Positions 1 through 38,276 of a DNA stretch of 38,276 nucleotides are shown piece after piece. The position numbers and the translations under genes are program-made. Each line of letters starts with the position of its first letter. Position 1 is the stretch's first letter. The notes beneath the pieces are model-generated. The model was not told the DNA's origin and did not search any database. It saw only the letters and a list, made by a program, of their open reading frames with translations. Source of the stretch: Methylocystaceae bacterium (lineage in GTDB: Bacteria; Pseudomonadota; Alphaproteobacteria; Rhizobiales; Beijerinckiaceae); the NCBI GenBank assembly GCA_014190435.1, contig BJGJ01000014.1:1-38276 (forward strand). Direction: 5' to 3'.

Positions 1-474
1 AACACCAATTTGCCAACGTATATTGAAAGATCCAGGGCTAGAAAATCCCCAGTTTGGCAAATTAAAGCTGAAGTCGGCAACACCCCTCAAAAGCGTTATA
101 ATTATTGTATATCAATAGATTACCGTGCTATGAAATCAAAATTGCCGGACAGCACTGATAAAATATGTTTTAGTCTAACCCATTTTGACACAAGCTCCAA
201 TAAAGAGAATTTTTAAAATTGATCTGTCACTAAACTGGGTATTATGAAAGATTTTAAAGACTGAGATAGTGAGAGGCAAGATCTTTTAATGGCCTCCCAA
301 GGCCCGAACTGACCTAAAGAGCCAGCGCTCCGTATCATCTTTATCTAAACTGAGTTACATTTTAAAACCAAAGATTAAAAAAACCGATTAAATATATTAA
401 TTCATTGCAATTGATCGATAGTATGCGGTAAATTGGATAAAGCTTTTTGTATTGTTCTCCCTTTGGAGGTTCGC
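1..474. other. AT-rich left-edge stretch with no convincing gene
   Basis: No gene can be supported here. One frame is open from the window edge to a TAA at 214-216 and could be the 3' end of a gene entering from the left, but its translation has no recognisable motif and its only start inside the window is a TTG without a ribosome binding site. A 10-base inverted repeat (positions 7-16 and 54-63) and a TATAAT hexamer at 97-102 lie inside it. The rest, up to the gene at 475, is AT-rich and looks like leader or promoter DNA. Confidence 0.4.
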
Positions 475-861
475 TTGAAAATTAAAATCGCTCTCTGTAA
501 TCGTCGCTTTCTCTTCATCGCTCTTATAAGTTCTTTTGCTTTAAATACCCCCGCTATCGCTCAATGGGGTTGGGGCTATTATGGACCGGGGGGCTATTAC
601 GGTGGATACGGCGGCTATGGAAGCGGCTATGGCGCGGGCGGAGAAGGTTGCGGTGGTATTAATTGCGAGGGCGATGGATGGGATGGCGGTTATGCAAATA
701 TGAAAGACGCAGAAAGAGAGTCTTCTGACCAAGATGTCCAATTTGATAAAGAATTTAGCAAAAACGTTGGAAAAAAATTACGTCTCTGTAAATCCAAAAC
801 GCCTCAATACAATGATTGGGGAGACTTTATTGGATATAAACCAGTAAAAATTCCTTGTTAA
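475..861 (+). CDS. Small secreted Gly/Tyr/Trp-rich protein, unknown function
   Basis: A 128-residue exported protein of unknown function. I chose the TTG at 475 because GGAGG at 465-469 lies five bases before it. The open frame extends 14 codons further upstream to another TTG, but that version buries the signal peptide. From 475 the N-terminus has basic residues, a hydrophobic run and a cleavage site ending PAIA, so the mature protein would begin QWGWGYYG. Next comes a low-complexity segment of Gly, Tyr and Trp (about residues 30-62), then an acidic and polar half ending in Cys. Four cysteines in the mature part (CGGINC, then LCKS and the final Cys) could form disulfides in the periplasm. 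The flexible Gly/Tyr segment resembles surface or matrix proteins only in composition. A hairpin at 890-925 probably ends the transcript. I am sure of secretion and unsure of function. Confidence 0.7.
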   Translation: MKIKIALCNRRFLFIALISSFALNTPAIAQWGWGYYGPGGYYGGYGGYGSGYGAGGEGCGGINCEGDGWDGGYANMKDAERESSDQDVQFDKEFSKNVGKKLRLCKSKTPQYNDWGDFIGYKPVKIPC

Positions 862-889
862 CACCAGAGCAATATATTCAAATTCGATT

Positions 890-925
890 AATCTCCTCTA
901 AATCTAGATTATTGGAGGAGATTTT
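890..925 (+). terminator. Probable intrinsic terminator after the secreted Gly-rich protein gene
   Basis: AATCTCCTC at 890-898 is exactly complementary to GAGGAGATT at 915-923. Three more pairs, one of them G-U, extend the stem inward and leave a loop of about ten bases. The tract that follows is T-rich but interrupted (TTTTGATTT). It lies 29 bases after the stop codon, as expected for a terminator. Confidence 0.6.
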
Positions 926-1050
926 GATTTAAGATTTACACCGCTTCTTAGCTCACAAAATAAGGCCATTTCTTTAATCTCTTGATCAAGATTCAGCCTG
1001 GAAGTTCCTTTAATTATTCTTAATTTATATTTACAAAAATTTACGCTTTG

Positions 1051-1082
1051 TTGAGGACAATGGCTTAATGGATCAATATAAT
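1051..1082 (+). promoter_or_regulatory. Candidate promoter of the small lipoprotein gene
   Basis: A perfect TATAAT lies at 1077-1082, about 20 bases before the ATG at 1103. That would give a leader of roughly 14 bases. A TTGAGG at 1051-1056 is spaced 20 bases away, which is long, and GGACAA at 1055-1060 is spaced 16 bases away, so the -35 box is uncertain. The call rests mainly on the -10 hexamer. Confidence 0.35.
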
Positions 1083-1102
1083 CTCATATCTGGAATAATC
1101 CT

Positions 1103-1489
1103 ATGTCAAAACACATCCATTATGTTCTTGTCGTTGCCGTGAGCCTTGCTGGTTGCGCGAGCATGGGGGCTCAAGACACAGAAGATATGCTTTCCGCGGC
1201 GCAATTTACCATGAAAAAAGCTGATACGCCTGCTAAGCTTTCATTGTTGCGATCGTTAACACAAAACAAAATTATGGCGCATTCTAAAAACGGTAAAAAT
1301 TATTACATCTACGCGGACGCAGCGCAGTGCCAATGTTTATACGCGGGAACAGAAATAAACTACCAACAGTATCAACAAATACGCCTTGCAAAAAATATTG
1401 CTGATGATCAACTAGCTGCCGCTGAGATGAACCAATCTGCAATGATGAACTGGGGTGGATGGGGACCTTGGGGCCCAGGTTTTTACTAA
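1103..1489 (+). CDS. Small lipoprotein with Trp/Gly-rich C-terminus
   Basis: A 128-residue lipoprotein of unknown function. The N-terminus is a short signal peptide ending in the lipobox LAGC with Cys18, so the mature protein should be acylated and tethered to a membrane facing the periplasm. The middle part has a Tyr/Cys motif (YYIYADAAQCQCLYAG, about residues 71-86) followed by a predicted helix rich in Gln and Ala. It ends with an aromatic and glycine tail, MNWGGWGPWGPGFY. I recall similar short lipoproteins with a CxCLYxG motif in alphaproteobacteria, but none has a known role that I can name. The ATG lies shortly after a TATAAT promoter element, with only a weak GGA ribosome binding site. 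The Trp/Gly tail echoes the mature N-terminus of the secreted protein upstream, which may mean a shared location or partnership. Confidence 0.75.
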   Translation: MSKHIHYVLVVAVSLAGCASMGAQDTEDMLSAAQFTMKKADTPAKLSLLRSLTQNKIMAHSKNGKNYYIYADAAQCQCLYAGTEINYQQYQQIRLAKNIADDQLAAAEMNQSAMMNWGGWGPWGPGFY

Positions 1490-1561
1490 GACAACTTTTG
1501 CAGCAATTCTTAGTTACGACCCAGGCCTATCCCAAAGCCTCCCAGTCTGCCTTAAATGTCA

Positions 1562-2800
1562 TTAACTGATTTCAATCCGCAGTTGGGCGACTCTCAGCGG
1601 AACTGGCGGGTGTGAAAAATAAAAAGCAGCAAACAAGGGATCTGGAGTTAAGGAAGCAAGGTTATCACGCGTCAACCGCGTCAACGCTGAAACCATCGCT
1701 TCTTGTCCAACAATCTTGCGAGCAAAATCGTCAGCTTCAAATTCAGCCTTTCTTGAACGCCAAGATAATACTGGCGTTAGAATAAGAGAAATAGGCTCTT
1801 TCGCTAGCAAAAGGGCTATTAGAACGACGCCTGGATCATTTTGAAGATTAAACCAGTTGCTAATTATGCCTGATGAGAAAGCGTAATAAATGGCAAAGAA
1901 CGCAATAAGGGCTAAAACTGCTGATTGGACAATTATTTGAAAAACATGACCATATTTAAAGTGGCCTAATTCATGAGCAAGAATTGACTCTATTTCCTCT
2001 AATGTATGCTTCTCAAGTAAGGTATCAAAGAAAACTATTCTCTTGCCTTTGCCAAAACCCGAGAAATAAGCGTTGCCATGGGCTGAACGTTTAGAGGCGT
2101 CCATAATGAATAAGCCTTTTGACTCGAATCCGCATTTTAATAATAAGCTTTCCATGCGTTCCTTCGTGGCCCCCTCACCCATTGGCGTAAATTTATTGAA
2201 GAGCGGTGCAATAAGCGTTGGGTAAATAACCGTCATGGCCACAGTTAAAGTCATGAAGGTTGCATAAGAAAAAATCCACCAAGTATCAGGTAATGCGCCA
2301 AGTAAAGCAAACATCGCGTAAAGCGCTGGGATCATAATGATGCAAGTGAGCAAAGAAGTTTTTAGCTCATCTAAAATGAAAGTTTTTAGCGTCAACCGAT
2401 TAAAACCAAATTTTTCTTCAATCCAAAAACTATTAAATAATGAGAAAGGCATTTCAAGAAAATGAGAGATGATACCAAAACTCAACACAACCATAACGCT
2501 TCGGGTGATGCTGGACTCACTGTAGTGAGCGACAAACAGATACAAGGGTGATAACCAGGCTGTAAGCCATAAAATACTTATAAGCGTGTCAAAAACTAAT
2601 TCCGCGATACCAAATCTCGTACGCTCGATTGTATAATCAGCCGCGCGTTGATGATCAGATAATGACACTTCACGAACAAAGTCTTGGGGAACAGTATTAC
2701 GATTGCGGGAAACATTTTGGATCTGACGTAACCGCAAATAGACGCCAAAACAACCAGACGTAATAATAGCAAGAATAATTAAACTACCCACGGCCGTCAT
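1562..2800 (-). CDS. M48 family membrane metalloprotease, Ste24/CAAX-protease type
   Basis: An integral membrane zinc protease of 412 residues with the Ste24 layout: an N-terminal block of membrane helices (CAAX-protease N domain, about residues 1-205), then the M48 catalytic domain. The zinc motif HELGH is at residues 276-280, and a downstream EFEADDFA supplies the third ligand. The family motif NAYFSGFG (about 243-250) is intact. Eukaryotic relatives trim prenylated proteins; bacterial members are assumed to handle membrane protein quality control, substrate unknown. The frame is open to position 2992, which would overlap the divergent DUF423 gene. I prefer the ATG ending at 2800 because GGAG lies about nine bases upstream, the length fits the family, and the extension is not needed for the first helix. 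The divergent gap to the DUF423 gene is about 145 bases. Confidence 0.88.
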   Translation of the reverse strand: MTAVGSLIILAIITSGCFGVYLRLRQIQNVSRNRNTVPQDFVREVSLSDHQRAADYTIERTRFGIAELVFDTLISILWLTAWLSPLYLFVAHYSESSITRSVMVVLSFGIISHFLEMPFSLFNSFWIEEKFGFNRLTLKTFILDELKTSLLTCIIMIPALYAMFALLGALPDTWWIFSYATFMTLTVAMTVIYPTLIAPLFNKFTPMGEGATKERMESLLLKCGFESKGLFIMDASKRSAHGNAYFSGFGKGKRIVFFDTLLEKHTLEEIESILAHELGHFKYGHVFQIIVQSAVLALIAFFAIYYAFSSGIISNWFNLQNDPGVVLIALLLAKEPISLILTPVLSWRSRKAEFEADDFARKIVGQEAMVSALTRLTRDNLASLTPDPLFAAFYFSHPPVPLRVAQLRIEIS

Positions 2801-2945
2801 CGGCGCATACTCCAAGAATTGAGAACATATGTATCTAATATAGCTCGATATATTTGTGCAGGCGAAAGTAATGTAAACGAAAATAAATACCCACAAAGCA
2901 CTTAACCCAATCAATCGACTTGCCCCTAACTTGAGATCTACTCCC

Positions 2946-3326
2946 ATGACTATGACCAGGATCATTGTATTTGTTGCGGCTTTACATGGCACATTTGGGG
3001 TCGCCTTGGCGGCGGCAGCCGCCCACGGCGTCGATAAAACCCCCCTGCTCGGAACTGCAAGTCAATTCCTAATGATCCATGCCGCCTGTGGTTTAGCGCT
3101 CGCGGCCTACCTTTGTTCAATCACGCGAAACGCTCGTTTGCTGGTTGGAATTATAATTTTTATGCAAGCGGCCGTAAGCTTATTTTCGGCAGATCTTATC
3201 TCACGCGCCTATCTTGAGGGTCGATTGTTTCCTATGGCCGCTCCGCTGGGCGGAGGCTTAACTCTTCTGGCGTGGTTGGCTTTGGCGGTGTGGTCGCTTC
3301 TGCATATCCGCCAGAAAATTATGTAA
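2946..3326 (+). CDS. DUF423 family small inner-membrane protein
   Basis: A four-helix membrane protein of 126 residues in the DUF423 (YgdD-like) family, whose function is not established. Evidence is the family pattern: an N-terminal helix with a Gly/Ala-rich AAAAAHG segment, a second helix after a short TASQF-like linker with a His in the HAACGLAL stretch, a third helix ending FSADL, and the PMAAPLGGGLTLLAW signature in the last quarter. Hydrophobic runs cover nearly the whole chain. ATG codons at 2946 and 2952 are both possible; a TTG at 2931 extends the frame by five residues. None has a strong ribosome binding site, so the start is uncertain by a few codons. It is divergent from the M48 protease gene and 52 bases before the receiver-domain gene. 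Confidence 0.85.
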   Translation: MTMTRIIVFVAALHGTFGVALAAAAAHGVDKTPLLGTASQFLMIHAACGLALAAYLCSITRNARLLVGIIIFMQAAVSLFSADLISRAYLEGRLFPMAAPLGGGLTLLAWLALAVWSLLHIRQKIM

Positions 3327-3378
3327 TTTACGAGATAGTGATCTAGACAGATCCTTCATTCAGCCTCACGATTATCCC

Positions 3379-3813
3379 ATGACAAGCTCAGAGTCTCCTG
3401 ATCTATCCAATGAGGACGCGCCTAAGGCCGGACCAACGCCGATCGCTGATCCTTTAATTGGCGCACGTGTACTCATTGTTGAGGATGATCCCTTTATTGC
3501 GCTTGCTCTTGAAGAAACGCTTCTGGATTTCGGGATGCTCATTGTAGGGGTAGGCAGATCGATATCTCAGGCCAAGATCCTTGCCCAAAACGCCATTTTT
3601 GACATTGCTGTTCTCGACGTGAATTTAGGTCATGAAACAATTGATAGTGTTGCTGACCTAGTTGCTGATAGAAACTTACCCTTCGTCTTTACAACTGGTC
3701 ATGGACGAGCTGGCTTGCCCGAGGCCCATCGTGATCGAGCGATCGTTGAAAAACCCTTCTATGTTGAAGAAATCCTTCGAACGCTGCGCGAAGAACTAAT
3801 CAAAGTGTCGTGA
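3379..3813 (+). CDS. Single-domain response regulator (CheY-like receiver)
   Basis: A 144-residue protein made of a polar, Pro-rich N-terminal tail (about residues 1-27) and one receiver domain. All receiver landmarks are present: the acidic pair Asp36-Asp37 in VEDDPF, the phospho-acceptor Asp80 in LDVNLG, Thr105/Thr106 in FTTGHG, and Lys125 in EKPF. It has no DNA-binding, enzymatic or histidine-kinase domain, so it should act by protein contact or as a phosphate sink or relay after phosphorylation by a kinase encoded elsewhere. The FTTGHG...EKPF ending resembles receivers paired with HWE-type sensor kinases in rhizobia, but that is a resemblance only. No kinase gene lies in the window. The ATG is 52 bases after the DUF423 stop, so co-transcription is possible. 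Confidence 0.88.
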   Translation: MTSSESPDLSNEDAPKAGPTPIADPLIGARVLIVEDDPFIALALEETLLDFGMLIVGVGRSISQAKILAQNAIFDIAVLDVNLGHETIDSVADLVADRNLPFVFTTGHGRAGLPEAHRDRAIVEKPFYVEEILRTLREELIKVS

Positions 3814-3834
3814 ATTGCACGATTAGTGAAACCG

Positions 3835-4110
3835 CTAAATACATAATTCTAGTCTTTCTTCCTCTAAAAGCTTAGTTAGCGCGTCAGGAACATCTAGATA
3901 TCGAAACCGACTTAACTCATATCCCAGGATTACCCGTCCCCAGGGTGGGGCGTAAGACAAATCTGGATAGACGTCTTTTAAAAAGGCGGCGTGGGTTTCA
4001 CCAACACAAAATTCAATACGATCAAGTGTATAGACCACGCCTAGCGTTAATCCACTAAGTCCATACCAACCTGGGTCCATACCAACCTGGCGAGGCGTCA
4101 ATACAAACAA
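3835..4110 (-). CDS. Small hypothetical protein, 91 residues
   Basis: I do not recognise this protein. It is soluble, without signal peptide or membrane helix. The core reads like a small beta-rich domain: a GLTLGVVYTL strand near the N-terminus, then GRVILGYELSRFRYLD, then an acidic helix. The LGxVYT...RFRxL pattern recalls small uncharacterised proteins found in proteobacteria. I used the TTG at 4110, preceded by AGGGA seven bases upstream; the next candidate is an ATG ending at 4080 (residue 11). The N-terminal coding part contains a 16-base unit repeated in tandem (4061-4076 and 4077-4090). The gene is convergent with the receiver gene, with a 21-base gap, and may share a transcript with the coiled-coil gene to its right. 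Confidence 0.5.
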   Translation of the reverse strand: MFVLTPRQVGMDPGWYGLSGLTLGVVYTLDRIEFCVGETHAAFLKDVYPDLSYAPPWGRVILGYELSRFRYLDVPDALTKLLEEERLELCI

Positions 4111-4150
4111 TATCAGTCCCTGGTGGTGTATCCTTACTGATCAGCTGACT

Positions 4151-4354
4151 TCACCAAAATTTTAGAAAACTAAAGAAACCTTTTTTCAACAATTTCCGAT
4201 CAAGCGCAGCGAGCTCCTCATGAAACTTGCGGGCCTTCTCTCGTAACTCAAGCAACTCATCGTCTGCAATTTCAAAGTTCAAAGCCGCCTGCTTTAACTC
4301 TCGCGTCGAAGCATCAAAACGCGCCTGAGCCTCAGCGATTAATGCATGTAACAT
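4151..4354 (-). CDS. Small coiled-coil protein, 67 residues
   Basis: A short, highly charged protein that is almost entirely helical, with heptad-like spacing of Leu and Ala (ALIAEAQARF through ELAALDRKLL), ending in a Lys and Phe-rich tail, GFFSFLKFW. The sequence suggests a coiled-coil oligomer; the aromatic tail might touch a membrane or a partner protein. The start is well supported because AGGAGG at 4359-4364 lies four bases from the ATG. It sits between tRNA-Cys and the 91-residue gene on the same strand, so both may be read from one promoter near the tRNA. I cannot assign a function. The strong ribosome binding site is the main argument that it is a real gene. Confidence 0.6.
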   Translation of the reverse strand: MLHALIAEAQARFDASTRELKQAALNFEIADDELLELREKARKFHEELAALDRKLLKKGFFSFLKFW

Positions 4355-4463
4355 TCAGCCTCCTGATCAAGCTCCCGAGCTAACGCTTATGCGTCAGCAG
4401 CTATTCAAACCCCAGCAAAATCATCGCCAGCTTTCCTGAAGCGCTGCTGCGGTGGTTTTTTAG

Positions 4464-4537
4464 TGGAGGCCTCGTCCGGATTCGAACCGGAGTACAAGGA
4501 TTTGCAGTCCTCTGCGTAGCCACTCCGCCACGAGGCC
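4464..4537 (-). tRNA. tRNA-Cys (GCA anticodon)
   Basis: Reading the minus strand, the acceptor stem GGCCTCG pairs exactly with CGAGGCC, followed by a discriminator T and an encoded CCA. The anticodon arm is GAGGA, loop CTGCAAA, TCCTT, giving anticodon GCA. The T arm is TCCGG, loop TTCGAAT, CCGGA. The D arm carries GGAGTGGCTA. The total of 74 nucleotides including CCA is normal for bacterial tRNA-Cys. Confidence 0.97.
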
Positions 4538-4549
4538 ATCCGATGACCA

Positions 4550-4564
4550 AAGCGCAATGCGCTT
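4550..4564. repeat. 15-base palindrome next to tRNA-Cys
   Basis: AAGCGCA, a single A, then TGCGCTT form a perfect 7-base inverted repeat 12 bases upstream of the tRNA 5' end as transcribed. It could be an operator or a processing hairpin in the tRNA leader. A second perfect repeat (AGAAGCT at 4624-4630 and AGCTTCT at 4633-4639) lies further upstream. Confidence 0.5.
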
Positions 4565-4826
4565 GACCAGAACCCGCTCTTACAGGAGGGGCCGATGCGG
4601 GGCAAGAGCTGGCGTTACTGGCCAGAAGCTCCAGCTTCTTTACTCTTTTATGCAATGAAATCACTAAGTTTGTTATCTTTCGACGCCTGCTAGGGCGTAA
4701 GCGCTTAGCGGGGGTCTTTAAAGCAAGATTTGACAGAGGCCGTCGCTTACGACCATTTACCGCCCGCCAGACAAGGCTGTTTATTGCGCCCGCAGAGATC
4801 TGTGGTGTGTTTAGGATACATTATTA

Positions 4827-7712
4827 ATGAATGTTGTCATTGTTGAGTCTGCAGCCAAAGCGCAAACAATTAACAAATATCTTGGCCGGGATTTTCAAGT
4901 CATTGCTTGCTATGGGCATGTCCGGGACCTCCCCCCAAAAGATGGCTCTGTCGATCCTGAAAATGATTTCTCAATGTTATGGGAAATGGATGCTAAGGGA
5001 GCCAAGCGCGTCTCAGCCATTGCCGACGCTGTAAAAGGCGCAGAAAAAGTCATCCTAGCCACCGATCCTGATCGAGAGGGAGAGGCAATCTCCTGGCATC
5101 TGCTCGATATCTTAAACAAAAAGCGCATTCTAAAAGATAAGAAAATTGAACGTGTTGTTTTCAATGCAGTGACGAAAGACGCCATAAAAGAAGCGATGGC
5201 GCATCCAAGAGAAATCGATCAAGCGCTGGTCGATGCTTACTTGGCCAGACGGGCCCTAGATTATCTTGTAGGCTTTACCCTCTCTCCAGTGCTATGGCGC
5301 AAACTTCCAGGGTCACGATCAGCTGGACGTGTTCAATCAGTCGCACTCCGGCTGGTATGCGATCGCGAATTAGAGATCGAGAAATTCATTCCCCGCGAAT
5401 ATTGGTCGCTTGTCGCGCATCTTAAAACCTCCGCCAATGAACTCTTTACTGCCCGCTTAGTCGGGGCTGATGGGAATAAAATTACACGGCTTGATATTAA
5501 TGAGGGCAGCGTCGCAGAGGATTTTAAAAATACGCTTGATCGCGCCACCTTTAAGGTAAGGTCAATTGAAGCAAAGCCGATCAAACGTAATCCATACGCC
5601 CCATTTACAACCTCGACCCTTCAACAAGAGGCTTCCCGCAAGCTCGGTTTGGCACCGGCTGTCACGATGAGAATCGCGCAACGTCTCTACGAGGGCGTGG
5701 ATATAGGAGGCGAAACTGCCGGTCTGATCACATATATGCGAACAGATGGCGTAGATATGGCACCTGAGGCTGTCGCAAGCGTCCGTGGTGTCATCAAAAA
5801 AGAATATGGCGAGCGTTTTGTGCCAAAAGCGCCAAGGAAATACATGGCGAAAGCCAAAAATGCACAAGAAGCGCATGAAGCTATTCGTCCTACTGAGGCG
5901 GCCCGGTTGCCAAAGAATATGGCAAAATATCTCGAGCCAGAGCAGGCCAAGTTATATGAACTGATTTGGACTCGAACAATTGCGAGCCAAATGGAGTCCG
6001 CAGAAATAGAACGCACGATAGTAGAAATTGACGCAATCGCTGGCGCACGCAAGATTGATCTTCGTGCAACCGGCCAAGTCGTTCGTTTCGCAGGATTCCT
6101 TGAACTGTATCAAGAAGGCCGCGATGACGACGCTGACGAAGATAGCGGCCGTTTGCCATCAATGACCGAAAATGAACAGCTTACTCGCGAAAAAATTGAG
6201 GCCTCTCAACATTTCACAGAGCCACCGCCACGCTTTACTGAAGCGACTCTGGTCAAACGAATGGAAGAACTTGGCATTGGCCGCCCGTCAACCTATGCCT
6301 CGACGCTTGGGGTGCTTCGTGATCGAGAATACGTAAGGTTAGACAAAAAGAGGCTAATGCCAGAGGATAAGGGCCGCCTCGTCGTGGCCTTTCTTAAAAG
6401 TTTCTTTACGCGCTATGTAGAATTTGATTTCACGGCTAGTTTGGAGGAGAAACTCGATCTCGTCTCAAATAATGAGCTGAACTGGAAAGAAGTTCTTCGA
6501 GAATTCTGGAAAGATTTTTCTCTCGCTGTTAACGAAACAAAAGAACTTAGAACCACGCAAGTTCTCGACAGCTTGAATGAACTCCTCGGCCCTCATATTT
6601 TTCCAGCGAAGGAAGATGGTGGCGATCCGCGCGGCTGTCCCTCATGCAGCAATGGTCTATTGTCTCTGAAAGTAGGAAAATTTGGCGCATTCATTGGCTG
6701 TTCTAATTATCCTGAATGTCGCTTTACGCGCACATTAACTCCGCCCAATGGCGAAGCGCAGCAAGGGACGCAGCCAGGCGTGAAAGTTTTGGGGCAAGAT
6801 CCAGCAACTGGCGCTGAAATTACTCTGCGCGATGGCCGCTTTGGTGCCTATGTTCAAGAAGGCGAACAGGAGGAAGGGTCCGCTGAAAAACCAAAACGCG
6901 CCTCTTTACCTAAAAATATTCGAGCGGACGAACTGACCTTACAGCAAGCCGTCGCCCTACTCTCCCTCCCCCGAGAAGTCGCCAAACATCCAACATCAGG
7001 TGAGGCGATTATTGCCAATATTGGGCGCTATGGGCCCTATGTGCAGCACGGCAAAACTTACGCAAATATAGGTCGAGAGGACGATGTCTTAACCATCGGG
7101 GCTAATAGAGCCATTGATTTAATCGTACAAAAAGAGGCTGGCGGCGGCGGGTCTAGGTTTTCAGGTGCCACGGAACCAGGAAGATCCCTGGGCGACCACC
7201 CGGATGGCGGCAGCGTCTCGGTTAAGGCCGGAAGATTTGGCCCTTATGTCAATTGGGGCAAGGTCAATGCAACGATCCCACGCGCACTCGATCCTAACGG
7301 CTTAACCTTAGAACAAGCGTTAGAACTCATCGCCTCAAAGGCTTCAGGAGGGAATACAAGCGGTCGTTTACTTGGCGAGCATCCAAATGGCGGTGCCATC
7401 ACTGTCCGCGCAGGACGTTTTGGACCCTACGTCAATCTGGGAAAAATTAATGCAACCCTACCCAACAATCTTACTGCAGATTTGATAAACCTTGAAGAAG
7501 CAATTAGCTTGATTGATGCAAAGGGACCCGTAAAGAAAACAAAATCGACGGCTAAAAAATCCTCTCAACGGAAGAAAAAAACTGATAGTGTCGGGAGCGA
7601 ATTAACAGCAGATAAGAAAAAGTCAGCAGCAAAAAAAGCCCCGGCCAAAAAAACGCCTGCTAAAAAAACTGCGAAGAAAAATATGCCAGCTAAAAAAGCT
7701 TCAGGAAAGTAA
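4827..7712 (+). CDS. topA: DNA topoisomerase I (type IA)
   Basis: Relaxes negative supercoils by cutting one strand through a 5'-phosphotyrosyl link. The 961-residue protein has an N-terminal TOPRIM domain with Glu7 and the acidic cluster DPDREGE (Asp80, Asp82, Glu84), the conserved PGSRSAGRVQSVALRL segment near 161-176, and the catalytic tyrosine in ITYMRTDG (Tyr303). After the core comes one four-Cys zinc ribbon (CPSC...CSNYPEC), then four Cys-less repeats built on GRFG(A/P)YV, and a long Lys/Ala/Pro tail (about residues 890-961) of the KKTPAKK kind. That tail is usual for this family in alphaproteobacteria and probably binds DNA nonspecifically. AGGA at 4813-4816 lies ten bases before the ATG. 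rnr follows 88 bases later on the same strand. Confidence 0.98.
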   Translation: MNVVIVESAAKAQTINKYLGRDFQVIACYGHVRDLPPKDGSVDPENDFSMLWEMDAKGAKRVSAIADAVKGAEKVILATDPDREGEAISWHLLDILNKKRILKDKKIERVVFNAVTKDAIKEAMAHPREIDQALVDAYLARRALDYLVGFTLSPVLWRKLPGSRSAGRVQSVALRLVCDRELEIEKFIPREYWSLVAHLKTSANELFTARLVGADGNKITRLDINEGSVAEDFKNTLDRATFKVRSIEAKPIKRNPYAPFTTSTLQQEASRKLGLAPAVTMRIAQRLYEGVDIGGETAGLITYMRTDGVDMAPEAVASVRGVIKKEYGERFVPKAPRKYMAKAKNAQEAHEAIRPTEAARLPKNMAKYLEPEQAKLYELIWTRTIASQMESAEIERTIVEIDAIAGARKIDLRATGQVVRFAGFLELYQEGRDDDADEDSGRLPSMTENEQLTREKIEASQHFTEPPPRFTEATLVKRMEELGIGRPSTYASTLGVLRDREYVRLDKKRLMPEDKGRLVVAFLKSFFTRYVEFDFTASLEEKLDLVSNNELNWKEVLREFWKDFSLAVNETKELRTTQVLDSLNELLGPHIFPAKEDGGDPRGCPSCSNGLLSLKVGKFGAFIGCSNYPECRFTRTLTPPNGEAQQGTQPGVKVLGQDPATGAEITLRDGRFGAYVQEGEQEEGSAEKPKRASLPKNIRADELTLQQAVALLSLPREVAKHPTSGEAIIANIGRYGPYVQHGKTYANIGREDDVLTIGANRAIDLIVQKEAGGGGSRFSGATEPGRSLGDHPDGGSVSVKAGRFGPYVNWGKVNATIPRALDPNGLTLEQALELIASKASGGNTSGRLLGEHPNGGAITVRAGRFGPYVNLGKINATLPNNLTADLINLEEAISLIDAKGPVKKTKSTAKKSSQRKKKTDSVGSELTADKKKSAAKKAPAKKTPAKKTAKKNMPAKKASGK

Positions 7713-7800
7713 ATCAACTCGGTGAGTTTAGTCAGGGAACGAGTAGCTTAGTTGAGTGCATGCTGATCACAGTTCCACAAAACTATATCAGAGTTAACAT

Positions 7801-10089
7801 TTGCCTATAAAAAATCATGACGCACAAATACCCTCAATCGATGAAATTCTTGCTTTTATCGAACGAGAAAGTCAGTTGCGTCACCAACCGCGCATTGGGT
7901 CGCGGGAAGTTGCCCGGGCGTTCGGCTTAAAAGGTGAAGATCGACTGACGATTAAACGCATTCTAAAAGAGCTTGTTGAAAAAGGCGCTTTAGAAAAACA
8001 AGGTAAGCTTATCTCTAGAAAAAACAAACTCCCTCCCGTTGCGCTTGTCGAGATTATTGAAAGAGATCGCGATGGCGAGCTTTTAGCTATTCCCGTTGAG
8101 TGGGATGAAGAGGAATTGGGGTTTCCGCCTAAAATCTTGATCCACGCTCCCCGTCGGGCAAAAACGGGCCAACCTTTGCCTGGAGTGAACGACCGTGTTT
8201 TAGCGCGGGCGGAGCTTAATCCCGATGCAGGACCAAAAGATCCCCCCTATCTGGGACGGGTAATTAAAATTCTGCCCCGGGCGCGCAATCGTATTTTAGG
8301 CATTTTAAACATTGAAGCTAATGGATCAGCCCATGTCGCGCCGATAGATAAAAAACAACTTGGCAGACAGATCGTAATCGCCCCAAATGACATTGGGCCA
8401 GGGAAACACGGCGACCTAGTTAGCATTGATCACATTAATAAAACACGTGCGCGGGTTAAAGAAACTTTAGGCTCTGTTACAAGTGAAAAAGCTCTAAGCC
8501 TTATCGCAATCCGGGCACATGACATTCCTGACATTTTCAAAGATGAAACAATTTTAGAAGCTAAAAAAGCTCAAGATGCCAATTTCCAAAATCGAGAAGA
8601 CTGGCGAGAATTGCCCTTTATAACAATTGATCCACCTGACGCAAAAGATCATGATGATGCTGTTTATGCCGTCTTAGATAAAGATCACAATAATGAAGGC
8701 GGATATATTTTATGCGTTGCGATTGCAGATGTTGCTTATTACGTAAAACCCTGCTCTTCCCTGGATCGCGACGCTCTTGATCGTGGAAATTCCGTATATT
8801 TTCCTGATCGCGTAGTTCCAATGTTGCCAGAAAGAATTTCGAATAATCTTTGTTCACTAAAAGCTCATGAAGATCGTCCTGCTCTAGCTGTAAAATTACG
8901 TATCACTGCGCAGGGCAAGAAAATTGACCATGTTTTTCATCGTGTGATGATCCGCTCCCGCGCCAAGCTTTCCTATTCCCAGGCCCAGGAAGCTGTTGAC
9001 GGTCGAACGGATGACATAACTGCTAACTTGCTCAACGTTTTGCGCCCTCTGTTTGCTGCGCATCAGGCGCTTCAACATGAACGAAGAATACGCGCGCCTC
9101 TTGAACTAGACTTGCCAGAACGAAAAATTCTCCTAAAGCCAGATGGGTCATTCGATCGCGTTATCATACCACCAAGACTTGAGGCGCATCGGCTCATTGA
9201 AGAATTTATGATTTTGGCAAATGTTGCAGCGGCAGAAACGCTTGAAGCGCACCGACAACAATTGATTTACCGGGCGCACGACGAACCATCACGCGAAAAA
9301 ATTAATGCGCTGTCAGAGTTTTTGGCCACCATTGGCGTAAAATTATCAAAAGGCCAAGTCTTAAAGCCTGCAAATTTCAACACAATTCTTGCCCGTCTTA
9401 AAGGGATGGAACACGAAAATATAGTCAATGAGATTGTTTTGCGCACACAAGCTCAAGCTGAATATACCCATGAAAACTACGGCCACTTTGGTCTTAATCT
9501 TCGTCGATACGCGCATTTTACCTCCCCCATTAGACGCTATGCAGATTTGATTGTGCATAGAGCGCTTATCCGAGCTCTAAATATCGGCGAAGGTGCATTG
9601 CCAGAAACATCGCCGCAAGAGCTTGCAGAAGTCGCCGCGAGAATATCAGCAGCGGAACGGCGGGCGATGGCAGCTGAGCGCGAAACGGTTGATCGTCTGA
9701 TCGCGCATCATTTAATGTCTCAAATAGGTGCCCAGTTTCAGGCGAGAATCTCTGGCGTTACCCGTGCAGGCCTTTTTGTCCGACTATCAGATACTGGCGC
9801 GGACGGATTTGTGCCCGCAGCTAAGCTTGGTCGTGAATATTACGCCTATGATGAAAGGGCCCATGCCCTCAGCGCCCGGTCTGGCATAAGCTACAGATTA
9901 GCCGACCATATCATCGTGAAACTCGTGGAAGCCGCGCCCATTGCCGGTGCCTTACGTTTTGAAGTCGTTGAGGGCGGCGTCAAAAGGCCTCCTAGCAAAA
10001 ATTTCACCAAGACCACCGCCTCAAAACATAGAAAACAAATTAGAGACAATAAGATAGGAAAAGATGGCCAGAGACGAGGCCGCACTTGA
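7801..10089 (+). CDS. rnr: Ribonuclease R
   Basis: A 3'-to-5' exoribonuclease that degrades structured RNA and works in mRNA decay, rRNA quality control and cold adaptation. The 762-residue chain has an N-terminal winged-helix segment (SREVARAFGLKGEDR, about residues 34-48), cold-shock/OB domains, then the RNB catalytic domain with the Asp cluster DAKDHDDAVYA (about residues 281-291) and the FTSPIRRYADLIVHRAL signature, then an S1 domain (about 645-720). The tail is Lys/Arg-rich. I used the TTG at 7801; no ATG in frame lies before the winged helix and no strong ribosome binding site is seen, so the start is the weakest part of the call. It follows topA and precedes rpmG, an arrangement familiar from rhizobial genomes. 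Confidence 0.96.
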   Translation: MPIKNHDAQIPSIDEILAFIERESQLRHQPRIGSREVARAFGLKGEDRLTIKRILKELVEKGALEKQGKLISRKNKLPPVALVEIIERDRDGELLAIPVEWDEEELGFPPKILIHAPRRAKTGQPLPGVNDRVLARAELNPDAGPKDPPYLGRVIKILPRARNRILGILNIEANGSAHVAPIDKKQLGRQIVIAPNDIGPGKHGDLVSIDHINKTRARVKETLGSVTSEKALSLIAIRAHDIPDIFKDETILEAKKAQDANFQNREDWRELPFITIDPPDAKDHDDAVYAVLDKDHNNEGGYILCVAIADVAYYVKPCSSLDRDALDRGNSVYFPDRVVPMLPERISNNLCSLKAHEDRPALAVKLRITAQGKKIDHVFHRVMIRSRAKLSYSQAQEAVDGRTDDITANLLNVLRPLFAAHQALQHERRIRAPLELDLPERKILLKPDGSFDRVIIPPRLEAHRLIEEFMILANVAAAETLEAHRQQLIYRAHDEPSREKINALSEFLATIGVKLSKGQVLKPANFNTILARLKGMEHENIVNEIVLRTQAQAEYTHENYGHFGLNLRRYAHFTSPIRRYADLIVHRALIRALNIGEGALPETSPQELAEVAARISAAERRAMAAERETVDRLIAHHLMSQIGAQFQARISGVTRAGLFVRLSDTGADGFVPAAKLGREYYAYDERAHALSARSGISYRLADHIIVKLVEAAPIAGALRFEVVEGGVKRPPSKNFTKTTASKHRKQIRDNKIGKDGQRRGRT

Positions 10090-10204
10090 CATCCTGGGCC
10101 TTCGACGTATGTTGCGCCCAATTACCACACCTGCCGACCATCTCGCGCGGGGGGGGGGATCTTTTTATTTGAAATGGATTAGAAAATGGCTAAATCCGCC
10201 ATGA
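10064..10204 (+). other. Possible 46-codon ORF bridging rnr and rpmG
   Basis: An ATG at 10064, inside the last codons of rnr in another frame, opens a frame of 46 codons that ends at a TGA at 10202-10204, overlapping the start of rpmG. The translation begins MARDEAALDILGLRRMLRP and crosses the ten-G tract. I recognise no family. It may be chance, a translational-coupling device, or the remains of a gene that once lay between rnr and rpmG. Confidence 0.2.
10149..10158 (+). repeat. Ten-G homopolymer tract
   Basis: A run of ten G residues lies 28 bases before the rpmG start codon, within a CGCGCGG context. No other G tract of this length stands out in the window. It is either a slippage-prone site affecting the rpmG leader or a sequencing or assembly weak spot. 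Confidence 0.9.
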
Positions 10205-10353
10205 TAAAGATTAAGCTCCTGTCTTCAGCAGATACGGGTTTTTTCTATGTCACCAAGAAAAACGCGCGCACCAAGACAGAAAAGCTCGTGTTTAAAAAAT
10301 ATGATCCTGTCGTTAGAAAGCATGTTGAATTCAAAGAAACCAAGATCAAATAA
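10186..10353 (+). CDS. rpmG: 50S ribosomal protein L33
   Basis: A 55-residue large-subunit protein located near the tRNA exit site. It reads [18 protein letters not shown], then [12 protein letters not shown], a [11 protein letters not shown] strand, and ends [10 protein letters not shown]. This is the typical L33 pattern, with the YxTxKNxR and LxxKKYDP motifs. It has no cysteine, so it is the zinc-independent form usual in alphaproteobacteria, without the CxxC pairs of zinc-binding L33. It is easily missed because of its size. The ribosome binding site is weak (GGA about nine bases upstream) and the ten-G tract lies in its leader. It follows rnr by 96 bases and precedes the 6S RNA by about 60 bases. 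Confidence 0.96.
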
Positions 10354-10379
10354 GACGCCACGTCATATCTATTAAGTAA

Positions 10380-10408
10380 TTGATTTTTATGATTTTTGTA
10401 AATATAGG
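10380..10408 (+). promoter_or_regulatory. Candidate promoter of the 6S RNA
   Basis: TTGATT at 10380-10385 and TATAGG at 10403-10408 are spaced by 17 bases, immediately upstream of the predicted 6S RNA 5' end. The boxes fit a sigma-70 type promoter moderately well, and the position agrees with a transcript starting near 10412-10415. Confidence 0.45.
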
Positions 10409-10411
10409 CGG

Positions 10412-10605
10412 TCGACTGACGATGGCTTCAAGGAGGCCACTCCCACCATCGCCAGCCGACCAACCCCACGGACCCAGGAGATGCGGCGGACCTGAGCGCT
10501 CCGTAGGGTAACGATTAAGCCCTAATTATGCCCCACGCTTCAGCGGCGACGAAGGCTTAAAATGTCCAATTCCTTGACCTTGGTCAGGTTACTCTTGCCA
10601 GTTAA
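10412..10605 (+). ncRNA. ssrS: 6S RNA
   Basis: 6S RNA binds the housekeeping RNA polymerase holoenzyme, mimics an open promoter and dampens transcription in stationary phase. The sequence lines up by eye with E. coli 6S RNA in several blocks in the same order: GATGGCTTCAAGGAGGCCACTCCC at 10421-10444 against the 5' arm, GCGCTCCGTAGGGTAACG (10496-10513) against the middle, GAAGGCTTAAAATG (10551-10564) against the conserved GAAGCCTTAAAACTG, and CCTTGACCTTGGTCAGGTTA near 10572-10591 against the 3' arm. The length is right. The ends are estimates: 5' from the upstream promoter boxes and 3' from the end of similarity. A hairpin with exact 7-base arms (10609-10615 and 10629-10635) follows and may mark the 3' boundary. 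Confidence 0.85.
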
Positions 10606-10754
10606 AAAATCAACTCTCACCCGAGCGAAGTTGATCGGCGAGTCGCTGCGCCTATCCTGTTATTAGTCTTAGATCTCAGGCCAATGGAAAATCTTGTTGC
10701 TTGCTCTAATTAGGCTTTAGTCGTCTTGATGCTGACGTTGTTTCGGAGGAAAAT

Positions 10755-11159
10755 ATGATCACTAAAAACACGCAATATTTCTTAGCGTTAGCGGCCACGC
10801 TCAGCTTAGCTGGCTGCGGTGATCATTTGCCTGGTGACGCAACGGGGGCGAAAGTTTTGCGCAACATTTTGGAAAAGAATGGCGTTGAGGCAAAGATAGT
10901 TTCATTTAAAAAAGTTCAAGGTAAAGAATTGAAACGAGATGCACTTAATGCGTTTGAGTTGATGTATGAAGCAGAAATTCAATTTCCTGAAGGGTTCGAA
11001 GCTAAATGCAAAGAAGAACTCGAGAGAGGTAAATGTGCGTTTCTTGGAATTGGAGAAGATAGAACATTCGCAAAAAGCGAAATCCTAACAAGTGAAGGAA
11101 CGCTCCATTTTGTGAAGTCTGAAAAGGGCTGGACTGCCGAAGATAATAACGTCTACTGA
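10755..11159 (+). CDS. Small lipoprotein upstream of kdsB
   Basis: A 134-residue lipoprotein of unknown function. A signal peptide ends in the lipobox LAGC with Cys21. The mature part is a small alpha/beta domain beginning LPGDATGAKVLRNILEKNG, with two further cysteines (in EAKCKEELERGKCAFLG) spaced for a disulfide in the periplasm, and it ends in a polar strand region. The middle segment, FKKVQGKELKRDALNAFELMYEAEI, resembles small lipoproteins that carry a helix followed by strands, but I cannot name a family. The start is firm: CGGAGG lies about seven bases before the ATG. The stop is only five bases before kdsB, so the two are surely co-transcribed, which hints at an envelope role without proving one. 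Confidence 0.8.
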   Translation: MITKNTQYFLALAATLSLAGCGDHLPGDATGAKVLRNILEKNGVEAKIVSFKKVQGKELKRDALNAFELMYEAEIQFPEGFEAKCKEELERGKCAFLGIGEDRTFAKSEILTSEGTLHFVKSEKGWTAEDNNVY

Positions 11160-11163
11160 CCAG

Positions 11164-11898
11164 ATGGCGCGAAACGCGCCAATTATCATAATTCCTGCTC
11201 GACTGGGGTCAAAACGACTACCATCAAAACCGTTGTTGAAAATCAACGGCGAAGCTTTGATTTTACATGTCTGGCGTCAAGCTCAAGAAGCTGACATTGC
11301 TCCTGTATATGTCGCAACAGATAGTGAAACAGTTGCAAATATTATCCTTAATAAGGGCGGTAAAGCTCTTATCACGCGCAAGGACCATGCATCTGGTAGT
11401 GATCGTATCTTTGATGCGCTTACAAGTCTCGACCCTCAGGGCCAGTTCGATAAAATAATCAATCTTCAAGGGGACCAGCTTGGCCTTTCGCGTCATGCGC
11501 TCACAAAAGTCCTCGCGCTTCTTGATAACCCAGTAGTTGATATTGGAACCCTTGCTGCGACCTTCACACCAAGCCAAGCTAATGATCCTAATGTTGTTAA
11601 AGTTATCGCGACGCTGGAGAGCTCTGATCGTGGCAGAGCCATGTATTTTACGCGTGGACCTGCCCCTTGGGGAAAAGGGCCCATGCTTCGACACATCGGC
11701 GTTTACGCCTTTAAACGTCACAGCTTGTCGCGATTCAGCACATTAGCACCCTCACTCCTTGAACGAAGAGAAAAGCTTGAACAATTACGAGCCTTGGAGG
11801 CCGGCATGCGTATCGATCTAGCCCTAGTGGATCATTCTGGGTTATCAGTCGATACACATAAAGATATTGAGTCTTTGAATCTTGGCTTGGTTGACTAG
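11164..11898 (+). CDS. kdsB: 3-deoxy-manno-octulosonate cytidylyltransferase (CMP-KDO synthetase)
   Basis: Activates KDO with CTP to give CMP-KDO, the donor for the inner core of lipopolysaccharide; it acts in the cytosol. The 244-residue protein has the nucleotide-binding signature PARLGSKRLPSKPL at residues 10-23, the LQGDQ motif that coordinates Mg and nucleotide (NLQGDQLG, about 100-107), and a GVYAFKRHSL segment followed by the ERREKLEQLRALE stretch typical of KdsB. The ATG lies five bases after the lipoprotein stop. pheA follows eight bases after the stop, so the genes form one operon. The presence of kdsB implies an outer membrane with KDO-containing lipid A core. Confidence 0.95.
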   Translation: MARNAPIIIIPARLGSKRLPSKPLLKINGEALILHVWRQAQEADIAPVYVATDSETVANIILNKGGKALITRKDHASGSDRIFDALTSLDPQGQFDKIINLQGDQLGLSRHALTKVLALLDNPVVDIGTLAATFTPSQANDPNVVKVIATLESSDRGRAMYFTRGPAPWGKGPMLRHIGVYAFKRHSLSRFSTLAPSLLERREKLEQLRALEAGMRIDLALVDHSGLSVDTHKDIESLNLGLVD

Positions 11899-11906
11899 GA
11901 TAGATC

Positions 11907-12770
11907 GTGACACAATTCATTGCGTTTCAGGGAGAACCAGGCGCCAACTCTGATATTGCTTGCCGAGAGGCCTATCCGAATTTGACACCCCTGCCATGCG
12001 CCACTTTTGAAGACGCCTTCGCCGCAGTGTCTGAAGGACGAGCCAAATTAGCGATGATTCCAATCGAAAATTCGATTGCCGGTCGTGTTGCTGATATTCA
12101 TCATTTTTTGCCTAAATCAGCTTTGCACATAGTCGATGAATATTTTCTCCCCATTCATTTTCATCTGATGGCCCCAAAAGGCGCAACTCGGGAAGGATTA
12201 AAAAACGTCTATAGTCACATACACGCGCTTGGACAATGTCGTAAGATTATTCGAGATCTTCGACTCACAGCCTTTACAGCGGGCGATACAGCGGGCGCCG
12301 CGCGGGAAGTAGCTGAATGGAATGACCCACAGAAAGCGGCTTTAGCGCCGTTTCTTGCTTCGCAGATCTATGGTTTGTCTATTTTAGCCGATAAAGTAGA
12401 AGATGAGGCTCATAATACTACTCGCTTCGTTGTGTTATCTAAGACGAAAAAATGGGCGTCAAAAGATAGTCCAGCCACGATCACAACATTTATTTTTCGC
12501 GTGCGTAACGTGCCAGCAGCACTTTACAAAGCGCTGGGCGGATTTGCGACAAATGGCGTCAATATGACGAGACTTGAAAGTTATATGGTTGATGGCGAAT
12601 TTGCCGCAACGCGGTTTCTTGCTGACGTAGATGGCCATCCACATCAACCTGCTTTAAGCCGCGCGCTAGAAGAGTTAGCGTTTTTTTCTAAAGAATTAGA
12701 AATAGTCGGGGTCTATCCAGCTGCAGATTTTCGTGTCACGAACATTCGGGCTTTTGATTATGGGGATTAA
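11907..12770 (+). CDS. pheA: Prephenate dehydratase
   Basis: Converts prephenate to phenylpyruvate in phenylalanine synthesis. The 287-residue monofunctional enzyme begins QFIAFQGEPGANSDIAC, the usual N-terminus, and carries the IPIENSIAGRV motif (about residues 51-61) and the catalytic-region TTRFVVL motif (about 171-177). An ACT regulatory domain follows (about 190-270), with the GVNMTRLES motif that senses phenylalanine, so feedback inhibition is expected. There is no chorismate mutase domain, as is usual in alphaproteobacteria. The start is a GTG eight bases after kdsB; an alternative ATG is not available nearby. The HIT gene follows after nine bases. The kdsB-pheA pairing is a recurring alphaproteobacterial arrangement without an obvious metabolic link. 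Confidence 0.96.
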   Translation: MTQFIAFQGEPGANSDIACREAYPNLTPLPCATFEDAFAAVSEGRAKLAMIPIENSIAGRVADIHHFLPKSALHIVDEYFLPIHFHLMAPKGATREGLKNVYSHIHALGQCRKIIRDLRLTAFTAGDTAGAAREVAEWNDPQKAALAPFLASQIYGLSILADKVEDEAHNTTRFVVLSKTKKWASKDSPATITTFIFRVRNVPAALYKALGGFATNGVNMTRLESYMVDGEFAATRFLADVDGHPHQPALSRALEELAFFSKELEIVGVYPAADFRVTNIRAFDYGD

Positions 12771-12779
12771 AATTACAAG

Positions 12780-13214
12780 ATGACAGAATCTTATGATCCC
12801 AATAATATTTTCGGAAAGATACTGCGAGGAGAAATTCCCTCGCATAAAGTCTATGAGGACGAGATGTCCCTAGCTTTTATGGACATTATGCCTCGCGCGG
12901 AAGGCCATGTCCTTGTCATTCCCAAAGATGGCTCCCGAGGTCTTTTAGATGTTCCAACGAATACTTTGGCTGAACTGATTAAGCGCGTGCAACATGTGGC
13001 TCGCGCAGTTAAAGCTGCGCTTGCCGCGGAAGGCGTCACCCTGCATCAATTTACAGAAAGCGCAGGCGGACAGGTTATTTTCCACCTACATTTTCATATT
13101 TTACCACGATGGGAAGGCGTTGCTTTACGTCCGCCTGGCGCGATGGCGGACGACGCCGTACTGGCCGCTCAAGCAGAAAAAATAAGGGCAGCGTTGACGC
13201 CTTTTAATGCCTAA
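12780..13214 (+). CDS. HIT family nucleotide-binding protein
   Basis: A 144-residue histidine-triad protein. The hallmark HLHFHILPRW lies at about residues 102-111, where the central His forms a nucleotidyl intermediate. Upstream are the family features FGKILRGEIPSHKVYEDE and HVLVIPKDGSRGLLD. Members hydrolyse adenosine phosphoramidates or dinucleoside polyphosphates; the exact substrate cannot be read from sequence. It starts nine bases after pheA, so it probably ends the lipoprotein-kdsB-pheA transcript, and it converges on the DEAD-box helicase gene with only seven bases between stop codons. No hairpin terminator is visible in that gap, so the two transcripts may overlap at their 3' ends. 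Confidence 0.93.
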   Translation: MTESYDPNNIFGKILRGEIPSHKVYEDEMSLAFMDIMPRAEGHVLVIPKDGSRGLLDVPTNTLAELIKRVQHVARAVKAALAAEGVTLHQFTESAGGQVIFHLHFHILPRWEGVALRPPGAMADDAVLAAQAEKIRAALTPFNA

Positions 13215-13221
13215 ACACGCC

Positions 13222-14694
13222 TTACTCTTCAGTAACTGGTTCTGATTTAAAGGTAACTGGACGCAGCAAAAATGACGGCACGTGGTCGCCTAGACCAATT
13301 ACAGGCGGTCCATCATCCTCAAAATGTCTGCGTGGAATGCGCTGTCGCCGCTCATCCGTGACAGGACGCGATCGGATAAATTCACGATCATAGCCCTTTG
13401 GCGAAAACGCGCCCATTTGCGTAATGGGTTTCTCGGGTTCACCTGGCGTCTCCTGACGAGAAGAAGGCCTCATCCGCCGACCGCTCCTGTCGCCTGCCTC
13501 TCGCGGACGTATGCCTCTGTCGCTTCGTGACCCATGCGCGTCGCGACGGATTGCGGGTTCAGGCAGCTCTGCAAAACTAGGACCTTCCCAACTAATTGGT
13601 CCGCCAATTAAAGATTGAATTTGATCAATATATTTACCATCGTCCTGCGTCACGATGGTCAAAGCAACGCCTGAACGGCCTGCGCGCCCTGTTCTTCCAA
13701 TGCGATGCACATAATCCTCGCTATGCGTTGGCACATCAAAGTTAAAGACGTGACCTACATCAGGAATATCAAGTCCTCGCGCTGCTACGTCAGAACAAAC
13801 GAGAAGAGACACATCTCCTGTCTTAAAAGTCTCTAGCGACGCCATTCGGGCCAATTGATCCATATCGCCGTGCAAGGCCCCAGCAGAAAAGCCATGCTTT
13901 TGTAACGATCGATGGACGATAGCAACATCACGCTTACGGTTACAAAAAATAATAGCATTTTTTAAATTTTCAGCTTCACGGATTAATCTACGTAATGTTT
14001 CACGCTTATCCGCCGCTCCATGCGAGGCAACAAGCCCCTGACGTATTGTTGAAGCTGCCGTTGAGGCGCGCGCGACTTCTATCCGAACTGGATTATGCAA
14101 GAAAGCTTCTGTTAATCGAGTAATTTCTGGCGGCATAGTTGCTGAAAAAAATAAAGTTTGACGCGTGAAGGGCACGAGCTTGCAGATACGCTCGATATCG
14201 GGGATGAATCCCATATCTAACATGCGATCTGCTTCATCAATTACGAGAATTTCTATGCCCGTTAGAAGCAGCTTGCCGCGATCAAAAAAATCGAGCAGTC
14301 GACCTGGCGTCGCTATCAGGACATCGGCCCCGCGCATGATTTTCGCCTCTTGGTCCCCAAATGAAACGCCACCAATAAGCAAAGCCACATTAAGACGATG
14401 GTTGACGCCATATTTTGCAAAACTCTCCTCTACTTGAGCGGCAAGTTCGCGTGTTGGCTCAAGAATTAACGTACGAGGTACTCTGGCGCGCGCGCGACCC
14501 AGTTCAAGACGACTGAGCATTGGTAATGTGAATGCAGCTGTTTTGCCTGTGCCCGTCTGCGCAATTCCCAGAATGTCTTTGCCTTGAAGCGCTTGCGGAA
14601 TAGCCTGAGTTTGTATTGGCGTCGGCGTTGTATAGCCTGAGGCTTGAACAGCAGCGAGAACCTTCTCTGAAAGGCCCAAATCAGTAAAATTCAT
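13222..14694 (-). CDS. DEAD-box ATP-dependent RNA helicase, RhlE-like
   Basis: Unwinds short RNA duplexes with ATP in ribosome assembly or RNA decay. All helicase motifs are present: the Q motif near TPIQTQAI, AQTGTGKT (45-52), PTRELA (80-85), DEAD (153-156), SAT (184-186) and HRIGRTGR (330-337). The core ends near residue 370, followed by a charged, Arg-rich tail of about 115 residues that is probably disordered and RNA-binding. The total is 490 residues from the ATG ending at 14694, with AGGA upstream; the codon before it is a TTG that would add one Met. The long tail and core type fit RhlE better than DbpA or SrmB. There are 244 bases to the next gene upstream, containing a 6- to 7-base hairpin at 14780-14798, so a structured leader is possible. 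Confidence 0.93.
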   Translation of the reverse strand: MNFTDLGLSEKVLAAVQASGYTTPTPIQTQAIPQALQGKDILGIAQTGTGKTAAFTLPMLSRLELGRARARVPRTLILEPTRELAAQVEESFAKYGVNHRLNVALLIGGVSFGDQEAKIMRGADVLIATPGRLLDFFDRGKLLLTGIEILVIDEADRMLDMGFIPDIERICKLVPFTRQTLFFSATMPPEITRLTEAFLHNPVRIEVARASTAASTIRQGLVASHGAADKRETLRRLIREAENLKNAIIFCNRKRDVAIVHRSLQKHGFSAGALHGDMDQLARMASLETFKTGDVSLLVCSDVAARGLDIPDVGHVFNFDVPTHSEDYVHRIGRTGRAGRSGVALTIVTQDDGKYIDQIQSLIGGPISWEGPSFAELPEPAIRRDAHGSRSDRGIRPREAGDRSGRRMRPSSRQETPGEPEKPITQMGAFSPKGYDREFIRSRPVTDERRQRIPRRHFEDDGPPVIGLGDHVPSFLLRPVTFKSEPVTEE

Positions 14695-14938
14695 CAATTT
14701 TCCTATAAATTAACGTAAAAAGCGAGCCGCACAAATGCGCTTTATAAGGATAAGCCCAATTACTTTTCACGAAAAAACCGGTCTTTCAATTGAAGACCTT
14801 GAACTACGGACCATACTATATATTCAGAGCAAACATCCGAGCTTCAAGCTCAATGACGTTAAAATGGACAAATGTCAATATTGGCACCTTGTTCTACCGA
14901 CAGCTCAATAGCAAGGCCTAACAATACGTTAAAAAGCT

Positions 14939-15256
14939 TCAGTATTCCCGCTTATGCTCAATTGAACCCGTAGTCATATCATCCATCCCTTTTCGTAAAA
15001 ATCGGTCCGAAAGGGCACGTGTATGCACTGGGGGCGCATTATCTTGATGCGCTGTCTGCCTAAAAGCGACAATAACGGAAGGTGGATCCAAGCCGTCTAC
15101 AACAAAGGCGAGTGTTTTTGCCGCAAGCACGCCGCAGACCAAAACCGCGGCAGAAAGCAGAGCAAGACTAAACAGCCCGTTATTGGGCGGATCTTGAAGA
15201 TCTTTCGTAAACAATGTTCTTTTGGACGATTTTGGTTGAGACGGTTCCGCAGACAT
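14939..15256 (-). CDS. Small single-pass membrane protein, hypothetical
   Basis: A 105-residue protein of unknown function. The first 27 residues are polar and basic, then one clear hydrophobic helix (about 28-51, GLFSLALLSAAVLVCGVLAA) precedes a polar segment ending TTGSIEHKREY. Orientation by the positive-inside rule puts the N-terminus in the cytosol and the C-terminal half in the periplasm. Short proteins ending in a TGSI motif are common in rhizobial genomes, which supports it weakly. The ATG at 15256 has no convincing ribosome binding site and I know no family, so a chance frame cannot be ruled out. It lies between the helicase and clpS, on the strand opposite to clpS. Confidence 0.5.
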   Translation of the reverse strand: MSAEPSQPKSSKRTLFTKDLQDPPNNGLFSLALLSAAVLVCGVLAAKTLAFVVDGLDPPSVIVAFRQTAHQDNAPPVHTRALSDRFLRKGMDDMTTGSIEHKREY

Positions 15257-15476
15257 GATGGTAACTCAGGATGAATTTTGCCCCAACTCTAACCGTTCAG
15301 AGTAAATTTAAGGTTCACAATAAGTCGACCAAGCCACATTTTTACAAATTTCCTGCTTGCCAAGCGGCTCTGAAGGAAGAAATCTAGGGATAGGATTACT
15401 AAATAGGAAACAAACCAGGTCGATTACTCTCTTTAGGCCCCACCAATGCCCATAACCGCCAACCTGTATCGCTAGC

Positions 15477-15866
15477 GTGACAAGATCCTCCCTCTTTAGA
15501 AAGACCCAGTACACGCGCTTGCCGTCCATCGGCGCTGGCAAGGGCGGGTCGAAGCAATCTGATGGCGATAATGGCGGCACTGCCCTAATTACCCGTCCGC
15601 TCCAACAAACGCGTCGACCCAACATGTATCGCGTGTTGTTGCTTAATGACGATTATACGACCCAAGAATTTGTGATCGTTGTGCTGCGCAAATATTTTAA
15701 TAAATCAGCGGAAGAAGCTCTGCAGATTATGTTGCATGTTCATAATCATGGCGTGGGCGAGTGCGGCATTTATACTTATGAAATCGCTGAAACTAAAGTC
15801 ACTCAGGTAATGGATTTTGCGCGAAAGCATCAACATCCGCTTCAATGTGTAATGGAAAAGAAATAA
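15477..15866 (+). CDS. clpS: ATP-dependent Clp protease adaptor ClpS
   Basis: Delivers N-degron substrates to ClpA. The core domain runs from about residue 50 to 129, with [12 protein letters not shown] (54-66), the His of LHVHNHG (His89) and the YEIAETKV helix that docks on ClpA. Asn57, Asp58, Asp59 and His89, which hold the substrate N-terminus in E. coli, are kept, but the position of the E. coli gatekeeper Met40 is Gln63 and the preceding Pro is Thr. About 45 residues of polar N-terminal tail precede the core, longer than in E. coli. The first start is a GTG at 15477 and no ATG lies upstream of the core, so the tail length is uncertain; a TTG at 15519 is another option. clpA starts 11 bases after the stop. 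Confidence 0.93.
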
Positions 15867-15877
15867 GGGGCTAAATC

Positions 15878-18286
15878 ATGCCAGCTTTCTCGCGGAATCT
15901 GAAACAGTCACTTGACCGCGCACTGGCTTCCGCGCGCGAGCGTCATCATGAATACGCTACTTTAGAACATTTGCTACTTAGTTTAACTGACGACACAGAC
16001 GCAGCAGCAGTTTTGCGCGCCTGCTCTGTCGACTTAGAAGTTTTAAAAAAAAATCTTTTAGATTACATCGATCGCGAACTTGATAATCTCATTAATGAGG
16101 AAGCAGATGAGTGTAAACCAACTGCTGGTTTTCAGCGTGTTGTTCAGAGAGCGATCATTAGCGTTCAGTCATCTGGCCGCGAGGATGTAACTGGCGCAAA
16201 TATTCTGGTTGCTTTATTCGCAGAACGAGAAAGTCATGCAGTCTATTTTCTACAAGAACAAGATATGACGCGCTATGACGCAGTAAATTACATCAGTCAT
16301 GGCATCGCTAAACGTCCTGGCCTATCCGACAGTTCTAAAGCGCCCCGCGGAGTGGATGAGGAGCAAGATCGTAACGACAGTAGAGACGCAAGAGACGGAG
16401 AAAATAGAAAAAAAGAATCCGCTCTAGATGCCTATTGCATAAATCTTAATAAAAAAGCTGAAGCAGGACGTGTAGACCCACTTATCGGACGTGAAGCGGA
16501 GGTATTGAGAACTATTCAGGTTCTTTGTCGTCGACACAAAAATAATCCGCTTTTAATTGGCGATCCTGGCGTGGGTAAAACAGCTATTGCAGAGGGTCTC
16601 GCGCGCAAAATTATTAATCATGAGGTACCAGAAATACTCTCTCAGGCTACTATCTTTGCTCTTGATATGGGTGCATTACTAGCAGGGACGCGTTATAGAG
16701 GCGACTTTGAAGAGAGACTCAAACAAGTTGTTAAAGAAATTGAAAATCATAAGGACGCTGTTTTATTCATTGATGAAATCCACACTGTAATAGGAGCAGG
16801 CGCAACTTCTGGCGGTGCCATGGACGCTTCTAATCTTCTTAAGCCCGCGCTCTCTCAAGGTTCATTGCGGTGCATAGGCTCTACGACCTATAAAGAATAC
16901 AGACAATATTTTGAAAAAGATCGCGCACTCGTGCGCCGTTTTCAAAAGATCGATATCAACGAACCTTCTATATCAGATGCTATCGAGATCATCAAAGGTC
17001 TCAAACCATATTTCGAAGAATTCCATAAAATAAGATATACAGCGGATGCAATAAAATCAGCCGTTGAACTATCTGCGCGGTTTATTCATGATCGTAAATT
17101 GCCTGACAAAGCGATCGACGTCATAGATGAAACTGGCGCGGCGCAGATGTTACTGCCAGAAAACAAACGCAAAAAAACGATTGGCCAAAAAGAAATTGAA
17201 GCAACAATTGCTACTATGGCGCGCATACCGTCCAAAACTGTTTCAAAAGACGATACTGAGATTTTGGCACATCTAGATGAAACGCTGAAACGAGTAGTCT
17301 ACGGGCAGGATAAGGCGCTGCAGGCGTTAACTTCCGCAATAAAGCTCGCGAGGGCCGGACTCAGAGATCCAGAAAAACCAATCGGATGCTATCTTTTTTC
17401 TGGCCCAACAGGCGTTGGTAAAACAGAAGCAGCGAGACAGCTTTCGATATCCTTGGGCATTGAGCTTATTCGTTTTGATATGTCCGAATATATGGAGCGG
17501 CATACTGTAAGTCGCTTACTCGGAGCCCCTCCAGGATATGTGGGATTTGATCAGGGCGGTCTTCTTACTGACGCGATAGATCAACATCCGCATTGTGTGT
17601 TGCTTCTTGATGAGATCGAAAAAGCACATCAAGACCTTTATAATATCTTGTTACAAGTAATGGATCATGGAAAATTAACGGATCATAACGGTAAAACGAT
17701 TGACTTTAGGAATGTCATTTTAATTATGACCACCAATGCTGGAGCCGCTGATTTAGCGCGCGCGCCGATAGGATTCACACGCAATAGAAAAGACAATGAC
17801 GATAATGAAGCTATAAATCGTCTCTTCACGCCTGAATTTAGAAATCGCTTGGATGCCATTGTTCCCTTCAGCCATTTACCTGCTACCGTAATACAGCGCG
17901 TTGTAGATAAGTTTATTATGCAACTTGAAGCTCAATTAGCAGATAGAAATATCACCATTGAATTATCAGATGAAGCGCGTAATTGGCTTGTTGAACATGG
18001 CTATGATGAAGCCATGGGAGCAAGACCCATGTCGCGCATCATTCATCAACACATAAAAACGCCTCTCGCTGATGAGGTATTATTTGGTAGATTAAAGAAT
18101 GGTGGTGCTGTTCGCGTAGTCGTTTTATCAAAAGAGAGCGGTGCAAAGTCTCTAGGATTCATCTATCCTGAAGGACCAGTCCTCCCCAGGCCTGAACGCG
18201 ATATTGTTGAAGCCGGCAAAAAAAGGACAAATAGTTCTAAAACCAAATCTCAGTCGGATAAAGAAGCCGCGACACCTGAAACTTGA
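15878..18286 (+). CDS. clpA: ATP-dependent Clp protease ATP-binding subunit ClpA
   Basis: An AAA+ unfoldase that feeds proteins into ClpP. The 802-residue protein has an N domain (about 1-145) where ClpS docks, a charged linker (about 150-185), and two AAA+ modules. The first has Walker A GDPGVGKT (228-235) and Walker [10 protein letters not shown]; the second has Walker A GPTGVGKT (about 509-516) and Walker [12 protein letters not shown]. The loop APIGFTRN in the second module carries the IGF tripeptide that inserts into ClpP. The last 40 residues are a polar Lys/Ser tail. AGGGG before the ATG and the 11-base gap to clpS support a two-gene operon. No clpP is in the window, so the peptidase must come from elsewhere. 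Confidence 0.97.
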
Positions 18287-18320
18287 TCAATGTAATTGGA
18301 TTAAGGATCAGTTAGAGGGT

Positions 18321-21311
18321 TTAACGCACCGACTTCGGTGGTGCACACTTCTGAGAGGCCATTGGCTTTTTAGCTAATGCTTGAGCAAGATAACGACCCG
18401 TGTGACTTCTTGTAGCCTTTACAATTTCAGCCGGCGGGCCTGCCGCTACGATCTCGCCTCCCCCGTCTCCGCCCTCTGGGCCAAGATCAATAATCCAATC
18501 TGCTGTTTTTATAACCTCAAGATTATGTTCAATTACGACAACTGTGTTGCCTTGCTCAACAAGCTCATGAAGCACTTCCAATAATTTTGCCACATCATGA
18601 AAATGTAGGCCTGTTGTTGGCTCATCAAGAATATAGAGGGTACGCCCAGTTGAGCGCTTGGAGAGTTCTTTGGAAAGCTTAATACGCTGAGCTTCGCCAC
18701 CTGATAATGTCGTCGCCTGTTGGCCAACATGAATGTAATCTAACCCGACACGTTTAAGCGTTTCCATTTTTTCTCTTATGGCTGGAACAGCTTTAAACAA
18801 ATGAGAAGCTTCTTCGACAGTCATATCTAACACATCAGCAATAGATTTATCTCGATATTTAACCTCTAAAGTCTCACGGCCGTAACGTTTACCCTTACAA
18901 ACATCACAGGTTACATAAACATCAGGAAGAAAATGCATTTCGATTTTAATGACGCCATCGCCTTGGCACGCTTCACACCGTCCCCCTTTCACATTGAAGG
19001 AAAATCTTCCTGGCGCATAACCGCGCGCCTTTGCTTCTGGCAGTCCTGCAAACCACTCGCGGATCGGCGTGAAAGCGCCTGTATAAGTTGCCGGATTTGA
19101 GCGTGGCGTGCGTCCAATTGGCGACTGGTCAATATCGATTATTTTATCGATTTGCTCGAGACCTAAAAGATTATCAAATGGCGCGGCCTGTTCATGGGCA
19201 TTATTGAGACGTCTGGCAATCGATTTATATAAAGTTTCGATGACTAGCGTTGATTTGCCTCCACCAGATACCCCCGTAACGACAGTAAATAATCCAAGCG
19301 GTATTTCGGCACTAACATTTTTTAAATTATTACCCTTAGCACCAATCAATTTCAGCCAGCGTCCAGAAACTGGCTTTCGAAGCTTATGACGGAGCACAAT
19401 CTGTTTGGCTCCAGAAAGATATTGACCAGTAATTGATTTGGAATTGGCTATAATGTCTTTAGGCGCGCCTTGAGCGACGATTTCTCCTCCATGTATTCCT
19501 GCGCCAGGACCAACATCAACAACATAATCTGCTGAGAGAATGGCGTCTTCATCATGTTCGACAACAATAACGCTATTGCCTAAGTCACGGAGTCTTCTGA
19601 GAGTATCAAGCAATCGGTCATTGTCTCGTTGATGTAATCCAATTGAGGGTTCATCAAGAACATATAAAACGCCTGTTAATCCAGAGCCTATTTGTGACGC
19701 AAGCCTAATTCTTTGACTTTCCCCACCAGATAACGTGCCGGAATTTCTTGAGAGGGTGAGATAATCAAGGCCTACATCAAGAAGAAATGTTAATCGCTCC
19801 CTGATTTCTTTTAATATTCGATAAGCGATCTCATTACGTTTCTCATTTAGCTTATTAGGCAGATCGTCAAACCAGGCCAGCGCTTCTCTAACAGAAAGCT
19901 CAGAAATTTCTCCAATATGCTTATCTGATATTTTAACAGCAAGAGCCTCTGGTTTTAATCTAAATCCCTCACAAGATAAGCAGGAGGTTGCTGACATGAA
20001 ACGTCCAATATCATCTCGAGCCCATTCACTATCTGTTTCTAGATAACGACGCTCAAGATTAATAACGACACCCTCAAATGGCTTTTTAACTGAATATGCT
20101 CGAAACCCGTCATCATAATTAAATTTAATCTCCTCATCGCCAGACCCAAAAAGGATTACATTCCTAATTTTTACCGGCAAATCTTCAAAGGGATTTTCTA
20201 ACCTAAATTTGTAGTGTTTTCCCAAAGACTCCAGGGTTTGCATATAATAGGGCGAAGAGGATTTCGCCCATGGAGCTATAGCTCCCTTGCGTAATGTTAA
20301 TTTTTGGTTTGGCACAACGAGATCTGGATCAATTTTTTGCTCATGCCCAATTCCTCCACAAGTTGGGCATGCGCCAAACGGATTATTAAATGAGAAAAGC
20401 CTTGGTTCAATTTCAGTTATTGTAAAACCAGAAACTGGGCAGGCAAATTTTGATGAAAAAAGAATATGCGATGCAGCATAGTGGCTTAAAGTGTTTGGAC
20501 TTACGACAGCGGGAGCTATATTCTTATTCGCTTGCTTACCTGCATCAGCAAATTCTATTACAGCAAGTCCATTTGATAACTCAAGCGCAGTTTCAAAGCT
20601 ATCAGCAAGCCTCGCCTCAAGCTCATTGCTTACAACAATACGATCAACCACAACGTCAATATCATGCTTAAATTTTTTATCTAACGTGGGCGTATCATTT
20701 ATATCGTAATATTTTCCATCTATTTTTAATCTCTGAAAACCCCGTCTGGTATAATCTGCGATCTCTTTTTTATATTCTCCCTTGCGCCCCCGCACGACCG
20801 GTGCCAAGAGATAAAGTCGAGTTCCTTCAGCCAAGGACATAACGCGATCAACCATTTGAGAAACCGTTTGGCTTTCAATCGGCAAACCAGTTGCTGGAGA
20901 ATATGGCGTTCCGACACGCGCCCAAAGCAATCGCATGTAATCGTGGATTTCAGTTACAGTGCCGACGGTAGACCGTGGATTTTTTGATGTGGTTTTCTGT
21001 TCAATAGAAATCGCGGGCGATAGGCCGTCAATTTGGTCTACATCTGGTTTTTGCATCATTTCAAGAAATTGACGTGCATAGGCTGACAAAGACTCTACAT
21101 AACGACGCTGTCCCTCAGCATAAATTGTATCAAAAGCTAATGACGATTTTCCTGATCCTGACAGACCAGTAAAAACTACAAATTTATCTCTTGGGATAAT
21201 TAAATCTACATTTTTGAGATTATGTTCGCGCGCCCCTCGAATGGCGATCACGCGTTGATCGGAAAAAAGCTGGTCAATGCCTTTGTCTGTTTTTTTGTTT
21301 TTATTGGCCAT
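18321..21311 (-). CDS. uvrA: Excinuclease ABC subunit UvrA
   Basis: Damage-recognition ATPase of nucleotide excision repair, loading UvrB at lesions. The 996-residue protein has two ABC modules. The first Walker A is GLSGSGKSS (49-57) with the [12 protein letters not shown] signature; the second is [11 protein letters not shown] with [11 protein letters not shown]. Zinc modules are complete: CPVSGF and CPTCGG in the first half, and CEACQGDG...CDVCKGKR in the second. A 20-residue polar N-terminal extension precedes the usual beginning, [12 protein letters not shown], so the true start might be shorter, though no later ATG fits. It converges on clpA with 34 bases between. Its upstream region does not contain a GAAC-N7-GAAC LexA box, unlike ssb. 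Confidence 0.97.
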
Positions 21312-21423
21312 GTGTTGCGCTAGGTTTCATGTTGAGGGATCAATAAGTCTTAATACCTGCCATGCTGCCGGTCTCAAATCCACCCTGTTGCCTGTAAGTC
21401 TGGAGAGTTCTATCAGCTGGAGA

Positions 21424-22701
21424 ATGAACGCACTGCCCCCTCCAGCTGCCACAGCTCGTCCCCAACGTCTTTACATACAAGTCCTCGTCGCCATCATCCT
21501 TGGGGCGCTTTTTGGTGCCCTTGCTCCAGAATTTGCTTCAACCGACTGGGTAAAGGCGCTTGGAGAGGGTTTCATCAAATTAATTAAAATGGTTATCGCG
21601 CCTATCATATTTTGCACGGTAGTATCTGGTATTTCCCAAATAGAGGACGCCCGCAAAGTTGGTAGAGTTGGGCTGAAAGCGCTGATTTATTTTGAACTCG
21701 TTTCAACGCTTGCGCTTATGTTGGGTCTTCTCGTTGGCAACATCACAAAAATTGGTCAAGGCCTATCTGCTCAAGCAGACGTCGAAAGCATAGAAAAATA
21801 TGTAGATTTAGCCCAAAAACGTAAAAGCGTTGACTTCCTTCTCGACATTATTCCCGACAGCGTGATTGGCGCATTTGCCAAAGGCGAAGTCTTACAAGTT
21901 TTACTGTTTTCAGTACTTTTTGGCTTTTCTTTACTTATCCTTGGAGATCGGGCGGAAAAACTACGCATTTTTATTGACGACACGGGAAAGGCAATGTTTG
22001 GAGTCATCGCCATTGTCATGAAAGCAGCTCCAATCGGGGCTTTTGGCGCAATGGCCTATGCAATCGGTAAATATGGTTCTCTTGCCCTAATCTCATTGAT
22101 TGGGTTGGTCGGGGCTTTTTATCTTACCGCCGCTTTATTTATCACTTTTGTGCTTGGCTACATCTCATGGTGCCAAGGATTTAATATTTTCCATCTTTTG
22201 AGCTATCTAAAAGATGAATTGTTCATTGTATTAGGTACCTCCTCCTCTGAAAGCGCCCTGCCCGCGCTCATAGAAAAATTAGAGAGGCTTGGATGTTCCA
22301 AATCCGTCGTCGGACTTGTTGTTCCCACAGGCTATTCATTTAATTTAGATGGCACGAATATCTATATGACCCTGGCTACTCTTTTTATTGCTCATGCAAT
22401 GGGCATCGATCTGAGCCTAACGGATCAGGGCATTATCCTCATTGTCGCCATGCTTACCTCAAAAGGTTCTAGTGGCGTCTCTGGTGCGGGATTTATTACG
22501 CTTGCGGCGACGCTGGCTTCTGTTGACGCGAGATTGGTGCCGGGCATGTCTTTATTGCTAGGCGTAGATAAATTCATGTCTGAGTGTCGCGCTTTAACAA
22601 ATTTCATCGGCAATAGCGTCGCGACAATTGTTATTTCAGCCTGGGAAGGGGAACTTGATCGCGATCAACTCAAATCTGAGCTGAACCGTAAAATCTTTTA
22701 A
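21424..22701 (+). CDS. dctA: C4-dicarboxylate:cation symporter DctA
   Basis: Imports succinate, fumarate and malate with protons or sodium across the inner membrane. The 425-residue protein has the family helices and signatures: GTSSSESALPALIEKLE (re-entrant loop), PTGYSFNLDGTNIYM (substrate and cation site), SKGSSGVSGAGFI (second re-entrant loop) and DKFMSECRALTNFIGNSVATIVI. These favour DctA over glutamate carriers. The frame is open back to 21277, overlapping uvrA; I chose the ATG at 21424 because the protein then begins as expected and GGAG is adjacent, though its spacing of one base is poor. Only 112 bases separate it from uvrA, which reads the other way. Expression control is not visible; no sigma-54 site was found. 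Confidence 0.93.
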   Translation: MNALPPPAATARPQRLYIQVLVAIILGALFGALAPEFASTDWVKALGEGFIKLIKMVIAPIIFCTVVSGISQIEDARKVGRVGLKALIYFELVSTLALMLGLLVGNITKIGQGLSAQADVESIEKYVDLAQKRKSVDFLLDIIPDSVIGAFAKGEVLQVLLFSVLFGFSLLILGDRAEKLRIFIDDTGKAMFGVIAIVMKAAPIGAFGAMAYAIGKYGSLALISLIGLVGAFYLTAALFITFVLGYISWCQGFNIFHLLSYLKDELFIVLGTSSSESALPALIEKLERLGCSKSVVGLVVPTGYSFNLDGTNIYMTLATLFIAHAMGIDLSLTDQGIILIVAMLTSKGSSGVSGAGFITLAATLASVDARLVPGMSLLLGVDKFMSECRALTNFIGNSVATIVISAWEGELDRDQLKSELNRKIF

Positions 22702-22788
22702 CCTCTCTAGCTCGCTCAGAAAGAGCCTCACGCTGGGGAGCGGATGCTTTCTTGCGCCTACCTTGCATAGCCTGCTAGACGTATGATA

Positions 22789-22803
22789 GAACATATCATG
22801 AAC
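22789..22803. promoter_or_regulatory. LexA (SOS) box upstream of ssb
   Basis: GAAC, seven bases (ATATCAT), GAAC: an exact match to the direct-repeat LexA operator of alphaproteobacteria. It lies 109 bases before the ssb ATG, so ssb should be derepressed by DNA damage. It sits inside a short inverted repeat (ATGATA at 22783-22788, TATCAT at 22794-22799). Confidence 0.75.
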
Positions 22804-22912
22804 AAAAGAGCGTGCCTCTTGACGGATCAGCTGTGGACAATGCGTCATGGCGCAACTGAACGCCAAAGCTTTAGACTAAACTGTGGGGCATCTGTTGAGT
22901 GGAGCGACATCT

Positions 22913-23422
22913 ATGGCGGGAAGCATTAACAAAGTAATTTTAATCGGCAATCTTGGTCGAGATCCAGAGGCGCGCACGATGCCTTCAGGAGATCGCGTAG
23001 TCTCTTTTTCTGTCGCGACAACCGAGTCTTGGCGAGATAAAAATACGGGAGAAAGAAAAGATCGGACGGAGTGGCATAACGTATCAATTTTTAATGATAA
23101 TCTGGGTAAAATTGCTGAGCAATATTGCCGTAAAGGCTCAAAAGTTTACCTTGAGGGTCAGCTTCAGACACGGGAATATACCGATAAGGAAGGCAATCAA
23201 CGCAAGGCGACAGAAGTTGTTTTACAACGGTTTAGGGGAGAATTGACGCTTCTCGACAGTAAATCTGGCGGACGCGGAGAAAATGATTACGAGGCAGCTG
23301 GATCAAACGAAGGGAGCGCCGCCTTTGGGCGTTCATCTCCTATGGAGCGCACGCCACTAGATCGCCACGAGCAATCAAGCGGTAAGCTTTCCGAGCAGCT
23401 GGACGATGATATTCCCTTCTAG
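22913..23422 (+). CDS. ssb: Single-stranded DNA-binding protein
   Basis: Coats single-stranded DNA in replication, recombination and repair. The 169-residue protein has an OB-fold DNA-binding domain (about 1-112) starting AGSINKVILIGNLGRDPE, then a polar linker, and the acidic tip DDDIPF that docks partner proteins. The frame opens at an earlier codon, 22883, but the ATG at 22913 gives the family N-terminus and has GGAG seven bases upstream. A perfect LexA box lies 109 bases before it. In many alphaproteobacteria ssb stands directly divergent from uvrA; here dctA lies between them. The small membrane protein gene follows after 98 bases. Confidence 0.97.
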   Translation: MAGSINKVILIGNLGRDPEARTMPSGDRVVSFSVATTESWRDKNTGERKDRTEWHNVSIFNDNLGKIAEQYCRKGSKVYLEGQLQTREYTDKEGNQRKATEVVLQRFRGELTLLDSKSGGRGENDYEAAGSNEGSAAFGRSSPMERTPLDRHEQSSGKLSEQLDDDIPF

Positions 23423-23520
23423 ACTTCGAAAGGCTCGCTATTGCAATGATTTGCCCTTTGCGATAGCACCGCCGTATAGAGTGATTTTACCTCCAAAAAT
23501 TGTGAACGTAGTATTCTTCG

Positions 23521-23754
23521 ATGAGCCAAAAGCCGATCAACTATTTACATTTGTCGACAATTGTCGCTGTCGCCATTCTTGTCGGCACTGAACTCGTGGG
23601 CGCTTCTTGGGCTGCGGGTTGGGCGCTTGGCGGGCTATTCCAGCTAGACCCAATGATCAGTCGAGTGATTGAAATAGCTTTCTCGGTATTGGGCTTTATC
23701 GGCCTCTATTTTTTTATGCGCACGGCTCTCCGCAACGAACCAATTCGCGGGTAA
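23521..23754 (+). CDS. Small two-helix membrane protein, conserved hypothetical type
   Basis: A 77-residue protein with two hydrophobic helices: about 11-40 (STIVAVAILVGTELVGASWA and onward) and about 46-67 (VIEIAFSVLGFIGLYFF). The segment GASWAAGWALGGLFQL between them is a pattern I have seen in small alphaproteobacterial membrane proteins of unknown role. A short basic C-terminus (RTALRNEPIRG) follows the second helix, so both ends are probably cytosolic. The ATG at 23521 has no strong ribosome binding site. It may share the ssb transcript. No function can be assigned. Confidence 0.7.
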   Translation: MSQKPINYLHLSTIVAVAILVGTELVGASWAAGWALGGLFQLDPMISRVIEIAFSVLGFIGLYFFMRTALRNEPIRG

Positions 23755-23873
23755 CCCCATCGAGCTGCGAGTGGTTGAGATCAACGCGGCTGGTTTATGT
23801 TTAAGACACTCAAATCATTTTAAAGCATGGCTCAACAACTGCTTTGCTTGGCGATCAACCGAAGGATCCCTTC

Positions 23874-25457
23874 ATGATTGAGAAACAGGACAGACGCTCC
23901 TTTCTCAAAGTCGCCGCTGCAACCAGCGCCTTGGGAGCGCTTCGCCCAACTGAGGGGCTCGCCAGCTCAAAAATAGCTAATATGAAACTTGGAGAACCAG
24001 CGCTCTTCTCATTTGATCTCCTGAAACAACTGGCACAAAGACTCATAAAAGAACCCTACCGAAAACCAAATATTCCTGCGCCGCAGATCACATCGCAAAT
24101 TGATTATGAAGAATGGGGCCGGATTTCTTACAATACTGATCATGCGCTCTATGCTGATACAAACGATTTATTCCCAATTGAATTTTTCCATCTTGGTATG
24201 TTTTTTAAAAAAGCTGTTCGTATAAATGTTTTGCAAGACGGACAAGCGCGTGAAGTAATTTATGATCCATCTTATTTTAATATGCCTGAAAACTCTGTAG
24301 CCCATGGACTTCCTGCCGGGGCCGGCTTTGCTGGATTTCGACTCCAAGAATCTAAACAAGGCAAGCTAGATTGGAAAAAGAATGATTGGGTTGCTTTTCT
24401 GGGCGCTTCCTATTTCCGGGCTATCGGCGAATTAGCACAATATGGTTTATCAGCCCGAGGCGTTGCGCTGGACACATGGCAGTCAGGAACGAATGAAGAG
24501 TTTCCAGACTTTACTGAAATTTATATAGGGCCAGAAACAACTGAGGGCGTAATTTTACATGCGCTGCTTGAGGGCCCCTCAATCACAGGTGCCTATCGGT
24601 TTCTCATGACACGCGGCAAGGGCGTTGTGATGGATATTGATTGCGCCCTTTTTTTGCGCGCAGGTTTCACGCGTTTCGGTCTGGCACCGCTAACCTCGAT
24701 GTATTGGTTTTCAGAAACCGTAAAACCTACTGCAGTGGATTGGCGGCCTGAAGTTCATGACTCTGATGGCTTGAGTATCTGGACTGGAAGCGGTGAACGT
24801 TTATGGCGTCCACTTAATAATCCTACTCGTGTTATGGCCTCTGCCTTTGGGGATACTAACCCCAAAGGTTTTGGTCTTATGCAGCGTGACCGTAATTTTG
24901 ATCATTATCTTGACGGCGTCTTCTACGATCGACGTCCAAGCGTTTGGATTGAACCAAAAGGCGATTGGGGCAAAGGCGCCATACAGCTCATTGAAATTCC
25001 AACTGATGACGAAATTCACGACAATATCGTCGCCATGTGGGTTCCTGAAAAGCCAGCTGTGGCTGGAGCCAGCTTTGATCTGTCCTACCGTCTTCATTGG
25101 CTGGCGGATGAACCCTACCCCACGCCTCTTGCACGTTGCGTTGCTACGCGTCTGGGCAATGGCGGCCAACCAGGTAAGCCGCGGCCAAAAGGTGTGCGTA
25201 AATTTATGGTTGAGTTCCAAGGCGAGCCATTAGCGAAATTGGCCTTTGGACAAAAGCCGGAAGCGGTACTCTGGGCCTCGCGCGGCGCGTTTTCTTATGT
25301 CTTTACTGAAGCTGTCTTTGACGGTGTGGCAGGCCATTGGCGTGCGCAATTCGACCTAACAGTTGAGGGCCAGGAACCCGTTGAAATGCGTCTTTATCTT
25401 AAACTTCAGGATGTTATTTTATCTGAAAACTGGCTCTACCAATACCATCCATTCTGA
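23874..25457 (+). CDS. Periplasmic glucan biosynthesis protein, OpgD/MdoG family
   Basis: MdoG-family proteins build or trim beta-glucan backbones in the periplasm, which matter in low-osmolarity conditions. The 527-residue protein begins with a twin-arginine signal (DRRSFLKVAAATSALGAL, Arg7-Arg8), so it is exported folded by Tat, as is known for OpgD. The mature protein has the family pattern: SFDLLKQLAQ near residue 45, YDPSYFNM, GFAGFRL, the FLGASYFRAIG block (about 169-179), LAPLTSMYWFSE, and a C-terminal immunoglobulin-like domain from about 390 with YRLHW. It fits OpgD better than OpgG because of the Tat signal. I chose the ATG at 23874 with AAGGA eight bases upstream over an earlier TTG. 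The glucosyltransferase opgH is not in the window. A methyltransferase gene follows. Confidence 0.92.
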   Translation: MIEKQDRRSFLKVAAATSALGALRPTEGLASSKIANMKLGEPALFSFDLLKQLAQRLIKEPYRKPNIPAPQITSQIDYEEWGRISYNTDHALYADTNDLFPIEFFHLGMFFKKAVRINVLQDGQAREVIYDPSYFNMPENSVAHGLPAGAGFAGFRLQESKQGKLDWKKNDWVAFLGASYFRAIGELAQYGLSARGVALDTWQSGTNEEFPDFTEIYIGPETTEGVILHALLEGPSITGAYRFLMTRGKGVVMDIDCALFLRAGFTRFGLAPLTSMYWFSETVKPTAVDWRPEVHDSDGLSIWTGSGERLWRPLNNPTRVMASAFGDTNPKGFGLMQRDRNFDHYLDGVFYDRRPSVWIEPKGDWGKGAIQLIEIPTDDEIHDNIVAMWVPEKPAVAGASFDLSYRLHWLADEPYPTPLARCVATRLGNGGQPGKPRPKGVRKFMVEFQGEPLAKLAFGQKPEAVLWASRGAFSYVFTEAVFDGVAGHWRAQFDLTVEGQEPVEMRLYLKLQDVILSENWLYQYHPF

Positions 25458-25540
25458 TAACGCCAGCGTTGACAGCCTGTTCAGACGCAAGCATGAACAG
25501 AACTAGAAAAATCGATAAATATGGGCCTCAAGGTCAGAAT

Positions 25541-26770
25541 ATGACAAAAAAAATTAAAAAGTGTCGGATTAGCGGGTCAACAAATCTAATCTCTGTATTG
25601 TCGCTGGGCGATCAAGCGCTCACGGGCGTTTTTCCTCGCAGCCGTGAGACAAAGGTCACTGTTGGTCCACTCGAATTGGTTTGGTGCCCGGATTCTGGCT
25701 TACTCCAACTCGCCCATAGCTACGAAGCTGATGAAATGTATGGCGAGAACTATGGTTATCGATCAGGCCTCAACCAGTCGATGGTGCGCCATCTCTCTCA
25801 AAAAATCGCTAAGCTTGAAAAAAAAGCGCAACTAGCGCCAAATGACGTCGTCCTTGATATTGGCTCTAATGATGCGACATCGCTAAAAGCTTATGCTACG
25901 TCAGGTTTAACGCGGATCGGCATTGATCCAACAGGCGAAAAATTTCGCGCCTATTATCCTGATGATATTAAACTTGTGCCTGATTTTTTCTCCGCAGCTA
26001 ATTTTGATAAATTTGGAGTCAAACGCGCAAAGATAATTACCTCTATTGCGATGTTTTATGATCTTGAGGATCCTGTATGGTTTGCAAGAGAGATCGCAAA
26101 ATCACTTGCGCCAGACGGTGTCTGGCATTTCGAACAAAGCTATATGCCATCAATGTTACGCTTAACATCTTATGATACGATTTGTCATGAGCATATTGAA
26201 TACTATTCACTCAACGTTATTCGTAAAATTCTGGATGCTGCGGATTTACAAGTGATCGACGTTCAGATGAATGCTGTAAATGGTGGAAGTTTTGCTATAA
26301 CAGCTGGCCACCGAAATACTAAGCATGCACGCAATGACGCCGTTATTAATTGGTTGTTAGAGCAAGAAGAACGCATGGGACTTAATACGCCCCGCCCCTA
26401 TCGGGAGTTTGAAGATCGAGTTTTTCGCCATCGAGAAGACCTCTGTCGCCTCTTGCGCGCACTGAAGGATGACGGCAAACGCGTGCTTGGTTATGGCGCC
26501 TCTACTAAAGGGAATGTCGTTTTACAATTTTGTGGCATTGGCCCAGAGCTACTCGAGGCTGTTGCAGAGGTTAATCCTGACAAATTTGGATGCTTCACTC
26601 CAGGCAGTCATATTCCGATCATTTCAGAAGCAGAGGCGCGCGCCATGGTGCCAGACTATTTTCTTGTCTTACCTTGGCACTTCAAAGATGGAATTTTGGC
26701 GCGCGAACAAGAATATCTTGCAGGCGGCGGAAAAATGATTTTTCCTTTTCCTGAAATTGAAATCGTTTAG
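25541..26770 (+). CDS. SAM-dependent C-methyltransferase, sugar-modifying type
   Basis: Class I methyltransferase of the three-part family known from sugar C-methylation: an N-terminal zinc-binding domain (about 5-60), a SAM-binding Rossmann domain with VLDIGSNDATSL (104-115), and a C-terminal domain with VLGYGASTKGN (about residues 316-326). The motif YRSGLNQSMVRHL (73-85) fits this family. The 409-residue form starts at the ATG at 25541, with AAGG eight bases upstream; the frame extends 24 codons further. Both expected CxxC pairs are CxxS here: Cys8-Ser11 and Cys49-Ser52, so zinc binding may be lost. It lies 83 bases after the OpgD-like gene on the same strand. The likely substrate is a nucleotide-linked or polymeric sugar, not identifiable from sequence. 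Confidence 0.86.
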   Translation: MTKKIKKCRISGSTNLISVLSLGDQALTGVFPRSRETKVTVGPLELVWCPDSGLLQLAHSYEADEMYGENYGYRSGLNQSMVRHLSQKIAKLEKKAQLAPNDVVLDIGSNDATSLKAYATSGLTRIGIDPTGEKFRAYYPDDIKLVPDFFSAANFDKFGVKRAKIITSIAMFYDLEDPVWFAREIAKSLAPDGVWHFEQSYMPSMLRLTSYDTICHEHIEYYSLNVIRKILDAADLQVIDVQMNAVNGGSFAITAGHRNTKHARNDAVINWLLEQEERMGLNTPRPYREFEDRVFRHREDLCRLLRALKDDGKRVLGYGASTKGNVVLQFCGIGPELLEAVAEVNPDKFGCFTPGSHIPIISEAEARAMVPDYFLVLPWHFKDGILAREQEYLAGGGKMIFPFPEIEIV

Positions 26771-26909
26771 CGTCATCTGGAATTGCGACAGGACGCCTTA
26801 GTATACAATTATATGCAATTATTGTCGCTAAAATCACAAAATCCGTCGTAATCTCCAAGAATCATAATGAAAAAGGCAGACGCCTCTTCCCAAAAGTGAG
26901 CATGGATTT

Positions 26910-28790
26910 TTGACTGATCTTTTATCCCCCTTCTCGCTCGCTCGACGCAAACTCATTGGCGCTGGCGCATTTGGATTAGCCAATGCGCTACTGCCGAGCG
27001 CTAATTCGCAAGAAAGCTCTGCGGTTATTGAAGATGGAACCGAAAGCTATGGGCTCTCAACCTTTGGCGATCTCGAGCAACCTGCAGACTTTAAGTATTT
27101 TAATTATGTTAATCCAAAAGCGCCAAAAGGGGGCGTGCTGGCATTATCTCCATCAAGTCCAACCTTTGATACGTTCAATGCCTATGTTTTGCGTGGCAAT
27201 CCCGCAACAGGAATGTCCCTTGTTTTTGATACATTAATGAACCAAAGCCTTGATGAACGCGATGCTTACTATGGCCTTGTCGCGCGTTCAGTACGAGTTT
27301 CGCGCGATAAACTCACCTATATCTTTAAGTTACGCAAAGAAGCTCGCTTTCACGATGGCTCACGCCTAACCGCTGAAGATGCGGCATTTTCATTGAATAT
27401 TCTCAAAAGCAAGGGACATCCAGTCATCAGCCAAAGCTTGCGAGATTTGATCAATGCAGAAGCGCAAGCAGATGATATTTTGATTGTTCGGCTTGCAGTA
27501 GGTCGTTCTCGTGATTTGCCGCTAACAATAGTTAATCAACCAATCTTCTCACGAGCCTACTACGAAAAACGCGATTTTGAAGCTACTACTCTCGACCCGC
27601 CTATAGGTTCAGGGCCTTATAAAGTTGGGGAATATGAACAAGGACGCTTCATAGCCTATCACCGCAATAAGGATTACTGGGCAAAAAATTTACCCGTATC
27701 TATAGGTCAGGGTAATTTTGATATTATTCGCTTCGAATATTTTGCCGACAGTCAAGTGGCGTTTGAGGCATTTAAGGCTGGTGCCTTCACTGAAAGAGAA
27801 GAAAATATAGCTCGCGTTTGGGCGACTGGATATGATTTTCCCGCCGCTCATGATGGCCGCGTTAAGCGCGCAACTGCGTCAAATAATAATATACCTAATA
27901 TTCAGGGCTGGGTATTTAACACACGTCGAAAAATATTTAAGGATCCACGCATACGAGAGGCTATTGGCTACGCTTTTGATTTTGAGTGGACAAGCCGTAA
28001 TTTGATGTATGACGCATATAAAAGAATTTCATCTTATTTTGAAAACTCTGAACTCGCTGCATCAGGTTATCCCAGCACAGATGAATTAGCACTCCTTGAT
28101 CCCTTTAGTAACCAGCTCCCTAAAGAAGTGTTTGGAGAACCTTTTGTTTCTCCTATATCCGATAGCTCAGGACAAGACAGAACCCTACTCAAAAAAGCCA
28201 ATGATTTATTTGTCGCTGCAGGCTGCCAACGTAAAGACGGACGGCTCTATCTACCTGACGGCGCACCGCTTGAATTTGAATTCCTAGATAACTCAAATGT
28301 ATTTGAAAGACATACACAGCCGTTCATAAAAAATTTGAAACTACTCGGGGTTACTGCAAGACTTAGAATAGTAGACGCCGCTCAGTATAAAAAACGCTTA
28401 GAGGATTTTGATTTTGATGTTGTCCATGATGTGTTAATGATGGCCTGGAATCCTGGAGAAGAGCTGCGCGCTTATTTCAGTTCAGCCACTGCCAATGTTA
28501 ATGGTTCACGTAATTTACCAGGTATTTCTCACCCTGCAATAGACTCACTCGTTGATCGCGCATTATTAGCAACATCGCGTGAAGAACTTGTCATATGTTG
28601 CCGGGCTCTTGATAGAGTGCTTAGATCGCAGCGCTATTGGGTTCCACATTGGTACAATCCTGTTCACCGTTATGCTTACTGGGATCTCTTCGATAAACCA
28701 GAACATGCGCCGCGTTTTGATACTGGCGTGTTATGGACATGGTGGTGGAATGAGGAAAAAGCTCAAAAAATAAATTTTAAGGGGCGATAA
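26910..28790 (+). CDS. yejA: Peptide ABC transporter substrate-binding protein, YejA-like
   Basis: Periplasmic binding protein of the oligopeptide (SBP_bac_5) family, 626 residues. It captures peptides and hands them to YejBEF. The N-terminus has ARRKLIGAGAFGLANALLP, a signal peptide possibly of Tat type given the two Arg. The mature part opens YGLSTFGDLEQPADFKYFNYVNPKAPKGG, which is the YejA pattern, and continues with FKLRKEARFHDGSRLTAEDAAFS and LDPPIGSGPYKV, both family signatures. The C-terminal HWYNPVHRYAYWD stretch is typical of this subgroup. I used the TTG at 26910; nearby ATG and GTG codons are out of frame. The ribosome binding site is poor. yejB begins two bases after the stop. In Agrobacterium a related YejBEF with its binding protein is reported to import muropeptides. 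Confidence 0.92.
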   Translation: MTDLLSPFSLARRKLIGAGAFGLANALLPSANSQESSAVIEDGTESYGLSTFGDLEQPADFKYFNYVNPKAPKGGVLALSPSSPTFDTFNAYVLRGNPATGMSLVFDTLMNQSLDERDAYYGLVARSVRVSRDKLTYIFKLRKEARFHDGSRLTAEDAAFSLNILKSKGHPVISQSLRDLINAEAQADDILIVRLAVGRSRDLPLTIVNQPIFSRAYYEKRDFEATTLDPPIGSGPYKVGEYEQGRFIAYHRNKDYWAKNLPVSIGQGNFDIIRFEYFADSQVAFEAFKAGAFTEREENIARVWATGYDFPAAHDGRVKRATASNNNIPNIQGWVFNTRRKIFKDPRIREAIGYAFDFEWTSRNLMYDAYKRISSYFENSELAASGYPSTDELALLDPFSNQLPKEVFGEPFVSPISDSSGQDRTLLKKANDLFVAAGCQRKDGRLYLPDGAPLEFEFLDNSNVFERHTQPFIKNLKLLGVTARLRIVDAAQYKKRLEDFDFDVVHDVLMMAWNPGEELRAYFSSATANVNGSRNLPGISHPAIDSLVDRALLATSREELVICCRALDRVLRSQRYWVPHWYNPVHRYAYWDLFDKPEHAPRFDTGVLWTWWWNEEKAQKINFKGR

Positions 28791-28792
28791 TA

Positions 28793-29905
28793 ATGGGCGC
28801 TTATATCGCTCGACGTGTTCTACTCATGATCCCAACCATATTGGGAATTATGCTTATTTCATTTGCGATTGTGCAGTTTGCGCCTGGCGGACCAGTTGAA
28901 CGCATCATTGCGCAATTGCAGGGTTTTGACGTCGGAGCCGCTGGACGTTTCTCGGGCGGCGGCGGCGATGTAGGCCAAGGCGCGGCGAACCAAGCTGGCC
29001 CAATGATGGCCGAAACCGCCTCAAAATATCGTGGCGCTCAAGGCCTGGATCCTAAATTTATTGCAGAACTCGAACGCCAATTTGGCTTTGATAAGCCAGC
29101 CTGGGAGAGATTTCTGCTTATGGTCAAAAATTATGCTGTCTTTGACTTTGGACGCAGTTACTTCCGCGATGAAAGCGTTATCAAACTAATTGCTGATAAG
29201 CTGCCTGTATCCATGTCGCTCGGTTTTTGGATGACGCTAATTTCCTATTCTATTTCTATTCCGCTTGGGATTGCAAAAGCAGTTCGTGATGGATCTAAAT
29301 TTGATATGTGGACGTCAAATGTGATCATCATAGGCTATGCTATTCCAAGTTTTTTGTTTGCAATGCTATTAATTGTTCTTTTTGCTGGCGGTTCATTTTG
29401 GCAAATTTTTCCACTCAGAGGCCTGACCTCAGATAATTTTGATCAGCTGTCTTATTTTAGTAAAATAATCGATTATGGCTGGCATATTATCCTCCCAGTC
29501 AGCGCCATGACCTTAGGCGCTTTTGCGACACAAACATTTTTAACAAAAAACTCATTCCTTGATGAAATTCGTAAACAATATGTTCAAACTGCGCGCATGA
29601 AGGGTCTTACTGAAAATCGAGTGCTTTATGGGCATGTCTTTCGTAATGCTATGTTAATAGTTATAGCTGGTTTTCCAGGGGCGTTTGTTCATGCTTTTTT
29701 TACTGGGTCAGTTTTGATTGAGACTATCTTTTCCCTTGATGGACTTGGTTATCTTTCTTTCGAAAGCATTGTTAATCGAGATTATCCTGTCGTTTTTGCA
29801 AATCTTTATATTTTTGCGCTATTAGGACTAGTCGTTAATCTCATATCTGACCTGACATATACTTGGATTGACCCGCGCATCGATTTTGAAACGCGGGAGG
29901 TCTAG
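28793..29905 (+). CDS. yejB: Peptide ABC transporter permease YejB
   Basis: Inner-membrane permease of the DppB/OppB type, 370 residues, one of two channel subunits of the importer. It begins with the characteristic helix MGAYIARRVLLMIPTILG and has the segment FAPGGPVERIIAQ, then a Gly/Ala-rich periplasmic stretch (about residues 45-80) typical of YejB and absent from most DppB. Five more helices follow, and the coupling motif ARMKGLTENRVLYGHVFRNA (about 265-284) that docks the ATPase. The ribosome binding site AAGGGG at 28779-28784 lies within the last codons of yejA, and the ATG is two bases after the yejA stop, so translation is coupled. Confidence 0.95.
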   Translation: MGAYIARRVLLMIPTILGIMLISFAIVQFAPGGPVERIIAQLQGFDVGAAGRFSGGGGDVGQGAANQAGPMMAETASKYRGAQGLDPKFIAELERQFGFDKPAWERFLLMVKNYAVFDFGRSYFRDESVIKLIADKLPVSMSLGFWMTLISYSISIPLGIAKAVRDGSKFDMWTSNVIIIGYAIPSFLFAMLLIVLFAGGSFWQIFPLRGLTSDNFDQLSYFSKIIDYGWHIILPVSAMTLGAFATQTFLTKNSFLDEIRKQYVQTARMKGLTENRVLYGHVFRNAMLIVIAGFPGAFVHAFFTGSVLIETIFSLDGLGYLSFESIVNRDYPVVFANLYIFALLGLVVNLISDLTYTWIDPRIDFETREV

Positions 29906-29907
29906 TG

Positions 29908-31071
29908 ATGACAGATGCTAATAGCATAGATCAACTCGCTCCCTCCGTTTTGCGAACTGGCTGGTTAAAGCTTACCCCGCTGAACAAAAGACGATTGGCT
30001 AACTTCAAGGCCAACAAACGCGGTTATTGGTCCTTCTGGATTTTCATGACTCTTTTTGTCATGTCGATGTTATCAAATATTCTGGCTAACGATCGGCCAA
30101 TAATTACTTACTATAAAGGTGAGATTTTATTTCCTGTTTTTATCACGTATCCAGAGGAAAAATTTGGTGGCTTTCTTGCCAGAACCGACTATCGAGATCC
30201 AACAATCGAAAATGAAATTAAAACGCATGGCTGGATGATTTGGCCGCCTGTTCGTTATTCCTACGATACGCATAATCTTGATCTGCCAACACCGGCTCCC
30301 TCGCCGCCTACATGGATGCTCAGTGACCGTCAATGTGAGGCTGCCGCGGCTAAACTCAACAAATCCAATTATGCCAATCATGGCTGTGCAGATATTGAAT
30401 GGAATTGGCTTGGAACCGACGATCAAGGACGTGATGTTGTTGCCAGATTGCTTTATGGCTTTCGTCTATCCGTATTATTTGGGTTAATTCTAGCAACTGT
30501 ATCCTCAATTATTGGTGTAGCAGCAGGTGCAATACAGGGATATTTTGGCGGCGCTATAGACTTGATTTTTCAAAGATTCATTGAAATTTGGTCATCTCTT
30601 CCGCAACTTTACCTTTTAATTATTATTTCATCTTTTCTAACGCCCGGTTTTTTTGTTTTACTTGGTATTCTTTTGCTTTTTTCATGGGTATCGCTTGTTC
30701 ATGTTGTTCGCGCAGAATTCTTCAGAGCGCGCAATTTTGAATATGTGAATGCAGCACGCGCATTAGGTCTTAGTAATTATCGTATTATAATGCAGCATTT
30801 ACTGCCTAACGCCACAGTCGCTACCCTAACATTTCTACCCTTTATTCTAAACTCTTCAATAACAACGCTCACGTCATTAGATTTTTTAGGATTTGGACTC
30901 CCACCTGGCTCTCCGTCTTTGGGGGAGCTTCTCCTACAGGGAAAATCTAATTTACAGGCTCCATGGCTTGCGCTTACAGGTTTTTGTATCATTGCGCTCA
31001 TGCTTGCCTTGTTGATCTTTATTGGCGAGTCTGTTCGTGATGCGTTTGACCCAAGGAAAAGTTTCGAATGA
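29908..31071 (+). CDS. yejE: Peptide ABC transporter permease YejE
   Basis: Second channel subunit, DppC/OppC type, 387 residues. The N-terminus has LTPLNKRRLANFKANKRGYWSFWIF before the first helix, a signature of YejE. A large periplasmic loop (about 55-165, with YSYDTHNLDLPTPAPSPPTW) precedes LGTDDQGRDVVARLLYGFRLS, where the core permease domain begins. The coupling motif AARALGLSNYRIIMQHLLPNA lies near 281-301. GGGAGG just upstream supports the ATG at 29908; a GTG three bases earlier is also possible. It lies two bases after yejB and overlaps yejF by four bases (ATGA), so all subunits should be made in balance. Confidence 0.95.
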   Translation: MTDANSIDQLAPSVLRTGWLKLTPLNKRRLANFKANKRGYWSFWIFMTLFVMSMLSNILANDRPIITYYKGEILFPVFITYPEEKFGGFLARTDYRDPTIENEIKTHGWMIWPPVRYSYDTHNLDLPTPAPSPPTWMLSDRQCEAAAAKLNKSNYANHGCADIEWNWLGTDDQGRDVVARLLYGFRLSVLFGLILATVSSIIGVAAGAIQGYFGGAIDLIFQRFIEIWSSLPQLYLLIIISSFLTPGFFVLLGILLLFSWVSLVHVVRAEFFRARNFEYVNAARALGLSNYRIIMQHLLPNATVATLTFLPFILNSSITTLTSLDFLGFGLPPGSPSLGELLLQGKSNLQAPWLALTGFCIIALMLALLIFIGESVRDAFDPRKSFE

Positions 31072-32690
31072 CAGAGAGTATTAATACGCCTCTGCTGGAT
31101 GTTCGGGACCTATCGGTATCGTTCAGTCAAAATGGCCAAGAAACAGTCGCCGTAAATAAAGTTTCCTTTTCAATTGAAGCAGGAAAAACATTAGCGCTTG
31201 TAGGGGAATCTGGCTCAGGAAAGTCTATTAGCGCCTTATCATTGGTGCGTTTGCTGCCGCCTGGGGCAAAATATTCAGGAGAAGCCTATTTCTCTCAAGA
31301 AAATTTGCTGAAACTTGATGACGAATCCTTGCGCAGAATCCGCGGCGCTCGGATTACAATGGTTTTTCAAGAACCAATGACCTCCCTCAATCCACTGCAT
31401 ACGATTGAGAGACAAATAAGCGAAATACTTGAGCTGCATGGACTCAATCAGGAAACTGAACGCCGCGCGCGCGTAGTCGAATTATTAACAGAGGTCGGCA
31501 TCCCAAACCCGAGCGCGCGCCTTGGTGCCTATCCCCATCAATTATCTGGCGGGCAACGTCAGCGGGTAATGATTGCAATGGCTCTGGCAAATAAGCCTGA
31601 TTTGCTTATTGCGGATGAGCCCACAACAGCACTCGACGTAACTGTCCAGGCGCAGATTTTAGCCCTACTTGAACGTCTCCAAAAAAACTACCACATGGCT
31701 ATCCTATTCATCACGCATGACCTGGGGTTAGTCCGTCGTTTTGCAAGTCATGTATGCGTAATGAAAAAGGGAGAAATCGTCGAAAAAGGCGATGTTGTCA
31801 GCGTATTTTCAAATCCAACCCATCCCTATACTAAAGCATTGCTCAGCGCAGAACCTAAGGGCTTACCGCTCAAAGAAAATAACAGCGCGCCTGTTGTAAT
31901 TTCTGCTGATAACCTAAGAGTTTGGTTTCCAATAAAACGCGGGTTTATGAAAAGAACGGTAGATCATATTAAAGCCGTTGATGGAGTAACATTGAAAGTT
32001 CATGCCGGCTCAACGGTTGGCGTTGTTGGAGAGTCTGGATCAGGTAAAACGACATTAGCGCTAGCATTACTGCGTTTAATTCGCTCAGAAGGATCTATAA
32101 TTTTTCTTGGAAGAAAAATTGATGGCGCTAGCGTAGCAGATATGCGTCCGATTAGACGTGACATGCAAATTGTTTTTCAAGACCCCTATGGTTCTTTATC
32201 ACCGCGCATGTCTGTTGCTGAAATTGTAGCAGAAGGCCTAACAGTTCAACGTCCAGAACTCTCTCTTCACGAACGACGCGAAATTGTCGCAAAGGCGCTT
32301 AAGGAAACTGGTCTTGATCCCAATACGATGGATCGTTACCCACATGAGTTTTCAGGCGGGCAGAGACAACGCATCGCAATTGCAAGAGCCATCGTTCTTG
32401 AACCAAAATTTATTGTGTTAGATGAGCCGACATCTGCATTAGATATGTCGGTTCAAGCGCAAATCATCGATTTATTGCGCGATTTACAAAATCGTATGTC
32501 ATTAGCCTATCTGTTTATTAGCCATGATTTACGCGTTGTTAAAGCGCTCGCGGCGCATTTGATTGTCATGCGTCATGGAAAAGTTGTCGAGTCTGGACCA
32601 GCCGAGGAGATATTCGCTCATCCGCAACAGGAGTACACGCGCGCTTTATTTGCTGCTGCGTTTTACAATAAAGTAGAACCGCTCGATTAA
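31068..32690 (+). CDS. yejF: Peptide ABC transporter dual ATPase YejF
   Basis: Energises the importer. The 540-residue protein fuses two ABC ATPase domains. Domain 1 has Walker A GESGSGKS (46-53), signature LSGGQRQR and Walker B LLIADEPT. Domain 2 has Walker A GESGSGKT, signature [14 protein letters not shown] and Walker B FIVLDEPT. Each domain ends with the oligopeptide-transporter C-terminal segment containing HPYTKALL or QEYTRALF. The fused form is typical of Yej and of glutathione and microcin C importers. The ATG overlaps the yejE stop. The stop is 22 bases from that of the C40 peptidase gene on the other strand, with no visible terminator between. Confidence 0.96.
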
Positions 32691-32712
32691 AGATGAAAAT
32701 ATCCAGAATCTA

Positions 32713-33558
32713 TTATAGACGACGATAGCTAGTAATATCCCCAGCTCCTGCCTGCAGATTACGATCTCGGACTAACGAAAGCGGCTCACTTGATACCAGC
32801 ATATGGGTCCCATTTGCATGCAATAGCGTGGATTCATCACGCATGATGCCTACATGCCCTTTCCAGAAAATAAGATCTCCGCGTTGCAATCCAGCATTAT
32901 AGTCAATCGGCTTACCTACTTGTTGTTCCTGCAAATCACTATCTCGAGGCGCTTTATAACCCCTCATCAATAAAGAGAGTTGCACAAGGCCAGAACAATC
33001 TATGCCCATCCATGACTTACCTCCCCAAAGATAAGGAGCATTGAGTAATTTTTCAGCAATTGCGACAAAATCAGGAAAGCTTTCATCTAACTGCGTGAGA
33101 TGACTGGCGTAGATGAAACAAGAATTTGTCGTCATCCAGAAATCACCTCGCCTTTCAATAACCTCAACCTCTGCTCCAAGAGGCAAGGCCAGCAGAGGCG
33201 GGAGTTTGATACTTGGACCTGGATAGATGAACGTTCGCGGCACACATACGCGATGCGTTGGGCGACTTAACTTACTCCAAAGCGTATTTGCTGCAATCCA
33301 ACCAACGTATTGGTCATTATCCAGCTGGACCCAAACCCACCCTTCCTCTTCATCGTATACTTCAACGCGTTCACCAAAAAGAACCTGCGTATCAACAGCC
33401 GCATCGGGCCGGGGTTCTCGCCGTACGTCAACGATACATGCACGCACTTCCATAGGCGCGCCGTCTTTAAAACAATCAGCCTCAACTTGGCCTTTCAGAT
33501 AAGACGCGGCTAAATCGCTTCGAGCGGGCGTTAGGCGACGATCTAATTTCTGGCTCAC
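32713..33558 (-). CDS. Cytosolic C40 (NlpC/P60) peptidase with two SH3b domains, YkfC-like layout
   Basis: A cysteine peptidase of 281 residues. Two SH3b-like domains (about 38-97, with GWIAANTLW, and about 105-160) precede the NlpC/P60 domain (about 163-281). The catalytic residues are visible: Cys188 in GIDCSGLVQL, His235 in WKGHVGIM and a polar third residue, probably His247 in LLHANG. There is no signal peptide or membrane helix, so it is probably cytosolic. This order and lack of export match YkfC, which cleaves free murein peptides after L-Ala-D-Glu. The start is a GTG at 33558, five bases after the M17 gene's stop, so the two form an operon. Substrate by homology only. Confidence 0.87.
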   Translation of the reverse strand: MSQKLDRRLTPARSDLAASYLKGQVEADCFKDGAPMEVRACIVDVRREPRPDAAVDTQVLFGERVEVYDEEEGWVWVQLDNDQYVGWIAANTLWSKLSRPTHRVCVPRTFIYPGPSIKLPPLLALPLGAEVEVIERRGDFWMTTNSCFIYASHLTQLDESFPDFVAIAEKLLNAPYLWGGKSWMGIDCSGLVQLSLLMRGYKAPRDSDLQEQQVGKPIDYNAGLQRGDLIFWKGHVGIMRDESTLLHANGTHMLVSSEPLSLVRDRNLQAGAGDITSYRRL

Positions 33559-33563
33559 CGTGA

Positions 33564-34952
33564 TTACTTTCTGTCCTCAACGCGCCGCTCAATTAAATCA
33601 TAAAGCGCACGCGCTGCTTGAATCTCTCCACCCTCTGGCTTAGCTGGCTTTGTAGTTGGATTCCATGCGAAAATATCAAAATGAGCCCATTTACGAGAGT
33701 CATTTACAAATCTCCGTAAGAAAAGCGCAGCAGTAATTGATCCAGAAAAACCACCACTCGTTACACTGACGAGGTCAGATATTTTACCATCCAAAGCCTT
33801 ATCGTAATTGTTCCATAAGGGCATGCGCCACAATGGATCATAACTTTGCATCGCGTGTGAAAAGATCTCCTGTGCGAGCTCATCGCTATCTGTATAAAAA
33901 GGCGGCAATTCAGGTCCAAGCGCGACACGCGCCGCACCCGTCAAAGTTGCGAAATTAAATAATAAATCATGCGGTTCTTCCCCAGCATAGGCCAATGCAT
34001 CGGCAAGAATTAATCGGCCTTCCGCATCTGTATCGCCAATTTCAACACTTAAGCCTTTACGACTAGGATAAATGTCGCCAGGCCGAAAGGCGTTTGCAGA
34101 GATCGAATTTTCAACAATGGGGAGAAGAACGCGCAATCTTACTGGAATATTGCTGTCCATGATCATTTTCGCCAAAGATAATGTTGTCGCTGCGCCACCC
34201 ATATCTTTTTTCATGAGTTGCATGGCGCTGGCAGGCTTAATATCCAAGCCGCCGCTATCAAAACAAACACCTTTTCCAACAAGCGTAATTTTTAGTCCAT
34301 CCATTGGTCCATGCAAAAATTCGACTAATCGCGGCGGTTGCGCCGCTGCTCGCCCGACAGCATGGATTAAGGGAAAATTTTTATGTAGCAGCTCCTCTCC
34401 AATAAAATTTTTGTACGTCGCGCCATATTTTTTAGCCAGGGATAACGCCGCCTGCTCTAATGCCTCAGGCCCCATATCATTAGCCGGAGTGTTTATAAGA
34501 TCTCTTCCTAAGTAGATCGCTTCAGCTATTCGTTTAATTCTAAGATGATCAATTTCTTTTGGTGCACAAAGACTCAGCTTTGGTTCTTTTGAGCTTAAAT
34601 AGGCTGAGAACGAATAGGCCGAGAGCAAAAAAGCCAAAGTAGCGCTGGACTTATCTTTGACGCTATCGCCAAAACGATAAAGACCTGCGGGAAGTAGAGC
34701 GACTAATTTTCCTACCTGAAAGGGATCAGATTTTTTTGTGTCCTGTTGGTCAACGCCAAAAAAAACACAAGCCGGCTCCTCACCTATAGCCGGTGCAATG
34801 AACAAGCTTCCTGGCTTAGCGTTAAAGCCTATTGTCTTTGCATAATTTGCTAATGATGGCGTAAGTTTTTGACAAAGCTCAGACCAATTTTTTTCATCTA
34901 CGAAGTTTATGACTGTCGCATCTGGCGTCCAGTTCTCGATTAGTAAGGTCAT
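33564..34952 (-). CDS. M17 leucyl aminopeptidase family protein
   Basis: Removes N-terminal residues from peptides in the cytosol. The 462-residue protein has the M17 catalytic domain with two-metal ligands and active-site residues: Lys227 and Asp232 in GKGVCFDSGG, Lys239, Asp250 in KKDMGGAA, and DTDAEGR (307-313, with Asp309, Glu311 and catalytic Arg313). NTPANDMGPEAL (154-165) is the family linker. The N-terminal domain (about 1-130) is divergent from PepA, and overall it is shorter than E. coli PepA, as in the rhizobial subgroup. GGAG ten bases before the ATG supports the start. It is the first gene of a two-gene operon with the C40 peptidase. A role in degrading imported peptides is inferred. 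Confidence 0.93.
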   Translation of the reverse strand: MTLLIENWTPDATVINFVDEKNWSELCQKLTPSLANYAKTIGFNAKPGSLFIAPAIGEEPACVFFGVDQQDTKKSDPFQVGKLVALLPAGLYRFGDSVKDKSSATLAFLLSAYSFSAYLSSKEPKLSLCAPKEIDHLRIKRIAEAIYLGRDLINTPANDMGPEALEQAALSLAKKYGATYKNFIGEELLHKNFPLIHAVGRAAAQPPRLVEFLHGPMDGLKITLVGKGVCFDSGGLDIKPASAMQLMKKDMGGAATTLSLAKMIMDSNIPVRLRVLLPIVENSISANAFRPGDIYPSRKGLSVEIGDTDAEGRLILADALAYAGEEPHDLLFNFATLTGAARVALGPELPPFYTDSDELAQEIFSHAMQSYDPLWRMPLWNNYDKALDGKISDLVSVTSGGFSGSITAALFLRRFVNDSRKWAHFDIFAWNPTTKPAKPEGGEIQAARALYDLIERRVEDRK

Positions 34953-35125
34953 CGAATTTTACTCCGCGCTAACATACTTTAAAGCAAATCTATAAAAGGA
35001 GAATAAATTCTGAGCTATATACCTAGTTATCGTGATGCAATCCGTTTATCGAATTTATTTTCCAAACGACCAGCAACTTTTCATAAGCAATAGTTAGTTT
35101 GCTAACAGCTTATCTTCTCCTGCGC

Positions 35126-35467
35126 TCAGTGGCTTTTGTATAAATCCCCTTTCGCCCGTTTGATGCTAATGCGACTTAAAGGTTTTTCGTTAAAAACTAG
35201 CTCACTTGTCCAATTTGCAAAGAGAGAGGCGCAAAAGAGATAGACGAGATCGTTTGATGCAATTTTTAAAGCGCGGCAGATCGGAATAGACTTAGAAACA
35301 AGACAAAAAGCAGCAATTGTCAACAATCCATTAATCCGACGCCTCCCCGTCTGTCTATAAAATAGGCGACATGCCACAAATAGACTATTTATTAGCCATT
35401 TAATGCCTATTTTATGAACATTACGGCTATTGCATCGCCTCTGCTTTAATTTAAAGCAATCAGCCAA
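35126..35467 (-). CDS. Doubtful 113-codon frame
   Basis: An open frame from a TTG at 35467 to TGA at 35126-35128. The composition is rich in Cys, Lys, Arg and Ser with no signal, domain or membrane pattern that I recognise. The upstream sequence AGCAGGT is a poor ribosome binding site. It is listed only because it is the longest frame in a 633-base gap; I think it is more likely chance than gene. Confidence 0.15.
   Translation of the reverse strand: MADCFKLKQRRCNSRNVHKIGIKWLINSLFVACRLFYRQTGRRRINGLLTIAAFCLVSKSIPICRALKIASNDLVYLFCASLFANWTSELVFNEKPLSRISIKRAKGDLYKSH
35357..35415. repeat. 11-base inverted repeat upstream of amtB
   Basis: ATAAAATAGGC at 35357-35367 is exactly repeated in inverse as GCCTATTTTAT at 35405-35415, with 37 bases between. 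It lies about 170 bases before amtB. It could be a pair of operator half-sites or a long-loop hairpin. Confidence 0.6.
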
Positions 35468-35585
35468 TAGTTACCTGCTAACTTTTTAGACAGATGAGGC
35501 GGCGGGCCCCTTCGACCAAACAAATCGCGGCGCGAATAAAGCGTATTTCAAATTTGGCTGATGAACCCCTGACGAGAGCTATCCA

Positions 35586-36890
35586 ATGCATAAGCTGATC
35601 ACATCCCTTTTTATTCTTTGTTTGTTGGTCAACCCTGCTTTTGCTCAAGGAAAGATAACTTTTAACGGCGGCGATACAGCATTCATGCTGGCGTCCACAG
35701 CCCTCGTGTTGATGATGACGATACCTGGGCTAGCTTTGTTTTATAGTGGCATGGTGCGCAAGAAAAATATTTTGGCGACTATGGCGCAGAGCCTCATTGC
35801 TACGGCGATTGTTTCACTTTTATGGATCGCTGCTGCTTATAGCCTAACGTTTTGCGGCGAAGGCGCATTGATTGGAGATACGTCACGCTTGTTGCTTCGC
35901 GACTTACAGATTGACAGCGTTAGTCCTTTCGCCAAAACAATCCCTGAAATTCTCTTCATGGCCTATCAAATGACTTTTGCCGTCATAACGTGCGCATTGG
36001 TCAGCGGATCTGTTGCGGAGCGAATGAAGTTTTCAGCTTTCATGCTTTTTTGCGTTTTCTGGCTTTTCATTGTTTATGTACCATCTGCTCACTGGGTATG
36101 GGGTGGCGGTTTCTTACAAAAATTAGGCTTGCTTGATTTTGCCGGCGGCACAGTCGTCCATATAAACGCTGGCGTCGCCGGACTTGTCGCAGCTTTGATG
36201 TTGGGTAACAGGGTCGGGTTTGGACGAGAGAATTTAGCTCCATTTGATCTCTCTCTTGCTGTTATTGGCACGGGCCTTCTCTGGGTCGGCTGGTTTGGTT
36301 TCAACGGCGGCTCAGCACTGGGAGCAAATTCAAGAGCTGTTTTTGCTATTGTAGCGACACATCTTGCCGCCTGTTCCGGAGCGTTGATTTGGAGCGCGCT
36401 AGAATGGATCCAGCGTGGGAAGCCCTCAGTTTTGGGAGTCATTTCAGGCGCGGTAGCGGGGCTTGGCACAATAACGCCAGCTTCAGGCTATGTCTTACCT
36501 TGGCATGGTGTTGTGATTGGTTTAATTGCTGGGTGTGTCTGCTATTGGTTTTGTACTGTGGCAAAACACCTCTATCGTTATGACGATACCTTAGATGTGT
36601 TCGGCGTTCATGGCGTTGGCGGGATTATGGGAACCTTACTTGCGGGCGTCTTCGCTACCCGTCTTGTCACGGCTTCTGATAGCGATCCTGGCGCAACGGG
36701 GTTGATCGATGGCAATCCCCACCAACTCCAAGTTCAAGCCATTGGCGTGGCCGTCACCATCGCTTGGTGCGTCTTTGGTACTTGGCTTTCCCTAAAAATC
36801 GTCTCCTTCTTTACCTCGCTGCGCGTTAATAGCGATGATGAACGAGAGGGGCTTGACATTGCGTTGCACGGCGAGTCTCTGCATCAGTAG
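35586..36890 (+). CDS. amtB: Ammonium channel AmtB
   Basis: Conducts ammonium or ammonia across the inner membrane. The 434-residue protein begins with a cleavable signal peptide ending AFA (residue 20), as known for AmtB, followed by eleven helices. The twin pore histidines are His192 (VVHINAGVAGL) and His342 (VFGVHGVGGIMG), and the AHWVWGGGFL motif after helix five is intact. The ATG has only a modest GAGAG-like ribosome binding site. In most proteobacteria glnK (PII) lies directly upstream and blocks the channel when nitrogen is plentiful; no glnK is found here within 630 bases upstream or between amtB and rplM. The short C-terminus (FTSLRVNSDDEREGLDIALHG) still looks like the PII-contact tail, so a remote PII protein probably regulates it. 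Confidence 0.95.
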   Translation: MHKLITSLFILCLLVNPAFAQGKITFNGGDTAFMLASTALVLMMTIPGLALFYSGMVRKKNILATMAQSLIATAIVSLLWIAAAYSLTFCGEGALIGDTSRLLLRDLQIDSVSPFAKTIPEILFMAYQMTFAVITCALVSGSVAERMKFSAFMLFCVFWLFIVYVPSAHWVWGGGFLQKLGLLDFAGGTVVHINAGVAGLVAALMLGNRVGFGRENLAPFDLSLAVIGTGLLWVGWFGFNGGSALGANSRAVFAIVATHLAACSGALIWSALEWIQRGKPSVLGVISGAVAGLGTITPASGYVLPWHGVVIGLIAGCVCYWFCTVAKHLYRYDDTLDVFGVHGVGGIMGTLLAGVFATRLVTASDSDPGATGLIDGNPHQLQVQAIGVAVTIAWCVFGTWLSLKIVSFFTSLRVNSDDEREGLDIALHGESLHQ

Positions 36891-37012
36891 TTGCGATAAT
36901 TAGCTGACTTAGCGTCTGGATGGGATGCCTTAATAATGAGGTATCTAGTTACCATAAATAAGAATATTTATTAATATCAATAATTTATAAATAAAATATG
37001 CTTTGAATAATA

Positions 37013-37041
37013 CTTGACGTCGGATCTGCCTTGCACTATTG
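37013..37041 (+). promoter_or_regulatory. Promoter of rplM-rpsI
   Basis: CTTGAC at 37013-37018 and CTATTG at 37036-37041 are separated by exactly 17 bases, close to the housekeeping promoter form of alphaproteobacteria (CTTGAC-N17-CTATAT). Transcription would start near 37048, leaving a leader of about 36 bases before rplM. Confidence 0.65.
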
Positions 37042-37083
37042 ACCCCCTATCCGGACAACTCGTTCAGACGGAATTTTCATCCT

Positions 37084-37554
37084 ATGTATGGCAAGACTTA
37101 TTCGGCGAAACCCGCTGACATCGAAAAGAAATGGGTGCTCATTGATGCATCCGGCCTAGTTGTTGGACGCTTAGCCTCAATCATTGCGCTGCGGTTACGC
37201 GGAAAACATAAAGCGAGCTTCACGCCGCATTTGGACGATGGTGATAATATTATTGTCATTAACGCCGATAAGGTTGTTTTAACGGGCCGCAAACGCGACC
37301 AGAAAGTTTACTACCATCACACTGGCTATCCAGGTGGGATTAAAGAGCGCTCGGCAAAATTTATTTTAGAGGGCCGATTCCCTGAGCGGATCCTAGAAAA
37401 GGCTGTTCAGCGCATGCTGCCCCGCGGACCGCTGGGCCGCCAACAGCTCAGTAATCTACGCGTCTATAAGGGCTCAGAGCATCCACATACCGCTCAAAAC
37501 CCTGCAACCCTAAACGTTGCCGCCCTTAACACTAAGAACGTCCGGAGCGCTTGA
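37084..37554 (+). CDS. rplM: 50S ribosomal protein L13
   Basis: Early-assembly protein of the large subunit. It has 156 residues from the ATG at 37084, matching the alphaproteobacterial form that begins [14 protein letters not shown]. Conserved blocks are [42 protein letters not shown] and [13 protein letters not shown]. The frame runs back to a TTG at 37039, but that codon sits within the predicted promoter and would precede the transcript start. The stop TGA lies two bases before the rpsI ATG, so the pair is translated from one message, the standard arrangement. Confidence 0.98.
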
Positions 37555-37556
37555 TC

Positions 37557-38030
37557 ATGGCCGAGACCCTTTCCTCACTGTCCGACCTCAATCAAGCTGC
37601 TGGAGTATCCGATGCTCCGCGCTACGTTCAAAAACTGGATAAATATGGTCGCGCTTACGCGACTGGAAAACGCAAAAACGCGGTAGCCCGTGTCTGGATT
37701 AAACCTGGCTCAGGCAAGGTTACCGTCAATGGACGCGACATCGCTGTATATTTTGCCCGTCCCGTGTTGCGCATGATTCTTCAACAGCCCCTCGTAGTTG
37801 TTAAACGTCATGGACAATATGACCTTGTTGTTTCAGTTGCGGGCGGAGGCTTATCTGGGCAAGCTGGCGCAGTACGCCACGGCTTAGCTAAGGCGCTCAC
37901 CAATTACGAACCAGAGCTTCGCGCGCCTTTAAAGAAAGAAGGCTTTCTTACTCGCGACTCACGTGTGGTCGAACGTAAAAAATACGGCAAGAAAAAAGCC
38001 CGTCGAAGCTTCCAATTCTCGAAGCGCTAA
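37557..38030 (+). CDS. rpsI: 30S ribosomal protein S9
   Basis: Small-subunit protein whose basic C-terminal tail touches tRNA in the P site. It has 157 residues from the ATG at 37557, with GGAG at 37543-37546 in the rplM 3' end as ribosome binding site. The first 35 residues form the polar N-terminal extension seen in alphaproteobacteria; the core starts [14 protein letters not shown] and continues with [19 protein letters not shown]. It ends [13 protein letters not shown], the conserved tail with the final Lys-Arg. A strong terminator follows 34 bases after the stop. Confidence 0.98.
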
Positions 38031-38064
38031 TCAGCTTAAAATTAGCCTCTCGCAAAAACAGACC

Positions 38065-38092
38065 AAAAGGCGGCTCTTTAGCTGCCTTTTTT
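38065..38092 (+). terminator. Intrinsic terminator of rplM-rpsI
   Basis: AAAAGGC-G-GCT, a four-base loop CTTT, then AGC-T-GCCTTTT form an 11-pair stem with one G-U pair, directly followed by a T run. It is the clearest rho-independent terminator in the window. Beyond it, to the window end at 38276, I see no gene. Confidence 0.88.
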
Positions 38093-38276
38093 ATTCGATG
38101 AAGTCTAAAGAATTTCTGCTCAGCACTTTTAATTATGCCTGTATGCTCTTAATGAAATCCTATGTGACAGACTCTACCTAAAAGCGATGACAGCGCTCAC
38201 AGCTTTTGTAGTCCGAGTGTAGATTAAGATTATTAACAAGCAAAAAGAGACAACAAAACAGGCTCCCTAGGATGCG

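Follow-up and report, generated by a model that had tools for sequence, protein, structure and literature searches.

In ClpS, the N-degron adaptor of ClpAP, Asn, Asp and His residues hold the alpha-amino group of the N-degron. In E. coli ClpS, Met40 is a gatekeeper excluding beta-branched residues, and in Leptospira ClpS1 the gatekeeper position is occupied by Tyr (PMC12493166, excerpt). In Arabidopsis ClpS1, selectivity is controlled by pocket residues together with an Arg gate (PMC7966870, excerpt). Since Arg and Tyr occur naturally at this position, a Met gate is not required for ClpS family membership. That the gatekeeper position influences specificity, as the initial annotation of the present locus had assumed, is reported in excerpts of both articles (PMC12493166; PMC7966870). 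For the M53A mutant of Caulobacter ClpS, there is a structure with a peptide that begins with Trp, as the title of entry 3g1b indicates, so Met is dispensable for binding as such. From work in E. coli, loss of the gate Met is said to relax the exclusion of beta-branched residues. Among the literature matches listed, neither binding data nor a test of a Gln-gated ClpS was found, and this absence is not proof that none exists.

The clpS-clpA locus and its start codon

The window, that is, the whole stretch of DNA analyzed here (38,276 nucleotides, contig BJGJ01000014.1 of a Methylocystaceae bacterium), carries a clpS gene directly ahead of clpA. The features discussed below are the following:

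15477..15866, + strand: clpS, N-degron adaptor of ClpAP (open reading frame; PF02617 and NF000669 above cut-off; AlphaFold2 core)
15477..15623, + strand: N-terminal extension, 49 residues with the GTG start (translation; upstream frames of relatives compared)
15624..15863, + strand: ClpS core domain, 80 residues (alignment, AlphaFold2 model, structure comparison)
15660..15665, + strand: Thr62-Gln63 codons ACC CAA at the gatekeeper position, equivalent to E. coli Pro39-Met40 and Caulobacter Pro52-Met53
15878..18286, + strand: clpA, ATPase partner of ClpS (TIGR02639; Clp_N and AAA domains)

Counted from the GTG at 15477, the protein has 129 amino acids. It scores 117.9 bits against Pfam PF02617 (cut-off 23) and 153.7 bits against NCBIfam NF000669 (curated cut-off 149), and its partner in the same genome reaches 1122.6 bits against TIGR02639 (cut-off 993.15). 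The substrate-binding strand, [10 protein letters not shown], is encoded by AAT GAC GAT TAT ACG ACC CAA GAA TTT GTG. The reading frame proved real; the numbering first given for Asn57, Asp58, Asp59, Thr62, Gln63 and His89 is correct, as is the 11-base gap between the clpS stop and the clpA start, recounted in the window.

Two codons, GTG 15477 and TTG 15519, are candidates for the start, and the choice is unsettled, so that the tail before Asn57 comprises 56 or 42 residues. The nearest relatives, L119, L166/L029 and L027, share both codons, and a GTG 54-56 codons before the Asn is also present in seven more relatives (20 sequences inspected). No clear ribosome-binding site was seen for GTG 15477, and a promoter and terminator scan upstream of clpS gave nothing exceeding shuffles. 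The stretch encoding the extension (15477-15623) has a G+C content of 58.5%, versus 40.0% for the core and 43.7% for clpA.

The tail, put at about 45 residues, had been described as long. The extension is indeed longer than that of E. coli ClpS, with 33 residues before the Asn. Compared with the 46 residues ahead of Asn47 in Caulobacter, it is 10 residues longer with the GTG start and 4 shorter with the TTG start; both reference lengths derive from the numbers given to Asn47 and Met40 in an excerpt of PMC12493166. The tail is thus near the Caulobacter length, and the N-terminal extension of ClpS is poorly conserved across orthologues (PMC9663308, excerpt). It is unremarkable.

Fold and substrate pocket

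The AlphaFold2 model of the core has a pLDDT of 96.2 and superimposes on Caulobacter ClpS (3dnj) with a Z score of 18.6 at 0.5 Å, with 70% identity over 80 residues. In the comparison with solved structures, a re-examination of Foldseek's best 1000 chains, the 24 top rows are all ClpS entries (Z 13.6 to 18.7). The fold is the same as in the Caulobacter entries 3dnj, 3g19 and 3gq1 and in those of the M53A mutant (3g1b and 3g3p). The core is 54% identical to most E. coli entries (3o2b, 2w9r and others; 0.4-0.6 Å).

Nine of the 11 Caulobacter pocket residues, as listed in an excerpt of PMC12493166, are identical in the window protein; Asn47, Asp48, Thr51, Val56, Met75, Val78, His79 and Leu112 (Caulobacter numbers) are all kept. 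Caulobacter Met53, Pro52 and Ile45 are replaced by Gln, Thr and Leu, respectively. With E. coli ClpS, the protein shares Asn-Asp-Asp and the His, but Thr-Gln stands in place of Pro39-Met40. The gate Met, usual in Pseudomonadota, is therefore absent, and Gln63 takes its place as residue 14 of the core, where the model's first helix begins. Another alphaproteobacterial ClpS, Agrobacterium ClpS2 (4yjm), likewise lacks the gate Met; it reads TPREFV, with an Arg gate. A ClpS2 paralogue was considered for the window gene and rejected: the match to 4yjm has an E value of 6.2e-14 versus 1e-38 for 3dnj, the gate is Gln and not Arg, and the gene adjoins clpA. A pseudogene was also rejected, given the intact reading frame and the conserved pocket.

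Distribution of the Gln gate

It had been proposed to align ClpS from close relatives and see whether Gln is fixed in the lineage. Each of the 37 genus members examined (Methylocystis group, own genome included) has Thr-Gln at the gate, so that fixation is borne out. The gate codon is CAG in 28 of them and CAA in nine, and the 29-base motif exists in 23 distinct DNA versions. A sequencing or assembly error can be rejected on the grounds that all 37 members share Thr-Gln with varying codons. Among the matches listed, the nearest named relative is L119, a Methylocystaceae, with a core 99% identical to that of the window; a ClpA tree places it beside Methylocystis and Methylosinus. One Gln-type copy elsewhere (L175:4202-4435) has an in-frame stop within the aligned core, due either to decay or to a sequencing error.

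In 24 other families of the order, each represented by one genome, the gate of the main ClpS is Pro-Met in 23 cases and Pro-Gln in the remaining one. Of the 24 genomes, two (G051 and G059) carry a second ClpS gene with an Arg gate, like Agrobacterium ClpS2, which is the best match of one of the copies. A slightly narrower pattern, applied to 397 genomes of the order, finds the Gln motif in 10 of them, from four families. Since the sister branch (L093) has Pro-Gln, Met was probably exchanged for Gln in this lineage before Pro was exchanged for Thr.

At the scale of phyla, all counts come from motif patterns that demand NDD, as do those for the order and for the collection of named genomes, so that ClpS with other residues there are uncounted. 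In Pseudomonadota, the motif with any gate residue is found in 355 of 398 genomes and a Gln gate in four, two of them from the own genus; the Gln count is a rerun on a sample matched in size and make-up to the any-residue sample. With Gln this rare in the phylum, the change there is more than background variation. In 99 genomes of Acidobacteriota, the motif is present in 24, with Met in 15, Gln in seven and Arg in two. In 101 genomes of Campylobacterota, it is present in 36, with Met in 20, Gln in 11 and Phe in five (G905, G907, G929, G940 and G941). The names of both phyla were deduced from the organisms at the center of the samples, Geothrix terrae and Helicobacter apodemus, which were picked as Gln carriers; leaving these out gives the fairer Gln counts of 6/23 and 10/35. 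The initial annotation had made its case depend on Gln not being common among ClpS proteins of normal specificity. Gln is common outside Pseudomonadota (7/24 and 11/36) and rare inside (4/398). The Gln gate is thus unusual in Pseudomonadota, but not in bacteria overall.

The collection of named genomes contains at least 117 Gln loci, the Methylocystis group included, and every one holds a Gln-gated ClpS. The 80 titles listed include Acidobacteria, Myxococcota, Bdellovibrionales, Spirochaetales, Helicobacter, Fusobacteriaceae, Parvularculaceae, Devosia and others. In a ClpA tree of 60 fragments, 39 of them with Gln, the Gln state needs seven gains or losses (6-8 over bootstraps), and at least five changes are forced by well-supported branches. 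It should be noted that the 62 rows from which this tree was drawn were chosen partly for Gln, with 23 loci taken from the at least 117. Two rows were dropped (L027, with no clpA in the locus DNA, and L028, too short), and a repeat of the window (L068) and another locus of the own genus (L067) were left out. The outgroups L117, L130 and L153 have very long branches. Some redundancy is also present: L014 and L069 are from one genome, and L070/L121 and L071/L100 look like pairs in which one genome is present in two collections.

The pocket positions that lie outside the search pattern were read in 117 of the at least 117 Gln loci. Met75 and His79 are kept in all 117, Leu112 in 114 and Val78 in 105; the Leu46-equivalent is Leu in 60, His in 56 and Arg in one. 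The Gln is preceded by Thr in 81, by Pro in 34 and by Ser in two. A structure alignment covered the window and 18 loci selected from these 117. The Gln-gated ClpS of Acidobacteriota, Campylobacterota, Myxococcota and Parvularculaceae share the gate Gln, usually with Thr before it, with the window protein; they belong mostly to distant lineages and often have His at the Leu46-equivalent, where the window ClpS has Leu. In the same 117 loci, clpA lies at most 400 bases downstream on the same strand in 105. Among the other 12, the DNA ends within 400 bases in four, another clpS intervenes in one (L101), and seven have enough DNA and no clpA match. The L101 locus (1053-1664, minus strand), from a Blastocatellia MAG, has two ClpS genes in tandem immediately ahead of clpA, with Thr-Gln at the gate of the first and Pro-Met at that of the second. 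A whole-genome search of 20 Gln-bearing genomes, chosen from among the 117 loci, found a single ClpS in 19. By these measures, Gln-gated ClpS have the appearance of functional main adaptors.

Adaptor role and possible effects on specificity

The own genome (2,161,103 bases, 66% complete) contains one detected ClpS, and each of the 36 same-genus relatives has one match; 27 of these relatives are at least 97% complete, while nine of them and the own genome fall below that value. The proposed search for a second ClpS thus found none in the own genome, at 66% completeness, nor in the 36 relatives, and the idea that the genus has another, Met-gated ClpS was rejected on the basis of one match each in the 37 genomes. 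A second gene could be missing from the own genome because of its 66% completeness. As the sole ClpS found, adjoining clpA, the protein is very probably the main adaptor, as had been presumed. The window has a G+C content of 45.5%; the Methylocystis group has a G+C content of about 60% or more. One same-genus genome (G008) spans about 2.1 Mb at 98% completeness, and many others have 3-5 Mb. The low G+C and the small genome of G008 perhaps point to a streamlined lineage.

The own genome encodes Aat, an enzyme that adds Leu or Phe, as do 61/61 relatives of the window. A protein of the ATE_C family, which we take to be the leucyl-transferase Bpt in these bacteria, is also present in the own genome, and in 58/61 relatives and 36/37 genomes of the genus. 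The presence of Aat and of an ATE/Bpt-type transferase beside a single detected ClpS suggests that recognition of Leu and Phe is presumably retained by this protein. Where a cell produces N-terminal Leu and Phe signals and a single reader serves them, that reader very probably binds both.

Taken together, it is likely that the window ClpS is the ordinary main adaptor of a Methylocystis-group bacterium, with a natural and recurrent Gln gate. It would bind N-degrons that begin with Leu, Phe, Tyr or Trp, part of which Aat and the ATE/Bpt-type transferase would generate, would dock on the N-domain of ClpA and would pass the substrate to ClpAP. Being unbranched and about as long as Met, Gln is expected to keep the gate; it would most likely fill it as Met does and still disfavor Ile and Val, with changes in affinity that may be modest at most. 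Against this ordinary reading, Gln is polar and Met apolar, and exchanges of the gate residue reportedly have an effect.

As a special case of this explanation, Gln may have spread by drift and stayed, being almost neutral and of no functional consequence. The exchange is chemically conservative, it recurs across many phyla, and clpA adjoins both kinds of gene, in 105/117 Gln loci (at least 117 exist) and in 21/21 Met-gated relatives of the tree. However, the residue is strictly fixed in the protein while its codons vary silently, and Gln is rare in Pseudomonadota (4/398); both suggest some constraint. Such drift is, moreover, hard to distinguish from the general explanation, and we lean slightly against it.

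The initial annotation had suggested an altered N-degron specificity. This proposal, in which the Gln gate shifts specificity usefully and was selected repeatedly, giving weaker binding of Leu, stronger binding of aromatic residues or acceptance of Ile, Val or Met, is in agreement with the five or more state changes in the ClpA tree, with the fixation of Gln throughout one genus and with the control of selectivity by the Arg gate of Arabidopsis ClpS1 (PMC7966870, excerpt). Nevertheless, the Leu/Phe-adding Aat and the ATE/Bpt-type transferase are kept with a single detected ClpS, the other pocket positions listed are those of Met-gated relatives of the order (e.g., G046), and the side chains of Gln and Met are alike in size and shape. 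With Gln fixed in the genus and recurrent in bacteria, the idea that it marks a special adaptor is mostly unsupported; an altered specificity is possible but likewise unsupported, and a useful shift appears unlikely.

It is also quite improbable that the exchange of Met for Gln is a recurrent selected switch, either altering the N-termini that are degraded or replacing an oxidizable Met and so making the gate insensitive to stress. Gln often serves as a mimic of oxidized Met; if the oxidation reading were true, the ClpS gate would no longer be responsive to oxidative stress. Finally, a degenerate clpS, or a true adaptor encoded by a second ClpS elsewhere, for which the 66% completeness of the own genome leaves room, is largely refuted and most improbable in view of the intact frame, conserved pocket, high-confidence fold and adjacent clpA, and of the single ClpS in 36/36 same-genus relatives, 27 of them at least 97% complete.

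The Gln gate, here most likely that of an ordinary main adaptor, bears on whether the E. coli N-degron rule holds in Gln-gated bacteria. Met is not the universal gatekeeper of ClpS: in the two other phyla sampled, Gln is naturally common at this position, and Phe and Arg also occur as gate residues.
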